DNA from: Rhodoplanes sp. Z2-YC6860
GTDB taxonomy: Bacteria; Pseudomonadota; Alphaproteobacteria; Rhizobiales; Xanthobacteraceae
NCBI RefSeq assembly: GCF_001579845.1
Contig: NZ_CP007440.1
Coordinates: 4,424,029-4,488,028 of the forward strand
Length of the DNA stretch: 64,000 nt
Reading direction: 5' to 3'
A program made the position numbers and the translations under genes. The notes under the pieces were generated by a model that did not search any database, had not been told where the DNA came from, and saw only the letters and a program-made list of their open reading frames with translations. Shown piece after piece: positions 1 to 64,000 of the stretch (the first letter of the stretch is position 1; every line of letters starts with the position of its first letter).

Positions 1-79
1 GGTCGAATGGGCCGAATACCTCGTCATCCCGCGCAGGAATTCGGCCGCAAGCGCCGCTCTGCAGAACATGGCAGCATAA
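1..79 (+). CDS. C-terminal end of a truncated unidentified CDS
   Basis: The reading frame that enters at base 2 stays open for 25 codons and ends with TAA at 77-79 (last residues ...ALQNMAA). It lies just ahead of the dihydroorotate-dehydrogenase-like gene on the same strand, with 30 bases between, so it may be the last part of an upstream co-transcribed gene. The fragment is too short to recognise a family. It could also be a chance open frame. Confidence 0.35.
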   Translation, partial: VEWAEYLVIPRRNSAASAALQNMAA

Positions 80-109
80 CCAACCGAAGCCACGACCGGA
101 CTGAACCGC

Positions 110-1159
110 ATGTCCGTCTACGAGCACATTCTCCGACCGGCGCTGTTTTGTCTGCCGCCCGATACGACGAATTCGCTGGCGCACGCAGCGCTGCGCGCAG
201 GCGCGCCGTGGCAGGCGCTGGGCGCGCTCGCGCAACTCGAGGTCACGGACCCGATCCTTGAAACCCGTTTCGCTGGGGTGACGCTGAAAAGCCCCGTCGG
301 GCTGGCCGCGGGTTTCGACAAGGATTGCGAGTTGATCCCGGCGCTGTCGGCCCTCGGCTTCGGCTTTCTCACCGTGGGCTCGATCATGCCTCAACCGAGG
401 CCCGGACACGCCTTTCCGCGCCTGGTCCGCTATGCCGACACGGAGTCGCTCGCCGATTCCATGGGCCTGCCAAGCCGAGGACTTGCCTATGGAGTCGAAC
501 GACTGCGCAAACTCGAGCGATCTCGCGTGCCGCTGTTCGCCAACATCGGCGGCTTTTCGGCCGGCGAGATCGCTGAAAGTCTGTTCGCCGTCGAACCTTA
601 CGTCGACGGCGTCGAAATCAGTCTGATGTGTCCGAACGTCCTGAAAGCGGGCGAGACGTTCGATGACGTCGGTCTCCTGGTCCAAATCCTCGGGCGCATC
701 AGCGGCCGCACCAAGCCCGCGATCGTCCGCGTGCCCAACGACACCGCGCGCAGCGACCGACTCAAGGACCTGATCGAATGCTGCATCGATGGCGGCATCG
801 ACGGCATCAAGATCGCCGGCGGACGCCCGGTCGAAGAGCCGCGGCTGGGCGCGAAGCGCGGCACGCTGCATGGCGCCATGGTGTTCGACGGGGCACTCGA
901 CAATCTCAAGCGGGCCGCTGCCTTTGCCCGCGGCCGCATTCCGATCAAGGCCAATGGCGGCGTGCGCTCCGGCCGCGACGTGTTCATGATGCTCCAGGCC
1001 GGCGCCACATGCGTCGATCTCTATTCGGCCTTCATCTATCAGGGTTGGAGCGTGGCGCGGCGGATCAACCTGGAACTTGCGGCACTCCTTCGCGCGCAGA
1101 ACGTTGACGCTGCAGCGGTTGCGGTGCCCACGACCCGGGCGAACGCTGCGGCTCGCTAG
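110..1159 (+). CDS. dihydroorotate dehydrogenase-like flavoprotein
   Basis: A 349-residue TIM-barrel flavoprotein of the dihydroorotate dehydrogenase (PyrD) superfamily. The N-terminus (ILRPALFCLPPDTTNSLAH) resembles the membrane-targeting helices of class 2 PyrD, and the C-terminal phosphate-binding part (KANGGVRSGRDVF, then AGATCVDLYSAFIYQG) follows class 2 FMN sites. The catalytic-base region, however, reads SLMCPNV around Cys174, which is closer to the Cys of class 1 enzymes (NLSCPNV) than to the class 2 Ser motif (NVSSPNTPG). The usual N-x-MGF-N motif is replaced by ADSMGLPSRG. It may be a diverged paralogue rather than the housekeeping pyrimidine enzyme. It is followed by an MDR oxidoreductase on the same strand. 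Confidence 0.75.
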   Translation: MSVYEHILRPALFCLPPDTTNSLAHAALRAGAPWQALGALAQLEVTDPILETRFAGVTLKSPVGLAAGFDKDCELIPALSALGFGFLTVGSIMPQPRPGHAFPRLVRYADTESLADSMGLPSRGLAYGVERLRKLERSRVPLFANIGGFSAGEIAESLFAVEPYVDGVEISLMCPNVLKAGETFDDVGLLVQILGRISGRTKPAIVRVPNDTARSDRLKDLIECCIDGGIDGIKIAGGRPVEEPRLGAKRGTLHGAMVFDGALDNLKRAAAFARGRIPIKANGGVRSGRDVFMMLQAGATCVDLYSAFIYQGWSVARRINLELAALLRAQNVDAAAVAVPTTRANAAAR

Positions 1160-1251
1160 GTTTGCCGCACCTTTCCGACTCTTTGGCATTCCCGGATGCG
1201 TCGGGTAACATTGGCCCACGATCCCTGTGGAACATCAAAGGCCGGCGCATC

Positions 1252-2175
1252 ATGAAGGCTGTCTACATCGAACAAACGGGCGGACCGGAAGTCCTGAAAT
1301 ACGGCGATCAGCCTGATCCGATTGCCGGACCGGGACAGATCGTTGTCGACACGGTAGCCGCAACCGTAAACGGCGCCGACTGGAAGGTGCGCGCGGGCCA
1401 CTACGGCGGCCAGCCCAGATTTCCCCTGATCCTGGGCCGCGATTTCTCCGGCGTGGTCAGCGCGGTGGGCTCTGGCGTCACGGACCTGCGCGTCGGCGAC
1501 GAGGTGTTCGGCGTGCTGGAGGCGGGCCGGGAAGGGGCCTACGCCGAGAAGATCGCGATCGGCGCTGCGATCGTCGCGAAGAAGCCCGCCGCGCTGTCGC
1601 ATGTCGACGCCGCGGCGCTGGCGCTCACCGGCCTGACGGCGCTCTGCGCGGTCGAGGACTCGTTGAAGCTGAAATCCGGCGAGACCATCCTGATCCAAGG
1701 CGGCGCCGGCGGCGTCGCGAGCTTTGCCATCCAACTCGCCAAGCACATCGGCGCCCATGTCATCACCACGGCGAGCGCCAAGAACGTCGACTATCTGCGC
1801 GACATCGGCGCCGACGAAGTGATCGACTACAACGCCACCGACTTCACCAAGGTCGTGAAGAACTGCGATGCGGTGTTCGACACCGTCGGCGGCGATGTGG
1901 CGACGCAGTCTTTCTCGGTGCTCAAGCCCGGCGGCCGGGCGGCTTTCATCGCCTCAGGCGCCAAGGCGCCGCAGCCTGAGAGAAGCGACGTGACCTCGCT
2001 CCGCCCGGCGGTCCCGCGCGACCGGCAGCACATGGAGCGCATCGCCGCGCTCTATACGGCGGGAGCGGTCCGTCCGCCGCACGTCACGCTCTACAAGCTG
2101 TCCGAAGCGGCGGAAGCGCTCCGCATCAGCGAGGCGCGCCACTTCAAGGGCAAGCTGGTGTTCAAGGTGCGGTGA
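1252..2175 (+). CDS. quinone oxidoreductase-like MDR family protein
   Basis: A 307-residue zinc-independent medium-chain dehydrogenase/reductase of the quinone oxidoreductase type, expected to use NADPH to reduce enones or quinones in the cytoplasm. The N-terminal GroES-like half begins MKAVYIEQTGGPEVL, and the Rossmann motif QGGAGGVASFAIQLAK lies near residues 149-165. The zinc-ligand residues of alcohol dehydrogenases are not apparent. I chose the ATG at 1252 because family members begin MKAV; an in-frame extension to 1162 is possible but does not look conserved. The last third is duplicated as a broken copy at 14562-14943. The substrate is unknown. Confidence 0.85.
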   Translation: MKAVYIEQTGGPEVLKYGDQPDPIAGPGQIVVDTVAATVNGADWKVRAGHYGGQPRFPLILGRDFSGVVSAVGSGVTDLRVGDEVFGVLEAGREGAYAEKIAIGAAIVAKKPAALSHVDAAALALTGLTALCAVEDSLKLKSGETILIQGGAGGVASFAIQLAKHIGAHVITTASAKNVDYLRDIGADEVIDYNATDFTKVVKNCDAVFDTVGGDVATQSFSVLKPGGRAAFIASGAKAPQPERSDVTSLRPAVPRDRQHMERIAALYTAGAVRPPHVTLYKLSEAAEALRISEARHFKGKLVFKVR

Positions 2176-2184
2176 CGACCGCGC

Positions 2185-3384
2185 CTAGCGCAAGGTCCGG
2201 CTGATCCAGGACACGATCACCTCGGCGAAGATGCGATTGTCGGACCATTCGCGATTGCGTCCGACATGACCGCCTTCCGGGTTGACCCAGGCTTCCTTGG
2301 GCGAGCCGCTCTTCATCAGGATGTACAAGTCGTCGATCGGCACCTGCGAATCCTTTGCGCCGTTGACCAGCAGCATGGCCGGTGTCGGTTTGTCGAGCAG
2401 CCCCGCCGTGCGCAGCGACATGCGCGGAACATAGTCGAGATATTCGCCGAGCGTTTTCACGCCATAGACCGCGGCACGCGCCGCGAACAGATCGAAGAGA
2501 TATTCGCGTGTCCCTAAGGCCTTCGCCTGCCAGTCGCGCTGGAAATAGCCGTCGGTGGGGCCTGCCCAAACGACGGCCCCTTTGAGGCGGCTGGCTTCGG
2601 TGTAGGCAACGCGGGCCGACCAGTGGCCGCCGAACGAGACGCCCTGGATCACAACGCGATTGGCGTCGATGTCGGCCCGGGTTCGCAGATGGTCGAGCAG
2701 CCGCGAGAACATGCGTTCGGCGCCCACGTCGATCAAAAGCGGCGCCTCGGACGTGCCCGGCATGTCGATCGCGAGATAAGCGATGCCGGCCTTCATATAG
2801 ATCGGGCCGTACTGGTCGACGACATATTCCTTGTAGCTGTCGAGACCGCCGACGCTGATCACAAGTGGCGCGGGCTTGATTGCGTCTTTCGGAAGCTGAA
2901 GGTAGGCGACGATCTCCTTGCCCTCGAAGGGAACGCGGATGATCTCAATCGGCGGATCGGCCAGCTTGATATAGCCGCGAAATGCCTCCAGACCGCGAAG
3001 GTGCGACGCCTTCTTACCCGGCGAGGTCTGCGCCGGCCATGCGCCGAAGCCGAAATACTTCCAGGCCTCGAGATACTCCTTGCGCGCCTTGGCCGGGTCG
3101 CCGGCCTTCGCCGCCTCCGCGGCAGCGAAGTGCGTTTCGCCGGCCGCCGACCAGCTTCGGGCCCATTCCTCAGGATCGCGCGAAGTGATCCGGTCGAGGA
3201 TCTGGCGGACCTCACCGGCGTCAAATCCAGTGAGCGGATAGCCCTGCCGGTTTACCCGCTCCTGCACGGCCTCCTTGAGCTCGGGCCAGGTGCGCTCCGG
3301 CGCGATCTGCGGCAGCGGCTGCTGCGCGGCCGCAGGCGTCGCGCCCAACAAGCCAAGTACGATGGCTGCAGTGATAGCCCGCAT
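2185..3384 (-). CDS. exported alpha/beta hydrolase (FrsA-like)
   Basis: A 399-residue serine hydrolase with a Sec signal peptide (MRAITAAIVLGLLGATPAAA), so periplasmic. The nucleophile elbow is GVSFGG with Ser about 250. Probable acid and base are Asp about 345 (AKDSQVP) and His about 373 (EGGHVG), a standard triad. The helical N-terminal half and overall plan resemble FrsA and 2,6-dihydroxypseudooxynicotine hydrolase, which cleave C-C or ester bonds; the actual substrate is unknown. The start at 3384 has a GGGGAGA ribosome-binding site 6-8 bases upstream. The gene follows the binding-protein gene by 14 bases, so the two are probably co-transcribed. A hydrolase exported with a binding protein suggests periplasmic breakdown linked to uptake. 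Confidence 0.82.
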   Translation of the reverse strand: MRAITAAIVLGLLGATPAAAQQPLPQIAPERTWPELKEAVQERVNRQGYPLTGFDAGEVRQILDRITSRDPEEWARSWSAAGETHFAAAEAAKAGDPAKARKEYLEAWKYFGFGAWPAQTSPGKKASHLRGLEAFRGYIKLADPPIEIIRVPFEGKEIVAYLQLPKDAIKPAPLVISVGGLDSYKEYVVDQYGPIYMKAGIAYLAIDMPGTSEAPLLIDVGAERMFSRLLDHLRTRADIDANRVVIQGVSFGGHWSARVAYTEASRLKGAVVWAGPTDGYFQRDWQAKALGTREYLFDLFAARAAVYGVKTLGEYLDYVPRMSLRTAGLLDKPTPAMLLVNGAKDSQVPIDDLYILMKSGSPKEAWVNPEGGHVGRNREWSDNRIFAEVIVSWISRTLR

Positions 3385-3398
3385 GTTATTTCTCCCCA

Positions 3399-4445
3399 TC
3401 AGCGAACGCCGCCGGCATTCACCACCGGCCCGGTATATGTCTCGAACCGTTTGCGGAGTTCGGCGATCTGGGCGTCGTTGGTCATGAAGGCCTTGTAGTC
3501 GTTGGCGACCTCGTAAGACAGGATCGGCTTGTAGCCGTCGGGCGGCGGGACATCGCGCCGGCCGGACCAGGTTTCCGTTGCGATCTGCTGCTCCGGCTCG
3601 AGGAGCCACGACAGGAACAGCTTTGCCGCGGTCGGATGCGGCGCATTCTTGAAGATCGCGCCGGTCAACGGCCAGATCGGCGTCGCGTCCTGTTCGGCGA
3701 AGTGCGACTCCACCGGCATCTTCTGCTTTTTCAGCAGCGTGGTGATGTTGTAGATCGAGTCGAAGGTGACGAGGTTTTGGCCCGTGCCGATGCTGCGCTG
3801 CTGGCCGAGATGGCCCTGGATGAAATTTGGCTTGGTCGCCATGAATTTATCCATCCAATCCCAGCCGTGCTTCTGCACGATATGGAAGAACACCCACATC
3901 GTGACATCGTCGTCGGCCGGATAGGGCGTGACGACCTTGCCGTGGAATTGAGGTTTCAGAAAATCGAGCGCCGAGTTCGGAAGGTCGGCGGCCGCGACCT
4001 TCTCGGTGTTGTACATGTAGGGCACCGCGTTCACCATCGTCGCCCAGTAGGCGCCGTCCGCGTCCTTGAAGCTGTCGTCGATCTCGGCGAATCCGGGCGG
4101 TTTGAAATTGAGGAGCTGGCCTTCGGCCTTCCAGCGCACGAAGTCCGGGATGGTCTGCAGGATCGCGGTGTCGACCTCGAGCTTGCCGGCTGCGATCTGC
4201 GCATCGATCTTTTTGTCGAGGACGTTCGAGAAGTCGCCGCTGATCGAGAATGTGATCCCTGGATAGCGCTGCTCGAACTTCTTGGCCATGGCCTCCCATG
4301 GCGCCGTCGGACCGCCGACATAGAGAGTGACCGAGCCCTCGGACTTGGCTTTGGCATAGAGCTCTGACTGTGCGGCGGCCGGCAGCGGCATCGCTGCAAT
4401 CAGCGCAACGGCGAACATCGGCCCCGCCAAGCGGCGCGTGAGCAT
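3399..4445 (-). CDS. ABC transporter substrate-binding protein (family 1, iron-type)
   Basis: A 348-residue periplasmic binding protein with a clear signal peptide (MLTRRLAGPMFAVALIAAMP... ending PAAAQ). The mature part (ELYAKAKSEGSVTLYVGG; AMAKKFEQRYPG) is typical of the extracellular solute-binding family that includes ferric-iron and short organic ligand binders. No permease or ATPase gene is adjacent, so it is an orphan receptor or uses components encoded elsewhere. The ATG at 4445 has a GGGGGAAG ribosome-binding site. It is the first gene of a pair with the exported hydrolase downstream. Ligand identity cannot be read from sequence. Confidence 0.85.
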   Translation of the reverse strand: MLTRRLAGPMFAVALIAAMPLPAAAQSELYAKAKSEGSVTLYVGGPTAPWEAMAKKFEQRYPGITFSISGDFSNVLDKKIDAQIAAGKLEVDTAILQTIPDFVRWKAEGQLLNFKPPGFAEIDDSFKDADGAYWATMVNAVPYMYNTEKVAAADLPNSALDFLKPQFHGKVVTPYPADDDVTMWVFFHIVQKHGWDWMDKFMATKPNFIQGHLGQQRSIGTGQNLVTFDSIYNITTLLKKQKMPVESHFAEQDATPIWPLTGAIFKNAPHPTAAKLFLSWLLEPEQQIATETWSGRRDVPPPDGYKPILSYEVANDYKAFMTNDAQIAELRKRFETYTGPVVNAGGVR

Positions 4446-4621
4446 GAGCGCTTCCCCCAGAATGTTGTTTTCGATTGATGCCCATGTTGCGGTGTCGCGG
4501 GAGGGCAGGCAAGAGCCTCGCCCGGGCAATATTCGGCTGACGGCCTTGATGCATGAAGAAGAGCGATGGAACGATGATGGCAGGCCTTGGTTTGCCCCTC
4601 GAAAGCCATGAGGGCCAGATC

Positions 4622-4966
4622 ATGAAACTCCCTGTTCTAGCCGCGGCAACATTGATCGCATTTTCGACAAACGCCATCGCGCAAAGCGGAGGCGCGGGAG
4701 GCGGCGCGGGCGGGACATCCCCTGGCATCGCTCCATCAGGCGCCACTCCGACGGGTCGGGCGAGTCATTCGGAAACCAATGGTTCTGCGGTGCCCACGAA
4801 CACCGACGCCGCAAAGTCCAACACCGTAAATTCCGGAGCAACCTCCGTACCCACCGCAAAAGGGGCGGGCGCGCCCTACCAAGGGCTTCCAGGAGTGAAT
4901 GCAGACGGCAGCGCGGCTCCGCCGGGGGCTGTCAGGAACGCCATGCCGGATAACGTTCCGCGTTAG
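4622..4966 (+). CDS. small exported Gly/Thr/Asn-rich protein
   Basis: A 114-residue protein with a signal peptide (MKLPVLAAATLIAFSTNAIA followed by QSGGAGG) and a low-complexity mature part rich in Gly, Ala, Thr, Ser, Asn and Pro. No catalytic motif is visible. Small exported proteins of this kind are common in Rhizobiales and mostly uncharacterised. The start is placed at the ATG at 4622 because it begins the signal peptide; AGGG lies about 9 bases upstream. It is divergent from the binding-protein gene at 4445. Confidence 0.6.
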   Translation: MKLPVLAAATLIAFSTNAIAQSGGAGGGAGGTSPGIAPSGATPTGRASHSETNGSAVPTNTDAAKSNTVNSGATSVPTAKGAGAPYQGLPGVNADGSAAPPGAVRNAMPDNVPR

Positions 4967-5330
4967 CGCCGGTACTTCCGGATTCGATATCAGCGATCCG
5001 CGCCATCGAAAACGTCGCGGATGTTTAAGACTGGCGTCGCGCCAAGCGGACAGCCAGCGCTTCAGCTCACGGGTCGCTCCACATTGCCGAGGCGATGAAG
5101 CGATTGTCCGTTCGCTGGCCACGTCGGAGGCGATCGGCCGATGATGTTGACCCAACCCGCAGATCACTTGGCGGCTCAGAAATCAGCCTAATATTTGGGC
5201 AGCGATATGTCTGTTCTATGCGCCAGCCGTTTGCGTGGCCGCGAAGCACCGTGGCGCAATTCGCAGTCAGATTTTGCTAAATCGCTATGCGTCCGAAAGG
5301 CTTAGCTGGAACGCAGCAGACGCTCTGAAT
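4967..5330. other. intergenic region without a recognisable gene
   Basis: About 360 bases between the small exported protein and the sigma-54 promoter of the peptide transporter. I see no convincing gene, RNA or strong terminator. Short open frames here lack ribosome-binding sites and family features. The region probably holds upstream regulator sites for the sigma-54 promoter; I could not find a convincing NtrC-type palindrome by eye. Confidence 0.4.
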
Positions 5331-5346
5331 TGGCACGACCTTTGCG
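5331..5346 (+). promoter_or_regulatory. sigma-54 (RpoN) -24/-12 promoter of the peptide ABC operon
   Basis: TGGCACG-ACCT-TTGC matches the RpoN consensus TGGCACG-N4-TTGCW. GG lies at 5332-5333 and GC at 5344-5345, with the required 10 bases between. Predicted transcription starts near 5357, leaving a leader of about 26 bases with GGGGAG ahead of the ATG at 5383. It implies dependence on RpoN plus an enhancer-binding activator such as NtrC. Confidence 0.75.
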
Positions 5347-5382
5347 GAAGTTCCCCCGGGACGATGGTTGGGGAGACTATCC

Positions 5383-6996
5383 ATGAAGCGACGTGATTTT
5401 CTGAAGTCGACAGCTGCCGTGGCGGCCTCCGTAGGGGCTCCTGGAATCCTTTCGTCCGCGAAAGCGCAATCGCGGCAGGAAACGCTGCTCATCGTCTCGG
5501 AGAGCGGCCCCAACAACATCGACATCCACGGAGTCGGCACCAACGTGCCAGGGTATGAGGTGTCGTGGAATTGCTACGATCGTCTCATCAGCCACGAGAT
5601 GAAGACCGGTCCAAACGGACAACCGTATTACGACAAAGAGAAATTCAAGCCCGAACTCGCCGAAGACATGAACATCGGCGACATGTCCGTGACCTTCAAA
5701 TTGAAGAAGAGCGCCGTATTCCAGGATGGCACGCCGGTCACCGCCAAGGATGTGAAATGGTCGCTCGACCGCGCGGTTTCCGTCGGGGGCTTCCCGACGT
5801 TTCAGATGAGCGCCGGTTCTCTGACCAAGCCCGAGCAATTCGTCGTTGTCGACGACAACACCATTCGCGTCGATTTTCTCCGCAAAGATCGGCTGACGAT
5901 CCCCGATCTGGCGGTCATCGTCCCCTGCGTCATCAATTCGGAACTGGTGAAGAAGCACGCCACGGAAAAAGACCCGTGGGGCATGGAATACACCAAACAA
6001 AACACCGCCGGCAGCGGAGCCTACCGCGTCGTGAACTGGACCGCGGGCACCGAAGTCGTCATGGAGCGCAACGACAAATGGATCGGCGGCCCGCTGCCGA
6101 AGATCAAGCGCGTGATCTGGCGCATGGTGCCATCCGCCGGCAACAGGCGCGCGCTGCTGGAGCGCGGCGACGCCGACATCTCATATGAATTGCCGAACAA
6201 AGACTTCGTCGAATTGAAGGACGCCGGCAAGCTGAACATCGTGTCCACGCCGTTCTCGAACGGGATCATCTACCTGGGCATGAACGTGAAGAATCCACCC
6301 TTCGACAATCTCAAGGTCCGGCAGGCCGTCGCCTACGCGCTGCCATACCAGAAGATCATGGACGCCGTGCAGTTCGGTCTGGCGAAGCCGATGTTCGGTG
6401 CGCCGGCCGACAAGGCCACCGAGGTCGCATGGCCGCAGCCGCACAAGTACAACTCCGACATCGAGAAGGCGAAGAAGCTGATGGCCGAGGCCGGCTATCC
6501 GAACGGTTTCGAGACGACGCTGTCTTTCGACTTGGGCTTTGCCACCGTCAATGAGCCGACCGCCGTGCTGATCCAGGAGAGCCTCGGCCAGATCGGCATC
6601 AAGACCACGATCAACAAGATCCCCGGCGCAAATTTCCGCACTGAACTGAACAAGAAAGTCCTGCCGCTCTACATCAACGTGTTCTCGGGCTGGCTCGACT
6701 ACCCGGAATACTTCTTCATCTGGTGCTATCACGGCCGAAATTCGATCTTCAACACGATGAGCTATCAGTCCAAAGAAATGGATGGCTTCATCGATGGCGC
6801 TGTCACTGCGGCGGCAAATGGCGACAAGGCGACGTACGAGAAAGACGTCAAAGCTTTCGTCGACCTTGCTTATGCCGACATCCCGCGCATTCCGCTGCTG
6901 CAGCCGTATTCCAACGTGGCGATGCAGAAGAACGTCACCGGCTATCAATACTGGTTCCACCGTCGGCTGGACTATCGGGCGTTTTCGAAAGGGTGA
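5383..6996 (+). CDS. peptide/nickel-type ABC transporter substrate-binding protein
   Basis: A 537-residue periplasmic binding protein of SBP family 5 (DppA/OppA/NikA type). The N-terminus MKRRDFLKSTAAVAASVGAP is a twin-arginine (Tat) signal, unusual but recurrent in this family. Family features include the stretch LAEDMNIGDMSVTFKLKKSA followed by VFQDGTPVTAKDVKWSL. The ATG at 5383 is preceded by GGGGAG; an in-frame ATG at 5368 would spoil the Tat signal. It is the first gene of a four-gene transporter operon. The ligand is unknown: di/oligopeptide, opine or a related amine-containing compound are all possible. Confidence 0.9.
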   Translation: MKRRDFLKSTAAVAASVGAPGILSSAKAQSRQETLLIVSESGPNNIDIHGVGTNVPGYEVSWNCYDRLISHEMKTGPNGQPYYDKEKFKPELAEDMNIGDMSVTFKLKKSAVFQDGTPVTAKDVKWSLDRAVSVGGFPTFQMSAGSLTKPEQFVVVDDNTIRVDFLRKDRLTIPDLAVIVPCVINSELVKKHATEKDPWGMEYTKQNTAGSGAYRVVNWTAGTEVVMERNDKWIGGPLPKIKRVIWRMVPSAGNRRALLERGDADISYELPNKDFVELKDAGKLNIVSTPFSNGIIYLGMNVKNPPFDNLKVRQAVAYALPYQKIMDAVQFGLAKPMFGAPADKATEVAWPQPHKYNSDIEKAKKLMAEAGYPNGFETTLSFDLGFATVNEPTAVLIQESLGQIGIKTTINKIPGANFRTELNKKVLPLYINVFSGWLDYPEYFFIWCYHGRNSIFNTMSYQSKEMDGFIDGAVTAAANGDKATYEKDVKAFVDLAYADIPRIPLLQPYSNVAMQKNVTGYQYWFHRRLDYRAFSKG

Positions 6997-7083
6997 GGGA
7001 AATAGAACAGCTCGTCATGCCTGCGCGATACGTGCAGGCATGACACGACGTCTGGACACCATCGGCAACAAGAGATCACGGCC

Positions 7084-8097
7084 ATGATAGGCATGTTCTT
7101 CAAGCGGACGCTGATGGCGGTGCCGAGTCTGATCGGTGTCGTCATCGTGACGTTCCTGCTAACCCGCGCGCTGCCCGGCGATCCGGCGGCTTATTTCGCG
7201 GGGCCGGCCGCAACCAAGGAGGCGATCGAGGAGGTGCGGGCCAAGCTCGGGCTCGACAAGCCGCTGATCGTGCAGTTCGGAAACTATGTCAACGACTTGG
7301 CCCACGGTGATCTCGGCAATTCGCTGACCACCGGCCAGTCCGTCGGCAAGGAGATCAAGAGCCGCCTGCCGGCTTCGGCCGAACTGACATTGCTCGGCCT
7401 CATCGTATCGATGTTGATTGCGGTGCCGCTTGGAATTGCCGCGGCGACGCGCCCAGGATCGTTGCTGGACCACGCTTGCCGCGTCATCTCTACGGCCGGT
7501 GTATCGCTGCCCGTATTCTTCACCGGGCTGATCCTGGTTTATGTCTTTTACTACCAGCTCGGCTGGGCGCCAGCGCCGCTTGGCCGGCTCGATGTGTTTG
7601 CCAGCCCGCCGCCGCAGATCACCGGCTTCTACCTGATCGACAGTCTCCTGGCAGGCAATCTTGAGACGTTTTGGTCGAGTCTGAAGCAACTGCTGTTGCC
7701 GGCGACGACGCTCGCAATCTTTTCGCTGGCCCCCATCGCCCGCATGACGCGCGCATCGATGCTGGCAGTGCTCGCGTCGGACTTCGTCCGGACTGCGCGC
7801 GCCAGCGGCCTTGCCCCCTATACGGTCATCGTCACCTACGCATTTCGCAACGCCATGATTCCGGTCATCACCACGCTCGGGATGGTGTTCTCGTTTCTGC
7901 TCGGCGCGAACGTACTGGTCGAGAAAGTATTTGCCTGGCCGGGGATCGGCTCGTTTGCGGTCGAGGCGCTCATCGCATCGGATTTCGCGCCGCTCCAGGG
8001 CTTCGTCCTGACAATGGCGGTGATGTACGTGGTTCTCAACCTCATCATCGACATTCTCTATGGCCTGATCGATCCGCGCGTGAGGCTTGAAGCATGA
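7084..8097 (+). CDS. ABC transporter permease, DppB/GsiC-like
   Basis: A 337-residue inner-membrane permease, about six transmembrane helices, of the binding-protein-dependent transport family. The start MIGMFFKRTLMAVPSLIGVV and the motif RALPGDPA are typical of DppB-type subunits. The cytoplasmic EAA-like loop is seen at about residue 240 (RTARASGLAPYTVIV). It forms a heterodimeric channel with the next gene product, whose start overlaps this stop by 4 bases (ATGA), indicating translational coupling. Confidence 0.92.
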   Translation: MIGMFFKRTLMAVPSLIGVVIVTFLLTRALPGDPAAYFAGPAATKEAIEEVRAKLGLDKPLIVQFGNYVNDLAHGDLGNSLTTGQSVGKEIKSRLPASAELTLLGLIVSMLIAVPLGIAAATRPGSLLDHACRVISTAGVSLPVFFTGLILVYVFYYQLGWAPAPLGRLDVFASPPPQITGFYLIDSLLAGNLETFWSSLKQLLLPATTLAIFSLAPIARMTRASMLAVLASDFVRTARASGLAPYTVIVTYAFRNAMIPVITTLGMVFSFLLGANVLVEKVFAWPGIGSFAVEALIASDFAPLQGFVLTMAVMYVVLNLIIDILYGLIDPRVRLEA

Positions 8098-8978
8098 GCG
8101 ATATCGCAGCGAGTTCGAAATCCTCCAGCGGCCTTGTCGCGCTTCTGCGTCATGGCCGGTACGTCATCGGCGAGAACAAGGTCACAGGTTTTGCGTTCGG
8201 CCTGTTTCTGCTCATTGTGGCGGCGGCCGTGTTCGGCCCATTCATCGTGCCTTACGATCCGCTTGCCAGTGACACGGCTGCTGCGTTGAAGCCGCCGTCT
8301 GCCGCACATTGGTTTGGCACCGACCAGCTCGGCCGGGATGTGCTGAGCCGAGTCGTCGTGGCAACGCGGCTCGATTTCTTCATCGCTGTCGCTTCGGTCG
8401 CGCTGGTGTTTCTGATGGGCGGGCTGGCCGGGGTCGCCGCGGGCTTCTTCGGCGGCTGGACCGACCGCATCGTGGGCCGCGTCGCCGACACCATCATGGC
8501 GTTCCCGCTATTCGTGCTGGCGATGGGCATCGTCGCCGCGCTCGGAAATACGGTGCAGAACGTCATCCTGGCAACGGCGATCGTCAATTTCCCGCTGTAT
8601 GCCCGTGTGGCCCGGGCCGAAGCCAATGTCCGGCGCGAGGCCGGTTTCGTGCAGGCTGCGCGCCTCTCCGGCAACGGCGAATTCCGAATTCTGTTGGGTC
8701 ATGTTTTGCCGAACATCATGCCGATCATGATCGTGCAGATGTCGCTGACCATGGGCTACGCCATCCTCAACGCCGCGGGTCTTTCCTTCATCGGCCTTGG
8801 CGTCCGGCCGCCGACCGCCGAGTGGGGCATCATGGTGGCGGAAGGCGCGGCCTTCATGGTCTCCGGTGAGTGGTGGATCGCATTCTTTCCCGGCGCAGTC
8901 CTCATGGTCGCCGTGTTCTGCTTCAACTTGCTGGGTGACGGCCTGCGTGACATCGCCGATCCCCAGCGCCGGACGTGA
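8094..8978 (+). CDS. ABC transporter permease, DppC/GsiD-like
   Basis: A 294-residue inner-membrane permease paired with the DppB-like subunit. It has the DppC-type N-terminus (one helix, then FGTDQLGRDVLSRV), five further helices, and the EAA loop QAARLSGNGEFRILLGHVLP. It overlaps the upstream gene by 4 bases and is followed after 8 bases by the ATPase gene, so all are one transcription unit. Confidence 0.92.
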   Translation: MSDIAASSKSSSGLVALLRHGRYVIGENKVTGFAFGLFLLIVAAAVFGPFIVPYDPLASDTAAALKPPSAAHWFGTDQLGRDVLSRVVVATRLDFFIAVASVALVFLMGGLAGVAAGFFGGWTDRIVGRVADTIMAFPLFVLAMGIVAALGNTVQNVILATAIVNFPLYARVARAEANVRREAGFVQAARLSGNGEFRILLGHVLPNIMPIMIVQMSLTMGYAILNAAGLSFIGLGVRPPTAEWGIMVAEGAAFMVSGEWWIAFFPGAVLMVAVFCFNLLGDGLRDIADPQRRT

Positions 8979-8986
8979 GGTGAGCC

Positions 8987-10744
8987 ATGACAGCGATCCC
9001 GCTCCTCGACATTCACGATCTGACAGTCGAATTCAGCACGCGGCGCGGCATCGTCAAGGCGGTGCAGCATGTCGACCTGACTGTTGCCAAAGGTGAAACC
9101 GTCGCCATCGTCGGCGAGTCAGGGTCGGGCAAGTCTGTCACGTCTTACGCAGTCATGCGCATTCTCGACCGGGCCGGTCGTATTGCCGACGGCTCGGTCA
9201 TGTTCACCAACATCGACATCCGGCAGGCGAGCGAAGAGGCCATGCGCGAACTTCGCGGGCGCGAAGTTTCCATGATCTTCCAGAACCCGCGCGCCGCCCT
9301 CAATCCGATCCGCAAGGTCGGACATCAGATCGAGGACGTGCTGCTGGAGCACGTGAAGGCTGCGCCGTCGGAAGCCACCGCCAAGGCCATCGAAATCCTT
9401 GAGCAGGTGCGGATCGCCCGGCCACGAGAGCGCTACCATGCCTATCCCTTCGAACTGTCGGGCGGCATGTGCCAGCGGATTGTCATCGCGCTCGCCTTGG
9501 CCTGCCGCCCGCAGCTTTTGATCGCCGACGAGCCGACAACCGGTCTCGACGTGACGACGCAGAAGACGGTGATGGAACTGATCGTCGATCTCACGCGGGA
9601 GCTTGGGATGGCGACGATCCTGATCACGCACGACCTCGGCCTTGCAGCCACGTATTGCAGCAAGGTGGTCGTGATGGAAAAGGGCCGCGTGGTCGAGACG
9701 GCATCAGCCCGCACCATCTTCACCGCGCCATCACATGCTTATACGCGAAAGCTCATGCGAGCGACGCCACGGCCCGACGGCACGTTGCGCGACCTGCTGC
9801 CGGAAGAAGACGCAGCCAAGGCGGCTGCCGGTGCCCAGGTGACTAGGCTCAATGTTGCCGAAGGCAAGCCGTTGCTTGTCGTCAACAAGCTGGTGAAAGA
9901 ATATCCGCGCAAAGGGCTCGACAGTTTCAGCACGGCCTTGAAGATGGTGCTTCACCGCGGTCCGGCGCCCGAACCTGAAGTGTTTCGCGCGGTCGATGGC
10001 ATCAGTTTCACCGTCAACCGCGGCGAGAGTGTTGGCCTCGTTGGCGAGTCTGGCTGCGGCAAGTCGACCACATCGACGATGGTCATGCGCCTGATCGACA
10101 AGAGTGCGGGCTCCATCGTGTTCGACGGCGAGGACATCGGCGAAATCCCGGCCAAGTCCTTTGCCAAGCTGCCGCTGCGAAAGCGCATCCAGATGGTCTT
10201 TCAGGACCCGACGGACAGTCTCAATCCGCGCTTTACGGCCGCGCGGGCGATTGCCGATCCGCTTCTTCAATTGGGCGATCTCAAGGGCAGCGTCGCCATT
10301 CGCGCACGCTGCGAGGAACTGGCGCTGCAGGTGGGGTTGCCCGTGGAATTCCTCGATCGCTTTCCCCACCAGCTTTCCGGCGGCCAGAAAGCGCGGGTCG
10401 GCATCGCACGCGCCATTGCGCTGAAGCCGGACCTGATCATCCTTGATGAACCGACCGCGGCACTCGATGTCTCCGTGCAGGCGGTCGTCCTCAATCTTCT
10501 TCAGAACCTGAAGGAGACGCTCGGCATGAGCTATCTCTTCGTCTCGCATGACCTGAATGTCGTCCGACTGCTCTGTGACCGGGTGATCGTGATGCAGTCG
10601 GGCAAGATCGTGGAAGAGGGGCCCACCGAGCGCGTGCTGGTGGCGCCTGAAGCGCAATACACACGCGATCTGCTGGCAGCCATTCCGCATCCGACCTTTG
10701 GTCCGGAGCATGCGGATCCGGCTCGCGCGGTGGCCGTTCAGTGA
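8987..10744 (+). CDS. fused dual ABC transporter ATP-binding protein (DppD-DppF-like)
   Basis: A 585-residue cytoplasmic ATPase with two complete nucleotide-binding domains in one chain, equivalent to DppD plus DppF. Domain 1: Walker A GESGSGKS near residue 42, signature LSGGMCQR, Walker B LLIADEPT. Domain 2: Walker A GESGCGKST near 353, signature LSGGQKARVGIARA, Walker B LIILDEPTAAL. A linker of about 40 residues joins them. Both sites look competent. It powers the permease pair upstream. An ATG with a GAGGTGAGCC ribosome-binding region gives the start. Confidence 0.92.
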   Translation: MTAIPLLDIHDLTVEFSTRRGIVKAVQHVDLTVAKGETVAIVGESGSGKSVTSYAVMRILDRAGRIADGSVMFTNIDIRQASEEAMRELRGREVSMIFQNPRAALNPIRKVGHQIEDVLLEHVKAAPSEATAKAIEILEQVRIARPRERYHAYPFELSGGMCQRIVIALALACRPQLLIADEPTTGLDVTTQKTVMELIVDLTRELGMATILITHDLGLAATYCSKVVVMEKGRVVETASARTIFTAPSHAYTRKLMRATPRPDGTLRDLLPEEDAAKAAAGAQVTRLNVAEGKPLLVVNKLVKEYPRKGLDSFSTALKMVLHRGPAPEPEVFRAVDGISFTVNRGESVGLVGESGCGKSTTSTMVMRLIDKSAGSIVFDGEDIGEIPAKSFAKLPLRKRIQMVFQDPTDSLNPRFTAARAIADPLLQLGDLKGSVAIRARCEELALQVGLPVEFLDRFPHQLSGGQKARVGIARAIALKPDLIILDEPTAALDVSVQAVVLNLLQNLKETLGMSYLFVSHDLNVVRLLCDRVIVMQSGKIVEEGPTERVLVAPEAQYTRDLLAAIPHPTFGPEHADPARAVAVQ

Positions 10745-10900
10745 CGCCCGTGTCCGGCAATGACGGCGATTTCCCGTGCCGTGCAGGCTGCTTCAGCGAG
10801 CAACCGGACTCTTGAATTGGCCTCACTGCCTTGCGAGCACATACGGCGCGCCAGTCTGTCTCGCCCTCGCAAGCAAGCCGGGCACGAGCGTAAGAAGCCG

Positions 10901-13066
10901 TTAGAAGTGATACGCGATCCCGCCGTAGACGGTGCGGCCGGCCGCTGGAAAGCCGACGGCATATTCATAGTTGCTGTTGAAGAGATTGGTTGCCCGCACA
11001 TAGACATCGATGCCATTGGCGAAGGATTTCTGGATACGCGCGTTGACCACCGCGTAATTGGAGAGCTTTTGCCGCACGGCTGCGTTTGATTTGGAGCCGA
11101 CCGATTGGTCCATAAAGTAGGACAGGTCGCTCGACACCTGCCAGCCGGGATAAGGCTCGTATGTGGCGAGCAGATCGATGACGTGGCGCGGCCGGTAATC
11201 GACGGGCAATCCTGACGAAGGATAGCGCATGTCGAGATAAGTGTAGCCCGGCCGGAAGGTCACGTTCGGCAGCGGCGAGTAAGCGCCCGAAACCTGGAAA
11301 CCAGACATGGTCACGTCGCGGTTGACATAGATCTGGTTGATCTGATCGTTGAGGATGAAATTGTTCACATCGTTGTGGAACGCGCTGGCGCGCAATTGCG
11401 CATTCGGCGCGAGCGTCCAGGCAAGGCCGGCTTCATAGTTGTCCGATTCCTCGGGGCGCAATGTGCTGTTTCCTTGCTGCGGATTGAACAGTTGATCAAT
11501 GGTCGGAAAGCGGACCTTGTGTGCATACGTGCCAAAGGCGAGCAGACTCTGCGTCAGATCGTAGCCGACGCTCCCCATCCATTGCGAGCCGATGTCCGTT
11601 GTATCCACGCGCTCGAACCAGTGATGGCTGTAGCCCATCGTCAAATGCAGACGAGGCATTGGATCGACGCGATACTCGGTGGCAGCCGATGTCGTCGACA
11701 GATCATGAGACTCGCCCAATGTGCGCCAGCCATACTGTGTCGCTTTGCTGCCGCTACCGCCGCCAGCCCCGCCGCCGGTGCCTTTACCTCCGCCACTACC
11801 GCTTAGAACGATGTCGCGGATGGAGCCGGATAGATCTTCAGCCTCCCGGCGGATCGCCACGTTCGAGGTGATGCTGCCGAAGGCGCCAAGATCGTAGCGC
11901 GCCTCAGCCTGTCCGCCGCTGACGGTCGTGTGGATCATTTCATCGAACGTTTTGGCGGTCGGATCCGTCATGGTTGTGTAGTTGGCGTTGTCGAAGCGTT
12001 TGTCGCGCACGTCGAGCTTGTTGATATAGCCCGTGAAGCGCAGCGCGAGCGGGCCGCCGGGCTCGTAGCCGGCATCGAATTGTGCCGACTTGCCGACGAT
12101 CGGGCCGAGCCGTTCGAAGTTCTGCCCTGACGTGAAGGGATTGTTCGATCCCGGTGCAATCGTATTCGCCGGCAAGCCTTCATGGCCGCTCAAATGGCTG
12201 ACGCTGAGGCCGAGTCGCCAATCGCCAAGACGGGCGCCGAAATTGGCGAACACATTCGATTGCTCGCTGTCGCTGTTGCTACGAGAGTTGCCGTCGGGCA
12301 GCACAAAGGCGTTACGCTTCATGTTGCTACCGCTGACGAAGAAATCGAAATTCTCGACGCCGCCGGACAACGTGCCATAAGTGCGGCGCGCGCTGCCGCC
12401 GCCAATTTCAGTACCGACATCGCCATGAACACCGCTGGTGCCCTTCTTGGTAATGATGTCGATGACGCCGGCAATCGTCCCTGGTCCGTAGAGAACCGAA
12501 CTTGGGCCCTGGATGATTTTGAGCTGGTCGATGTTCTCGGTCGGGATCAGCGAAGGGTCGAACTGGCCGTCCACGGCCGAATTCAGCGGAACGCCATTGA
12601 GAAAAATCTGCGTTTGGCGCGGCGGCAGACCGCGCATCATGATGCGCGGAATGCCCTGGCCGCCGCTCGTGACAACCACGCCCGGAACGGCACGCACCGC
12701 TTCATCGAGGCTCCGTGCGCCTTTTTGTACGATCTGCTCATCGGTGACGATTGACGTGGTTTCCGCCGTTGCCTCGGCAGGCGCTCGCCCGGGGACGGCC
12801 GACTCGGCAGGCCTGCGCGCGTCCTTTTGCTCGATCCGCTTATAGCTAACGACCGGCGTGTTCCTTTTCCGCGTTGGCTTTTTGGGCGCACGCTTGGTGA
12901 CGGCGATTTTGCGAAGCGTAACTGATTCAATGTTGGAGGCACGCTTGGTAACGACGACTTCGCCGAGCGTATAGGGCTCGGTGCGTTTTTTGGTCTCTTC
13001 TTCGGCTGTGGCCGGACCGATAACTGAAGACAGTCCCAGGATCGCGGAAACGACGCGACGGATCAT
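10901..13066 (-). CDS. TonB-dependent outer-membrane receptor
   Basis: A 721-residue receptor with a signal peptide (MIRRVVSAILGLSSVIGPATA), a plug domain (DEAVRAVPGVVVTSGGQGIP; IMMRGLPPRQTQIFLNGVPL; QGPSSVLYGPGTIAGVIDII) and a 22-strand-type barrel ending in an aromatic residue (GGIAYHF). It moves a scarce solute across the outer membrane using TonB energy. Two odd points: the N-terminus holds two TonB-box-like copies 17 residues apart (EVVVTKRA at 36-43, KIAVTKRA at 53-60), and an extracellular loop near residues 422-440 carries a Gly-rich insertion. It is the third gene of an operon with an S-component-like membrane protein and a TiaS-like protein, which suggests a ligand other than the common siderophores. 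Ligand unknown. Confidence 0.9.
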   Translation of the reverse strand: MIRRVVSAILGLSSVIGPATAEEETKKRTEPYTLGEVVVTKRASNIESVTLRKIAVTKRAPKKPTRKRNTPVVSYKRIEQKDARRPAESAVPGRAPAEATAETTSIVTDEQIVQKGARSLDEAVRAVPGVVVTSGGQGIPRIMMRGLPPRQTQIFLNGVPLNSAVDGQFDPSLIPTENIDQLKIIQGPSSVLYGPGTIAGVIDIITKKGTSGVHGDVGTEIGGGSARRTYGTLSGGVENFDFFVSGSNMKRNAFVLPDGNSRSNSDSEQSNVFANFGARLGDWRLGLSVSHLSGHEGLPANTIAPGSNNPFTSGQNFERLGPIVGKSAQFDAGYEPGGPLALRFTGYINKLDVRDKRFDNANYTTMTDPTAKTFDEMIHTTVSGGQAEARYDLGAFGSITSNVAIRREAEDLSGSIRDIVLSGSGGGKGTGGGAGGGSGSKATQYGWRTLGESHDLSTTSAATEYRVDPMPRLHLTMGYSHHWFERVDTTDIGSQWMGSVGYDLTQSLLAFGTYAHKVRFPTIDQLFNPQQGNSTLRPEESDNYEAGLAWTLAPNAQLRASAFHNDVNNFILNDQINQIYVNRDVTMSGFQVSGAYSPLPNVTFRPGYTYLDMRYPSSGLPVDYRPRHVIDLLATYEPYPGWQVSSDLSYFMDQSVGSKSNAAVRQKLSNYAVVNARIQKSFANGIDVYVRATNLFNSNYEYAVGFPAAGRTVYGGIAYHF

Positions 13067-13117
13067 TGCGTAACTTCTTTATTTTCGGGTGGAAAGGCTG
13101 GTGGAAACGAACGCGCC

Positions 13118-13654
13118 TTAGCGGCGCAAGCGCACCAGCAGGAAAGCGGCGAAAACGCCGCCGGCCAGGCCGAACAGAAAATGGCTGGACAGAGGGTACA
13201 GAAGTCCGCTGCGGCCGAAGCCTGCGCCAAAGACCACGATGCTCACAAATTTGACGGCATTCGCCAATCCGGCCGAGAAGCCGATGCCCAAAAGCGAGTT
13301 GCGCACAGCCGGGCCGAACAGGCTCAGAGAATCGATGACCAAGCCTGGGAGCAAATAGACCAAGGCGCCGTGAGGTCCGATGCTGCCGTTGGCCATACCG
13401 AAAATGGCGGCGGTGCACGCTGCGGCGCTTGCGGCCCAAGACCGTCCGGTCACACCGCGCGCTGCAACCAATATGGCCATGACGATCAGGCCGCGCCAAC
13501 CGGGCAGATGCAATGGCAGTCGCAGCCAGGTATCGACCGCCCACACCAGCACGCCGGCAGCGAAGCAGATGCCAAGACCAGCGGGAACGCTGACCGGCGC
13601 TTCAGAACTGCCGGAGAATATCTTTTGAAGCGAGCTGCCAGTCAAAGTGGTCAT
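13118..13654 (-). CDS. six-helix membrane protein resembling an ECF transporter S component
   Basis: A 178-residue hydrophobic protein with about six predicted helices and little else, the size and plan of substrate-binding S components of energy-coupling-factor vitamin/cofactor transporters. The segment GSIGPHGALVYLLPGLVID resembles the loop-helix seen in several S components. No EcfA or EcfT gene is nearby. The ATG at 13654 has AGGAAG 6-8 bases upstream and lies 53 bases inside the upstream gene, so translation is probably coupled. It ends 51 bases before the TonB receptor gene. The family call is by plan and context, not by a diagnostic motif. Confidence 0.6.
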   Translation of the reverse strand: MTTLTGSSLQKIFSGSSEAPVSVPAGLGICFAAGVLVWAVDTWLRLPLHLPGWRGLIVMAILVAARGVTGRSWAASAAACTAAIFGMANGSIGPHGALVYLLPGLVIDSLSLFGPAVRNSLLGIGFSAGLANAVKFVSIVVFGAGFGRSGLLYPLSSHFLFGLAGGVFAAFLLVRLRR

Positions 13655-14390
13655 AGGGACTTCCTGAAGGTTCGACGAGAAGAACGGCCTGGCCGTCGAT
13701 CATGACGCTGCGCGGCCAAGGGCGGACATCGATGCGGTCGGTCGCGTCCACCGGCTCGCCGCTGTGGGCGTGACGAATGGCGTCGACCCCGGAATGGGTC
13801 AGAAGGTAGGTGCCGGTGACAATGCCGCGGGTCTCGCGCAGGCCCGGTCGCCAGGCGATGCGGCCGTCACGACCACTTTTGCGCAATCCCACCGCGGCGA
13901 GCGCGCCGATCACGCCGCCATGGTCGCCTGTCAGGCCCTCCAGCAGCAGCGCCTCACGCCCGGCCAGATCGCGCGCCTCTTTCTGGGTGAGAATGTCCCG
14001 CTTGGCCTTGGAGCCAAAGTCCTCAGCGGCCGACGAAACGGCGGACCAGAGCGCGATGCACAGACCTGCATCGGATCCGTCGGCGCTGTGCTCCAACAGG
14101 TAGGTCCGGCACAGCTCTGCCAAGGCGGGTGTATTCTTGGAAGGCATTTCAACCCGCAGGCACAGCGAGCTGTTATGCGACGTGTAGGGAATGCGCCGGT
14201 CGAACAGCAGTTGATGACGGGTGATCTCATGCACCCGAGCCACTCCAGACGAGCCAATCAGCGCGCCCAACTGTCGCGATAGATAGCCGGTCCCGTGGCT
14301 ATCGAGGTTGTCGGTATCGTCGATCCCAACAAGGATTACCTGGTCCGCTTGAGGCGCGGACGGCGTGATCGGGCGCTGCGTAGAAACCAT
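13602..14390 (-). CDS. TiaS-like protein (tRNA-Ile2 agmatinylcytidine synthetase N-domain, DUF1743-related)
   Basis: A 262-residue soluble protein whose N-terminus carries ILVGIDDTDN (residues 19-28), the signature of the kinase-like domain of archaeal TiaS (GIDDTDSPxGMCT), which uses ATP and agmatine to modify tRNA-Ile2 C34. Further conserved-looking parts are YTSHNSSLCLRVEMP and LEGLTGDHGGVIGALAAVG. Archaeal TiaS is about 420 residues with OB-fold and zinc-ribbon domains for tRNA binding; these are absent here, and bacteria normally use TilS for this tRNA. The protein therefore probably acts on something else, perhaps a small molecule imported by the co-transcribed TonB receptor and membrane protein. 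It is the first gene of that operon. The family relation is moderately sure; the function is unknown. Confidence 0.7.
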   Translation of the reverse strand: MVSTQRPITPSAPQADQVILVGIDDTDNLDSHGTGYLSRQLGALIGSSGVARVHEITRHQLLFDRRIPYTSHNSSLCLRVEMPSKNTPALAELCRTYLLEHSADGSDAGLCIALWSAVSSAAEDFGSKAKRDILTQKEARDLAGREALLLEGLTGDHGGVIGALAAVGLRKSGRDGRIAWRPGLRETRGIVTGTYLLTHSGVDAIRHAHSGEPVDATDRIDVRPWPRSVMIDGQAVLLVEPSGSPYDHFDWQLASKDILRQF

Positions 14391-14412
14391 ATCGATCCGA
14401 CAAGGAAGGCTC

Positions 14413-14430
14413 TATATTCCGTTGAATATA
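14413..14430 (-). promoter_or_regulatory. perfect palindromic operator at the TiaS-like/TonB operon promoter
   Basis: TATATTC (14413-14419), CGTT, then GAATATA (14424-14430): perfect 7-base arms with a 4-base spacer, 22 bases upstream of the first start codon of the operon. On the transcribed (minus) strand a perfect -35 hexamer TTGACA occupies 14454-14459 and a weak -10 would lie next to the palindrome, so a bound protein would block transcription. The half-site CGTTATATT recalls ModE-type molybdate/tungstate boxes, but this is only a resemblance. Confidence 0.6.
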
Positions 14431-14453
14431 ACGTACGTATTTCAATGAGCATG

Positions 14454-14459
14454 TGTCAA
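14454..14459 (-). promoter_or_regulatory. -35 element (TTGACA) of the TiaS-like/TonB operon
   Basis: Read on the minus strand, the bases are exactly TTGACA. With an 18-base spacer the -10 would be TACGTT (14430-14435), a weak match that overlaps the edge of the palindromic operator. The arrangement of a strong -35, weak -10 and operator at the start site is common in tightly repressed uptake operons. Confidence 0.4.
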
Positions 14460-14561
14460 TCTTCATGGCTGATGATAACGTCAGCGCCGCCCGCGCCACT
14501 GATCCGTCGTTACCTCCAAGGCGGGAGCGTCGCTCATTCGATCTAAGGCATCGCACCAGAG

Positions 14562-14943
14562 CTATCCGCGCGACATCGGCGCCGACGAAGTGATCGGCTG
14601 CAATACCACCGACCTCACCAAGTCCGTGAGCGACGCCGACGCGGTGTCCGACACCTTCGAGGCGATGTGGCGACGCGGTTGCTCGCGGTTCTCAAGCCCG
14701 ACGGCTGCGCGGCCTTCATCGCCTCAGGCGCGAAGGCGCCATAGCCCGATCACAGCGACGTGGCGGCGTTGCGCCCGGATGCCTCCGGCGACCGGCCGCA
14801 TGTGGAGCGCGTTGCTGCGTTTTATCGGGAGGGACCGATCCGCTCGCCGCATTTCACTCGACAAGCCATCAGAGGCGGCCGAAGCGCCCCGGATCGGTGA
14901 GGCGCGCCACTTCAAAGGCAGGCTGGCGTTCAAGGTGCGTTGA
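14562..14943 (+). pseudogene. broken 3' copy of the MDR oxidoreductase gene at 1252-2175
   Basis: The bases from 14562 align with 1791 onward of the MDR gene and end in the same place: protein remnants ARHFKGRLAFKVR here and ARHFKGKLVFKVR there. A one-base deletion lies near 14660 (GACACCTTCGAGGCGATG against GACACCGTCGGCGGCGATG), and the original frame has an in-frame TAG at about 14742 (AKAP-stop). The 5' two thirds of the gene are missing. It is a decayed partial paralogue about 12.4 kb from the intact gene, next to tRNA-Pro. Confidence 0.85.
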
Positions 14944-14956
14944 GGGGGCTAAGTAT

Positions 14957-15034
14957 TGGTCGGAGCGGCGAGATTCGAACTCGCGACCCCCAGTCCCCCA
15001 GACTGGTGCGCTAACCGGGCTGCGCTACGCTCCG
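14957..15034 (-). tRNA. tRNA-Pro (GGG)
   Basis: Complete cloverleaf on the minus strand: acceptor stem CGGAGCG/CGCTCCG, D arm GCGC...GCGC, anticodon arm CCAGT-CTGGGGG-ACTGG giving anticodon GGG, T arm GCGAG-TTCGAAT-CTCGC, discriminator A and an encoded CCA end (14957-14959). Seventy-eight bases in all. Confidence 0.95.
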
Positions 15035-15075
15035 CCGGGCAGTGATGTACGACGTGGGGACGGGCGGCGCAAGTT

Positions 15076-16419
15076 TCAGGCGGCCGGCCCGGCGATGACC
15101 GTGAGGTTTGCCGGCGGACCCGCGCCAGCCATCTGGTCGCGGCGCTTCAGGTAGTTCCGGTTGGCCGCGATCAGGCCCCACATCAGGCCCATCAGAAGGA
15201 AGGTGTGCCGCCAGTGGTCCGTGTCGATGATGAAGCTCTCGGTCGCGACGCCAAAATAGCCCGCGAAGACCGTGATGGTGGTCTGCTGCCAGGGCGTGCG
15301 CGCGAATGTGGCGCGCAGACCCTGGCCGAGCGTCAGGAACACCAGCGCCGGATAACACGCGCCGGCGAGCCAGCCGCCCGACATGAAGGCGTTGAGGAAG
15401 GAGTTGTGCGTGTCCTCGGGGAAGTACTTGTGGAACTGGATCGGCCCGATGCCGACCGGATAGTCGAGTGCCAGGACCGCGCCCATGATATGGCGGGCGA
15501 ACCGGCCCTGCGCGCCGACGTCGTAGCTCTGGTTTAGGCTCGCGCGCTCCTTGAAAAGCGACGCCACGCTGTCGAGCGACAGGAGCACCATCAGGCCCGC
15601 GGCCAGCACTGCAACGCCGACGATCGAGAACGTCACGATGCGAAACCGTTGCGACGGCGACCGCGTGGTGATCATGACGAGCGCCAGCATCACAATCGCG
15701 GTGTAAGCCAACTGACCCCACGCGGCGCGCGAGAACGACAGCAGTACGGCGATGGCAATGAGGCCGAAGATCGCGGCGCCCTTGGCGGCGCGCTTGAAAC
15801 CATCGGAGATGACCATCTGCAGGCAAAGCAGCGCGGGGAATATCAGGAAGGCGCCGAGCACGTTCGGATCCTTGAAGGTGCCGCGGGCGCGGTCGTAGAG
15901 CAGCAGCAGTTCGTCCAGGCTCCCCACGAGGCGGGAATAGCCGAAGATCGCAGCGGCCGACGCGATCACGCCGCCGGCGACGCAGCCCGCCGTGATGGCC
16001 TTGAGGCGATCCTCGGTGTTGTCGCTGAGAATCACAGCAAAGAACATCGCGGTGAACGCCAGATACCAGGACGTGATCAGCCAGGCTGTGACGGGCGGAT
16101 CGTCGATCACGGTGGCGCCGCCGATGCTGTAGCCGACATTGACCAGCACCAGCAGCACGATCATCGGCAGCACGGTCCGCGACATTGCCAGCCCGCCGAT
16201 GGCAAACAGGATCATCGACCCGAAGGTCAAGAGCTCGTAGGGGCTGGGTTCGATGAACACGATGGCGCCGCTTGCGCCGACGAGCCAGAGCATCGCACAG
16301 CGCAGCCGCTCGGCAGGAATGCGCATGCCCGGCTGATGCACACGGGCCGGGGCAGCAGCAAGCGGCCGTGCATCCTCGTAGGACGAGGCTTGCGAGGGCG
16401 CGGCCTGCAATACGATCAT
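15076..16419 (-). CDS. O-antigen ligase/polymerase-family membrane protein
   Basis: A 447-residue polytopic inner-membrane protein, about 10-12 helices, of the O-antigen ligase (Wzy_C/WaaL) superfamily that joins or polymerises lipid-linked saccharides on the periplasmic face. Signature parts are GTFKDPNVLGAFLIFPALL before a helix, LSFSRAAWGQ, and a large periplasmic loop containing the catalytic-type His (PEDTHNSFLNAFM). Its ATG overlaps the stop of the upstream glycosylphosphotransferase gene (TGATG). By context it is the polymerase or ligase of an exopolysaccharide or capsule. Confidence 0.85.
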   Translation of the reverse strand: MIVLQAAPSQASSYEDARPLAAAPARVHQPGMRIPAERLRCAMLWLVGASGAIVFIEPSPYELLTFGSMILFAIGGLAMSRTVLPMIVLLVLVNVGYSIGGATVIDDPPVTAWLITSWYLAFTAMFFAVILSDNTEDRLKAITAGCVAGGVIASAAAIFGYSRLVGSLDELLLLYDRARGTFKDPNVLGAFLIFPALLCLQMVISDGFKRAAKGAAIFGLIAIAVLLSFSRAAWGQLAYTAIVMLALVMITTRSPSQRFRIVTFSIVGVAVLAAGLMVLLSLDSVASLFKERASLNQSYDVGAQGRFARHIMGAVLALDYPVGIGPIQFHKYFPEDTHNSFLNAFMSGGWLAGACYPALVFLTLGQGLRATFARTPWQQTTITVFAGYFGVATESFIIDTDHWRHTFLLMGLMWGLIAANRNYLKRRDQMAGAGPPANLTVIAGPAA

Positions 16420-18026
16420 CAGTAGGCGTTTTCGGACTTGAGCAGCGAGAGCGGCGTCCGGGCGAGGATGTAAAGGTCGAACAGCACCGACCAGTTTTCG
16501 ATGTAGTACAGGTCGTGCTCGACGCGGCCTTTGATCTTTTCGGGGCTGGTGAGCTCACCGCGCCAGCCGTTGATCTGCGCCCAGCCGGTGATCCCGGGCT
16601 TGACGCGGTGGCGGGCGAAATAGCCGTCGACCGCCTCATCGAACTGACGGTTCTCGATCTTCTGATTGACCGCATGCGGGCGCGGGCCGACCAATGACAA
16701 ATTGCCCTTGAACACCACGTTGAAGAGCTGCGGCAGTTCGTCGATCGAGGTCTTGCGGATGAAGCGTCCGACGCGGGTGACGCGCGGATCATCCTTGGTG
16801 ACGCTCTTCTCCACCGAATGATCGGTCATGTGGGTGTAGAGCGAGCGGAATTTGTAGACATCGATCTCGTCGTTGTTGAAGCCGTGGCGCTTCTGCTTGA
16901 AGAACACCGGGCCCTTGCTGTCGAGCTTGATCAGGGCAGCGACGAGCAGCATCAGCGGCGCAAAGGCGATCAGCGCGAAGCTGCCGATGATCCGGTCGAA
17001 CATGACCTTCATCACCACGTCCCAGTCGGTGATCGGCCGGTCGAACACGTCGAGCACCGGCACCTCGCCGAGATACGAATAGGAGCGCGGGCGGAAGCGG
17101 AGCTTGTTGGAATGCGCGGAGAGCCGGATGTCGACTGGCAGCACCCAGAGCTTCTTCAGCATCTCCAGGATGCGGCCTTCGGCCATGATCGGCAGGCTGA
17201 AGATCACGAGATCGACACGCGTTCTTCGCGCGAATTCGACAAGGTCGTCGACGGTGCCGAGCTTGCGCTCACCAGCGATCGCTTTGGGCGAACGGTCGTC
17301 GTTCCGGTCATCGAACAGGCCGACGATGCGCAGGTCGGTGTCGCGCTGCTCCTTCAGAGCGCTGATCAATGCCTCGCCGGCGGCGCCGCCGCCAACGATC
17401 GCGGTGCGGCGGTTGAGGCGGCCTTCCTTGGTCCAGCGCCGCACCATCAGGAACAGTCCGCGGCGGAATGCAATCAGCGCCACCAGACCGACGATGTAGA
17501 AGCTGGCGAGCCAGACGCGCGAGAACAGCTCTCCGGCCTTGGCGAAAAACGAGGTGCCGATCACGATCAGGAACACCACGGACCATGCGGAAGCGAGGCG
17601 AAAGTATTGCTTCTCGTAACCGCGGAAGGCCTGAATCTGGTAGATGTCGGCGGCCTGGAAGGCCAGCGTGGCGAGCAGCGCGACGCCAATGATCGCGGCG
17701 AAGTAGTGCCACGAAAAATAAAGCGAGATGCCTGCCGTCGGCATGACGTAAACGGCGTAGATGATGATGCCGATCGCCGCCACCAGCGCAAATTCGATCA
17801 TGCGGATGGCGCCGGCGAGCACGATCGGCGACATGGCCGCGGCGACCGGTTCGGCGGCTGCAGCGGCCGCCGCTTCGGCGAGCGGGCGCGGCGGCGCACC
17901 AAGAGGCCGGGCGCCACCACCGGGAGACGCCGCTGCCGCTTCAATCATGCTGCGAGAGTCGAACTGCGCCATGGCCACACGTCCAATGTCATTTCCAGCC
18001 GCGCGCCAAACGGGACGCAGCCTCAT
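16419..18026 (-). CDS. undecaprenyl-phosphate glycosylphosphotransferase (polyprenyl glycosylphosphotransferase)
   Basis: A 535-residue membrane enzyme that starts exopolysaccharide assembly by moving a sugar-1-phosphate to undecaprenyl phosphate. Order: Ala/Pro-rich N-terminus, four to five helices (about 75-200), a CoA-binding-like Rossmann domain ([19 protein letters not shown]), a further helix, then the bacterial sugar transferase domain (from about 345; [53 protein letters not shown]). This is the WbaP/ExoY-like architecture. An alternative start is the ATG at 17972 (MAQFDSRSM); neither start has a strong ribosome-binding site. It lies between the GT4 and ligase genes in one unit. Confidence 0.9.
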
Positions 18027-18082
18027 TCCATCTCGCCGGCCAAACTAGTTAAGAGAGTTCAAAAAACCGTTAGTGCGAGTGC

Positions 18083-19219
18083 TTAAACTTGTGCGGTTTT
18101 TTTGGCGCGAATGGCTTCGCCGTAGCCGGCGAGCACGCCTTCGACCATGGCGTCCTGGGAGAACAACTTGCCGATCCGCTCGCGGAGCTTGTCCGCGCCG
18201 GCGCGGGCCTTGGCGGGGTCGCCGAGCGCCGCCGTAATCGCTGCGGCAAGCTGGCTCGGATTCCCCGGTGGGACCATGCTTCCCTCTGGACCCAGAATCT
18301 CAGGAATGCCGCCTACACCACTGGCAATAATTGGAATTCCGGCGCCGCCAGCCTCGATGACCGCATAGGGCAGCGAGTCCGCCCGGGACGGCACGATCAT
18401 CTGGCGGCCGTTGGGGAATGCTTGGCGCGCCGGGGTGTGGCCCAGGAAACGAACGCTCGCTTCGAGGCTCAACTGCGCCACCTGCTCGCGCAGCGCCGGA
18501 CCTTCCTCACCGTCGCCGGCCATCGCCAGCGTCACCTTGCGCCCGGACTTGTGCAGTTCTGCAACCGCCTCGATGAGCACGTCGGTGCCCTTGATGTGGC
18601 GGAATTCACCAACGGTCAAAAGATCCGCCGCGTCGGGGCGGGGGGCGACCTTCTCCATCTCGGCCGGCGTGATGCCGTTCGGCACGACGTGCACGATCGC
18701 GGGTGGCGCGCCGACCATGGCCTGATAGGCGTTGCGGGCGAATTGGCTCTCGAACAGGAACAACTCGGTGCGCTGCATCAGGATGCGTTCGAGGCTGCCA
18801 TAGACGGTGCCGCGCAGGGTGTTGCGGCCGTAATGCAGCGATCCGCCGTGTGGAGTGTAGACGCGGATTGCCGAACGCGCAGACATCATGCGCACGAAGG
18901 CGCCGCCCTTGGCACCGTGGCCGTGCATTACATCCGGTGCGAGCGACGCAAGTCTGGCGCGCACCTTCATGAAGCCGAAGATGTCGGTGGGACTCAATTC
19001 GCGCTGGATCGGCAGCCGAGACACGCCAAGCCTGAGCTGCGGCTCGAGCTGAGCCAGGGCTGTAACGGCGCGCTCGCCGCCGGTGAGGCTGTCGGTGATG
19101 ATGCCGACCGCGTGGCCGCGCGCGGCCTGGCCGCTCGCGAGATCGAGGATGTGACGAAAGATGCCGCCGACCGGCGCGCGCGTCACGTGAACGATCCTGA
19201 GTGGCCGGCCGTCGCTCAT
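18083..19219 (-). CDS. GT4 family glycosyltransferase
   Basis: A 378-residue cytoplasmic GT-B glycosyltransferase that adds a sugar to a growing lipid-linked chain. N-terminal LRIVHVTRAPVGGIFRHILD is the acceptor-domain glycine loop; the donor domain contains VLIEAVAELHKSGRKVTLAMAGDG, FLGHTPARQAFPNGRQMIVPS and the E-x7-E motif region VIEAGGAGIPIIASGVGGIPE. The ATG at 19219 follows AGGTTGTCC and is preferred to a TTG two codons earlier. It is the first gene of the minus-strand part of the polysaccharide locus and divergent from the Wzc-like gene. Confidence 0.9.
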   Translation of the reverse strand: MSDGRPLRIVHVTRAPVGGIFRHILDLASGQAARGHAVGIITDSLTGGERAVTALAQLEPQLRLGVSRLPIQRELSPTDIFGFMKVRARLASLAPDVMHGHGAKGGAFVRMMSARSAIRVYTPHGGSLHYGRNTLRGTVYGSLERILMQRTELFLFESQFARNAYQAMVGAPPAIVHVVPNGITPAEMEKVAPRPDAADLLTVGEFRHIKGTDVLIEAVAELHKSGRKVTLAMAGDGEEGPALREQVAQLSLEASVRFLGHTPARQAFPNGRQMIVPSRADSLPYAVIEAGGAGIPIIASGVGGIPEILGPEGSMVPPGNPSQLAAAITAALGDPAKARAGADKLRERIGKLFSQDAMVEGVLAGYGEAIRAKKTAQV

Positions 19220-19470
19220 GGACAACCTGCGCGGTCAAGACGACCGTTGAAGCAGCAGCGACGGCAATGTGGCGCGGGCAACATGCGAATCCATGACCCG
19301 GAAACGGCGAGGGGCCGCATCCGAAGTGGCACGCTATGGTTAACAAATCTTGATTTTGGACGCGATCCACTGAGCAGGCCGCAATGCCGGCTTTAACGAG
19401 GCAGCAACCATAATCGGGTGTCATCGCGCCAATCAGAGGTAGTGCCCGAGTCGGCAGGTACGGGGTCGGT

Positions 19471-21624
19471 ATGAGTGGTGGCGTTCAGGCAGATGCCGGC
19501 GACGAGATCAATCTCGGCGCCATTGCGCGAGAGCTGTGGCGCAAAAAGCTGGCGATCATCGCGCCGACCATCCTGATTGCGGCCGTGGCCTTCGCCGGCG
19601 TCAATCTCATCACCCCGCGCTATAAATCCGAATCTCGCGTCCTGATCGAGAGTCGCGAGAACATCTTCCTGCGGCCCGAGGCCGAGAAGTCGATGACGGA
19701 TCGCGGCTCGGTGGATGCCGAGACCGTCACCAGCCAGGTGCAGCTCGTGCTGTCGCGCGATCTCGCGCGCGAAGTGATCAACGAGCTCAATCTCAGCGAG
19801 CTGCCGGAGTTCAATCCGGCGCTGAAGGAATTCTCGCCGCTGTCGATCCTGCGCAAGATCGGCATTCTGCGCGATCCGATGTCGATGTCTCTCGAAGAGA
19901 GGGTGCTCGCTGCCTATTACGAGCGGCTGCAGGCCTTTGCGCTCGACAAGTCGCGGGTGATCTCGATCGAATTCCAGTCGGCGGACCCCGAACTTGCCGC
20001 CAAGATCGCCAACCTCGTCGCCGACAAATACCTGATCTTCCAGCAGATGGCGAAGCAGGACCAAGCACGCTCGGCGAGCAAATGGCTGTCGGGCGAGCTT
20101 GGCAAGCTGCGTGACAAGGTTTCGGAAGCCGAGGGCAAGGTCGAGGAATTCCGCGCCAAGTCGAACCTGTTTGTCGGCACCAACAACACCAGCCTGTCGA
20201 ACCAGCAGCTTTCCGATCTCAATTCCCAGGTTTCGGCCGCACGCGCGCAGAAGGCCGATGCCGAGGCACGTGCCCGGCTGATCCGCGAAGCGCTGCGCAC
20301 CGGCGCCACCATTGAGAGCTCCGATATCGTCAACTCCGAATTGATTCGCCGGTTGTCCGAGCAGCGTGTGACGCTGCGAGCGCAGCTCGCCGAGCAGTCG
20401 TCGACGTTGCTGGCGCAGCATCCGCGGATCAAGGAAATGCGCGCCCAGATCGCCGATCTCGATCAGCAGATCCGCTCCGAGGGCGAGCGGTTGGCGCGTT
20501 CGCTCGAGAACGAGGCCAACGTCGCAGGCGCCCGTCTTGAGACGCTGAACGCCGCGCTGGAGCAGCTGAAGGGGCAGGCGGCCTCGACCAGCGATCAGGA
20601 CGTGCAATTGCGCGCATTGGAGCGCGAAGCCAAGGCACAGCGCGATCTGTTCGAATCCTATCTGGCCAAATACCGCGAGGCCACGGCCCGTGACAGCATC
20701 GCGGCGGCGCCGGCCGACGCCCGCGTCATCTCGCGGGCGACGGTGTCGAACATCCCGTACTTTCCGAAGAAGACGCCGATCGTGCTGATCGCCGCGCTCG
20801 GCACCTTCAGTCTCGCGACGGCCTTTGTGGTGGCCGGCGCACTGATCAACGGCGACCCGGGCCGCCCGTCGCGCGTGCCGGTGCCCGCGGCGCCCGTGCC
20901 ATCCGTCATCGTGAACGTTCCGCCGGCACGTTCCGCCGCCGCCCGCACCCGTGCAACCGACGCGTCTCCCGCCGTGGCCGAGGTCGCGCCGCAACCTCAG
21001 CCTGCGCCAGAGACCAGGCCTGATAACGCGCACCCGATTGCGGCTCTCGCCGAAGAGCTGCTAGCGGCTGGCGACGAGGCCTGCCGCATTGCGGTGGTCG
21101 GCAGCGCCCGCGATGTCGGGACGACGCTGTCTGCGATTGCACTCGGTCGCATATTGGTCCGTTCCGCCCGCGTGGTGCTGGTCGATCTGTCGTTTGTCTC
21201 GCCGAATATCGATGTCATCTCCGACGATCCATCGGCGCCGGGCATTGCCGATCTGGTCCACGGCACCGCCTCATTCGGCGATATCATCACCCGAGACCGC
21301 GGCTCGCGGCTGCACCTTGTCGCGGCGGGCCAGGTCGGGAACGATGCACACGAACTGTTCGTTTCCCAGATGTTGTGGGCTGCGATCGACGCATTGGCGC
21401 AGAGCTACGATTATCTGGTGCTCGATGTGGGGTCGCAAAGCGAGACGGTGTTGGACCATGTGGCGGCCTGCGCGCCACGCGCGGTGCTGATCGGCGGCGC
21501 AACGGATTCTGCGGCGCTCGATACCCTCGCCGGCGAGCTGCAGGCCCAGGGTTTCGCCGAAGTCTCGATCCTGTCCGGGCCGCCTCCAGAACTGGAGCTG
21601 GCCGCCGTGCAGTCCGCGGCTTGA
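19471..21624 (+). CDS. Wzc/GumC-like polysaccharide co-polymerase with degenerate kinase domain
   Basis: A 717-residue inner-membrane protein that controls exopolysaccharide chain length and export. It has a Wzz domain with two membrane helices (about 30-50 and about 430-455) enclosing a long periplasmic coiled coil (about 200-400), and a C-terminal domain related to bacterial tyrosine kinases (about 535-710). In that domain the Walker A reads GSARDVGTTLSAIALG near residue 545, lacking the invariant Lys of GKT/S. Walker A' is VVLVDLSF rather than LIDxDxR, and no Tyr cluster ends the protein. It is therefore probably a pseudokinase. It is divergent from the GT4 gene and followed by the deacetylase. 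Confidence 0.88.
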   Translation: MSGGVQADAGDEINLGAIARELWRKKLAIIAPTILIAAVAFAGVNLITPRYKSESRVLIESRENIFLRPEAEKSMTDRGSVDAETVTSQVQLVLSRDLAREVINELNLSELPEFNPALKEFSPLSILRKIGILRDPMSMSLEERVLAAYYERLQAFALDKSRVISIEFQSADPELAAKIANLVADKYLIFQQMAKQDQARSASKWLSGELGKLRDKVSEAEGKVEEFRAKSNLFVGTNNTSLSNQQLSDLNSQVSAARAQKADAEARARLIREALRTGATIESSDIVNSELIRRLSEQRVTLRAQLAEQSSTLLAQHPRIKEMRAQIADLDQQIRSEGERLARSLENEANVAGARLETLNAALEQLKGQAASTSDQDVQLRALEREAKAQRDLFESYLAKYREATARDSIAAAPADARVISRATVSNIPYFPKKTPIVLIAALGTFSLATAFVVAGALINGDPGRPSRVPVPAAPVPSVIVNVPPARSAAARTRATDASPAVAEVAPQPQPAPETRPDNAHPIAALAEELLAAGDEACRIAVVGSARDVGTTLSAIALGRILVRSARVVLVDLSFVSPNIDVISDDPSAPGIADLVHGTASFGDIITRDRGSRLHLVAAGQVGNDAHELFVSQMLWAAIDALAQSYDYLVLDVGSQSETVLDHVAACAPRAVLIGGATDSAALDTLAGELQAQGFAEVSILSGPPPELELAAVQSAA

Positions 21625-21637
21625 ACGCGAGGCGAAT

Positions 21638-22696
21638 GTGTCAGGGCTTCGTTACACCCTTTTCCGCGGGGTTTTGAACGCGCTCTACTTCAGCGGCGCG
21701 CATTGGATGCTGAAGCCGGTGGTGGGCGGCGCCGGCGCAATTCTGATGCTGCACAATGTGCGGCCGGCGCGGCACGACCGCTTTCAGCCGAACAGGCTCC
21801 TCGAAGTCACGCCCCACTTCTTTGAACGCGTCATCAAGCGGCTTCGCAAATCCAAGGTCGATCTCATTTCGCTCGACGAGATGCACCGCCGGCTTGTTTC
21901 CAACGAATTCCCGCGGCGCTTCGTCTGCATCACCTTCGACGACGGCTATCGCGACAACCATGAATTCGCGTATCCGGTCTTGAAAAAATACGAGGTGCCG
22001 TTCGCGATCTACGTGGCGACGAGCTTTGCCGATCGGGTCGGCGAACTCTGGTGGCTCGCGCTCGAGGCCGTGATCGCACAGAACGAACTGGTCGGTATTC
22101 GTCTCGACGGTTCGGACCGCTGGTTCGAGGCGCGCAGCATCGCCGAGAAGCGCGCGGTCTACGACCATATCTATGGATGGCTGCGGCAACTGCCGACGGA
22201 AGCGGAGTTACGCCGTGTGATGCGCGAACTCACCACGCGGCACCGCGTCGACATGGCATCGTTCTGCAACGAGCTTTGCATGGACTGGAAGGAGCTCGCT
22301 GAGTTTGCCGCCGATTCATTGCTCACCATCGGCGCCCACACGGTGAACCACCCGATCCTGACCAAGCTCGACGACAAATCGGTGCGGGCCGAGCTTGAGA
22401 ACAGCCGCGCCGTGATCGAGGCGGCGCTTGGCGTGCGGCCGAAGCATCTCGCCTATCCGGTGGGCGACAATACGGCCGCGGGGCCCCGCGAGTTCAAGAT
22501 CGCGGCCGATCTCGGCTTTGCCACCGCTGTGACGACGCGACCCGGCGTAATCTTCCCGCAGCACAGCCGCCATCTGACGGCGCTGCCGAGGATCTCGCTC
22601 AACGGCAATTTCCAGAGCACCCGCTACGCGAAGGTGCTGATTTCGGGCGCGGCGACCGCGATCAACAACCGCTTCCGCCCCGTCAATGTGACCTGA
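21638..22696 (+). CDS. polysaccharide deacetylase family protein
   Basis: A 352-residue NodB-fold carbohydrate esterase (CE4-like), expected to remove N- or O-acetyl groups from a polysaccharide or its lipid-linked precursor. The metal and base motif CITFDDGYRDN is near residues 97-107, and the His pair is in TIGAHTVNHP near 231-240. A 40-residue N-terminal extension contains a short hydrophobic segment but no clear cleavable signal. Start is GTG at 21638 after GCGAGGC, 13 bases from the Wzc-like stop, so probably one operon. Its last 14 bases overlap the end of the convergent DUF2842 gene. Confidence 0.87.
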   Translation: MSGLRYTLFRGVLNALYFSGAHWMLKPVVGGAGAILMLHNVRPARHDRFQPNRLLEVTPHFFERVIKRLRKSKVDLISLDEMHRRLVSNEFPRRFVCITFDDGYRDNHEFAYPVLKKYEVPFAIYVATSFADRVGELWWLALEAVIAQNELVGIRLDGSDRWFEARSIAEKRAVYDHIYGWLRQLPTEAELRRVMRELTTRHRVDMASFCNELCMDWKELAEFAADSLLTIGAHTVNHPILTKLDDKSVRAELENSRAVIEAALGVRPKHLAYPVGDNTAAGPREFKIAADLGFATAVTTRPGVIFPQHSRHLTALPRISLNGNFQSTRYAKVLISGAATAINNRFRPVNVT

Positions 22697-22898
22697 CGCT
22701 GTCCTTCAGCATCCATTTCACCAGCGGCATGGCCGGCAACACCCAGCCGATGCCTGCCACGACGTAGTACAGCGCCGAAACCCACGGATTGTTGAAGATC
22801 GGCGGGAACTGGGCGACGGCCATCGCCACCAGCGCCCAGCAGATCACCAGCGCGAACATCGCGAACGTTCCGATCAGCTTGCGGATGCGCGGGTTCAT
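22683..22898 (-). CDS. DUF2842 family small membrane protein
   Basis: A 71-residue protein with two helices ([20 protein letters not shown] and [20 protein letters not shown]) and a basic N-terminus ([10 protein letters not shown]), matching the alphaproteobacterial DUF2842 family in length and pattern. Function unknown. Its 3' end overlaps the convergent deacetylase gene by 14 bases, and it is divergent from the heme A synthase gene. Confidence 0.8.
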
Positions 22899-23088
22899 AG
22901 CCGTCCCTTTGGGCCTCGATGGCTCACGTGTGAATGGCCCAGCGGATTTGCCATTGATGCAGCGGGCGGGGCAGGACTATATGTCCGGCGCATCCCCCGC
23001 AAGCCGCGCGAGCGCTGGCGAGCCCATAAGCGCGTTTACGCGCGTCCTGGACGCGCTATGGGCGAGCGGCCAACACGAATACGTTAGA

Positions 23089-24198
23089 ATGACCGAACCG
23101 CACCCCGCCGCCTCCCGCCGTCCCATCGTCCGGCTCTGGCTCTATGTCGTGGCGGCGTTGATGGTCCTGACGCTCGTGGTCGGCGGCGCGACGCGGCTTA
23201 CGGAATCCGGCCTCTCCATCGTTGAATGGAAACCGGTGACCGGCGTCGTTCCGCCGATGTCGCAGGACGCCTGGCAGGCCGAGTTCGGCAAATACCAGCA
23301 GATTCCGCAGTATCGCGAACTCAACCGCGGAATGAGCCTGGAGGAATTCAAAACCATCTACTGGTGGGAATGGTCGCACCGGCTGCTCGCCCGCACGATC
23401 GGCGCGGTGTTCCTGTTGCCGTTTGTGTTTTTCCTCTGGCGCGGCTGGATCGACCCGCGGCTGAAGGCACGGCTGTGGACGTTGTTCGGCGCGGGCGCAG
23501 CTCTCGGCGCGGTTGGCTGGTGGATGGTGTCGTCCGGGCTTGCCGACAGCAGCCGCGTCAGCGTGTCGCAATATCGGCTGGCATTTCATCTGACGCTCGC
23601 GTGCGCGATCTACGCGGCGATCCTATGGACCGCCCGCGGCTTGCATCGACGCATCGCCGGTGAGGCGCCGTGGCGGTTGCGCGCTTCGGCCGCAGGCTTG
23701 ATGGTCCTCGTGCTGCTGCAGATTTATCTCGGAGCGCTGGTCGCGGGCCTCAATGCGGGACTTGTGTTCAACACCTGGCCGGATATCGACGGCACGTTGA
23801 TCCCGTCCGCTGAGCGGCTGTGGTTCGATACGCCGGTCTGGCGCAATCTGTTCGAGAACACGCTCACGGTGCAATTCAATCACCGGATGGTGGCGTATCT
23901 CCTCTGGATCGTCGCGGCGCTGCACGCCGTCGATGCATTCCGTTCGCGTGGGGTTGTCGCGGGGCGAAACGGCGCGCTCGTGCTCGCCGCGATCGTGACG
24001 CTTCAGGCCGGTATCGGAATCATGACGCTGCTGCATCAGGTGCCGTTGCCACTGGCACTATTGCATCAATTGACGGGCATTCTCGTGCTGACTGTCGCCG
24101 TCATCCACGCGCAGCGGTTGTCGGCGAACGCTGCCGCGGCCGTCCCGCACTCCGCGCCTTTCCCGGCGGATTCTTCCATTCCGCGGAGCACCGCATGA
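23089..24198 (+). CDS. ctaA: heme A synthase (CtaA/COX15 type)
   Basis: A 369-residue inner-membrane enzyme converting heme O to heme A for cytochrome aa3 oxidase. Eight helices in two four-helix halves. The type II (alphaproteobacterial/mitochondrial) motifs [18 protein letters not shown] and [12 protein letters not shown] are present, and putative heme-binding His residues lie in [21 protein letters not shown] and LALLHQL. The start at 23089 ([11 protein letters not shown]) is chosen from family length; its ribosome-binding site is weak. It overlaps the downstream enoyl-CoA hydratase by 4 bases. Confidence 0.93.
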
Positions 24199-24950
24199 TC
24201 GAACTGAGCCGCCGCGGCAACGTTGCCGTGATCACCATGGCCTATGGCAAGGCCAATGCGCTCGATATCGAATTCTGCGATGCCATCTCCACTCAGTTCG
24301 AAAAGCTTCGCGACGCACCGGAACGCGCCGTGGTGCTGACCGGGCAGGGCGGGATGTTCTCCGCCGGTGTCAACCTGCTGAAGCTCAGCGATGGCGGTGC
24401 GGATTACGTCCGCCGCTTTCTTCCGGCATTGCACCGGCTCTATGAAACGATTTTTTTCTTTGGCAAGCCCGTGATCGCCGCCGTGAACGGCCACGCCATC
24501 GCAGGCGGCTGCGTGCTCGAATGCTGCGCCGACAGACGCATCGCGGCAGCCGGCTCGGCACGCATCGGCGTCACTGAATTGCTGGTTGGCGTGCCGTTTC
24601 CGCCGATGGCGTTCGAGGTGATGCGGTTCGCGACCGCTCCGCAGCACTTCGTCGACGGCATGTTGAGCGGCGCGACGTTCACGCCTGACGTGGCGTTGAC
24701 GCGCGGGCTTATCGATCAGGTCGTCGAACCGTCCGAATTGCTGGACCGCGCGCTCGCCGCCGCCGAGACGCTCGCAGCGCTGCCGCCCGCGACCTTCGCG
24801 CTGACCAAGCAGCAGTTCCGTCAGAGCGCCGCTGACGCGATGGAGCGGCACGGCGCCCGTGTCGAGGCTGCGTCGACGGAGATCTGGACGTCGGCCGCCA
24901 CGATCGACCGCGTCCGCGACTACGTGGCGAAGACGTTGAAGAAGGCCTGA
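24195..24950 (+). CDS. enoyl-CoA hydratase/isomerase family protein
   Basis: A 251-residue crotonase-fold protein acting on an acyl-CoA. The first oxyanion-hole segment is [13 protein letters not shown] and the second is [20 protein letters not shown]. At the two usual catalytic Glu positions the residues appear altered (ECCADRR and [11 protein letters not shown] keep one Glu), so hydratase activity is not assured. The ATG at 24195 overlaps the ctaA stop (ATGA), so it is translationally coupled to heme A synthase, an arrangement with no obvious metabolic link. Confidence 0.85.
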
Positions 24951-24969
24951 AGTAAGGTCTACCGCCACG

Positions 24970-25077
24970 GTCATTCCGGGGCGCTCGCGTAAGCGAACGA
25001 ACCCAGAATCCAGTTACGGTGGAAGTGCGTGCGCGTCTGGATTCCGGGTTCGCGCCTTCGGCGCGCCCCGGAATGAC
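24970..25077. repeat. intergenic long palindromic repeat
   Basis: An imperfect inverted repeat of about 40-base arms: the left arm starts GTCATTCCGGGGCGC and the right arm ends GCGCCCCGGAATGAC, with inner complementary parts GAATCCAG and CTGGATTC. It lies between an enoyl-CoA hydratase and the convergent TAXI gene. I recall highly similar GTCATTCCGGGGC...GCCCCGGAATGAC elements scattered in Bradyrhizobium-type genomes; the mRNA would form a long hairpin that could end both transcripts. Confidence 0.75.
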
Positions 25078-25089
25078 GCTGGTGCGCGA

Positions 25090-26055
25090 TTACTTCATCA
25101 CGCCGACTTCGCGCAAATACTTCTGCACACCCGGATGAATCTGCTGCGGGCTCGGGGCGGCCATGAACGTGCTCTGCGGTGTGGTCTCTTTCGCCTGATC
25201 GAGCCGCTTCACGAGCGCCGTGTGGCCGCCGTTCAGCGCCTTGGCCAAGCGATAAGCCACATCATCGGCCAAGTCCGCGCGCGCCAGAATATAGCTCCAC
25301 GAGCCGACCGAATTCACAGCGTCTTTCTGGCCCGGATAAGCGCCGGCCGGCACGGTGATGGGTTTCAGGAAGTTGTGTTTGGCCGTGACCTTCGTGACCT
25401 CGTCGGGCGTGAGCCCGATGAAGCGGCCACCGGCCTGCATCACCGCGGTGAAGCCCGGCCAGCCGACGCCGCCGCCCCACAGGGCTGCAACGCGGCCGTC
25501 GGCAACCATCAGCGGGCCGTCGCCGGCCTTCTCGAGATAATGCGGCTCGAAGTCTTTCTCGCGGTCGAGGCCGAGCCCGTCGGTGACATAGCGGCCGAGC
25601 AGTGTCAGGCCCGAGGCGCGCGTGCCCCAGGCGATCGGCTTGCCCACCAGATCGCGCAGCGTCTTCGCCGGGCTGTCGCCGCGCACCGCGAACATGCCGG
25701 GGTTGGAATAGATCGCCTGGATCACCAGCGCCGTGGTCTTGGGCTGGCCGATCCCCTGGAAGGCTTCATACGCGGGCTCGCCCGCGACCAGCGCGATATC
25801 GACCTTGCGGTCGTTGAGGAGGCCGATGTTCTCAGCGCTGCCCTTGGTGTTCTGGGTTTCGACGTTCAGCGACTTGTCGGTCTCGTTGATGACCGCCGCG
25901 GCATTGTCGCCGAAGAACGGAAAGCCGCCGCCCGGCGTGGCGGTTGCGAGGGTGACGTGCGTCGTGATTTGGGTCTGGGCGCTGCTCATGTTGGTCGCAC
26001 TGATGATGGCGGCAAGGACGAGCGCCGCGGAGACAGAATACCGAGCGATGGACAC
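25090..26055 (-). CDS. TAXI family TRAP-type solute-binding protein
   Basis: A 321-residue periplasmic receptor with a signal peptide (MSIARYSVSAALVLAAIISA). The mature start HVTLATATPGGGFPFFGDNA is the TAXI signature (ATGxxGGxYxxxG region). No TRAP membrane-subunit genes are nearby, so it is an orphan receptor or works with a fused DctQM encoded elsewhere. The ligand is unknown; family members bind glutamate or other small carboxylates. It is transcribed away from metY, whose stop lies 60 bases from its start. Confidence 0.85.
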   Translation of the reverse strand: MSIARYSVSAALVLAAIISATNMSSAQTQITTHVTLATATPGGGFPFFGDNAAAVINETDKSLNVETQNTKGSAENIGLLNDRKVDIALVAGEPAYEAFQGIGQPKTTALVIQAIYSNPGMFAVRGDSPAKTLRDLVGKPIAWGTRASGLTLLGRYVTDGLGLDREKDFEPHYLEKAGDGPLMVADGRVAALWGGGVGWPGFTAVMQAGGRFIGLTPDEVTKVTAKHNFLKPITVPAGAYPGQKDAVNSVGSWSYILARADLADDVAYRLAKALNGGHTALVKRLDQAKETTPQSTFMAAPSPQQIHPGVQKYLREVGVMK

Positions 26056-26114
26056 AAAAAACTCCCGGCGATGAGGCCGGGAGTTTAGAGAGTTTGGCAG
26101 GCCGTGTCGCGTGC

Positions 26115-27398
26115 CTACGCCGCGTCGAGCGCCTGCTCGAGGTCGGCGATGATGTCGTCCTTGTCCTCGAGCCCGATCGAGAGCCGCACCACGTCGGGGC
26201 CGGCGCCGGCTGCGACCTTCTGCGCGTCGGAAAGCTGGCGATGAGTCGTCGAGGCCGGATGGATGATCAGCGAACGTGTGTCGCCGATGTTGGCGAGGTG
26301 CGAGAACAGCTTGACGTTGGAGACGAGCTTCACACCTGCGTCATAGCCGCCCTTGAGGCCGAAGGTGAAGACAGCGCCCGCGCCCTTCGGTACGTATTTC
26401 TTCCCGAGGTTGTGATAGCGGTCGCCCGGCAGGCCCGGATAGCTGACCCAGGCGACCTTCGGGTGCTGCGCCAACCAGTTCGCCACCGCGTTGGTGTTGT
26501 CGCAATGCCGCTGCATGCGCAGCGGCAGTGTCTCGATACCGGTGAGCACCAGGAAGGCGTTCATCGGCGACAGCGCCGGACCGATATCGCGCAGGCTCAG
26601 AACCCGGCAGGCGATTGCGAAGGCGAAGTTGCCGAAGGTCTCGTGCAACACGATGCCGTTGTATTCGGGGCGCGGCTCCGACAGCATCGGATAGCGACCC
26701 TCGCGCGACCAGTTGAAGGTTCCGCCGTCGACGATCAAGCCGCCGATCGAGTTGCCGTGGCCACCAAGGAACTTGGTGAGCGAGTGCACCACGATGTCGG
26801 CACCGTAGTCGAACGGCTTGCAGAGGTACGGCGTGGCAAGCGTGTTGTCGACGATCAGCGGTACGCCTGCGCGCCGCGCGATCGCCGAGATCGCCTCGAT
26901 GTCGACAATGACGCCGCCGGGATTCGCGATCGACTCGACGAAGATCGCTTTGGTCTTTGGCGAAATCGCGCGCTCGAACGAGCTGAGATCGTCGGGATCC
27001 GCCCACACCACGTTCCAGCCGAAATTCTTGAACGAGTGATTGAACTGGTTGATCGAGCCGCCATAGAGCTTCTTAGAGGCGACGAACTCGTCTCCGGGCT
27101 TCATCAGGCAATGGAACACCAGAACCTGCGCGGCGTGGCCCGAAGCGACGGCGAGACCCGCGGTGCCGCCTTCCAGCGCGGCAACGCGTTCCTCGAGCAC
27201 GGCGTTCGTGGGATTGCCGATGCGCGTGTAGATATTGCCGAAGGCCTGAAGGCCAAACAACGATGCCGCGTGATCGACGTCATCGAATACGAACGACGTG
27301 GTCTGATAGATCGGCGTCGCGCGGGCACCGGTGGTCGGGTCGGGCTGGGCGCCGGCGTGAATCGCGAGCGTGGCGAAGCCGGGAGTGCGTTCGGTCAT
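26115..27398 (-). CDS. metY: O-acetylhomoserine aminocarboxypropyltransferase (MetY-like)
   Basis: A 427-residue PLP-dependent enzyme of the Cys/Met metabolism family, forming homocysteine from O-acetylhomoserine and sulfide. Motifs: GFATLAIHAGAQPDP at the N-terminus, YTRIGNPTN, ASGHAAQ for cofactor phosphate, DNTLATPYL, and the Schiff-base Lys about 209 in VHSLTKFLGGHG. Length and the inserted segments fit O-acetylhomoserine sulfhydrylases rather than cystathionine enzymes. The upstream region holds a perfect hairpin but no SAM-II riboswitch that I can see. Confidence 0.93.
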   Translation of the reverse strand: MTERTPGFATLAIHAGAQPDPTTGARATPIYQTTSFVFDDVDHAASLFGLQAFGNIYTRIGNPTNAVLEERVAALEGGTAGLAVASGHAAQVLVFHCLMKPGDEFVASKKLYGGSINQFNHSFKNFGWNVVWADPDDLSSFERAISPKTKAIFVESIANPGGVIVDIEAISAIARRAGVPLIVDNTLATPYLCKPFDYGADIVVHSLTKFLGGHGNSIGGLIVDGGTFNWSREGRYPMLSEPRPEYNGIVLHETFGNFAFAIACRVLSLRDIGPALSPMNAFLVLTGIETLPLRMQRHCDNTNAVANWLAQHPKVAWVSYPGLPGDRYHNLGKKYVPKGAGAVFTFGLKGGYDAGVKLVSNVKLFSHLANIGDTRSLIIHPASTTHRQLSDAQKVAAGAGPDVVRLSIGLEDKDDIIADLEQALDAA

Positions 27399-27496
27399 GT
27401 GACGTCCTTGGCGCTATCCTCGATAACTCGACCACGGCAAAAGGCCGATTTTATCGGGTGTATCGAACCACAGAGGAGCGTCAAGGCATAGACTGA

Positions 27497-27518
27497 CGGT
27501 TGCGTTAATTCGCAACCG
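27497..27518. promoter_or_regulatory. perfect inverted repeat upstream of metY
   Basis: CGGTTGCG-TTAATT-CGCAACCG: 8-base perfect arms (6-base spacer, itself nearly symmetric), about 100 bases upstream of the metY start and 64 bases past the end of the small exported-protein gene. No T-run follows on either strand, so it looks more like a protein-binding operator than an intrinsic terminator. Confidence 0.45.
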
Positions 27519-27581
27519 CCGTGCTGATTAAGCAGATAAATTTGGAATTGCTTCCCCCGAAAGGCGGAGAAAAGCGACTTG

Positions 27582-27929
27582 TTAATACCGGCCGTAACGG
27601 CCGCGCTGATCGTATTGGTCCCAGCGGTCCGGCCGATCGGGCTGATCGTCGCCGCGATCATACCGGTCGCCCTGATCAAAACCCCGTTCGCGCCGCGACG
27701 CCGCCGGGCCCTGCTTGGAGTAGCGTGCCATCACCATGCGGCATGGAGCCGAAATCCGGTTGATGTTTCGTGCAAGACAGGCCGCGACGCGAGCTCGATC
27801 CGGAATAGCGTCGCCGCACACCGTGAAGGCGTCGTTCATGCAGGCCTGCTGGTCTTCCTGGCTCTGGGCCGACGCCGTGACAGGCGTGAAAGCGACCAAC
27901 ACTGCTGCAAGCGCGAAGTAAAATTTCAT
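27582..27929 (-). CDS. small exported Cys-containing protein with Arg/Asp/Tyr-rich tail
   Basis: A 115-residue protein with a signal peptide (MKFYFALAAVLVAFTPVTASA), a core with four Cys (QACMNDAFTVCGDAIPDR, ACLARNINRISAPC) likely forming two disulfides, and a charged tail rich in DR, DQ and Tyr. The ATG at 27929 has GGAGG 6 bases upstream. The Cys pattern recurs in small Rhizobiales exported proteins with no known function. No catalytic residues are evident. Confidence 0.65.
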   Translation of the reverse strand: MKFYFALAAVLVAFTPVTASAQSQEDQQACMNDAFTVCGDAIPDRARVAACLARNINRISAPCRMVMARYSKQGPAASRRERGFDQGDRYDRGDDQPDRPDRWDQYDQRGRYGRY

Positions 27930-28023
27930 CGGTGCCTCCACGGCCACTGACACTGCGGCCAGACGATAGTCGCACAAGTCGTTCGTCGCACAAGCCTTCA
28001 CGCGAGTTGTACAACGCAAATCG

Positions 28024-28617
28024 TCAGGCCTTGGTTCCCCTGGTGGTATCATGCGCTGCACGCTCGGCCGCCTCGGTTGAACCGCCAGACATCGTTAAAC
28101 GATTCAGCGACATGCGCTGCACCCCTCGGCCCAAAAGCGGAGCACGCTTGGAACTCAGCGTGCGCGAGTTCACGCCAATCCAACCGATCTCCGATGACAG
28201 GCGGCCGTATTCGATTTTGGGACAGCGGTTCATGACGACCTTGATGCCTGCTGCTTCGGCCTTGGCCGCGGCCTCATCGTCGCGCACGCCAAGCTGCATC
28301 CAGATCACCGCCGGCCGCGGCGTCATGGTCAACGCCTCGTCGACCACGGCGGACGCGTACTGCGAGGCGCGGAAGACATCGACCATGTCGACCGGCTCGG
28401 GAATTTCCGACAGCGTGGCATAGACCCTCTGGCCAAGGATGTCCTTGCCGGCCTGGCCGGGGTTCACCGGAAGCATGCGGTAGCCGCGCTCCAGCAGATA
28501 TTTGAAGGCGAAATAGCTGGGCCGACTGTCCTTCGGAGAGATGCCGACCATGGCGATGGTCTTCACGGTGTTGAGAATGCCGCGAATGAAAGTGTCGGGA
28601 TAATTGTCGTGGTTCAT
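28024..28617 (-). CDS. CoA-binding domain protein (YccU-like)
   Basis: A 197-residue cytoplasmic protein with a Rossmann CoA-binding domain (about 15-140): TIAMVGISPKDSRPSYF, YRMLPVNPGQAGKDILGQ, VDVFRASQYASAVVDEAL. The last 50 residues form a basic, probably disordered tail absent from short YccU proteins. It follows the small membrane protein gene by 5 bases and is third in a run beginning with an enoyl-CoA hydratase. Ligand and role are not established for the family. Confidence 0.85.
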   Translation of the reverse strand: MNHDNYPDTFIRGILNTVKTIAMVGISPKDSRPSYFAFKYLLERGYRMLPVNPGQAGKDILGQRVYATLSEIPEPVDMVDVFRASQYASAVVDEALTMTPRPAVIWMQLGVRDDEAAAKAEAAGIKVVMNRCPKIEYGRLSSEIGWIGVNSRTLSSKRAPLLGRGVQRMSLNRLTMSGGSTEAAERAAHDTTRGTKA

Positions 28618-28622
28618 GTGTC

Positions 28623-28877
28623 TCAGCGGCGTCCGCCATAGGCCGCAACCGGACCGAGACCGAGGAGGCCTGCGGCGAGCGACAGCATCGCATTGTCCAA
28701 AGTTTCGGGCAGACATACGCCGCCGCATTGCCACGCCGACATCGCAGCAAAGCCCGCGGTGAGAACGATGCAAAACGCGACGCCAGCGAGAGTGCCGCGC
28801 ATCACCTCGCGCTTCGTCAGCCTGAGCGCGTGCAGCCCTGGGGCCAGGACAATGCCCATCGAGTTTGCAGCAGTCAT
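28623..28877 (-). CDS. small two-helix membrane protein, unknown
   Basis: An 84-residue protein with two hydrophobic segments (LAGVAFCIVLTAGFAAMSAW and AMLSLAAGLLGLGPVAAYGG) separated by a loop with two Cys (QCGGVCLPE). Its ATG overlaps the stop of the enoyl-CoA hydratase gene (ATGA) and it ends 5 bases before the CoA-binding protein gene, so it is translated as part of that operon. Not recognised. Confidence 0.55.
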   Translation of the reverse strand: MTAANSMGIVLAPGLHALRLTKREVMRGTLAGVAFCIVLTAGFAAMSAWQCGGVCLPETLDNAMLSLAAGLLGLGPVAAYGGRR

Positions 28878-29695
28878 TGATTTTCCCAGGTCGGGTCGCG
28901 CTTCTCGATGAATGCGCAGATGCCTTCCTCGGCATCGCGCGCCATCATGTTCTCGGTCATCACTTCGGAAGCATAGCGGTAGGCCTCGGCGAGTGGCAGC
29001 TCGATCTGGCGATAGAACGCAGCCTTGCCGATGCCGACGACGTGCGATGACTTCGCCGCGATCTTGTGCGCGAGCTCCAGCGCGCGGCCATGCTGCTCGC
29101 CGTGCGGCACCACCGCGTTGACGAGCCCCATCGCTGCGGCTCGCTCGGCAGGAACGATCTCGCCCGACAGCAGCATTTCCATCGCATGCTTGCGCGCCAC
29201 ATTGCGCGACAGCGCCACCATCGGGGTCGAGCAGAACAGTCCGATGTCGACACCGGGCGTCGCGAAACCGGCCTGTTCGGACGCCACGGCAAGATCGCAG
29301 CTCGCGACAAGCTGACAGCCCGCTGCCGACGCCACGCCTTGCACCGAGGCGATAACCGGCTGCCGCAGGTTGACGATCTGCTGCATCATCGCGCTGCAGG
29401 TCGTCATGATGTGGCGAAAGTATGCGCGACCGCCGTCGGCGTCAGTGCGCCGCGAGGAGAGTTCCTTGAGGTCGTGGCCGGCGCAGAATGCCGTCCCGTT
29501 CGCCGCCAGCACCACGGCATGGATTTCTTTGTTTGCGGCGATCGCGGTGAACGCGTCGCCAAGCATGACGAGCAGTTGTTCTGAAAGGCTGTTCCTCGCG
29601 GCCGGACGGTTCAACGTGAGCACGGCGACCGGGCCGTCATCGTGACGGAGCAGGGCGGCTTCCGCGGTGGTGACGCGAGTGGTCTCGACATTCAT
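28874..29695 (-). CDS. enoyl-CoA hydratase family protein
   Basis: A 273-residue crotonase-fold protein. Oxyanion-hole segments are GTAFCAGHDLKELSS and QGVASAAGCQLVASCDLAVA; the C-terminal part ends EEGICAFIEKRDPTW as in ECHDC3-like and hydratase-type members. In the active-site region ATPGVDIGLFCSTP the usual second Glu is replaced by Asp-Ile, so classical hydration is uncertain. First gene of a three-gene unit with a small membrane protein and a CoA-binding protein. Confidence 0.85.
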   Translation of the reverse strand: MNVETTRVTTAEAALLRHDDGPVAVLTLNRPAARNSLSEQLLVMLGDAFTAIAANKEIHAVVLAANGTAFCAGHDLKELSSRRTDADGGRAYFRHIMTTCSAMMQQIVNLRQPVIASVQGVASAAGCQLVASCDLAVASEQAGFATPGVDIGLFCSTPMVALSRNVARKHAMEMLLSGEIVPAERAAAMGLVNAVVPHGEQHGRALELAHKIAAKSSHVVGIGKAAFYRQIELPLAEAYRYASEVMTENMMARDAEEGICAFIEKRDPTWENQ

Positions 29696-29775
29696 CGGGG
29701 TCGGCGGCCTTTACGGCTTGGATTCTGGCATTGTACCCGATCTAGGGTGATCAGGGAGCGCGGCAAGGCCGGGCC

Positions 29776-30231
29776 ATGAATGAAGCAGCCAAAGCGCCAT
29801 TGTTGAAAAGCGCCCTCATGTCTTTGGCGGAGCTCGAGCGGTTTCTGGCGGCCGAGTTTCCGCAGGCGTTCCATCCTGAAAGCGGCCTCACCATCGAGGC
29901 GGTGTGGCATGGCGGCGGCCGCGTGCGGCAGGCCTACCAGCCGCAATTCGTGCGGCCCGGCGGCACCATCTCGGGGCCGACCATGATGGCGCTCGCGGAC
30001 TTCACCATGTACGTGGGGTTGCTCGCCTCGATTGGCCCGGTGCCGCTGGCGGTCACGACCAATCTCAATATCAATTTCCTGCGCAAACCCGAGCCCCGGG
30101 ACCTGGTGGCTGAATGCCGGCTGCTCAAACTCGGCAAACGGCTGGCGGTGGGCGAGGTGGGCCTATTCTCCGACGGCACCGTGGAACCGGTCGCCCATGT
30201 GACATCGACCTACTCGATCCCTCGAAAATAA
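29776..30231 (+). CDS. PaaI-family hotdog thioesterase
   Basis: A 151-residue hotdog-fold acyl-CoA thioesterase-like protein. Characteristic parts are RPGGTISGPTMMALADFTMY (the helix with the catalytic Asp) and TTNLNINFLRKPEPRDLVAE. Divergent from the enoyl-CoA hydratase operon and upstream of rplM, but the strong spacing before rplM suggests a separate transcript. Substrate unknown. Confidence 0.85.
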   Translation: MNEAAKAPLLKSALMSLAELERFLAAEFPQAFHPESGLTIEAVWHGGGRVRQAYQPQFVRPGGTISGPTMMALADFTMYVGLLASIGPVPLAVTTNLNINFLRKPEPRDLVAECRLLKLGKRLAVGEVGLFSDGTVEPVAHVTSTYSIPRK

Positions 30232-30251
30232 CGGAACTTGGAGAGTGGTGC

Positions 30252-30257
30252 TATAAT
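30252..30257 (+). promoter_or_regulatory. -10-like element TATAAT ahead of rplM
   Basis: A perfect TATAAT stands 122 bases upstream of the rplM start. No good -35 is seen at 16-18 bases. The AT-rich patch that follows is distinct from the surrounding GC-rich sequence, as expected for a strong ribosomal-protein promoter region. Confidence 0.4.
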
Positions 30258-30378
30258 ACCTATTTTACATCCTGTTGAAATACCATCGGAATTGCCCGTC
30301 ATTTGTCGTTGACCGCACGACTCCGGTCCGTTACAAGCCGCGCTCAAGCGAAATCCGCGTCAACGGACATCAAGTGTT

Positions 30379-30843
30379 ATGGCAACACACTCTACTAAGA
30401 CCGCAGATATTGAGAAGAAATGGGTTCTGATCGACGCCAGTGGTTTGGTCGTCGGCCGGCTCGCGACGATCATCGCCATGCGGCTGCGTGGCAAGCACAA
30501 GGCGAGCTACACCCCGCATATGGATGATGGCGATAGCGTCGTGGTCATCAACGCCGCCAAGGTCGTGCTGACCGGGCGCAAGCGCGAGAAGAAGGTCTAT
30601 CACCACCACACCGGCTTCATCGGCGGCATCAAGGAGCGCACCGCGCGCTCGATCCTCGAAGGCCGCTTTCCTGAGCGCGTGCTTGAGAAGGCCGTGGAGC
30701 GCATGCTGCCGCGCGGCCCGCTCGGCCGTGTCCAGCTCGGCAACCTCCGCGTCTATCCGGGTGCGGATCACCCGCACGCCGCCCAGCAGCCTGAGAAGCT
30801 CGATATCGCAGCCATGAACCGCAAGAACATGAGGGCCGCCTGA
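30379..30843 (+). CDS. rplM: 50S ribosomal protein L13
   Basis: A 154-residue large-subunit protein. Motifs [40 protein letters not shown] and [19 protein letters not shown] are diagnostic. Its stop overlaps the start of rpsI by one base (TGATG), the usual rplM-rpsI operon. Confidence 0.98.
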
Positions 30844-31319
30844 TGGCCGAGACCATTCAATCGCTCGACCAGCTTTCGTCGCTCAAGCCTGTGGCGCCCG
30901 AAGCTCCGAAGCACATCCAGAAGCTCGACAAGCAGGGCCGCGCGTATGCCACTGGCAAGCGCAAGAACGCCGTCGCGCGCGTCTGGGTGAAGCCCGGCAA
31001 GGGCACCATCACGGTCAACACCCGGCCGATCGAGGTGTTCTTCGCCCGTCCGGTGCTGCGCATGCTGATCCAGCAGCCGATCGTCGCGGCCAATCGCACC
31101 GGCCAGTACGACATCATCTGCTCGGTGTCCGGCGGCGGACTTTCGGGTCAGGCCGGCGCGGTGCGCCACGGCCTGTCGAAGGCGCTGACCTATTTCGAGC
31201 CGGAGCTGCGCTCGGTGCTCAAGCGCGGCGGCTTCCTCACCCGCGACAGCCGCGTGGTCGAGCGCAAGAAGTACGGCCGTGCCAAGGCCCGCCGGTCATT
31301 CCAGTTCTCGAAGCGCTGA
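30843..31319 (+). CDS. rpsI: 30S ribosomal protein S9
   Basis: A 158-residue small-subunit protein with the alphaproteobacterial N-terminal extension. The core includes [39 protein letters not shown] and the invariant C-terminus [10 protein letters not shown], whose tail reaches the P-site tRNA. Followed by a strong intrinsic terminator. Confidence 0.98.
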
Positions 31320-31344
31320 TCGGCTTCAACACAAACACGGAAGA

Positions 31345-31374
31345 GGGCGCCCTTCGCGGCGCCCTTTTTCTTTT
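31345..31374 (+). terminator. intrinsic terminator of rplM-rpsI
   Basis: GGGCGCC-CTTCGC-GGCGCCC stem-loop (7-base perfect stem) followed by TTTTTCTTTT, 25 bases past the rpsI stop. Confidence 0.9.
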
Positions 31375-31455
31375 GCGATGCGGCAACGAAAAGTAAGCAA
31401 GCGTTAGGCGTGTCCGACAACCAGACCTTTACGCGTGCGGCCTAATCTTGGCTGC

Positions 31456-31686
31456 ATGGATTCGGCACGCATCCACGGCAAGGCAACCGCACTGACGCTT
31501 GAAGCCGACGCCGCCTGCGCGGGACTCGCGCTCGCCTGCGCCTATTCGTCGTCGGACGAATACGAGGCGGACGTGATCCGCAGCCGCCGCGCGGCGGGCG
31601 CCTACGGTGCCTCCTCGTATCACCGCGAGTTCGCGATGGTCGCGGCAGCGCTCGCGGTGCTGATGCTGATCTATCTCGTCCATTAA
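31456..31686 (+). CDS. small protein with C-terminal membrane helix, unknown
   Basis: A 76-residue protein, soluble for about 55 residues then a single C-terminal helix (FAMVAAALAVLMLIYLVH), so possibly tail-anchored. Start at the ATG at 31456 (MDSARIHGK); an earlier in-frame start at 31435 is possible. It lies 45 bases ahead of the SDR gene and may share its transcript. Not recognised. Confidence 0.5.
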   Translation: MDSARIHGKATALTLEADAACAGLALACAYSSSDEYEADVIRSRRAAGAYGASSYHREFAMVAAALAVLMLIYLVH

Positions 31687-31731
31687 TCGCGCCCGTTGAC
31701 GGATCGTTCGCGATTCGCAATCGATGCGCCC

Positions 31732-32532
31732 ATGACATCCGAACTCAAAGATAAGATCGCGTTGGTGACCGGCGCGAGCCGCGGCATCGGCAAAGCCATT
31801 GCGCTGGAGCTCGCCCAAGCCGGCTGCGATCTGATGCTGACCGCGCGCGACCGTGAGGCGCTGGCCGGCACCGCGGACGCGATCCGTAAACTCGGCCGGC
31901 GCGCCGAGATTCATGCGGCCGATCTTACTGGCGTCGGCGAGCCGGAGCGGTTGGCCAAAGCCGCGAACGATGTCTTTGGCGGTCTCGATATCCTCGTGAA
32001 CAATGCAGGCGCAGCGCGCCGCGGTGATTTTCTCAAGCTCAGCGACACGGACTGGGAGCAGGGCTTCGGGTTGAAGTTTTTCGCCCAGGTGAAGCTCAGC
32101 CGGGCGCTGTGGCCACTGCTGAAGGCACGCGGCGGCTCGGTCGTGGCCATTGCCGGCATCGGCGCCCGAGCGCCCGTCGCCGATTACATGATCGGCTCCT
32201 CGGTGATCGGCGCGCAGCTCGCTTTCATGAAGGCACTGGCCGAGATCGGCAAACGCGACGGCGTGCAGGTGAATTCCGTCAATCCCGGCTCGGTCGCGAC
32301 CGATCGCTTCCGTCATCGTCTCGATATCATCATGAAGCGCACCGGCCTCGATGAGGCCGCGGCCATCGAGCATCACCGCAAGGAGCTCGACATCACGCGT
32401 TTCGGCAAGCCGGAGGATGTCGCGGGCCTCGTCGCCTTCATCGTCTCGCCGCGCGGCCGCTGGCTGCAGGGCGCCGCGATCGATATGGATGGCGGCCAGG
32501 TCGATCCGCTGCGGATGTCGCGCTACGATTGA
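31732..32532 (+). CDS. divergent short-chain dehydrogenase/reductase-like protein
   Basis: A 266-residue Rossmann protein of the SDR superfamily. The nucleotide-binding motif ALVTGASRGIGKAIALEL and the NNAGA motif are intact. The catalytic site is not: where YxxxK is expected the sequence is ADYMIGSSVIGAQ with no Lys, and the catalytic Ser strand reads VVAIAGIG without Ser. It may bind NAD(P) without classical dehydrogenase chemistry, or use other residues. Start at 31732 (MTSELKDKIALVTG). Followed after 49 bases by an amidohydrolase, possibly the same catabolic unit. Confidence 0.85.
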   Translation: MTSELKDKIALVTGASRGIGKAIALELAQAGCDLMLTARDREALAGTADAIRKLGRRAEIHAADLTGVGEPERLAKAANDVFGGLDILVNNAGAARRGDFLKLSDTDWEQGFGLKFFAQVKLSRALWPLLKARGGSVVAIAGIGARAPVADYMIGSSVIGAQLAFMKALAEIGKRDGVQVNSVNPGSVATDRFRHRLDIIMKRTGLDEAAAIEHHRKELDITRFGKPEDVAGLVAFIVSPRGRWLQGAAIDMDGGQVDPLRMSRYD

Positions 32533-32581
32533 CGGCTCGATACCCGCGCTATCATCAAGCGCACAACAGTATGGAGAGACC

Positions 32582-33946
32582 ATGCGTCGAAAGCTGATCA
32601 AGGGCGCGGCCATCGTCAGCATGGATGCCGCAATCGGCGATTTGCCGAAGGGCGATGTGCTGATCGAGCAAGATCGTATTGTGGCCGTCGCGCCGAGCAT
32701 CGCAGCCGATGACGCCGAGGTGATCGACGCCTCGCGGATGCTGCTGCTGCCCGGCCTGATCAATGGCCATCTGCACACTTGGCAGACCGGGCTGCGCGGC
32801 CTTGCCGCCGACTGGACGGTCGCGGGATACATGCAGGCGATGCATCGCGGGCTTGCCACGCTGTTTCGCCCCGAGGACATCCACATCGCCAACTTGGTCG
32901 GCGCGCTGAACCAGATCAACAACGGCGCGACCACGCTGGTCGACTGGTGCCACAACAACCCGACGCCGGCGCACAGCGACGCCGCCGTGCAGGGCCTGGC
33001 CGATGCCGGCATCCGCGCGCTGTTTCTGCACGGCTCGCCGAAACCGGATCCCAAGCCCGGCCAAAAACATTTCAGCGAGGTGCCGATGCCGCGCGGCGAG
33101 GTAGAACGCTTCTGCAAGGGCCGTTTCGCCAGCCGTGACGGGCTTCTGACCTTCGGCCTCGCAGTCCTCGGTCCGTACTACTCAACCTACGATGTGACGA
33201 AGCAGGACCTGGCGCTGGCGCGCGAGTTCGACGTGTTCGCCAGCATGCATGTAGGTGGCGGAAAGGGGATGGTGCCGGACGGTTTCGAGCGGCTGCTCGA
33301 CGACGGGCTGGTCGACCGCCACCTGACGATCGTGCACGGCAACGACATCGCGCCCGACACAGTGCGGCGGATCGCCGATCGCGGCGGGACATTCACGGTC
33401 ACCGCCGAGATCGAATTGCAGATGGGTTACGGCGATCCGCTCACCGGCATCCTGCACGAACACAAGGCGCCGATCTCGATCGGCTCCGACGTCGAGCCCG
33501 CGGTCGGCTCGGACCTCTTCACCTGCATGCGGCTGACCCTGCAACATGAGCGCAACCGCGGCATCATCGAGACGCTGGAGAAAACCGGCAGCCGGCCGCA
33601 GCGCGCGGCGGTGACCTGCCGCGACGCGCTCGCCTGGGTGACGATCGACGCCGCAAAAATCGCCGGCCTTGATGACCGTGTCGGCTCGGTCACGCCGGGC
33701 AAGCAGGCCGACCTCGTCCTGCTGCGGACCGACGCACTCAACATGACGCCGATGCGCGATCTCGTGGGCTGTGCCGTGATGCAGGCCGCAACCGCAAATG
33801 TCGACACCGTGCTGATCGCCGGCCGCACCGTGAAGCAGGCCGGCCGGTTGCTCGCGGACGACGTCGCCGGAAAGCTTGCAAAGCTGCAGAGCTCGGGCGA
33901 TCGCATCCTCGCGGATTTCGAGGCGCTGCCGACCCGTGCCGCGTGA
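32582..33946 (+). CDS. amidohydrolase family protein (TrzA/AtzA/SsnA-like)
   Basis: A 454-residue metal-dependent hydrolase of the cytosine-deaminase/atrazine-chlorohydrolase branch. Metal ligands: His63 and His65 in INGHLHTWQT, then His in ASMHVGGG, His in IVHGNDI and Asp in ISIGSDVEP. The beta-sandwich N-terminus (KGAAIVSMDA; VLIEQDRIVAVAPS) and C-terminus (GSVTPGKQADLVLLRTD) are typical. The usual Glu next to the third ligand is not clear. ATG at 32582 with GGAGA. Possible action on an N-heterocycle or ureido compound. Confidence 0.88.
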   Translation: MRRKLIKGAAIVSMDAAIGDLPKGDVLIEQDRIVAVAPSIAADDAEVIDASRMLLLPGLINGHLHTWQTGLRGLAADWTVAGYMQAMHRGLATLFRPEDIHIANLVGALNQINNGATTLVDWCHNNPTPAHSDAAVQGLADAGIRALFLHGSPKPDPKPGQKHFSEVPMPRGEVERFCKGRFASRDGLLTFGLAVLGPYYSTYDVTKQDLALAREFDVFASMHVGGGKGMVPDGFERLLDDGLVDRHLTIVHGNDIAPDTVRRIADRGGTFTVTAEIELQMGYGDPLTGILHEHKAPISIGSDVEPAVGSDLFTCMRLTLQHERNRGIIETLEKTGSRPQRAAVTCRDALAWVTIDAAKIAGLDDRVGSVTPGKQADLVLLRTDALNMTPMRDLVGCAVMQAATANVDTVLIAGRTVKQAGRLLADDVAGKLAKLQSSGDRILADFEALPTRAA

Positions 33947-33963
33947 GCGCCGCAAGCCCATGG

Positions 33964-33993
33964 AAAAAGGGGCGCCCGCAAGAGCGCCCCTTT
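33964..33993. terminator. bidirectional terminator between amidohydrolase gene and glnA
   Basis: AAAGGGGCGC and GCGCCCCTTT are perfectly complementary 10-base arms around an 8-base loop. The A-run before and T-run after make it usable on both strands, ending the amidohydrolase (+) and glnA (-) transcripts. Confidence 0.8.
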
Positions 33994-34036
33994 CAGTTTG
34001 TTGACGCAGACGGCCGTCCGGAAGACGGACGTGCAG

Positions 34037-35446
34037 TTACGCCGAATAGTACATGTCGTACTCGACCGGATGCGGGGTGTGCTCGAAGCGGATCACCTCG
34101 GTCATCTTCAGCTCGATGTAGCTGTCGATGAAGTCGTCGTCGAACACGCCGCCGGCCTTCAGGAACTCGCGATCCTTGTCGAGGTTGGCGAGCGCCTCGC
34201 GGAGCGAGCCGCAAACCGTCGGGATCTTCTTCAGCTCCTTCGGCGGCAGATCGTAGAGGTCCTTGTCCATGGCCTCGCCCGGATCGAGCTTGTTCTTGAC
34301 GCCGTCAAGGCCGGCCATGAGCAGCGCGGCAAATGCAAGATACGGATTGGCGAGCGGATCGGGGAAGCGGACCTCGACGCGCTTGGCCTTCGGGTTGGTC
34401 GTCCACGGAATGCGGCAGGAGGCCGAACGGTTGCGCGCCGAGTAGGCGAGCAGCACCGGGGCTTCGAAGCCCGGCACCAGCCGCTTGTAGGAGTTGGTGG
34501 TCGGGTTGGTGAAGGCGTTGATCGCCTTGGCGTGCTTGATGACGCCGGCGATGTAGGACAGGCAGGTCTCGGAAAGATCGGCGTACTTGTTGCCCGCGAA
34601 CACCGGCTTGCCGGCCTTCCAGATCGACTGGTGGCAGTGCATGCCCGAACCGTTGTCGCCGTAGATCGGCTTCGGCATGAAGGTCGCGGTCTTGCCGTAG
34701 ATGTTGGCAACCTGCTGGATGCAGTACTTGTAGATCTGCATGCGGTCGGCCATCACGGTGAGAGGCGCGAACTTGAGGCCGAGCTCGTGCTGCGCCGAGG
34801 CGACTTCGTGGTGGTGCTTCTCGACCACGCAGCCCATCCGCGCCATCGCGGCGAGCATCTCCGAGCGCATGTCCTGCACCGAGTCCTGCGGCGGCACCGG
34901 GAAGTAGCCCTTCTTGGTACCAATGCGGTGGCCGAGGTTGCCGCCCTCATACGAGGTGTCGGAATTGATCGGCAGTTCGACCTGATCGAGCTTGAACCCG
35001 GTGTTGTACGGGTCGGCCTTGTACTTGACGTCGTCGAACACGAAGAACTCGGCCTCAGGGCCGAAGAAGATCGTGTCGCCGATGCCCATCGACTTCACCA
35101 TGCCCTCGGCCTTCTTGGCGATGCCGCGCGGGTCGCGGTTGTAGGGCTCGCCAGTGGTCGGCTCGAGCACGTCGCAGACCAGCACCATGGTGGTCTCAGC
35201 GAAGAACGGATCGATCGAGGCCGAGGCCGGATCGGGCATCAGGCACATGTCGGACTCGTTGATGGCCTTCCAGCCGGCGATCGAAGAGCCGTCGAACATC
35301 TGGCCTTCGGCGAAGGTGTCTTCCTCGATCATGGAGACGTCGAAGGTCACGTGCTGCCACTTGCCACGTGGATCCGTGAATCGGAAATCGACGTATTTGA
35401 CGTCGTTGTCCTTGATCATCTTCATGACGTTCTTGGCGGTAGTCAT
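34037..35446 (-). CDS. glnA: glutamine synthetase, type I
   Basis: A 469-residue dodecameric enzyme making glutamine from glutamate, ammonia and ATP. Motifs: [35 protein letters not shown], metal-binding [24 protein letters not shown] and NRSASCRIP. Adenylylation Tyr is at about 398 in DKDLYDLPP (Tyr397 in the usual numbering), so activity is expected to be controlled by GlnE. Downstream of glnB with about 60 bases between: the conserved glnBA unit. Confidence 0.98.
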
Positions 35447-35509
35447 GGAACGCTTTCCCTTTCGTGACGGGCTGTGGTGCTCAAAAAACTTTATGGATGG
35501 ATCGGCGCG

Positions 35510-35854
<345 letters not shown>

Positions 35855-35904
35855 TCATCTCCCGGGCGTCCGGTCACGTCTCCAGACGCACCGCGCCTTC
35901 CGAT

Positions 35905-35920
35905 AGCAGGGTCCGTGCCA
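35905..35920 (-). promoter_or_regulatory. sigma-54 (RpoN) promoter of glnB-glnA
   Basis: On the minus strand: TGGCAC-GGACC-CTGCT. The -24 GG and -12 GC are separated by the canonical 10 bases; only the first T of TTGC is changed to C. Predicted start is near 35893, giving a leader of about 45 bases before glnB. glnBA operons of Rhizobiales are known to be NtrC/RpoN controlled. Confidence 0.65.
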
Positions 35921-36090
35921 AGGTCGGAGGTCACGAAATTCCTTGATTTTCGACTGGTTAGCTGAAGTTTGTGGCAAACGGAAATTCAAACGCCAGCGGG
36001 CCTCGCCTACGTAATAGGCAAATTGCCTATCCAATGGTCAAGTTCTGTCCTCGTTGTGGCCGTTTGACCCGGCCGATAGTGTCCCGCCCC

Positions 36091-37590
36091 ATGATTGAGC
36101 TTCTTACCACCGCCGAAATGGCGCAGGCCGACCGCCTCACGATCGAAGGCGGCGTGCCGGGCATCCGCCTGATGGAGGCAGCTGGCCGTGCTGTGGCGGA
36201 CGCGGTGGCGCGGCATGCTCCCGGCATGGTCTGCGTCGTCGCGGGTCCGGGCAACAATGGCGGCGACGGATTTGTCTGCGCGCGCATCCTTGCCGGCCGC
36301 GGCTATCGGGTGCGGCTTCTGTTGCTCGGCGACCGCGATCGCCTGAAGGGCGACGCGGCCGAAGCGTTTCGTTCATGGAGTGGTCCGGTCGAAACGGCTG
36401 AGCCCGCCGGCCTCGCGGGAGCGGATCTCACCGTGGATGCGTTGTTCGGAGCCGGCCTCGACCGCCCGGTGACCGGATCGGCGCGCGCGATGATCGAGGC
36501 GATCAACGAAACCACCGGGCCGGTCATTGCGGTGGACCTTCCGAGCGGCATCAACGGCACCAGCGGCGCTGAGATGGGGGTCGCGGTCAACGCCAGCGAG
36601 ACCGTGACGTTCTTTCGGCGGAAGCCCGGCCATCTGCTGCTGCCGGGCCGGCTGCATTGCGGGCCGGTTGAAGTCGTCGACATCGGAATTCCCGAGAGCG
36701 TGCTTGCGACAATCGGTCCGCGCATTTGCGCCAACGCGCAAAGCCTGTGGGCCGGCGTATTTCCAGTGCCGCAGTCCGGCGGCCACAAATATCGTCGCGG
36801 CCACGCGGTCATCGTGTCGGGCGGACCGTCGCACACCGGGGCCGCGCGGCTTGCCGCACGCGGCGCGCTCCGGGCAGGGGCGGGCCTCGTCACGTTGGCG
36901 AGCCCCCGCGACGCGCTCGCCATCAACGCCGCGGCAAGCCTCGCCGTCATGGTCCGGGCCACCGATGGCGCGTCCGAGCTTGCGGCATTGCTGTCCGATC
37001 CGCGGCTGAACACGGTCGTGCTCGGTCCAGGAGGCGGAGTCGGCGCGCCGATGCGTGAACTCGTGCTGGCAGCGCTCCAAGGGGAGCGGGCGGTGGTGCT
37101 CGACGCCGACGCGCTGACCAGTTTCGCTGAGGACCCTGCCGTGCTGTTTGGCGCCATCCGGGCGCGGGGGGCGGCACCGACCGTGCTAACGCCGCACGAA
37201 GGTGAGTTCGCGCGATTATTTAGCAATATCGTGCAAATATCTGATAAATCATCAAAATGCGACCGTACGCATGCCGCCGCAGAGGCCTCGGGGGCGGTCG
37301 TCCTGCTGAAAGGCTCGGATACCGTGGTGGCCGCACCCGACGGCCGGGCCTCGATCACCGAAAATGCGCCGCCATGGCTCGCGACCGCCGGCTCGGGCGA
37401 CGTCCTGGCAGGGTTTGTCGCAGGGCTGCTGGCCCAGGGCATGCCGGCGTTCGAAGCGGCCAGCGCTGCAACGTGGCTTCATGGCGAGGCTGGCACCGAA
37501 GCAGGGCCGGGGCTCATCTCCGAAGACCTGCCGGACGCCCTGCGCATGGTCTACCGGCGGCTGTTCGTCGATCTGGGCGTCTGGCCGTGA
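36091..37590 (+). CDS. nnr: bifunctional NAD(P)HX epimerase / ADP- or ATP-dependent NAD(P)HX dehydratase
   Basis: A 499-residue fusion that repairs hydrated NADH/NADPH. The N-terminal YjeF epimerase domain (1-215) has VCVVAGPGNNGGDGFVCAR, TVDALFGAGLDRPV and VIAVDLPSGINGTSG. The C-terminal ribokinase-like dehydratase domain (225-499) has GGHKYRRGHAVIVSGG, TVLTPHEGEFARLF, VLLKGSDTVVAAPDG and the catalytic-site ATAGSGDVLAG. Start at 36091 (MIELLTTAEMAQAD); an in-frame extension to 35971 contains a CPRCG sequence but has no family counterpart. An AT-rich run of rare codons (TTA, ATA) lies at about 37215-37260, inside the dehydratase domain. Confidence 0.95.
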   Translation: MIELLTTAEMAQADRLTIEGGVPGIRLMEAAGRAVADAVARHAPGMVCVVAGPGNNGGDGFVCARILAGRGYRVRLLLLGDRDRLKGDAAEAFRSWSGPVETAEPAGLAGADLTVDALFGAGLDRPVTGSARAMIEAINETTGPVIAVDLPSGINGTSGAEMGVAVNASETVTFFRRKPGHLLLPGRLHCGPVEVVDIGIPESVLATIGPRICANAQSLWAGVFPVPQSGGHKYRRGHAVIVSGGPSHTGAARLAARGALRAGAGLVTLASPRDALAINAAASLAVMVRATDGASELAALLSDPRLNTVVLGPGGGVGAPMRELVLAALQGERAVVLDADALTSFAEDPAVLFGAIRARGAAPTVLTPHEGEFARLFSNIVQISDKSSKCDRTHAAAEASGAVVLLKGSDTVVAAPDGRASITENAPPWLATAGSGDVLAGFVAGLLAQGMPAFEAASAATWLHGEAGTEAGPGLISEDLPDALRMVYRRLFVDLGVWP

Positions 37591-37709
37591 TCCCTGACCG
37601 CGACCCTCCGCGGTAACCACAAGCCCGGCTTTTAAGGGTGGTGCCGCAGCAAAAGCCCGTGTTATAAGCCGCGCCGCTCAGCCGATCGCGGTACGACTTC
37701 AACGCCAGG

Positions 37710-37794
37710 GCGGGCGTGGCGGAACTGGTAGACGCGCGGGATTTAGGTTCCCGTGACGAAAGTCGTGGGGGTTCGAGCCCCTCCGCCCGCACCA
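37710..37794 (+). tRNA. tRNA-Leu (UAG)
   Basis: An 85-base class II tRNA: acceptor GCGGGCG/CGCCCGC, anticodon stem CGGGA/TCCCG with loop TTTAGGT (anticodon TAG), a long variable arm (TGACGAAAGTCGT), T arm GGGGG-TTCGAGC-CCCTC and encoded ACCA. Confidence 0.95.
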
Positions 37795-37895
37795 CCTCTC
37801 TGGCGCAGTTCTTTGGCGCGCCGCCGGCTGATCCCTGCTAAGACCAGCGGGAATTCTAAACGCCGCATCCGCGGCACAACACGAAGATTGTCGAG

Positions 37896-39245
37896 ATGCA
37901 AGTCACGGAAACTCTCAGCGACGGCCTCAAGCGCGAATTCAAGGTCGTGGTCCCCCTGGCCGATCTGGCCACCAAGGTCGACGAGCGGCTGGTCCAGCTG
38001 AAGGACCAGGTTCGCATCAACGGTTTCCGGCCTGGCAAGGTGCCGGTGGCACACCTGAAGCGTCTCTATGGACGCTCGGTGATGGCCGAGACCATCGATG
38101 CCAGCGTGCGCGAGGCCAACGCTCAGATCGTCACTGACAACGGCTTCAAGCTGGTCCGCGATCCGCAGGTCAAGCTGCCGGAGGACAAGGAATCGATCGA
38201 GCAGATTTTCGAAGGCAAGACCGATCTCGCTTACACGGTCGCGCTCGAAATTCTGCCGCCGATCGAACTCGCCGACTTCAAGGGCATCAAGATCGAGCGG
38301 CTGACCGCCGATGTGGCCGACGCCGAAGTCGACGAAGCCGTGCAGCGCCTTGCCGAGCAGAGCCGTCCGTACGCCGCCAAGGCCGATGGCGCCAAGGCCG
38401 AGAGCAAGGACAAGGTCACGATCGACTTCACCGGTAAGATCGACGGCGAGCCGTTCCAGGGCGGCACCGGCGGCGACGTCGCGCTGGTGATCGGCTCCGA
38501 CACCTTCATCCCGGGCTTCGAGGAGCAACTCATCGGCGTTGCCGCAGGCGACAAGCGCACCGTGAAGGTGACGTTCCCGCAGACCTATCCGGCGCAGCAC
38601 CTTGCCGGCAAAGATGCGGAGTTCGACGTCACCGTGAAGTCGGTCGAGGCGCCGCAAGAGGTGAAGATCGACGACGAATTTGCGAAATCGCTCGGGCTCG
38701 AGTCGCTGGAGAAGCTCCGCGAGATGATGAAGCAGCGCATCGGCCAGGAGCACGCCGCGATGTCGCGGCAGAAGGTCAAGCGCAAGCTGCTCGACGAACT
38801 CGATGCCCGCCACAAGTTCGATCCGCCCCCCAGCCTCGTCGAAGACGAGTTCAACAACGTCTGGAAGACCATCCAGGACGACCTGCAAGCCCGCAAGCGA
38901 ACCTTCGAGGACGAGGGCACGACCGAGGAGAAGGCCAAGGAAGAATACCGGGGCATCGCGGAGCGGCGCGTGCGGTTGGGTCTTGTCATTGCCGAGATCG
39001 GCGAACGCAACAAGATCAACGTCAGCGACGAAGAGCTGAGCCGCGCCGTGATGGATCGCGCACGGCAGATGCCGGGCCAGGAGCAGCGGGTGTGGGACTT
39101 CTACCGCAACAATCCCGATGCGCTGGCGAGCCTGCGCGCGCCGATCTTCGAGGAGAAGGTCATCGACTTCATTCTTGAACTCGCCCAAATCACCGACAAG
39201 ACGGTGTCGAAGGAAGAGCTCTTTAAGGAAGACGACGAAGCCTGA
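37896..39245 (+). CDS. tig: trigger factor (ribosome-associated chaperone / peptidyl-prolyl isomerase)
   Basis: A 449-residue chaperone that meets nascent chains at the exit tunnel. N-terminal ribosome-binding domain with [17 protein letters not shown] (signature FRPGKxP), a central FKBP-type isomerase domain (about 150-245; [29 protein letters not shown]) and a helical C-terminal domain. First of the conserved tig-clpP-clpX-lon block; it has its own 3' region before clpP. Confidence 0.97.
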
Positions 39246-39468
39246 CGCGGCATCGTCGACTGGCCCTTGCGCGACTGAGCGGCTGGACTATTTGACGTGA
39301 CCGGGACTGCGGCGATGGCCGCGGCCCCGGAAGCTGCAGCTCCTCGTGCGGCGCAGCGGTCCGTCCACAGGGTTTGCACGACCCTCCGCCCTACATGTCG
39401 CCCCGGGCGGAACCTATATAGTCTTGGCGGAGCCTTCGATTCGTCCGTCCGCCTGCAGGAGATAGAGC

Positions 39469-40101
39469 GTGAGAGATCCCGTCGACACCTACATGAACCT
39501 GGTCCCCATGGTGGTCGAGCAGACCAACCGTGGCGAGCGGGCCTATGACATTTTCTCGCGGCTCCTGAAGGAGCGGATCCTGTTCATCACAGGTCCGATC
39601 GAAGACGGCATGGCGACGCTGGTGGTGGCGCAGCTCCTGTTTCTCGAAGCGGAAAACCCGAAGAAGGAAATCTCGATGTACATCAACTCGCCCGGCGGGT
39701 TGGTGACGGCGGGCATGGCGATCTACGACACCATGCAGTTCATCCGGCCGCCTGTGTCGACGCTGTGCTGCGGCCAGGCTGCCTCGATGGGCTCGCTGCT
39801 GCTCGCGGCCGGCGCCAAGGATATGCGCTTCGCGCTGCCCAACGCGCGGGTGATGGTCCATCAGCCGTCCGGCGGGTTCCAAGGCCAGGCGACCGACATC
39901 ATGCTGCACGCTCAGGAAATCCTGAACCTGAAGAAGCGGCTGAACGAGATCTACGTCAAACACACCGGCCAGCCGATCAAGAAGATCGAAGATGCGCTCG
40001 AACGGGATTACTTTCTTACGGCCGACGCAGCCAAGGACTTTGGTCTGATCGACAAGGTCATCGAGAACCGCCCGGAGGAGCCGGCACCAACGAAGCCCTG
40101 A
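39469..40101 (+). CDS. clpP: ATP-dependent Clp protease proteolytic subunit
   Basis: A 210-residue serine protease, tetradecameric. Catalytic triad Ser about 106 ([11 protein letters not shown]), His about 131 (VMVHQPSGG), Asp about 180 (LERDYFLT). The start is GTG at 39469 with AGGAGA 8 bases upstream. No long N-terminal propeptide beyond the usual few residues. It partners with ClpX encoded 218 bases downstream. Confidence 0.97.
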
Positions 40102-40319
40102 TCTGCCCGATCCGATGCAGCAAAAAGCCCCGAAAAGGGCCATTTTCCGGGCAGTGTTATTGTTAATGAAATCTTGATTATTGCTGCCTTAGCGTGGTTC
40201 GCTAGTATCTTGGAGGCGCGTTAGGGGAAAGTGTGACGGTCATGCTACGGTTTTTTAGCGTGGCTGCTGCTAAATAGTCGATCAGCCTCGTGGTGCTTCG
40301 CGAGGCTACGGAGAGCGGA

Positions 40320-41588
40320 ATGAGCAAAGTCGGCGGCGGCGATTCGAAGAACACTCTGTACTGTTCGTTTTGCGGCAAGAGCCAGCACGAAGTCCGAAAA
40401 CTCATCGCCGGCCCGACGGTGTTCATCTGCGACGAGTGCGTCGAACTGTGCATGGACATCATTCGCGAGGAGAACAAATCCTCGCTGGTGAAGTCGCGCG
40501 ACGGCATCCCGACGCCGAAGGAAATCCGCAAGGTCCTCGATGACTACGTCATCGGGCAGGACCACGCGAAGAAGGTCCTCGCGGTCGCCGTTCACAACCA
40601 CTACAAGCGGCTCAACCATCAGGCCAAGCACAACGACGTTGAGCTGGCGAAATCCAACATCCTGCTGATCGGTCCGACCGGCTCGGGCAAGACGCTGCTG
40701 GCGCAAACGCTGGCGCGCATCCTCGACGTGCCGTTCACGATGGCGGACGCGACGACGCTCACCGAAGCCGGCTATGTCGGCGAGGACGTCGAGAACATCA
40801 TCCTGAAGCTGCTGCAGTCGGCCGATTACAACGTCGAGCGCGCGCAGCGCGGCATCGTCTACATCGACGAGATCGACAAGATCAGCCGCAAGTCCGACAA
40901 CCCGTCGATCACTCGCGACGTGTCGGGTGAGGGCGTGCAGCAGGCGCTCCTGAAGATCATGGAAGGCACGGTTGCTTCGGTGCCGCCGCAGGGCGGCCGC
41001 AAGCATCCGCAGCAGGAGTTCCTGCAGGTCGACACCACGAACATCCTGTTCATCTGCGGTGGCGCCTTCGCCGGCCTGGAGAAGATCATCTCGGCGCGCG
41101 GCAAGTCGACCTCGATTGGCTTCGGCGCCAAGGTTTCGGCTCCGGAGGATCGCCGCACCGGCGAAATCTTCCGCGCGGTCGAGCCGGAGGATCTCCTGAA
41201 GTACGGCCTGATCCCGGAGTTCGTCGGCCGTCTGCCGGTGGTGGCCACGCTGGAGGATCTCGACGAGGCCTCGCTGAAGAAGATTCTCATGGAGCCGAAG
41301 AACGCGCTGGTGAAGCAGTATCAGCGCCTGTTCGAGATGGAGTCGATCGACCTCACGCTCGCCGAGGAAGCGCTCGGCGCGATCGCCCGCAGGGCGATCG
41401 AGCGCAAGACCGGCGCGCGCGGCCTGCGTTCGATCATGGAGGGCATCCTGCTCGATACCATGTTCGACCTGCCGAGCCTCGAAGGCGTGGAGGAGGTCGT
41501 GATCTCCAAGGAGGTGGTCGAGGGCACCGCCCGGCCGCTTTACATCTACGCTGATCGCGCCGGAGATGCCGGCGCCACGGCCAGCTAG
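40320..41588 (+). CDS. clpX: ATP-dependent Clp protease ATP-binding subunit ClpX
   Basis: A 422-residue AAA+ unfoldase. N-terminal zinc-binding domain with two CxxC pairs (CSFCGKS and CDECVELC), Walker A GPTGSGKT near 118, Walker [12 protein letters not shown]-type and pore loops, and IGF loop [12 protein letters not shown] for ClpP docking. ATG at 40320 following GAGAGCGGA. Length normal for the family. Confidence 0.98.
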
Positions 41589-41642
41589 AGCCGGTGGCCT
41601 GCTACCGCCGCTTTTGTAACGCTCAGTTCGTAGTGATGCCGG

Positions 41643-41660
41643 CTCGCCCGAAAGGGCGAG
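41643..41660 (+). terminator. hairpin after clpX (possible terminator)
   Basis: CTCGCCC-GAAA-GGGCGAG: a perfect 7-base stem with a very stable GNRA tetraloop, 55 bases after the clpX stop. No T-run follows, so it could be an mRNA-stabilising 3' hairpin rather than an intrinsic terminator. Confidence 0.45.
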
Positions 41661-41892
41661 TGCGGTGTCATATTTGCTTGAATCTACAGGCTAACTTGAC
41701 ACCCCGGGTCGCTGTATCCACCTAATACGTTGGCGAATGGGCATTCTTTGCAGATTCGCCAGCTACCGGGCACCCGGTCTTGTTTTTGCTTTGTTCGAGA
41801 AGCGGGAATGACGACCAAATGCCCGGCCATCCGGCACTCCATCGCGGCTGCGCACACGCGGGCCATGAGGGAGGGGCACAACAATAAGGACC
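41661..41892 (+). promoter_or_regulatory. clpX-lon intergenic region with probable lon promoter
   Basis: This 230-base stretch holds no gene. It contains a perfect -35-like TTGACA at 41696-41701 with only a poor -10 (CCTAAT at 41721-41726, spacer 19). A heat-shock promoter would be expected for lon, but I cannot find a convincing RpoH match. A ribosome-binding region GGAC precedes the ATG at 41893. Confidence 0.35.
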
Positions 41893-44331
<2,439 letters not shown>

Positions 44332-44354
44332 CGCGACCGGTCGTTACAAGCTGC

Positions 44355-44387
44355 AACGGCGGCGCTCCGGCGCCGCCGTTTCTTTTT
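44355..44387 (+). terminator. intrinsic terminator of lon
   Basis: AACGGCGGCG-CTCCGG-CGCCGCCGTT, a perfect 10-base stem, followed by TCTTTTT, 23 bases past the lon stop. Confidence 0.9.
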
Positions 44388-44400
44388 GGGCGATGATCTA

Positions 44401-45447
44401 GAGCGGTTCACAATTTGACGGAAGCGTATCCGGCGTTTGCGAAGTAGTTGCTGCATTCGCGGGGGCCTATGGTTGTGACGAGGCTGCCGATTTGGCGCCA
44501 GACATCGTCGATGGTGCGCCTTTGAGCCATGCGCATCCAATGTTTGATCTTGGCGAAGGCCTGCTCGATCGGATTGAGGTCCGGCGAGTAGGGCGGCAGG
44601 TACCAGAGCCTGGCTCCGGCTGCTCTTATGATCTGTCGCAGCACGGCAGCCTTGTGGCTTCCGAGGTTGTCCATGACGACAATATCGCCGGCCTTCAGTG
44701 CGGGAACGAGTTGCTGCTGGACATAGGCTCGGAAGCACTCGCCGTTGATCGGGCCATCGAACACGCAAGGGGCTGTGAGGCCGTCGTGGCGGAGCGCGCC
44801 GAGGAAGGTCAGCGTCCGCCAATGACCATGCGGCGCGTAAGCTCGCAGGCGATCGCCCTTGCGTCCCCATCCGCGCAGCGGGGCCATGCTGGTCTTGATC
44901 CAGGTTTCGTCGATGAAGACCAAACGCCGTGGATCGAGACCGGCCTGCCAGGATCGCCAGCGCTTTCGTCTGCGGGCGATGTCGGCCCGGGCCTGTTCAA
45001 GCGCGAACAGTGTTTTTTTTGAACCGCAGGTCTTCGCGCCGCAGGAACAGCCACACGGCATTGTGCGAGACCTTTACCCCACGCGCGGCAAGTTCGTCCT
45101 TCAGCCCATGCAGGGTCAGATGCGGGGTCTGTCTGATGCGCTCCAGGATGAAGGCCCGATGCGGATCGAGCACCGGCTTGCGATATCCACCCATCTTGCT
45201 CGGCGACACTGAGCCAGTCGTCCGATAGCGCTGAGACCACTTCACCACCGACGACACCGCCACGCCGAACCGCGAAGCCACCGTCCGGCAGCTCTCACCG
45301 TTCCGCACCGCCGCAACGACACGCTCACGCAGATCATTGGACAGAGGTCGGGTCATGAGCTGCTGGCCTCCAACCCAGCCAGCAGCTTGAATCACAATTC
45401 GAAGCCCAGCGGAATCCCCAGCGATTCAGAAAAGAAGTGAACCGCTC
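44401..45447 (-). mobile_element. IS630-family insertion sequence
   Basis: A 1,047-base element with inverted terminal repeats GAGCGGTTCA (44401-44410) and TGAACCGCTC (45438-45447). It is flanked on both sides by TA (44399-44400 and 45448-45449), the target duplicated by this family, within a CTAG site. It encodes one transposase split over two frames. It lies between the lon terminator and the 3' end of the FAD monooxygenase gene. It looks intact and probably recent. Confidence 0.93.
44408..45356 (-). CDS. IS630-family transposase (two frames joined by frameshift)
   Basis: ORF A (45356-44997) holds the helix-turn-helix domains (NDLRERVVAAVRNGESCRTV; SVVKWSQRYRTTGSV). ORF B, open from about 45061 to 44408, holds the DDE catalytic domain: FIDETWIKTSM (first Asp), VVMDNLGSHK (second Asp) and LPPYSPDLNPIEQAFAKIK (Glu). 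The frames meet at a run of eight A (minus strand, 45013-45020). Moving one base forward there, or loss of one A by slippage, fuses FKK-NTVRA into FKK-TLFALEQARAD. All catalytic residues are present, so the element could be active. Confidence 0.9.
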
Positions 45448-46655
45448 TAGCTGCCCACCCGGGCCGCCATGGCTTGGTCGCGCACGAGCCCCGCTGCGCC
45501 GTATTCCCGCATGATGGTTTCGCTGCGCAGCCCGGGCTCAATGTCGCGGGACGCGATGGTCGCGCCGATGTGCCGGCCGCGCTCGACCAGCCAGGCGCCG
45601 TAGGGCTGGCGGTCGGCGTGGTAGCGGGAGAGCGCGGCCGCGACGTCGCTGACGGCTCCCAGAGCGCCGGCGAGGCTCTCGGCATCGAGCGCGGCTTTCA
45701 TGACGCCGGAGGCCACGTGCGGCCGCGCCACGAAGGCTGCGTCGCCGATCAGCGCCACGCGGCCAAAGGCAATCCGAGGGGCTTCAAAATCAAAGATCGG
45801 CTGCAGGATGATCTGCGCCGTGCCGGTCACCAGCGCGGCCAGCTGGGGCGCGAGCAGGGCGGTGGCGTTGCGCTTGATGCCTTCGATGAGCTCCGGCCGG
45901 ATCAGAGGCGGCGGGATTGAAAGACCATGCGCCTTGCCGGTTGCGTCGGTGCAGAGGGCCCGCAGTGCCGGCTCGTCCGCCGGCCGGAACCAGACGAAAT
46001 GGCAGCATCGCTCGCCGGACCCGCCTTGCGGCACAGGCATCGGGATCGACAGCATCAGCTCGCCGTCCGGAAAGCCGAACACCATGTGGCGAAACATCAG
46101 CTCGTGCAGTTCGGGTGCGAGCTGATGCGGCTCGACCACCCCGCGCCAAGCCACCACGCCGGCGTAGTGCGGCATGGCATCGGGCAGGAGCTGCGCCCGC
46201 ACGGTCGAATGCAGCCCATCCGCGGCAACCAGCAGCTCCGCCTCGGCTCTGCCGCCGTCCGCAAAGACCGCGGCGACGTTGTCCGCGGTCAGCTCGATCC
46301 GAATGAGCGCCTTGTTTCCTTGATAGAACGCATCGGGCAGGGCCTGCCGCAGCGGACGCCAGATGCGCGACCAGGCGCTGGTGACGGCTCGCACCGATCT
46401 CTCGTGGATGACACTCCCGTTGGGGGCCAGGCCCACGCGGCCAAGCACGTCGATGCCTGCGCTCGCGTCCGCGGCAACGCCTGCATGACGCATCGCTGCG
46501 AACAGCTCTGGCCGCGTGCCGATGCCGGTGCCGCGGTCGCCAAGGCTTGCCGCGGCACGCTCGTAGACCGCGACATCCCAACCGGTCTTGCGCAGCAGGT
46601 GCGCCGCAAACAGGCCCCCGACCGAACCGCCAATCACCAACGCCCGCCGCGCCAC
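45447..46655 (-). CDS. FAD-dependent monooxygenase (group A, 2,6-dihydroxypyridine hydroxylase-like)
   Basis: A 402-residue flavoprotein hydroxylase. FAD motif RALVIGGSVGGLFAAHLLRK at the N-terminus, DG-type motif VAADGLHSTVRAQLLPD in the middle, and GRVALIGDAAFVARPHVASG near 300. The overall pattern resembles 2,6-dihydroxypyridine 3-monooxygenase more than PHBH. GTG at 46655 is chosen because GGGAG lies 6-8 bases upstream and the FAD motif then begins at residue 4; a much longer open frame upstream has no family similarity. The TAG stop falls in the CTAG used as target by the neighbouring IS630 element, which left the stop intact. Confidence 0.87.
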   Translation of the reverse strand: MARRALVIGGSVGGLFAAHLLRKTGWDVAVYERAAASLGDRGTGIGTRPELFAAMRHAGVAADASAGIDVLGRVGLAPNGSVIHERSVRAVTSAWSRIWRPLRQALPDAFYQGNKALIRIELTADNVAAVFADGGRAEAELLVAADGLHSTVRAQLLPDAMPHYAGVVAWRGVVEPHQLAPELHELMFRHMVFGFPDGELMLSIPMPVPQGGSGERCCHFVWFRPADEPALRALCTDATGKAHGLSIPPPLIRPELIEGIKRNATALLAPQLAALVTGTAQIILQPIFDFEAPRIAFGRVALIGDAAFVARPHVASGVMKAALDAESLAGALGAVSDVAAALSRYHADRQPYGAWLVERGRHIGATIASRDIEPGLRSETIMREYGAAGLVRDQAMAARVGS

Positions 46656-47008
46656 ACGCTGCTCCCGGATCAGACGATGCCGATGCTGAAGCCTCGTCGG
46701 CGGCGACGCAAGGCGGCCGCGCCGCGTGAGTCGTTTTCCTGAGTCGCGCGCGATTCTTGGGTGACAGCCAGAGCGGTAAGTCTTGCTTAAGTTGTTTTCC
46801 GGGCTCCAAAGTCGCGCCGAATCGCACAGTCCGCGAGCGGCAAAAACCGAGACGCCTGTTACATTTGCCGCGATCATCCCCAGCGATGCACGGTGGCGTC
46901 TGGGTTTTCGAAAAACGAATCGTTGCAATTGCCGTGGTTCAAGCAAACTCTCCGCAATCACAACGGCACATGCGCCGTTGATTCGATGGCAGGGAAAGGA
47001 TCGGTCAG
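46656..47008 (+). other. intergenic region upstream of hupB
   Basis: About 350 bases between the divergent monooxygenase start and hupB. It should contain both promoters. I see a modest TTGCAA at 46923-46928 and a GGAAAGG ribosome-binding site ahead of hupB, but no strong consensus promoter, RNA gene or repeat. Confidence 0.35.
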
Positions 47009-47284
47009 ATGACCAAGAACGAGCTCATCGCGGCAGTGGCCGACAAGGCGCAGATGACCAAGACGGCGGCAGCATCGGCGGTTGACGCGACCTTCGATGC
47101 GATCACTGGTGCGCTGAAGAAGGGTGGCGAAGTCAAGATCATGGGGTTCGGTAATTTCCGGGTGGTGAAGCGGGCGGCTCGTGAAGGCCGCGATCCGCGC
47201 ACGGGCGCTCCGGTGAAGATCAAGGCGGCCAGGCGGCCGCGCTTCTCCGCCGGCAAAGGCCTGAAGGATGCCGTGAACAAGTAA
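47009..47284 (+). CDS. hupB: DNA-binding protein HU
   Basis: A 91-residue nucleoid protein that bends DNA as a dimer. MTKNELIAAVADKAQMTKTA start, dimer core, and the DNA-binding arm FGNFRVVKRAAREGRDPRTG. The family-typical site GRNPRTGE is present as GRDPRTGA. It follows lon as in most proteobacteria, with the IS630 and monooxygenase gene interposed. Followed by a terminator. Confidence 0.97.
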   Translation: MTKNELIAAVADKAQMTKTAAASAVDATFDAITGALKKGGEVKIMGFGNFRVVKRAAREGRDPRTGAPVKIKAARRPRFSAGKGLKDAVNK

Positions 47285-47306
47285 CGCATCCGACCGGTTC
47301 GTGATG

Positions 47307-47342
47307 AACGCCCTCGCGGCTGTCGCGGGGGCGTTTGTTTTT
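47307..47342 (+). terminator. intrinsic terminator of hupB
   Basis: AACGCCC-TCGCG... pairs with CGCGGGGGCGTT (about 11 base pairs with a small mismatch), followed by TGTTTTT, 23 bases past the hupB stop. Confidence 0.8.
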
Positions 47343-47423
47343 CGGCATGATCCCCTGTGGCTCCGAGGCGCTTGCAGCGCCAAGCGGCCGGGGCGATAAG
47401 GAGCCGCCAAACGCGGTTGAAAA

Positions 47424-47499
47424 GGGCGGTTAGCTCAGCTGGCAGAGCGCCTGCTTTACACGCAGGATGTCGGCGGTTCGATCCCGTCACCGCCCACCA
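47424..47499 (+). tRNA. tRNA-Val (UAC)
   Basis: A 76-base cloverleaf: acceptor GGGCGGT/ACCGCCC, D arm GCTC...GAGC, anticodon arm CCTGC-TTTACAC-GCAGG (anticodon TAC), T arm with GGTTCGATCCC, and encoded ACCA. Confidence 0.95.
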
Positions 47500-47718
47500 C
47501 GCTTCACTCCAAGCGGCATTGCGCGGGACCTCCAAAACGGGCCTTGCGGTGACTTACCGCTCGGGCAACCAGACCGGCCTCGCGATCTGCGGGACCAAAG
47601 GCAACCTTTGCGGGTGGCAAAGGGTCTTGGCGAGATCTGGACCCACCGTTGAAACAAAAGCTTGAGCGATATTCTTGACTTGGCTTGGAGCGGCATTTAA
47701 GCCCTCTCCCACGCCCGC

Positions 47719-47795
47719 GGGGGCGTAGCTCAGTTGGTTAGAGCGCTGCCCTGTCACGGCAGAGGTCGAGGGTTCGAGCCCCTTCGCTCCCGCCA
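47719..47795 (+). tRNA. tRNA-Asp (GUC)
   Basis: A 77-base cloverleaf: acceptor GGGGGCG/CGCTCCC with one G-U pair, anticodon arm CTGCC-CTGTCAC-GGCAG (anticodon GTC), T arm GAGGG-TTCGAGC-CCCTT, discriminator G and encoded CCA. Confidence 0.95.
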
Positions 47796-47927
47796 TTTCC
47801 TTCCGCATAGCACCCGTGCTGCCCATCAAGCCCTGGCTTGCAATGGCGCACGGGCAGCGCCACGATCCGCCCGGCTTAATCCAAAGCTTCAGCATTCACG
47901 CGCACTGAACTGTTCTAGGGAGAAAAC

Positions 47928-48857
47928 ATGAAACTGGCGTTTTTCGACGACTTCAAACTGGGCGTGGTCACGGGCGATAAGGTCGTCGATGTGTCGGATG
48001 TGGTGAAGGACATCCCGAAACTCGGGCCGCAGGACGTGATCCGCACCGTCATCGAGCAGTGGGGCACCTACAAGGGCAAGCTCGCCGACGCCGCCGCCAA
48101 AGGGCAGGGCAAGCCGGTCTCCCAGGTCAAGTTCCGCGCGCCGCTGCCCAAGCCCGAGAACATCATCTGCATGGCGGTGAACTACATGGAGGACGGCACG
48201 CTGCCGGAGCCCGCGCCGATCAACGCCTTCATGAAGTCCCCCAGCTCGATCATCGGCGACGGCGACACCATGGTGCTGCCCGACATGCCGGCCACGATCT
48301 TCGAGGGCGAGGCCGAGTTCGCCGTGGTCATCGGCAAGAAGGCCACCCAGGTGAAGGCCGCCGACGCCATGAACTACGTGTTCGGCTACACCAACTTCAT
48401 CGACGGCTCGGCGCGCGGCGTCGTCCCGCCGACCAACGTGTTCTACCAGATGAAGTCGCGCGACACCTTCGCGCCGATCGGCCCGTATATCGTCACCGCC
48501 GACGAGATCGCCGACCCGCACAAGCTGCCGATCGTGCTGACCAACAACGGCACGGTGATGCAGAAGTTCAACTCCGACGACATGGCGCACAAGATCCCGC
48601 GCTGCATCGAGTGGGTCACCGCGATCCACACGCTGCTGCCGGGCGACATCCTCGCCACCGGCACCAATCACCGGGGCCTGAACCCGTTCATGGACGGCGA
48701 CAAGATCGAGCTCACCACCGAGGGGCTCGGCACGCTGCACATCACCGTGAGGGACGACCAGAAGCGCACCTGGGCGCGCATCACGCGCCTCAAGCACAAG
48801 GAAAGTGGCGCCGAGGGCGTGCACACCAAGCAGACCGGCGGCAAGTACGCGAAGTAG
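47928..48857 (+). CDS. fumarylacetoacetate hydrolase family protein
   Basis: A 309-residue FAH-fold enzyme, a Mg/Mn-dependent hydrolase or decarboxylase of beta-dicarbonyl compounds. Parts seen: RAPLPKPENIICMAVNYMED, metal-binding IFEGEAEFAVVIGK (Glu-x-Glu), GYTNFIDGSARG, and DILATGTNHRGLNPFMDGDK (the usual ATGTPxGVG motif altered). Family members include acylpyruvases and 2-hydroxyhepta-2,4-diene-1,7-dioate isomerase. ATG at 47928 after AGGGAGA. It lies beside a convergent BKACE gene and an FAD monooxygenase, suggesting an aromatic or keto-acid catabolic cluster. Confidence 0.88.
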   Translation: MKLAFFDDFKLGVVTGDKVVDVSDVVKDIPKLGPQDVIRTVIEQWGTYKGKLADAAAKGQGKPVSQVKFRAPLPKPENIICMAVNYMEDGTLPEPAPINAFMKSPSSIIGDGDTMVLPDMPATIFEGEAEFAVVIGKKATQVKAADAMNYVFGYTNFIDGSARGVVPPTNVFYQMKSRDTFAPIGPYIVTADEIADPHKLPIVLTNNGTVMQKFNSDDMAHKIPRCIEWVTAIHTLLPGDILATGTNHRGLNPFMDGDKIELTTEGLGTLHITVRDDQKRTWARITRLKHKESGAEGVHTKQTGGKYAK

Positions 48858-48879
48858 CCTTCCGCACGGCTCCAAAGCG

Positions 48880-48911
48880 ATGCCCGGGCCCACCGCCCGG
48901 GCATTTTCTTT
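48880..48911 (+). terminator. intrinsic terminator after the FAH-family gene
   Basis: ATGCCCGGG and CCCGGGCAT, perfect 9-base arms, then TTTTCTTTT. It sits between convergent genes and ends the plus-strand transcript. Confidence 0.88.
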
Positions 48912-48920
48912 TGAGCCTTG

Positions 48921-49805
48921 TCAGTGGTTCGCGCCGATCCCCAGCATTTTCCGCGCGTCCGCCGGCGTCGCGATCTCGTCGCCGAGAATCTGGATGATCT
49001 TGCCGGCCTTCTCGACGAGGGCCGCATTGCTCGGCGCGAGCTTGCCCTTTTCGAGATAGATGTTGTCTTCCATTCCGACCCGCGGATGGCCTCCGAGCAG
49101 CACCGCCTGCGCCACCATCGGGAATTGCCAGAGCGAGATGCCGAAGGCGAACCAGGTGCAGCCTGGCGGCAGCAGATTGCGCATATAGGTCATGGCCTCT
49201 GGCGTCGCGGGCTGACCCCACGCGATGCCGAGACAGATCTGGAACAGGCCCGGCCCCTTCACGAGACCGTCTTCGAGAAACTTCTTGGCCAGCAGCAGAT
49301 GGCCCGTCTCGAACACTTCGAGTTCGGGCGTCACGCCTGCGTCCTTGATCGACAGCGCCATGGCCTTGAGATGCGTCGGCGTGTTGACGAACACCCGGTC
49401 GCCCATGTTGAGGCTGCCCATATCGAGACTGCAGATCTCCGGGCGCAATTCCATCACGTGCTGCACGCGCTCGGCCGGGCCGCACAACACGGAGTCGGCG
49501 CTGGGCTTCGAGGGGTCCTTGTCGTCGTGATAGAAGCGCGCGCCAGGACCCGTCGTCAGGTTGATGATGACGTCGGAATTCTTTTCCCGGATGCGCTCGA
49601 CGGTTTCGCGATAGAGCGCCTTGTCCATGCTGGGCTTGGTGGTCTTGGGATCGCGCACGTGGATGTGGACGATGGCGGCCCCGGCCTTGGCGGCATCCAG
49701 GCAGGAGCTGGCGATCTGCTCCGGCGTCACCGGGACCGCCGGATTGCGCCCCGGCGTATCGGCCGAGCCGGTCACCGCGCAGGAAATCATCACTTTTCTG
49801 GCCAT
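48921..49805 (-). CDS. BKACE (beta-keto acid cleavage enzyme, DUF849) family protein
   Basis: A 294-residue zinc-dependent TIM-barrel enzyme that condenses a beta-keto acid with acetyl-CoA, as in Kce (3-keto-5-aminohexanoate cleavage). Motifs: ISCAVTGSADTPGRNPAVPV, zinc ligands in GAAIVHIHVRDPKT, INLTTGPGARF, and CLGIAWGQPATPEAM. The specific beta-keto acid cannot be read. Start at 49805 (MARKVMISC) after GGGGTGG. Convergent with the FAH gene and divergent from the PhzS-like gene. Confidence 0.9.
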   Translation of the reverse strand: MARKVMISCAVTGSADTPGRNPAVPVTPEQIASSCLDAAKAGAAIVHIHVRDPKTTKPSMDKALYRETVERIREKNSDVIINLTTGPGARFYHDDKDPSKPSADSVLCGPAERVQHVMELRPEICSLDMGSLNMGDRVFVNTPTHLKAMALSIKDAGVTPELEVFETGHLLLAKKFLEDGLVKGPGLFQICLGIAWGQPATPEAMTYMRNLLPPGCTWFAFGISLWQFPMVAQAVLLGGHPRVGMEDNIYLEKGKLAPSNAALVEKAGKIIQILGDEIATPADARKMLGIGANH

Positions 49806-49923
49806 TTTCCACCCCTTTGGACCGGTGTGCACCCGTCAACCTTGCGCCCCGGAAGTTGTTGCAGTTCCGCCCTCAAGCGGAGGATTATAAGCATGGTTTG
49901 GTTGCGTGCGTTAAGGATCGTCC

Positions 49924-51171
49924 GTGAAGGTCATCATCGTCGGCGGCGGAGTAGGCGGTCTCACCACGGCTCTGATGCTGCATGCCCGCGGCATCGACTG
50001 CGAGCTGTTCGAGCAGGCCGAGGGCATCCGTGAACTCGGCGTCGGCATCAACACGCTGCCGCACGCGATCAAGGAGCTGCAGCAGCTTGGCCTGATGGAG
50101 CGGCTGGACGCGGTCGCGATCCGCACCCACGAGCTGATCTACACCAACCGCTTCGGCCAGGAGATCTGGCGCGAGCCGCGCGGCCTCGAAGCCGGTTACG
50201 ACGTGCCGCAACTCTCGATCCATCGCGGCCGTCTGCAGGGCGTGATCTATCAGGCGGTGCGCTCGCGGCTCGGCGAAAGCCGCATCCATCTCGGCTGCCG
50301 TCTCGGCGGCTTCAAGCAGGACGAAACCGGCGTCACCGCGTATTTCTTCGATCGTGCCGGCACCCATCGCCGCACCGTGACCGGCGATGTGCTGATCGGC
50401 GCCGACGGCATCCATTCTTACGTGCGCTCCGTGCTCTATCCGAACGAAGGATCGGCCTGCTGGAACGGCGCGATGCTGTGGCGCGGCGCGATGGACTGGC
50501 CGCAATTTCTCACCGGCCGCTCGATGGTGATCGCCGGCGGCATGGCGGCCAAGCTTGTAATCTATCCGATCGGCGAGGGCGCGCGCGACGACCGCCCTCT
50601 GACCAATTGGGCCGTGCTCGTGAAGGTCGGTCCGGGCGGCGCGCCGCCCAACAAGGAAGACTGGTCCCGGCCCGGCCGTTTCGAGGACCTGATGCCGCAC
50701 GTGCAGCGCTTCCAGATCCCCTACGTCGACGCCAAGGCGCTGATCGAGGCGACGCCGGAGTTCTGGGAGTATCCGGTGTGCGACCGCGACCCGCTGCCGC
50801 GCTGGTCGCACGGACGTATCACGCTCCTCGGCGATGCCGCGCATCCGATGTACCCGGTCGGCTCGAACGGCGCCTCGCAGGCGATCCTCGACGCGCGCTG
50901 TCTCGCCGACCGCCTCGTCACCGCCGAGCACACCGTGCACGCGCTCTGGCAATACGAGCAGGAGCGGATGCCGCCGACCGCGCAAATCGTGCGCATGAAC
51001 CGGGGCGGGGGGCCGGAGGGCGTCATCGACGCGATCGAAGCGCGCGCGCCGGACGGCTTCAGCAACATCGACGACGTGCTGTCGTTCGAGGAGCGCAAGG
51101 CGATCGTGCGCGGCTACGCCGGAGCGGCGGGATTTGCCCAGAGCCAGGTCAACAAGCCCAAAGCGGCGTGA
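49924..51171 (+). CDS. FAD-dependent monooxygenase, PhzS-like
   Basis: A 415-residue flavin hydroxylase. FAD dinucleotide motif KVIIVGGGVGGLTTALMLHA at residues 2-21, GADGIHSYVRSVLYPNEG for the DG motif, and GRITLLGDAAHPMYPVGSNG for the GD motif. The pattern (LGVGINTLPHAIKELQQLGL) matches the PhzS/phenazine-type and 3-hydroxybenzoate-type subfamily often called flavin-dependent oxidoreductase. Start is GTG at 49924. A 60-base fragment of its 3' end recurs near 52831-52892. Confidence 0.88.
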   Translation: MKVIIVGGGVGGLTTALMLHARGIDCELFEQAEGIRELGVGINTLPHAIKELQQLGLMERLDAVAIRTHELIYTNRFGQEIWREPRGLEAGYDVPQLSIHRGRLQGVIYQAVRSRLGESRIHLGCRLGGFKQDETGVTAYFFDRAGTHRRTVTGDVLIGADGIHSYVRSVLYPNEGSACWNGAMLWRGAMDWPQFLTGRSMVIAGGMAAKLVIYPIGEGARDDRPLTNWAVLVKVGPGGAPPNKEDWSRPGRFEDLMPHVQRFQIPYVDAKALIEATPEFWEYPVCDRDPLPRWSHGRITLLGDAAHPMYPVGSNGASQAILDARCLADRLVTAEHTVHALWQYEQERMPPTAQIVRMNRGGGPEGVIDAIEARAPDGFSNIDDVLSFEERKAIVRGYAGAAGFAQSQVNKPKAA

Positions 51172-51286
51172 GCCCCGCGCGGTTCCTCGACCCAGCGGCC
51201 CCCAATAGACGAAACACGGTCGCGTGACGCCCGGAACGACCTCGCCTCCCATGTGTTCAATGACACAGCAGAGGCGAGGAACGACC

Positions 51287-51487
51287 ATGAGCAGCCACGA
51301 CGAATACCGGCGGAACGCCGAACAAGCCCAGCAGATGGCCGATTGCGTGTTCTCTGAGGAGGACAAGGCATCGTGGCGCAAGATCGCAGCCGGTTGGGAA
51401 AATCTCCTGGGCGCCCAGCCGGCAGCGAATGCCGGCGGCAAGCAGCAATTGGGCCATCGGGCTCAGGCACTTAAGCCAAGACGGTAG
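51287..51487 (+). CDS. small soluble protein, unknown (66 aa)
   Basis: A 66-residue hydrophilic protein: HDEYRRNAEQAQQMADCVFS followed by EEDKASWRKIAAGWENLL. GAGGA 6-10 bases before the ATG. The pattern of a helix, then acidic turn, then Trp-containing helix is shared with the neighbouring 63-residue protein, suggesting a small paralogous family common in Rhizobiales. Function unknown. Confidence 0.6.
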   Translation: MSSHDEYRRNAEQAQQMADCVFSEEDKASWRKIAAGWENLLGAQPAANAGGKQQLGHRAQALKPRR

Positions 51488-51589
51488 GCCTCCGGCGCGT
51501 CGCTCCGGAAAAACTTTTGGCGACCCGGAACCAATTGTCAGCGACCTGGTTTATCGAGCGGTACTCACACCACTTCAAACTTTCAAACC

Positions 51590-51637
51590 CGCCACGGCGC
51601 GCCCCCAATCCCCCGATAGCGCCGTGGCGGTTTTTTT
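51590..51637 (+). terminator. strong intrinsic terminator
   Basis: CGCCACGGCGC and GCGCCGTGGCG are perfect 11-base arms around an 18-base loop, followed by G and seven T. It ends transcription about 100 bases past the 66-residue protein gene. Confidence 0.9.
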
Positions 51638-51857
51638 ATTTGCCGCGCTGCCCCCGATTTGATCGTCCCATAACGATCCTTCCGATGGCGCGCCAGCGCT
51701 GCGTCCAGGCTCTCTCCGCATCCCGATGTCACGGCGAAATGCTGCGCCGCGAGACTGCAATTGTTTCCTGCATGAGTCTCACAACCGACAGACGGCCAAG
51801 TCAGATTTTGAAACAGTCTGTGTAGGCGAAGAACCAACAAAAAATATGGGGTGTGTC

Positions 51858-52049
51858 ATGTTGCAGAAGACACAGGAAGACGTGGCGTACTGCTACCAGC
51901 GCGCCGAAGAGTCGCGGCGCATGCGGACGAAAGAAACCGACCCCGCACGGCAGCAGGAGTACGCCAATATGGAAGCCCGGTGGATCAAGCTTGCGATCAG
52001 CTACCAGTTCGCCGCGCAGATGAACACCTATCACGAAGACATCCGTTAG
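51858..52049 (+). CDS. small soluble protein, unknown (63 aa)
   Basis: A 63-residue hydrophilic helical protein: QEDVAYCYQRAEESRRMRTK, then QEYANMEARWIKLAISYQFA. It has the same layout as the 66-residue protein at 51287 (a tyrosine-containing helix, linker, Trp helix). ATG at 51858 after GGGGTGTG. Not recognised. Confidence 0.55.
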   Translation: MLQKTQEDVAYCYQRAEESRRMRTKETDPARQQEYANMEARWIKLAISYQFAAQMNTYHEDIR

Positions 52050-52170
52050 CGCGTCGATCGTCGAGGCCGCAGCAGATCGCTGCGCGATGGCGCGCCGCGA
52101 ACGCGCCTCGCGGACAAGCCCTCTCCAGATTCGCTTGTCGAATAACTCGCGCAACACCATCAACAAGGTG

Positions 52171-52282
52171 GTCGTCACCCCCGGGCTTGACCCGGGGGCC
52201 CATGCGGTGACGCAACGACGACGCTCTTACGACTGCCTTCTCGGCAGCCGCTCATGGATTGCCGGTCAAGCCCGGCAATGAC
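52171..52282. repeat. intergenic palindromic repeat unit(s)
   Basis: Two related short inverted repeats: CCCCCGGGCTTGACCCGGGGG (left) and GATTGCCGGTCAAGCCCGGCAATGAC (right), sharing the core GGGCTTGACCCGG/CCGGTCAAGCCCGG. This core is the element I know from many intergenic sites in Bradyrhizobium-like genomes. It lies downstream of the 63-residue protein gene. Confidence 0.7.
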
Positions 52283-52389
52283 ACCGCCTTTTGGGTTGGC
52301 GGCAGTGGCATTCTGATTCAATTGTCAAACAGCCTCGCGCTTTCGCGCATCCCATCAACATCCATACGGGCGTGATTCATCGGCCCCTT

Positions 52390-52830
52390 CAGATCAGGCG
52401 CGGGGCCAGCGCCTCTATTCTTCCTTGCCCCTCACATGCGTGAGGGCGCGGAGCGCCGGTTGGCGCTACGTGGTCGTCGGCACCCTTGGGAGGTGCCGCG
52501 GGCTTTGCGAAGCCCGCTCGCCTCCCGGCGCTCCACTTGTGGCGATTTATTGCGAGGCCACCGTTCGAGATTCGATCGGACCGGCTGGGCTTTCGCCCAC
52601 CATGCTCCAGGGGGCATTTGCGCCCGCTTTCACCCGACCGCGCCCTGCCACTGAAGGCGGCCCCCTCATCGGGGACGGACGATGACCGCGCACCCTGGGA
52701 CGTGGTCACGAGCCACGCCTGCAGGCGCCACACCCCGCTCCGCCAAATAGACGTCTCTAGATGACGCCCTCAGTGAGCGAGGCAAATTCGCGTCTACTCG
52801 TGATTTGCGAAAAACGCAAACGAAGCGTGC
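52390..52830. repeat. non-coding GC-rich block, probably a dispersed repeat
   Basis: About 440 bases without a credible gene although many short frames are open in both directions. It contains stacked inverted repeats (GCCCCTCACATGCGTGAGGGC; GCGGGCTTTGCGAAGCCCGC; GGGGGCATTTGCGCCC) and the AT-rich phrase GATTTGCGAAAAACGCAAAC at its right end. The phrases recall a repeated intergenic block in related genomes whose spurious open frames are often annotated as proteins. That recollection is not verified. Confidence 0.45.
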
Positions 52831-52892
52831 GCCGGACGGTTTCAGCAACATCGGCGAGGTGCTGTTGTTCGCGGAGGTCATCGTGCGCAGCT
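52831..52892 (+). pseudogene. short remnant of the PhzS-like gene 3' region
   Basis: The bases coding GCGCCGGACGGTTTCAGCAA and the following positions match 51045-51117 of the PhzS-like gene (product APDGFSNIDDVLSFEE), then diverge by a small deletion and end at TAG. About 60 bases at roughly 80 percent identity by eye. It is too short to encode anything and marks a partial duplication or a second, lost paralogue. Confidence 0.7.
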
Positions 52893-52949
52893 AGGCGTCG
52901 ATCCCCCGGAGCCGGGTCAACAGGATAAAGGTCGCATGAACCCGCGACG

Positions 52950-53447
52950 CTACGGCGCGTTCGACAACCCGGCCAGCGCCTCCTTCACGGCATCGACCAG
53001 CCGGCCCATCGAATAGGGCTTTTGCAGCCAGCCGAGCGGCTCTGCGGGCGCGGCGCGGCTGCGCGCCAGCGCATCCGAATGGGCGCTGGCGAACAGCGAG
53101 CGGATGCCTTGGTCGCGGTAAATCGCAATCGCGGTGTCGATGCCGTCGCGGGGACCGACGAGACGGATGTCCATCAGGATCAGCGCCGGCTTCTGCGACC
53201 TCGCGAGCGCGATGGCTGTGTCGGCGGTCTCGGCCACGCCGACCACGTCGAAACCGGCATCGAGCAGCGCCGCCTCGACATCCGAGGCCACCAGGAAATC
53301 ATCCTCGACGATCAGGATCCTTGCCGGCGCCTCAGGCTGCATGGCTGAGCCGGTCGCATCGTCACGGGCGAACGCCAGCCGCGGCTTGGCGGCGGGGCGC
53401 AGAGCCTGCGAATTGTGTCTTGGCAGCGGAGCGGTTTCCGAACTCAC
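52950..53447 (-). CDS. single-domain response regulator (receiver)
   Basis: A 165-residue protein with one CheY-like receiver domain (about 42-160) and no output domain. Acidic pocket EDD at 48-50, phospho-acceptor Asp93 (LILMDIRL), Ser/Thr switch in SLFASAHSDA and Lys in LGWLQKPYSM. The GTG at 53447 overlaps the stop of the histidine kinase gene by 4 bases (GTGA), so it is translationally coupled. A shorter start at an internal ATG (MQPEAPARILIVEDD, 53342) is also possible. Probably receives phosphate from that kinase or acts as a phosphate sink. Confidence 0.87.
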   Translation of the reverse strand: MSSETAPLPRHNSQALRPAAKPRLAFARDDATGSAMQPEAPARILIVEDDFLVASDVEAALLDAGFDVVGVAETADTAIALARSQKPALILMDIRLVGPRDGIDTAIAIYRDQGIRSLFASAHSDALARSRAAPAEPLGWLQKPYSMGRLVDAVKEALAGLSNAP

Positions 53448-56104
53448 CCTGTGCCGCTCCGCGTGAATTCGATGCTGGCGCGCGCGATTGGCGTGCGGCT
53501 CGTCGTGAAGGTGCCGCCAAGCTGACGGACCAGACCCTGGACCAGCGCGAGCCCCGACGAGCGGCTTTTGATTTGCTCCAGATCGAAGCCGGGACCGCCG
53601 TCTTCCACGTCGAGCACGCAGGTGTCGCCGCGGGTCTTGAATGTCACCCGGATGGTGCCGCGATCGCGGCCTTGCAGCCCGTGCTTGACGGCATTGGTCA
53701 GAAGCTCGTTGATGGCAAGCGCGAGCGGCATAGCCGTATCATTGTCAAGCTCGATCGGGGCCGCCTCGCAGGCGACGTGCACTCCCGGCGGGAAAGCGTG
53801 GCGCGCCGTTTCGCAGACGGCGGCAACGAATTCCGGCGCGCTGAAACGCGTGGCGGCTGTGGTCTGATAAAGCACACGCTGCGCCGCAGCCATCGCGGCG
53901 ATCCGGCCCGACGCCTCCTGCAGCACCTCGCGCGCCTCCACCGAGTTCGCGCGCCGCGCCGAGGCCGACAGCAGCGACTGCAGCATCTGCATGTTGTTCT
54001 TAACCCGGTGATTGAGCTCGTAAAGCAGCACGCGCTGTTGCGACTCGGCGTCCTTGCGCTGGCTCACGTCGACCAGGATGTTGATGGCGCCGACAACCTT
54101 GCCGTCGGCGTCGCGGATCGGCGTCGGGTAGGGGATGAACGGCACGCGCGTGCCGTTCGGCCGCTCGGCCAGGGCCTCGACATTACGAACCTCACGACCT
54201 TCCCGGAGCGCGATGGCCATCGGACACTGATCGTGCGGCATCGGCGTGCCGTCCGGCCAGTACAGCTTCCAGGTCACGCACCACTGATCCGTGCCCAATT
54301 CCGGCCGCCGGCCGGCAAGCTCCACGGCGGGCTCGTTGAAGTAAGTGATCCGGCCCTCGGCGTCGGTGGTGTAGATCGCCACCGGAATCGCCGTCAGCAG
54401 ATCGTGAAGCGTGCGCTCGCTGTCGCGAAGCTTGATTTCGGACAGCCTCCGCTCGGTGATGTCACGGGCGATCTTGGAGGCGCCGATGATGTGGCCTGCG
54501 GGATCGCGGATCGGCGAGATCGTCAGCGAGATGTCGATCAGCCCGCCGTCCTTGCGCCGGCGTATCGTCTCGAAGTGCTCGACACGCTCGCCGCTGCGGA
54601 TGCGGCGCAAGATTTCCGGCTCTTCGTCCAGCCGGTCGTTCGGGATCAGGATGGTCACCGGCTTGCCCACGGCCTCCGCCGCCGTATAGCCGAACAGGCG
54701 CTCCGCACCACGATTCCAGGTGGCGATAACGCCGTTCAGATCCTTGCTGACGATGGCGTCGTCCGAGGACTCCACGATGGCGGCAAGCTGGAGCGCGGAG
54801 CGCTGCTCCCGCATGCGTTCGACGCTGAAGCCGACATGCCACACGATCGTGCGTACCACGTCGATCTCTTCGCGGCTGAAGGCGTGCAGCGCGTCGTAGT
54901 AGAGCATGAACTTACCGAGGAGCCGCCAGCCGTCGAGCAGCGGCACGAAGGCCAGCGACTGGATGCCTTCGGCCAGCACCGCCTTCTTGAGATCGTCCGG
55001 CAGATCGGATCGTCCGACATCGTCGATGCAGACGGGCAGGGGATTGCGCGTCTCGCTCGACCATGGCGAGTGGCCCTCGACCGCGCTGCGATAGCCGTCC
55101 GACAGGTTCCGCCAGGCGACGAAGCGCATCACCTTCGCCTCATCGAACAGAAGCACCGAACTCCGTGAGCAGCCCAGCGCCCGCGTCACGGCGTCCATGG
55201 CCGCGCCATACACGTCCTCGAGCGAGGTTGCGTGCTGCAATGCCGCCGTGAGCGCATGCAGCGCCGCCTGCTGCTGCGCGTATCTGGCCATCCGCGCTTC
55301 GGCCTGCTTGCGCGCTGTGATGTCCTGCTGGACCCGGACCGCATAGAGGAAGCGGCCCTGGCCGTCGGTCACGCTTCGCGACGTGACGCTTGCCCAGCGC
55401 TGGCTGCCATCGGGCCGTTGGAAGCGCTTTTCCAGCGAGTAGCCTTCGATCTCGCCGGCGACCTGACGGGCGTACTGGGCCCGGTCGGTGATCGCGTCGT
55501 CGGGATGGGTGAGGTCGAATAAACTCCGACCGAGCAACTCCTGCTCGCGGTAGCCGAGCAACTGGCCGACTTGCTTGTTTACGCGCAGGAGCCGACCTTC
55601 GGCATCGATCTCGACGATACCGACGCCTGCCGCCTCGTAGGTGGCGGCGAGCCGGCTCGTACCTTGAGGGGGATGCTCGAAGGTCTCGTGGAAGCAGCCG
55701 ATCGCCCCGAGCAGGACGCCGCCGTCGTCCTCGACCGGGTCCGCATGCATCGTGATCCGGAGCCGCCTGCCGTCCAGCCGCTCGATTTCCCCTTGTGCGC
55801 CGCGCACCGGGACGCGGGTCTGAAGCACCTTGGCCATCGGCCATTCCAAGCGCGGGATCAGCCTGCCGTCGAGGTAGAACGAATGGCAGCCGCTATAAAG
55901 TTCGCCGGCATCGCCCAGCTTTGGGAAGCGGCCCCACAGGTCCGCGGCGCGTTTGTTGAACCAGAGCAGCCGGCCGTCGGCCGCGCAGGCATAGGCAGCA
56001 ACCGGCAGGAGATCCACGAACTCCTGGGGCGCATTGAAAAGAGAAGCGGGGTCAGGAAGGGGAGCGGTCGGATTTGCAGATATCGCCAAGGTCTCGACTG
56101 CCAT
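53444..56104 (-). CDS. multi-PAS/GAF sensor histidine kinase (HisKA_2 type)
   Basis: An 886-residue soluble sensor kinase with no membrane segment. Order: PAS (about 25-150), PAS with PAC (155-270), GAF (285-430; ATSLEDVYGAAMDAVTRALG), PAS (435-555; VIATWNRGAERLFGYTAAEA), PAS (560-690; YWPDGTPMPHDQCPMA). The phospho-acceptor His lies in ELNHRVKNNMQMLQSLLSAS (about 700), with N box ALAINELLTNAVKHGL and G boxes DGGPGFD and SSGLALVQGL. This is the HisKA_2/HWE-like type common in alphaproteobacterial stress and light sensing. An EcfG promoter lies upstream and a receiver gene overlaps its end. Confidence 0.92.
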   Translation of the reverse strand: MAVETLAISANPTAPLPDPASLFNAPQEFVDLLPVAAYACAADGRLLWFNKRAADLWGRFPKLGDAGELYSGCHSFYLDGRLIPRLEWPMAKVLQTRVPVRGAQGEIERLDGRRLRITMHADPVEDDGGVLLGAIGCFHETFEHPPQGTSRLAATYEAAGVGIVEIDAEGRLLRVNKQVGQLLGYREQELLGRSLFDLTHPDDAITDRAQYARQVAGEIEGYSLEKRFQRPDGSQRWASVTSRSVTDGQGRFLYAVRVQQDITARKQAEARMARYAQQQAALHALTAALQHATSLEDVYGAAMDAVTRALGCSRSSVLLFDEAKVMRFVAWRNLSDGYRSAVEGHSPWSSETRNPLPVCIDDVGRSDLPDDLKKAVLAEGIQSLAFVPLLDGWRLLGKFMLYYDALHAFSREEIDVVRTIVWHVGFSVERMREQRSALQLAAIVESSDDAIVSKDLNGVIATWNRGAERLFGYTAAEAVGKPVTILIPNDRLDEEPEILRRIRSGERVEHFETIRRRKDGGLIDISLTISPIRDPAGHIIGASKIARDITERRLSEIKLRDSERTLHDLLTAIPVAIYTTDAEGRITYFNEPAVELAGRRPELGTDQWCVTWKLYWPDGTPMPHDQCPMAIALREGREVRNVEALAERPNGTRVPFIPYPTPIRDADGKVVGAINILVDVSQRKDAESQQRVLLYELNHRVKNNMQMLQSLLSASARRANSVEAREVLQEASGRIAAMAAAQRVLYQTTAATRFSAPEFVAAVCETARHAFPPGVHVACEAAPIELDNDTAMPLALAINELLTNAVKHGLQGRDRGTIRVTFKTRGDTCVLDVEDGGPGFDLEQIKSRSSGLALVQGLVRQLGGTFTTSRTPIARASIEFTRSGTG

Positions 56105-56171
56105 CTCACGTCCCGCGCCGCCACACTGTCCCGAGGAATTCCCTTAGGTAAACGACCCCTCGAAACGTTCA

Positions 56172-56196
56172 AACGCTTCATGCAGCGAATGGTTCC
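56172..56196 (-). promoter_or_regulatory. EcfG-type general stress promoter ahead of the sensor kinase
   Basis: On the minus strand GGAAC (56196-56192), 16 bases, then CGTT (56075-position pair at 56175-56172): an exact match to the alphaproteobacterial EcfG/RpoE2 consensus GGAAC-N16/17-CGTT. It lies about 70 bases upstream of the kinase start. It implies induction by the PhyR-NepR-EcfG general stress response. Confidence 0.7.
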
Positions 56197-56278
56197 GGGG
56201 GCGCTCGGCCCGGACAATCCTGCCGACGGTCCTAGGGCCGCTTTCTATCTCACCCTTTTTAAGGAGGTAAGGCCCAGC

Positions 56279-58849
56279 TCACTCGCCCTTGAGCTTGCGA
56301 AGCGGCCGCTCGCTTTCGCGCAACTGCTCCTCGACCTGCCGGCGGTCGCTGACATCGACGAAGGTGATGACCACGCCGTCGATCTTGTCTTCCACGGTGC
56401 GATAGGGCCGCAACCGCATGTCGTACCATTTTCCGGTGCGGCTCTTCACCTCGCGGCGGATCGGAGCAAGGTCGGCCAGCACCGCGCGCGCATCCTTGAT
56501 CAGACCGTCATATTCGAGCTGATGCGCAAAATCGGTGATCGGCCGCCCTTCGTCGACCGGCGTGATGCTGAACAGCTCGGTGACGCGATCGGTGAAGCGC
56601 TTGATGCGCAGGCCAGCGTCGAGGAACAACGTGCCGAAGTCGGTCGCCGCCATCAGGTTTTGCAGGTCGCTGTGGGCGCGCGAAATCGCCTCGAGCTTGA
56701 GCTTCAGTTCGCTGTTGACGGTCTGCAGCTCCTCGTTGATCGACTGCAATTCCTCTTTGCTGGTTACCAGCTCCTCGGAGGTGGAGCGGTATTCCTCGTT
56801 GATCGACTGCAGCTCTTCGTTGGCGGCGCGAAGCTCTTCGTTGGCGGCGTCGGACTCCTCGCGCACGGTGCGCAGACGCGCCTGCGTCAGCTCCAGCTCC
56901 TGGGTGAGACGGCGCACGGTCTCATCGGTGGCGCGCTCCTCGGTGCCGCGACTCTCCTCGATCTCGTCGCCCTCGATGAACATCACCACGGCGTTGCGCG
57001 CTTCGCCAAGCTCATCGATCTCCGCGGCTCTGACCTGGATCAGCACGCGGTGTGCCGTACCGTTGAATCTCACCGGGATGGGCAGACTCAATGTCGCCGC
57101 CTGCTGCTCGAACACCCGATGCAGGGCTGAGCGCAGCTCGAATCTGAGCTCCGTGCGCACGAGATCGACAACGTCGCCGGTCAGCGATCCGCCCGAGGGC
57201 TGCAGGAAACGCCCAGCGCTGTCGGAGAGGTGCACCACGCGATGCGTCTCGTCGACCAGGATGCTCGGCGGCGCGAGCTTCTCGAGCGCCCGGCGATGCG
57301 CCACTGCGTCGTTGAACGCAGCCGACGGGTTCATCGAACGGCCGATCTGCGCGACCTGCTCGCGCACGCGGATCGGCCCGAGCAGACGGGGCAGCAGCCG
57401 CGGCTTCTCGCCGGCGTTCACGGTCGACTGATAGATGCGGGCGTTCCGGTCGAGGCTGCGGAACATCCCGGCCGGGTTGTCGGCGGTCTCCGAGGAGCCG
57501 AGCAGCAGGAAACCGCCCGGATTGAGTGCGTAGTTGAAGGTGCTGATGACTTGCTCCTGCAATTCGCGGTCGAGATAGATCAGCACGTTGCGGCAGGAGA
57601 TCAGGTCGACGCGCGAGAAGGGAGGATCCTTGAGCAGGTCGTGATGGGCGAACAGCACAACGTCGCGCAGTTCCTGGCGAACGCGGTAGTTGTCGCCCTC
57701 GCGGGTGAAGAAGCGGCGCAGCCGGTCCTCACTGACGTCGGCCTCGATCACGCTCGGATAGCGGCCCTCGCGGGCGACCGCGAGCGCCCGGGCGTCAAGG
57801 TCGGAGGCAAACACCTGGATCGGCGGCCGCAGGTCGTGCCGGCCGGCTTCCTCCAGCAGCAGCATCGCGACCGAATAGGCCTCTTCGCCGGTGGCACAGC
57901 CGCCGACCCAGACCCGAAGCGGTTCTTCCAGATTGGCGCCTTCGAAGAGATGCGGCAGCGTCAGCTTGCGCAGGCCTTCGAAGGCCTCGGTGTCGCGGAA
58001 GAATGTGGTGACGGAAATCAGGAGGTCGGCCAGCAGCGCCTGCGCTTCGTCGTTGTTCTGGCGCAGCGCATCGTAATAGTCGGCCAGATCGTTACAGCGC
58101 ATGACCTGGATGCGCCGCGCAATCCGGCGCAGCACGGTCGAGCGCTTGTATTTCGAGAAGTCGTGGCCGGTGCGGATGCGCAAGTGCGCCAGGATGCGGC
58201 GGAGTTGCTCCTCGTCGACTTGCGGCGAGTCGGCGATCGACGCCCCCTGTTTGAGCCGGATGAGATCGGCGAGCCGCCCCGCAAGCTCGCGCACCGGCAG
58301 CACCACGTCGACCACGCCGGTGGCCATCGCGCTACGCGGCATCGAAGCGTATTCGGCCTCGGCCGGATCCTGCACCAGGATGATGCCGCCCGATTCCTTG
58401 ACGGCGCGTACGCCGACCGAGCCGTCGGTCCCGGCGCCGCTGAAGATCACCGCAAAGCCGTCGCCGAGACGCTCGGCCACGGAGCGGAAGAACTGATCGA
58501 TCGGAGAGCGCAAGCCGTGCGGCTCTTCAAAGTCCGAGGCCGTGATCTCGTGATCGACCATCTTGAGCTCGCGGGCCGGCGGGATCACGTAGACATGGTT
58601 GGCTTGGAGCTTCTGCCGTTCGCCGACTGGAACCACAGGCATCTTGGTCCGCGACGACAGGATACCCGCAAGTTCGCTGCGACGCTCGGGATCGAGATGC
58701 ACCACCACGACAAAGGTCGCGCCGGTGTCGGCCGGCATGGTCTCGAAGAACGCTTGCAGCGGACGCAGTCCTCCGGCGGACGCACCGATGGCGACCACCA
58801 CGGGTTCGTCCGGTCGGCGAGGATTTGCAACGTTCTCTTCGGAGGCCAT
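56279..58849 (-). CDS. CheB-CheR fusion protein with coiled coil and PAS domain
   Basis: An approximately 856-residue cytoplasmic hybrid. CheB methylesterase domain (about 10-190) with Ser in AIGASAGGLRPL, His in VVHLDPERRS and Asp in SGAGTDGSVGV. CheR methyltransferase domain (about 215-480) with SAM-binding VWVGGCATGEEAYSVAMLLL, VFASDLDARAL and SCRNVLIYLD. Then a PAS-like segment, a long coiled coil (about 630-730, repeats of EELQSINEE), and a final PAS with PAC. No receiver domain, MCP or CheA is adjacent, so it may be a non-flagellar signalling protein. The ATG at 58849 is chosen; a TTG at 58876 would add nine residues. Confidence 0.9.
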   Translation of the reverse strand: MASEENVANPRRPDEPVVVAIGASAGGLRPLQAFFETMPADTGATFVVVVHLDPERRSELAGILSSRTKMPVVPVGERQKLQANHVYVIPPARELKMVDHEITASDFEEPHGLRSPIDQFFRSVAERLGDGFAVIFSGAGTDGSVGVRAVKESGGIILVQDPAEAEYASMPRSAMATGVVDVVLPVRELAGRLADLIRLKQGASIADSPQVDEEQLRRILAHLRIRTGHDFSKYKRSTVLRRIARRIQVMRCNDLADYYDALRQNNDEAQALLADLLISVTTFFRDTEAFEGLRKLTLPHLFEGANLEEPLRVWVGGCATGEEAYSVAMLLLEEAGRHDLRPPIQVFASDLDARALAVAREGRYPSVIEADVSEDRLRRFFTREGDNYRVRQELRDVVLFAHHDLLKDPPFSRVDLISCRNVLIYLDRELQEQVISTFNYALNPGGFLLLGSSETADNPAGMFRSLDRNARIYQSTVNAGEKPRLLPRLLGPIRVREQVAQIGRSMNPSAAFNDAVAHRRALEKLAPPSILVDETHRVVHLSDSAGRFLQPSGGSLTGDVVDLVRTELRFELRSALHRVFEQQAATLSLPIPVRFNGTAHRVLIQVRAAEIDELGEARNAVVMFIEGDEIEESRGTEERATDETVRRLTQELELTQARLRTVREESDAANEELRAANEELQSINEEYRSTSEELVTSKEELQSINEELQTVNSELKLKLEAISRAHSDLQNLMAATDFGTLFLDAGLRIKRFTDRVTELFSITPVDEGRPITDFAHQLEYDGLIKDARAVLADLAPIRREVKSRTGKWYDMRLRPYRTVEDKIDGVVITFVDVSDRRQVEEQLRESERPLRKLKGE

Positions 58850-58942
58850 CGGCGTACCAGATTCAGCACTCGACAATACGCGCGGCTCTCAAAACTGACA
58901 ACGCGCGGGCCGTTGTGCCGGACGAAATGACCGTATACGGCC

Positions 58943-58967
58943 GGAACTGGGTCTCCTCGCAGTGGTT
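58943..58967 (+). promoter_or_regulatory. EcfG-like promoter ahead of cheB
   Basis: GGAAC (58943-58947), 16 bases, GGTT (58964-58967). This departs from the EcfG consensus only at the first base of CGTT. The predicted start falls about 15 bases before the cheB ATG at 58989, a short leader that still includes GGAG. Confidence 0.5.
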
Positions 58968-58988
58968 GCCGTCGATGGAGTCCGCCTC

Positions 58989-60008
58989 ATGACCAATCGG
59001 GATATTCTGGCGATCGGCACGTCAGCGGGCGGCGTCGAGGCGCTGACGTTCCTGGCCCGGCATATGCCAGCCGATTTTCCCGCGGCCATTCTTGTCACAA
59101 TCCACCTGCCCAGCAATTCACAATCGGTTCTCGACGAGATACTGACGCGCTGCGGTCCGCTGCCGGCGAGCTTCGTCAAGAACGGTGACCGGCTGCGAAA
59201 GGGGCACTTCCATCTTGCGCCGCCGGATCGCCACCTTCTGGTCGAGGGCGAAGCGATGCTGCTGGGAAGCGGCCCGCGCGAAAGCAACTCAAGGCCGGCG
59301 ATCGATCCGATGCTGCGCTCGGCTGCGTTATGTTGCGCACCCCGCACTGTCGGCGTCGTGCTGACGGGGACCATGAGCGATGGCGCCTCGGGACTTTGGG
59401 CCTTGCACCAAAGCGGCGGCGTATCCGTGGTCCAGGACCCCCGCGACGCGGCCTTTTCAGACATGCCGGCGAATGCGTTGAACCGACTCAAGCCGGATCA
59501 CGTTGTCACGTTGGCGGCAATGCCGAAGCTCCTTGCGTCGCTTGCCGGGCAACGTGCCGGTGAGATCATGCCCGTTCCGGGAAACATCAAATTTGAAGTC
59601 GAAATCGCCAAAGGCCGCTCCTCGTCAATTCCCGAGATGGACCTGCTTGGCCATCGTTCGCCTTTGGCGTGTCCCGATTGCCACGGTGTCATGTGGGAAA
59701 TCGAAGAAGGCGAGCTTGTCCGCTACCGCTGCCATGTCGGCCACACCTACACGGCTGAGATGATGGCGCTGGCGCTCGACGAGAATCTGCGCCGCGGGCT
59801 CGGCAGTGCGTCGCGTGCGCTCGAAGAGCGCCGGGCGCTCGCGCGCAAACTCGAGGAGCAGGCCACACGGAATGACCGATCGATGCTCGCGGCTTCCTGG
59901 TCGCAGCGGGCGAAGGAGTTCGAGCAGGAACTCAAGGTGATCCGCGACGCCATCCGTCGGCTCGACGACATAGTGACCCGGGAAGCCATACGGACCGCAG
60001 CGGAATAG
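58989..60008 (+). CDS. CheB-type methylesterase, no receiver domain, with zinc-binding C-terminus
   Basis: A 339-residue protein: a CheB methylesterase domain (1-185; Ser in AIGTSAGGVEAL, His in VTIHLPS, Asp in TGTMSDGASGLW) without the usual N-terminal receiver. A second domain (about 220-270) has Cys/His ligands in SPLACPDCHGVMWEIEEG and VRYRCHVGHTYTAE, likely a zinc-binding module, then a helical tail. This variant is frequent in Rhizobiales near stress regulators and is not part of a flagellar chemotaxis cluster. Divergent from the CheB-CheR gene. Confidence 0.88.
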   Translation: MTNRDILAIGTSAGGVEALTFLARHMPADFPAAILVTIHLPSNSQSVLDEILTRCGPLPASFVKNGDRLRKGHFHLAPPDRHLLVEGEAMLLGSGPRESNSRPAIDPMLRSAALCCAPRTVGVVLTGTMSDGASGLWALHQSGGVSVVQDPRDAAFSDMPANALNRLKPDHVVTLAAMPKLLASLAGQRAGEIMPVPGNIKFEVEIAKGRSSSIPEMDLLGHRSPLACPDCHGVMWEIEEGELVRYRCHVGHTYTAEMMALALDENLRRGLGSASRALEERRALARKLEEQATRNDRSMLAASWSQRAKEFEQELKVIRDAIRRLDDIVTREAIRTAAE

Positions 60009-60071
60009 TTGCTGTCGCGAAGTTGTCGTATAAGAATCGCCACGCCGATCGGGCGATGTCAGGAAAGCGCC

Positions 60072-60461
60072 ATGCAGCTTTATTATTTCATTCTCAAAAC
60101 CGGCAAGCAGACGGTCCCGGATTCAGAAGGACAGGAACTGCTCGACGAGCCGGCGGCCCGGCAACACGCCGTGGCCGTTGCGCGGCAGCTCATGCAAAAC
60201 CGCGAGGCCGGCACGAGGAACTGGCGTATCCAGGTTTGCGACGACTATCTCAAGCCGCTGTTCGAGGTGTTCTTCGCAGAAATCGATGAAACCCTCGACC
60301 GCTTCCCGCCGCACGTGTCGGCATCGGTCGAATACGTGGCGCGCGCCGCCGCGAAGCTCAACGATGCCATCGGCGCGATGCAGGCGACGCTCCGAGACGT
60401 GCGGCAGACCTTGCTCCAGGCCGATCAAATCCTGTCCGCTATCCCCGGCGCGCGGGTCTGA
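60072..60461 (+). CDS. DUF6894-like protein with helical extension
   Basis: A 129-residue protein. The first 70 residues (MQLYYFILKTGKQTVPDSEG, then EPAARQHAVAVARQLMQNRE) follow the small DUF6894 family of Rhizobiales, and a helical C-terminal extension of about 55 residues (ASVEYVARAAAKLNDAIGAM) is added. AGGAAAG before the ATG at 60072. Its position between stress-controlled genes suggests a role there, but no biochemical function is known. Confidence 0.65.
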   Translation: MQLYYFILKTGKQTVPDSEGQELLDEPAARQHAVAVARQLMQNREAGTRNWRIQVCDDYLKPLFEVFFAEIDETLDRFPPHVSASVEYVARAAAKLNDAIGAMQATLRDVRQTLLQADQILSAIPGARV

Positions 60462-60464
60462 TCG

Positions 60465-61232
60465 CTATTCCCTCGCGTACATGGGGCGCGCAGCCTCGTC
60501 GCGTTCGGTAACAGTTGTGCTCGACGCCGATGACTTCAGCGCCTTCTCGTAACGCATCCGGATCGTGGCGTAGCACTCGCAAGCCGCGTGCTGCAGTTGC
60601 TCGGGCTTTTCGATCTTGATGTGGCCGCGGCGATAGCTGATCAGGCCAGCCTCCTGCAGCGTATGCGCGACGATCGACACGCTGGTGCGTCGAACGCCCA
60701 GCATCTCGGCCATGAACTCCTGGGTCAGCATGAAGTTGTCGGCGCCGAGCACGTCGCGGGTGTGAAGGAGCCATCGTGCCAGACGCTCGTTGAGCGTATG
60801 GCCGGCGTTGCAGGCTGCGGACTGCTGTGCCTGCGCCAGGATGAGCTGCTCGTGGCGGATGATCGCCTTGCGAAACTCCTCGTGGTCTCGCGCGACGTGA
60901 CGCGCGGTGTCGACGTCGAGCGCGAAGCCCGTGCCGCCGATCTGGACGATGGCCTTGTACATGGCGTCACGGTCGTCGAGGGCGGCCCCGCCGCCGACCA
61001 CGCTGTCATAACCGACCATCGCGGTTTCGATCATCTGGCCGCTGGCGAGCTCGCAGACCAGTGAAACTGCGCCTGAGCGCATGAAGTAGATGTTGCTGGT
61101 CTTGTCACCGGCGGAAAACAGCACCTGGCCGGCAGCGAAATTCTGGATACGGAGGCGCGGCCTCAGTTTTTCCAGCACCAAAGGTGAAAGCTCACGCAAC
61201 AGCAGATTCTGGTCGGGCATGCGGTCTCCCAT
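60465..61232 (-). CDS. Crp/Fnr-family transcriptional regulator
   Basis: A 255-residue regulator: cyclic-nucleotide-binding-like beta roll (about 20-130; FAAGQVLFSAGDKTSNIYFM, RSGAVSLVCELASGQMIETA) and a C-terminal winged helix (about 160-235; MLTQEFMAEMLGVRRTSVSI). It lacks the N-terminal Cys cluster of FNR, so it is not an iron-sulfur oxygen sensor of that type. Alternative start at the internal ATG at 61220. Convergent with the DUF6894 gene. It has a perfect EcfG-type promoter upstream. Confidence 0.9.
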   Translation of the reverse strand: MGDRMPDQNLLLRELSPLVLEKLRPRLRIQNFAAGQVLFSAGDKTSNIYFMRSGAVSLVCELASGQMIETAMVGYDSVVGGGAALDDRDAMYKAIVQIGGTGFALDVDTARHVARDHEEFRKAIIRHEQLILAQAQQSAACNAGHTLNERLARWLLHTRDVLGADNFMLTQEFMAEMLGVRRTSVSIVAHTLQEAGLISYRRGHIKIEKPEQLQHAACECYATIRMRYEKALKSSASSTTVTERDEAARPMYARE

Positions 61233-61275
61233 CTACGGAAACGACGTCCTCAGCTTCCGGTATGCCCGGTATCCG

Positions 61276-61301
61276 AACGTCGTGCTCCGAAACAATGTTC
61301 C
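61276..61301 (-). promoter_or_regulatory. EcfG-type general stress promoter ahead of the Crp/Fnr gene
   Basis: On the minus strand GGAAC (61301-61297), 17 bases, CGTT (61279-61276): an exact consensus match. The predicted start is about 35 bases upstream of the regulator's first codon. Confidence 0.7.
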
Positions 61302-61408
61302 CCAGAACCGACATAGGCAGTGTACACGGCACGACACAGACTTATGCGCTGTACCCGACAGAGCCGGAACTATATTTCACACGGTGATGGCTGTGACTAT
61401 GGGGCCGG

Positions 61409-62461
61409 TCAAGCCTTGGTGTTGGCCTGCGACGCGAAGGTCGGCGGGCGGCCGAGCCGCGGCACCACCACGATGCGCTCGATCTCGCCGCGCAGATAGG
61501 CGCGCAGGAAGCGCGGATAGTCCCTGAACGACACGCAGCCGTTCGAAGCGCCTTTGGGGCCAAGCATATAGGTGTGAGCGAGGATGCCATCGCGGCCGAA
61601 CATCTTGCTCTCGTCGACCGGCGTCAGGCGCAACGCCTGCACGCCGTGAAACAGCGATTCACGGAGCTTCAGCGTGTAGGTGTTGGGCGGTGTGACGCCG
61701 CGCATCCGAATTCTCGAGCTGCTCGGGTCATCCATGTGCTCGCCCAGCCCTGAATGCGCCTCGAGGCGTTCGCCATTCGGCAGGTACACGAGCTGCGCGG
61801 TGATGTCGTAGACGGCGGTGCGCGGCGGGTGCGGCTCTTCGGCGGGCTTGGCCAGCCCCGGAGGCGGGCCGAGCGAGGCGAGCTTCGGTTCGGCGGGCTT
61901 CGGCTTGGCACGCGGCAATGGAGCTTGGGGCGGCGCTTCGGGACGACGCAGCGGCAGCGCGACATCAGCCGCAGCGACCTTGGCCGACGTCGGACCGATC
62001 GAGCCGGTGACCGCGGCCGCCGCCGCAGGCTTCTCGGCTTTGATCTCAGGCAGACCGGGGGCGATCGAGGCCACACGCACGGTCTTGACCGGCAGCGCCG
62101 TGCCGAACACGAAGCGATCCTCGACCACAGCGGAGGCGGTCGGCTTTTTGGCGCCTTCCATTTTTTCAGCGACCGTCGTCGTCGCCGGAGCCAGCCAATC
62201 CTCGCCGTTGGGTGGAATCGAAAACGCAGCGACTGGCTGAATGGCCGAGCGTGCCGATGTGGACATCGCGAGCAGCCAGCCGGTGCCAAGCAGCACCAGC
62301 ATCACGGAGAATGCGCCGGCGCCGACGATCCAAAGGCCGCCGGTGATCGCCTTCAGCAGCAGGCGCCAAGGGCTGACGTGGTGTTTGGAGCGGGAACTGG
62401 ACGCAGGTTTGCGAGGCGCAGAACTCCTGCCGCGAGACGACGACGCAACCACCAACGCCAT
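61409..62461 (-). CDS. Tlde1 (DUF2778) domain protein, membrane-anchored
   Basis: A 350-residue protein: short basic cytoplasmic N-terminus, one helix (LWIVGAGAFSVMLVLLGTGW), a long Pro/Ala/Lys-rich periplasmic linker, and a C-terminal domain (about 225-345) of the Tlde1/DUF2778 type related to L,D-transpeptidases. The presumed nucleophile Cys is in GASNGCVSFRDYPRFL, with His in GLGEHMDD and in AHTYML. Tlde1 proteins act on peptidoglycan, some as secreted effectors; this anchored form is more likely a wall-modifying enzyme. A GTG 13 codons upstream (62500) is an alternative start. Confidence 0.8.
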   Translation of the reverse strand: MALVVASSSRGRSSAPRKPASSSRSKHHVSPWRLLLKAITGGLWIVGAGAFSVMLVLLGTGWLLAMSTSARSAIQPVAAFSIPPNGEDWLAPATTTVAEKMEGAKKPTASAVVEDRFVFGTALPVKTVRVASIAPGLPEIKAEKPAAAAAVTGSIGPTSAKVAAADVALPLRRPEAPPQAPLPRAKPKPAEPKLASLGPPPGLAKPAEEPHPPRTAVYDITAQLVYLPNGERLEAHSGLGEHMDDPSSSRIRMRGVTPPNTYTLKLRESLFHGVQALRLTPVDESKMFGRDGILAHTYMLGPKGASNGCVSFRDYPRFLRAYLRGEIERIVVVPRLGRPPTFASQANTKA

Positions 62462-62636
62462 GGATACTGAGCCCGACCCGACACCAACTGACTCGGGCAC
62501 AGTGACCCAACGTGGTTAAACAGACGTAAAAGCAGAAAAATTGCCGAAAATGTGATGAATGTGCTGGTTCCCCGAACCCGAGGTTCGGACGGATTGCTCA
62601 GCAGCCAATTTTGCGAAACCGCGGACTGGTGGCCGG

Positions 62637-63641
62637 CTACTGCGAGCCTTCAAGCCCGAGTTGCTTCACCATGCCGCCCCATTTCACCCGCTCGGACTTG
62701 ATGTAAACCTGCATCTCTTCGATGGACATCGGCGGATTGGGGATGAGCCCGATGCTGGCGATTTTATCGTGGACCTCGGGATCGGCCACGATGCGCTCCA
62801 TCTCGTCATGCAGCCGCTCGGCGATCGGTCGCGGCGTTTTCGCGGGCACGAGCAGCATGTGCCATGACACGCCTTCGTAGTCCGCCACGCCTGCGGCTTC
62901 GGCGAACGGCGGCGTGTCGGGCAGGAGCGGCAGCCGCTGCGATGCCGTCACCGCGAGCGCGCGGAGCTTGCCTTCCTTGACCAGCGGGATTGAGAGCCCC
63001 GCTTCATTGAAGCTTGCAGCCACATGGCGCGCGACCAGATCGGTCGCGAGCTGCGAGGTCGAGCGATACGGCACGTGCGTGGCCTCGAAGCCGAAGCGCT
63101 GCTTGGCGTACTCCATCGACATATGCTGCAGCGAGCCCGCGCCGATCGAGGCGTAGCTCAGTGGCGGATTGCTCGCCTTGGCAAGCGCGATGAACTCCGG
63201 AACGGTTTTGGCCGGCAGTGACGGATTGACCACCAGGATGAACGGCGACTTCGCATAAAGCGAGATCGGAATGAAATCGTCTGGATGGTAGGGCAGCTGC
63301 TTGTAGAGCGTGGGATTGATCGAGAGCGCGATGGCGGTCAGCACCACCAGCGTGTGACCGTCCGCGGGTGAGGTTGCAACGGCGTTGGCGGCAAGCGAGG
63401 TCGCGGCTCCCGGCTTGTTCTCGACCAGAACCGGTTTGCCGAGCGCGTGCGACAGCTTGTCCGCATAGATGCGGGCCACGGCATCCATGCCGGTGCCGGC
63501 AGCGAGAGACACCACGATGGTGACGTTCTTGGACGGATAGGTTTGCGCCTTCGCGGATGGACCAAAAACGCAAGCAAACGACCAAACAAGCCACGCCGCC
63601 ACCGCAAGGGTGGCAAGCCCCGTCCGACGTTTCACAAGCAT
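62637..63641 (-). CDS. Bug-family tripartite tricarboxylate transporter substrate-binding protein
   Basis: A 334-residue periplasmic receptor with a signal peptide (MLVKRRTGLATLAVAAWLVW). The mature start TYPSKNVTIVVSLAAGTGMD, VENKPGAATSLAANAVA and LPYHPDDFIPISLYA are typical of the Bug/TctC family, which binds carboxylates. No TctA/TctB genes are next to it, as is usual for the many orphan Bug proteins. ATG at 63641 directly after GGGGGA. Divergent from a RidA-like gene. Confidence 0.9.
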   Translation of the reverse strand: MLVKRRTGLATLAVAAWLVWSFACVFGPSAKAQTYPSKNVTIVVSLAAGTGMDAVARIYADKLSHALGKPVLVENKPGAATSLAANAVATSPADGHTLVVLTAIALSINPTLYKQLPYHPDDFIPISLYAKSPFILVVNPSLPAKTVPEFIALAKASNPPLSYASIGAGSLQHMSMEYAKQRFGFEATHVPYRSTSQLATDLVARHVAASFNEAGLSIPLVKEGKLRALAVTASQRLPLLPDTPPFAEAAGVADYEGVSWHMLLVPAKTPRPIAERLHDEMERIVADPEVHDKIASIGLIPNPPMSIEEMQVYIKSERVKWGGMVKQLGLEGSQ

Positions 63642-63748
63642 TCCCCCAGGCAATGGTTTGTGCGTATCAATGGCGGCAAAACTGCCGCAAGGCTGGACGG
63701 CTTTCCGCGCGGTTGCAAATCAAACTTCTCCATCCCGGGGCACCGAAA

Positions 63749-64000
63749 TGACATCCACCGCCGCGACCAAGGCCATTCTGCCGGCCGACATTCCGAACAC
63801 GCCGTATCGATGGGCGCGCGGCGTGCGGGCAGGGCGCTGGCTGTTCGCGACTGGCCAATGCGGCACGGATTACGTGCACGGCATGGCGCCCGAGGTGCTG
63901 CAGGCGGGCCATCCGTTCGACGGCCCGTCGAAGGAGCATCGCGAAGCGCGGCGCATTTTTGCGAACATCGACGAGGTGCTGAAAGCCGGCGGATCGAGCG
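63749..64000 (+). CDS. RidA (YjgF/YER057c) family protein, 5' part
   Basis: The first 84 residues of a protein cut by the window end. Parts such as IPNTPYRWARGVRAGRWLFA, TGQCGTDYVHGM and EHREARRIFANIDEVLKAGG follow the Rid fold (an enamine/imine deaminase or a related Rid subgroup with unknown ligand). ATG at 63749 after CCCGGGGCACC. The catalytic Arg region lies beyond the window, so activity cannot be judged. Confidence 0.65.

What the first reader, a model, noticed from the sequence alone, without database searches (positions are those of the whole stretch)
10901..14460. TiaS-like protein, ECF S-component-like protein and TonB receptor in one repressed operon
A bacterial protein with the GIDDTDN signature of archaeal TiaS, but lacking its tRNA-binding OB-fold and zinc ribbon, is translated with a six-helix S-component-like protein (53-base overlap) and a TonB-dependent receptor (51 bases on). 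TonB receptor plus S component implies uptake of a scarce, probably cofactor-like compound. The TiaS-type kinase domain would then act on an imported molecule with ATP rather than on tRNA. I know of no described pathway with this trio.
Basis: partly seen in the sequence, partly recalled or inferred. Interest (0 to 1): 0.8.

Follow-up and report, generated by a model that had tools for sequence, protein, structure and literature searches.

The report
Tungsten/molybdenum uptake operon with TiaS-like kinase
Three bacterial genes, for an outer-membrane gate, a small inner-membrane vitamin-type carrier and a kinase-like enzyme so far known from tRNA editing, probably work together to bring in and process tungsten or molybdenum, which would be an undescribed way for cells to acquire these rare metals.

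Summary
The three genes lie at the stated coordinates (53-base overlap, 51-base gap). The first (TIA) matches the kinase domain of archaeal TiaS over 155 positions and nothing beyond. Among 64 loci picked by TIA alone, the membrane protein (MEM) lies within 4 kb of TIA in 30, and both MEM and a TonB receptor in 21. MEM is homologous to membrane subunits encoded beside EcfA and EcfT next to TIA elsewhere, so 'S-component-like' is right.

New here is the metal. Tungsten/molybdenum genes (TupA, WtpA, ModE, MoSto, MoeA and a related regulator) lie in 28 of 60 loci, against 0 of 20 control stretches. The window's operon has a ModE-type box 19 bases before TIA, one of four in the genome. Other lineages carry Moco/tungsten riboswitches (12 of 39 loci). 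Of 16 such RNAs, 15 lack stem P3, the form linked to tungsten.

Best reading: a tungsten (or molybdenum) acquisition operon in which TIA acts with ATP after uptake. TIA's substrate is unknown. tRNA modification is unlikely (TilS in 25 of 25 TIA genomes examined).

The parts
13602..14390 (-). TIA: 262-aa protein, TiaS-type kinase (TCKD) domain with IDDTDNLDSxGTG, TRHQL, PYTSHNS and GVIGALA...DGR blocks; C-terminal ~100 residues of unknown fold
13118..13654 (-). MEM: 178-aa S-component-like membrane protein; its start lies inside TIA (53-base overlap)
10901..13066 (-). TonB-dependent receptor (Plug and beta-barrel)
14410..14433 (.). ModE-type palindrome CGNTATAT-N8-ATATANCG with 1 mismatch; 19 bases between it and the TIA start codon

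Best explanation
The operon is a ModE-controlled tungsten/molybdenum acquisition module. When the metal is scarce the promoter is released. The TonB receptor then takes a tungsten (or molybdenum) species, as oxyanion or as a complex, across the outer membrane. MEM, an S-component-like protein made by coupled translation with TIA, or the MolA/FecCD-type ABC transporter encoded in the genome's ModE operon, carries it across the inner membrane. TIA, a TiaS-type kinase domain without the tRNA-binding parts, then uses ATP in the cytosol on the imported species or its organic ligand, trapping it or releasing the metal for cofactor synthesis or storage. Shown by sequence: gene linkage, family relations, ModE-type box, riboswitches in other lineages. 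Inferred: direction of transport, substrate, regulation, and the chemistry of TIA. My estimates: tungsten/molybdenum function 0.9; tungsten rather than molybdenum as the main metal of the family 0.65; TIA is an ATP-using phosphotransferase 0.7; TIA acts on the imported species or its ligand 0.5.
For: Linkage, loci picked by TIA alone: MEM within 4 kb on the same strand in 30 of 64 loci, TonB receptor in 22, both in 21, also in another gene order (MEM-TonB-TIA in L031, L033, L079). Tungsten/molybdenum seeds hit 28 of 60 loci (8 of the 28 are the seeds' own loci, and L005 rests on the HTH/PBP regulator alone) against 0 of 20 control stretches. Identities: MoSto E 2e-68, ModE domain, TupA, WtpA over the TIGR03730 cut-off with WtpB just before TIA-MEM in L058, MoeA-like in L036. 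ModE-type box: 4 sites with at most 1 mismatch in 8.19 Mb, one 19 bases before TIA, one perfect at the ModE operon, reversed-pattern control 0; 1 site at up to 2 mismatches in the window against 0.02 expected; boxes at 0-2 mismatches before TIA in L001, L003, L007, L012. Moco/tungsten riboswitch RF01055 in 12 of 39 TIA loci scanned; 0 of 6 control stretches; 15 of 16 hits lack P3, the form that PMC2408646 section 11 links to the tungsten cofactor. TIA adjoins three unlike importers: TonB+MEM, Peripla_BP_2/FecCD/ATPase, and ECF. The own ModE operon encodes relatives of that Peripla_BP_2/FecCD/ATPase set; its binding protein matches HI_1472 at 1.7e-20, third after two chains named only 'periplasmic binding protein'. 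TupA-like genes in 29 of 40 TIA genomes against 75 of 398 of the phylum. The position aligned with TiaS Thr18 is T in 35 and S in 7 of 42 rows.
Against: No tungsten/molybdenum gene lies next to the trio in the window; the local link is the ModE-type box alone, and no riboswitch is found there (L071). In 56 of 60 loci the best site within 400 bases before TIA has 4 or more mismatches, and L077-L080 have none at 2 or fewer. 32 of 60 loci have none of the seeded genes. The own genome has no AFOR-type tungsten enzyme, and only 1 of the 4 TIA genomes in the phylum sample has one. It has no EcfT match, so MEM's motor is unexplained. At E below 1e-20 only 8 of 40 non-Firmicute TIA genomes have the Firmicute-type binding protein, and no control was run. 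No TupA hit reached the curated cut-off, and the own ModE match is below its cut-off. TupA is common in the own family without TIA. The one riboswitch with P3 stands before MoeA in L036. Activity of TIA and its C-terminal fold are untested.
Confidence: 0.7

Rival explanations
1. Cofactor salvage: the imported compound is a pterin cofactor or precursor (molybdopterin type), and TIA is a salvage kinase that re-phosphorylates or activates it, as kinases do after S-component vitamin uptake.
For: S components and TonB receptors commonly serve vitamin-like compounds (general knowledge); the Moco/tungsten riboswitch stands before several of these operons; the kinase-like domain adjoins several unlike importers.
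Against: Neighbours include metal oxyanion genes (TupA, WtpA, MoSto, ModE) and MoeA-like genes, which act after pterin synthesis; ModE-type boxes point to the metal.
Confidence: 0.2
2. TIA is a tungsten/molybdenum-handling protein (chaperone, sensor or storage helper) without kinase activity, and the trio otherwise imports plain oxyanion.
For: TIA lies divergent from molybdenum storage protein genes in seven Desulfobulbaceae-type loci and beside a small four-Cys protein that is fused to it in L024.
Against: The IDDTD motif is invariant in 42 of 42 rows and the position aligned with TiaS Thr18 is always T or S, as expected of a working active site.
Confidence: 0.15
3. TIA modifies tRNA as TiaS does, and its place in the operon is accidental.
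For: Homology to the TiaS kinase domain.
Against: TilS over cut-off in 25 of 25 TIA genomes given to the call, of 65 held, the own included; no TiaS_FLD match in the genome; match limited to the first 155 positions; linkage to uptake genes.
Confidence: 0.03
4. The trio imports another metal or siderophore, and the tungsten/molybdenum neighbours are incidental.
For: TonB receptor scores are spread over siderophore, B12 and heme models; an S-like relative matches the ABC_cobalt model weakly.
Against: 28 of 60 loci against 0 of 20 controls, ModE-type boxes and Moco/tungsten riboswitches.
Confidence: 0.07

Closest known systems
TiaS (tRNA-Ile2 agmatidine synthetase), kinase domain TCKD
   Same: 155 aligned positions, IDDTD motif, Thr/Ser at the position aligned with TiaS Thr18
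   Different: no match to the later TiaS domains; bacteria with TilS; linked to metal uptake genes
Methanogenesis marker protein 11 (TIGR03280)
   Same: best NCBIfam match of TIA, residues 13-171 against model 130-284, E 2.8e-11
   Different: 43.1 bits against a cut-off of 255.8; the first 129 model positions are not matched; function not found (0 papers with the full name; 15 papers, listing only)
ECF transporters (CbiMNQO type)
   Same: MEM is homologous to S-like proteins encoded with a two-domain ATPase and an EcfT beside TIA in L022, L023, L078, L080
   Different: no EcfT match in the own genome; surrounding genes and riboswitches point to tungsten/molybdenum, not cobalt
TupABC, WtpABC and ModABC tungstate/molybdate transporters
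   Same: same metals; TupA-like or WtpA genes lie near TIA in many loci
   Different: other proteins; an outer-membrane receptor and a kinase-like protein are added. PMC11980592 (passages) names these three ABC types for uptake
MolBCA-type molybdate transporter (HI_1472; the name MolA is recalled)
   Same: binding protein in the own ModE operon matches HI_1472 at 1.7e-20, third-best; relatives adjoin TIA in Firmicutes
   Different: no TonB receptor, S component or TIA partner known to me; only listings seen

Membership tests
TiaS | TCKD kinase domain with IDDTD motif | tested here: met
   profile A1 against TiaS chains, positions 1-155; single-sequence Pfam match below cut-off
TiaS | ferredoxin-like domain (TiaS_FLD) | tested here: not met
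   0 matches in the genome, control rings in 4 archaea
TiaS | OB fold and zinc ribbon for tRNA binding | tested here: not met
   262 aa; profile match ends at position 155 of TiaS; no other Pfam match at E 1
TiaS | agmatidine formation on tRNA-Ile2 | not testable with these tools
   TilS present in 25 of 25 TIA genomes examined makes it unneeded
Methanogenesis marker 11 | score over NCBIfam cut-off | tested here: not met
   43.1 of 255.8 bits
ECF S component | homology to an S-like subunit encoded with EcfA and EcfT | tested here: met
   A2 against A5: prob 96.6, E 5e-10, 159 columns; membrane controls 0.1-0.5%; A2 HMM finds them in L022, L023, L080, not in L078
ECF S component | match to a named S-component family | tested here: not met
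   25 members scanned, best Pfam E 0.0082 (ThrE, 2 members); ABC_cobalt 0.16 in 1
ECF S component | EcfT encoded in the genome | tested here: not met
   no CbiQ-family match in G000; EcfA not searched
ECF S component | six-helix S fold | not tested
   structure prediction switched off
TonB-dependent receptor | Plug and beta-barrel domains | tested here: met
   both over Pfam cut-off
ModE regulon | ModE gene in the genome and ModE-type palindrome at the promoter | tested here: met
   ModE-domain match 5.3e-25, 90.1 bits, cut-off 98.5 not reached; box at 14410-14433. Regulation itself not tested

The most novel reading that the evidence does not exclude
A TonB-dependent and ECF-like pathway imports an organic tungsten (or molybdenum) complex, a 'tungstophore' or a pterin-bound metal, and a TiaS-related kinase phosphorylates that small molecule in the cytosol to free or trap the metal. 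The tRNA-modifying kinase of archaea and a metal-salvage kinase of bacteria would then share one ancestor.
Probability: 0.3. Interest if true: 0.9.

Novelty: new variant of a known kind. Interest (0 to 1): 0.75.

Why it matters
A 2025 paper names three ABC systems for tungstate and molybdate uptake (PMC11980592, passages). An outer-membrane receptor and an S-component-like carrier for these metals would add an unrecognised route; the trio is found here in Pseudomonadota and Bacteroidota, and TIA in six phyla. It would also give a first functional frame to a protein family whose member here reaches no Pfam or NCBIfam cut-off, and show a tRNA-kinase-type domain put to use on small-molecule or metal chemistry. 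The ModE-type box and the riboswitches make it testable at once with metal-limited cultures.

Tried and rejected
Rejected: tRNA modification (TilS in 25 of 25). Rejected: TIA as the motor of MEM, since TIA also sits beside ABC or ECF transporters with their own ATPases. Rejected: chance linkage. Led nowhere: papers on methanogenesis marker 11 (0 papers, 15 listed, none opened); TiaS/DUF1743 in bacteria (10 of 557 listed, noise); TonB with molybdate, tungstate or ModE (20 of 35, 15 of 55, 15 of 2,322, 15 of 67 and 15 of 1,235 listed; no such system in the titles or abstract beginnings shown); ECF with tungstate or molybdate (7 of 7 listed; passages of PMC13119186 treat the cobalt transporter CbiMNQO); PMC6147048 has no hit for TonB, outer membrane, ECF or TiaS; PMC13197769 none for TonB. 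A2 and A5 match no relevant solved structure. AFOR (PF01314) does not explain the own genome's need. My idea that genes after TIA in L024 were tungstate transporters was wrong: they look like an amino-acid ABC system.

Rows dropped: A1 uses 42 of 61 sequences (window plus 41 of 60 loci; near-duplicates, truncated or mis-extended ones left out); A2 uses the window and 24 loci; A4 uses 11 of the 21 loci of cluster c2. The Rfam scans covered 39 TIA loci: 37 of the 60 plus L078 and L080; L060 was dropped for size. TilS was sought in 25 of 65 TIA genomes. Many loci are close kin (Acetobacterium, Rhodocyclaceae bins), so counts are not independent events. The Mo/W seeds were chosen among recurrent neighbours, so the control tests their rarity, not their choice; it holds 277 kb against 835 kb of TIA loci.
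Full report
WHAT IS THERE. The window lies at G000:C1:4424029-4488028 of an 8.19 Mb single-contig genome. The trio is as described: TIA 14390-13602 (262 aa), MEM 13654-13118 (178 aa), TonB receptor 13066-10901 (721 aa), all on the minus strand, with a 53-base overlap and a 51-base gap. The receptor has both TonB domains over cut-off. TIA and MEM reach no Pfam or NCBIfam cut-off.

TIA. One genome-collection scan with TIA as query gave 60 loci. The alignment of 42 sequences shows blocks that hardly vary: IDDTDNL in 42 of 42 rows, G-T/S-G, R-H-Q-L, T-S-H-N-S, D-x-G, G-x-I-G-x-L, D-G. A profile of this family finds solved TiaS chains (3amt, 3au7, 4rvz) and the 252-aa chain 3u02 at E about 3e-11, over profile positions 1-155 and not beyond. 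That stretch is the size of the Pfam kinase model TiaS_TCKD (156 positions). [quoted passage not shown] That TiaS phosphorylates itself at Thr18 is recalled, not looked up; the aligned position in this family is T in 35 and S in 7 of 42 rows. No TiaS ferredoxin-like domain is found in the genome.

NEIGHBOURS. Because loci were picked by TIA alone, neighbours are an independent test. Of 64 loci (60 plus four from later genome searches), MEM relatives lie within 4 kb on the same strand in 30, TonB receptor relatives in 22, both in 21. The 30 include four more distant relatives (L022, L023, L025, L080). The trio is thus seen in Pseudomonadota and Bacteroidota; Planctomycetota and Chloroflexota loci (L051, L058) have TIA-MEM without a receptor found. 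TIA itself also occurs in Desulfobacterota and Bacillota (record titles; Aquidulcis; other phylum names recalled). Gene orders vary: TIA-MEM-TonB, TIA-MEM-unknown protein-TonB in Bacteroidetes, and MEM-TonB-TIA in L031, L033 and L079. In one search the TIA/MEM overlap, taken from the first ATG, is 50-65 bases in 16 of 20 loci. Yet TIA is rare: 2 of 297 genomes of the order and 4 of 398 of the phylum, the own genome counted in both.

Three kinds of importer adjoin TIA. Type A has MEM plus a TonB receptor. Type B, in Firmicutes, has a Peripla_BP_2 binding protein, FecCD permease and ATPase (clusters; one representative searched). Type D, in L022, L023, L078 and L080, has a two-domain ATPase, an EcfT and a small membrane protein (families tested in L023 and L078, where EcfT is over the CbiQ cut-off). 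MEM is homologous to that last protein: profile comparison gives probability 96.6 and E 5e-10 over 159 columns, against 0.1-0.5% in three comparisons among unlike membrane proteins, and a MEM HMM finds it in L022, L023 and L080, not in L078. MEM is therefore S-component-like by descent, though it matches no named S-component family. The own genome has no EcfT match, so how MEM would be energised is open.

THE METAL. Recurrent neighbours of TIA are tungsten and molybdenum genes: molybdenum storage protein, ModE domain, TupA-like, WtpA over the TIGR03730 cut-off with WtpB-like immediately before TIA-MEM in L058, MoeA-like in L036, and a helix-turn-helix protein with a PBP-like domain. Several of these are best matches below the curated cut-off. 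With these as seeds, 28 of 60 loci have at least one. Eight of the 28 are the seeds' own loci, and one (L005) rests on the helix-turn-helix protein alone. Twenty control stretches, 18 from TIA genomes and two from the window, have none; they hold 277 kb against 835 kb of TIA loci.

REGULATION. The own genome has one clear ModE-domain gene (E 5.3e-25, 90.1 bits against a cut-off of 98.5). Its operon has a perfect palindrome CGCTATATCTTGTCAGATATAGCG and encodes a binding protein, FecCD permease and ATPase related to the type B importer. The binding protein's third-best solved match is HI_1472, 1.7e-20, known to me as MolA of a molybdate transporter. The pattern CGNTATAT-N8-ATATANCG with at most one mismatch occurs at four places in 8.19 Mb: an AT run, the ModE operon, a site before an aldehyde-dehydrogenase-like gene (by eye), and 14410-14433, 19 bases before TIA; the reversed pattern occurs nowhere. 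In the window one site is found at up to two mismatches, against 0.02 by chance. Boxes with 0-2 mismatches also precede TIA in L001, L003, L007 and L012, and a second box near the TonB start occurs in L003 and L012. The other 56 of 60 loci have 4 or more mismatches at best within 400 bases, and L077-L080 have none at 2 or fewer. That this is the ModE consensus is partly recalled; the pattern was set from the own ModE operon.

In other lineages the signal is an RNA. The Moco/tungsten riboswitch RF01055 is found in 12 of 39 TIA loci scanned: L022, L023, L024, L026, L028, L036, L039, L042, L045, L046, L050, L052. None is found in six control stretches or in three pieces of the own genome, one of which holds the trio. 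In L022 one ends 96 bases before TIA; in others it precedes the importer genes, MoeA or TupA. All 16 hits were printed: 15 lack the third consensus helix, which I take to be stem P3; the one that keeps it stands before the MoeA-like gene of L036, 4 kb from TIA. Regulski and colleagues (PMC2408646, passages, section 11 read) report that 17 of 19 organisms with P3-lacking forms carry genes indicative of tungsten-cofactor metabolism. This favours tungsten for the family. TupA-like genes (E at most 1e-10, none over the curated cut-off) occur in 29 of 40 TIA genomes against 75 of 398 genomes of the phylum, the four TIA genomes there all positive; the 40 are not all of that phylum, and TupA is common in the own family without TIA, so the comparison is rough. 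Against a simple tungsten story, the own genome has no AFOR-type enzyme, and AFOR and TIA overlap in only one genome of the phylum sample.

MECHANISM. TIA stays constant while the importer changes, and two of the importer types bring their own ATPases, so TIA is unlikely to be the motor. It most likely acts in the cytosol on what comes in. The kinase ancestry suggests phosphoryl transfer to the metal's ligand, a pterin, or the oxyanion; which of these cannot be told from sequence. A small four-Cys protein follows TIA in nine loci and is fused to it in L024, perhaps a metal-handling partner (inference). tRNA modification is unlikely: TilS is over cut-off in 25 of 25 TIA genomes examined, of 65 held. 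Whether TIA genomes of Gram-negative type generally also carry the Firmicute-type binding protein is not settled: 16 of 40 non-Firmicute TIA genomes at E 1e-10, 8 at 1e-20, no control.

KNOWN OR NEW. I found no paper describing a TonB-dependent, ECF-like or TiaS-like system for tungsten or molybdenum. These were capped listings; beyond them I saw passages of PMC13119186, PMC2408646, PMC13197769, PMC11938285, PMC11980592, PMC9246946 and PMC7694415, section 11 of PMC2408646, and an empty term search in PMC6147048. Subscription journals are mostly missing from that library. I call it a new variant of a known kind: known component types in a combination, and for a metal, not described in what I could search.

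Noticed in passing
L001:6659-7431: Nitrobacter winogradskyi has a second, broken TIA copy in two pieces just before the intact one.
   Followed up: no
G000:C1:3959403-3959426 (L067): Third ModE-type palindrome (1 mismatch) of the own genome, between a Bug-type binding protein and an aldehyde-dehydrogenase-like gene; gene names by eye.
   Followed up: partly
L070:6978-8309: A 443-aa protein that looks like DUF2325 by eye lies between the perfect ModE box and ModE in the own genome.
   Followed up: no
L053:8905-10074 and relatives in other Firmicute loci: Big_5 Ig-like proteins are encoded with TIA and the type B importer (one representative searched); possible cell-surface metal binders.
   Followed up: partly
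A6 (L026, L033, L034, L036, L046, L053, L056, L078, L080, L024): Small protein with four conserved Cys follows TIA, fused to it in L024; no family found for the two members searched.
   Followed up: partly
L026:9136-11920: Family 2B encapsulin shell and cysteine desulfurase genes downstream of TIA.
   Followed up: no
window 14540-14943: Looks like the remnant of a zinc-type alcohol dehydrogenase gene between tRNA-Pro and the TIA promoter (by eye, not searched).
   Followed up: no
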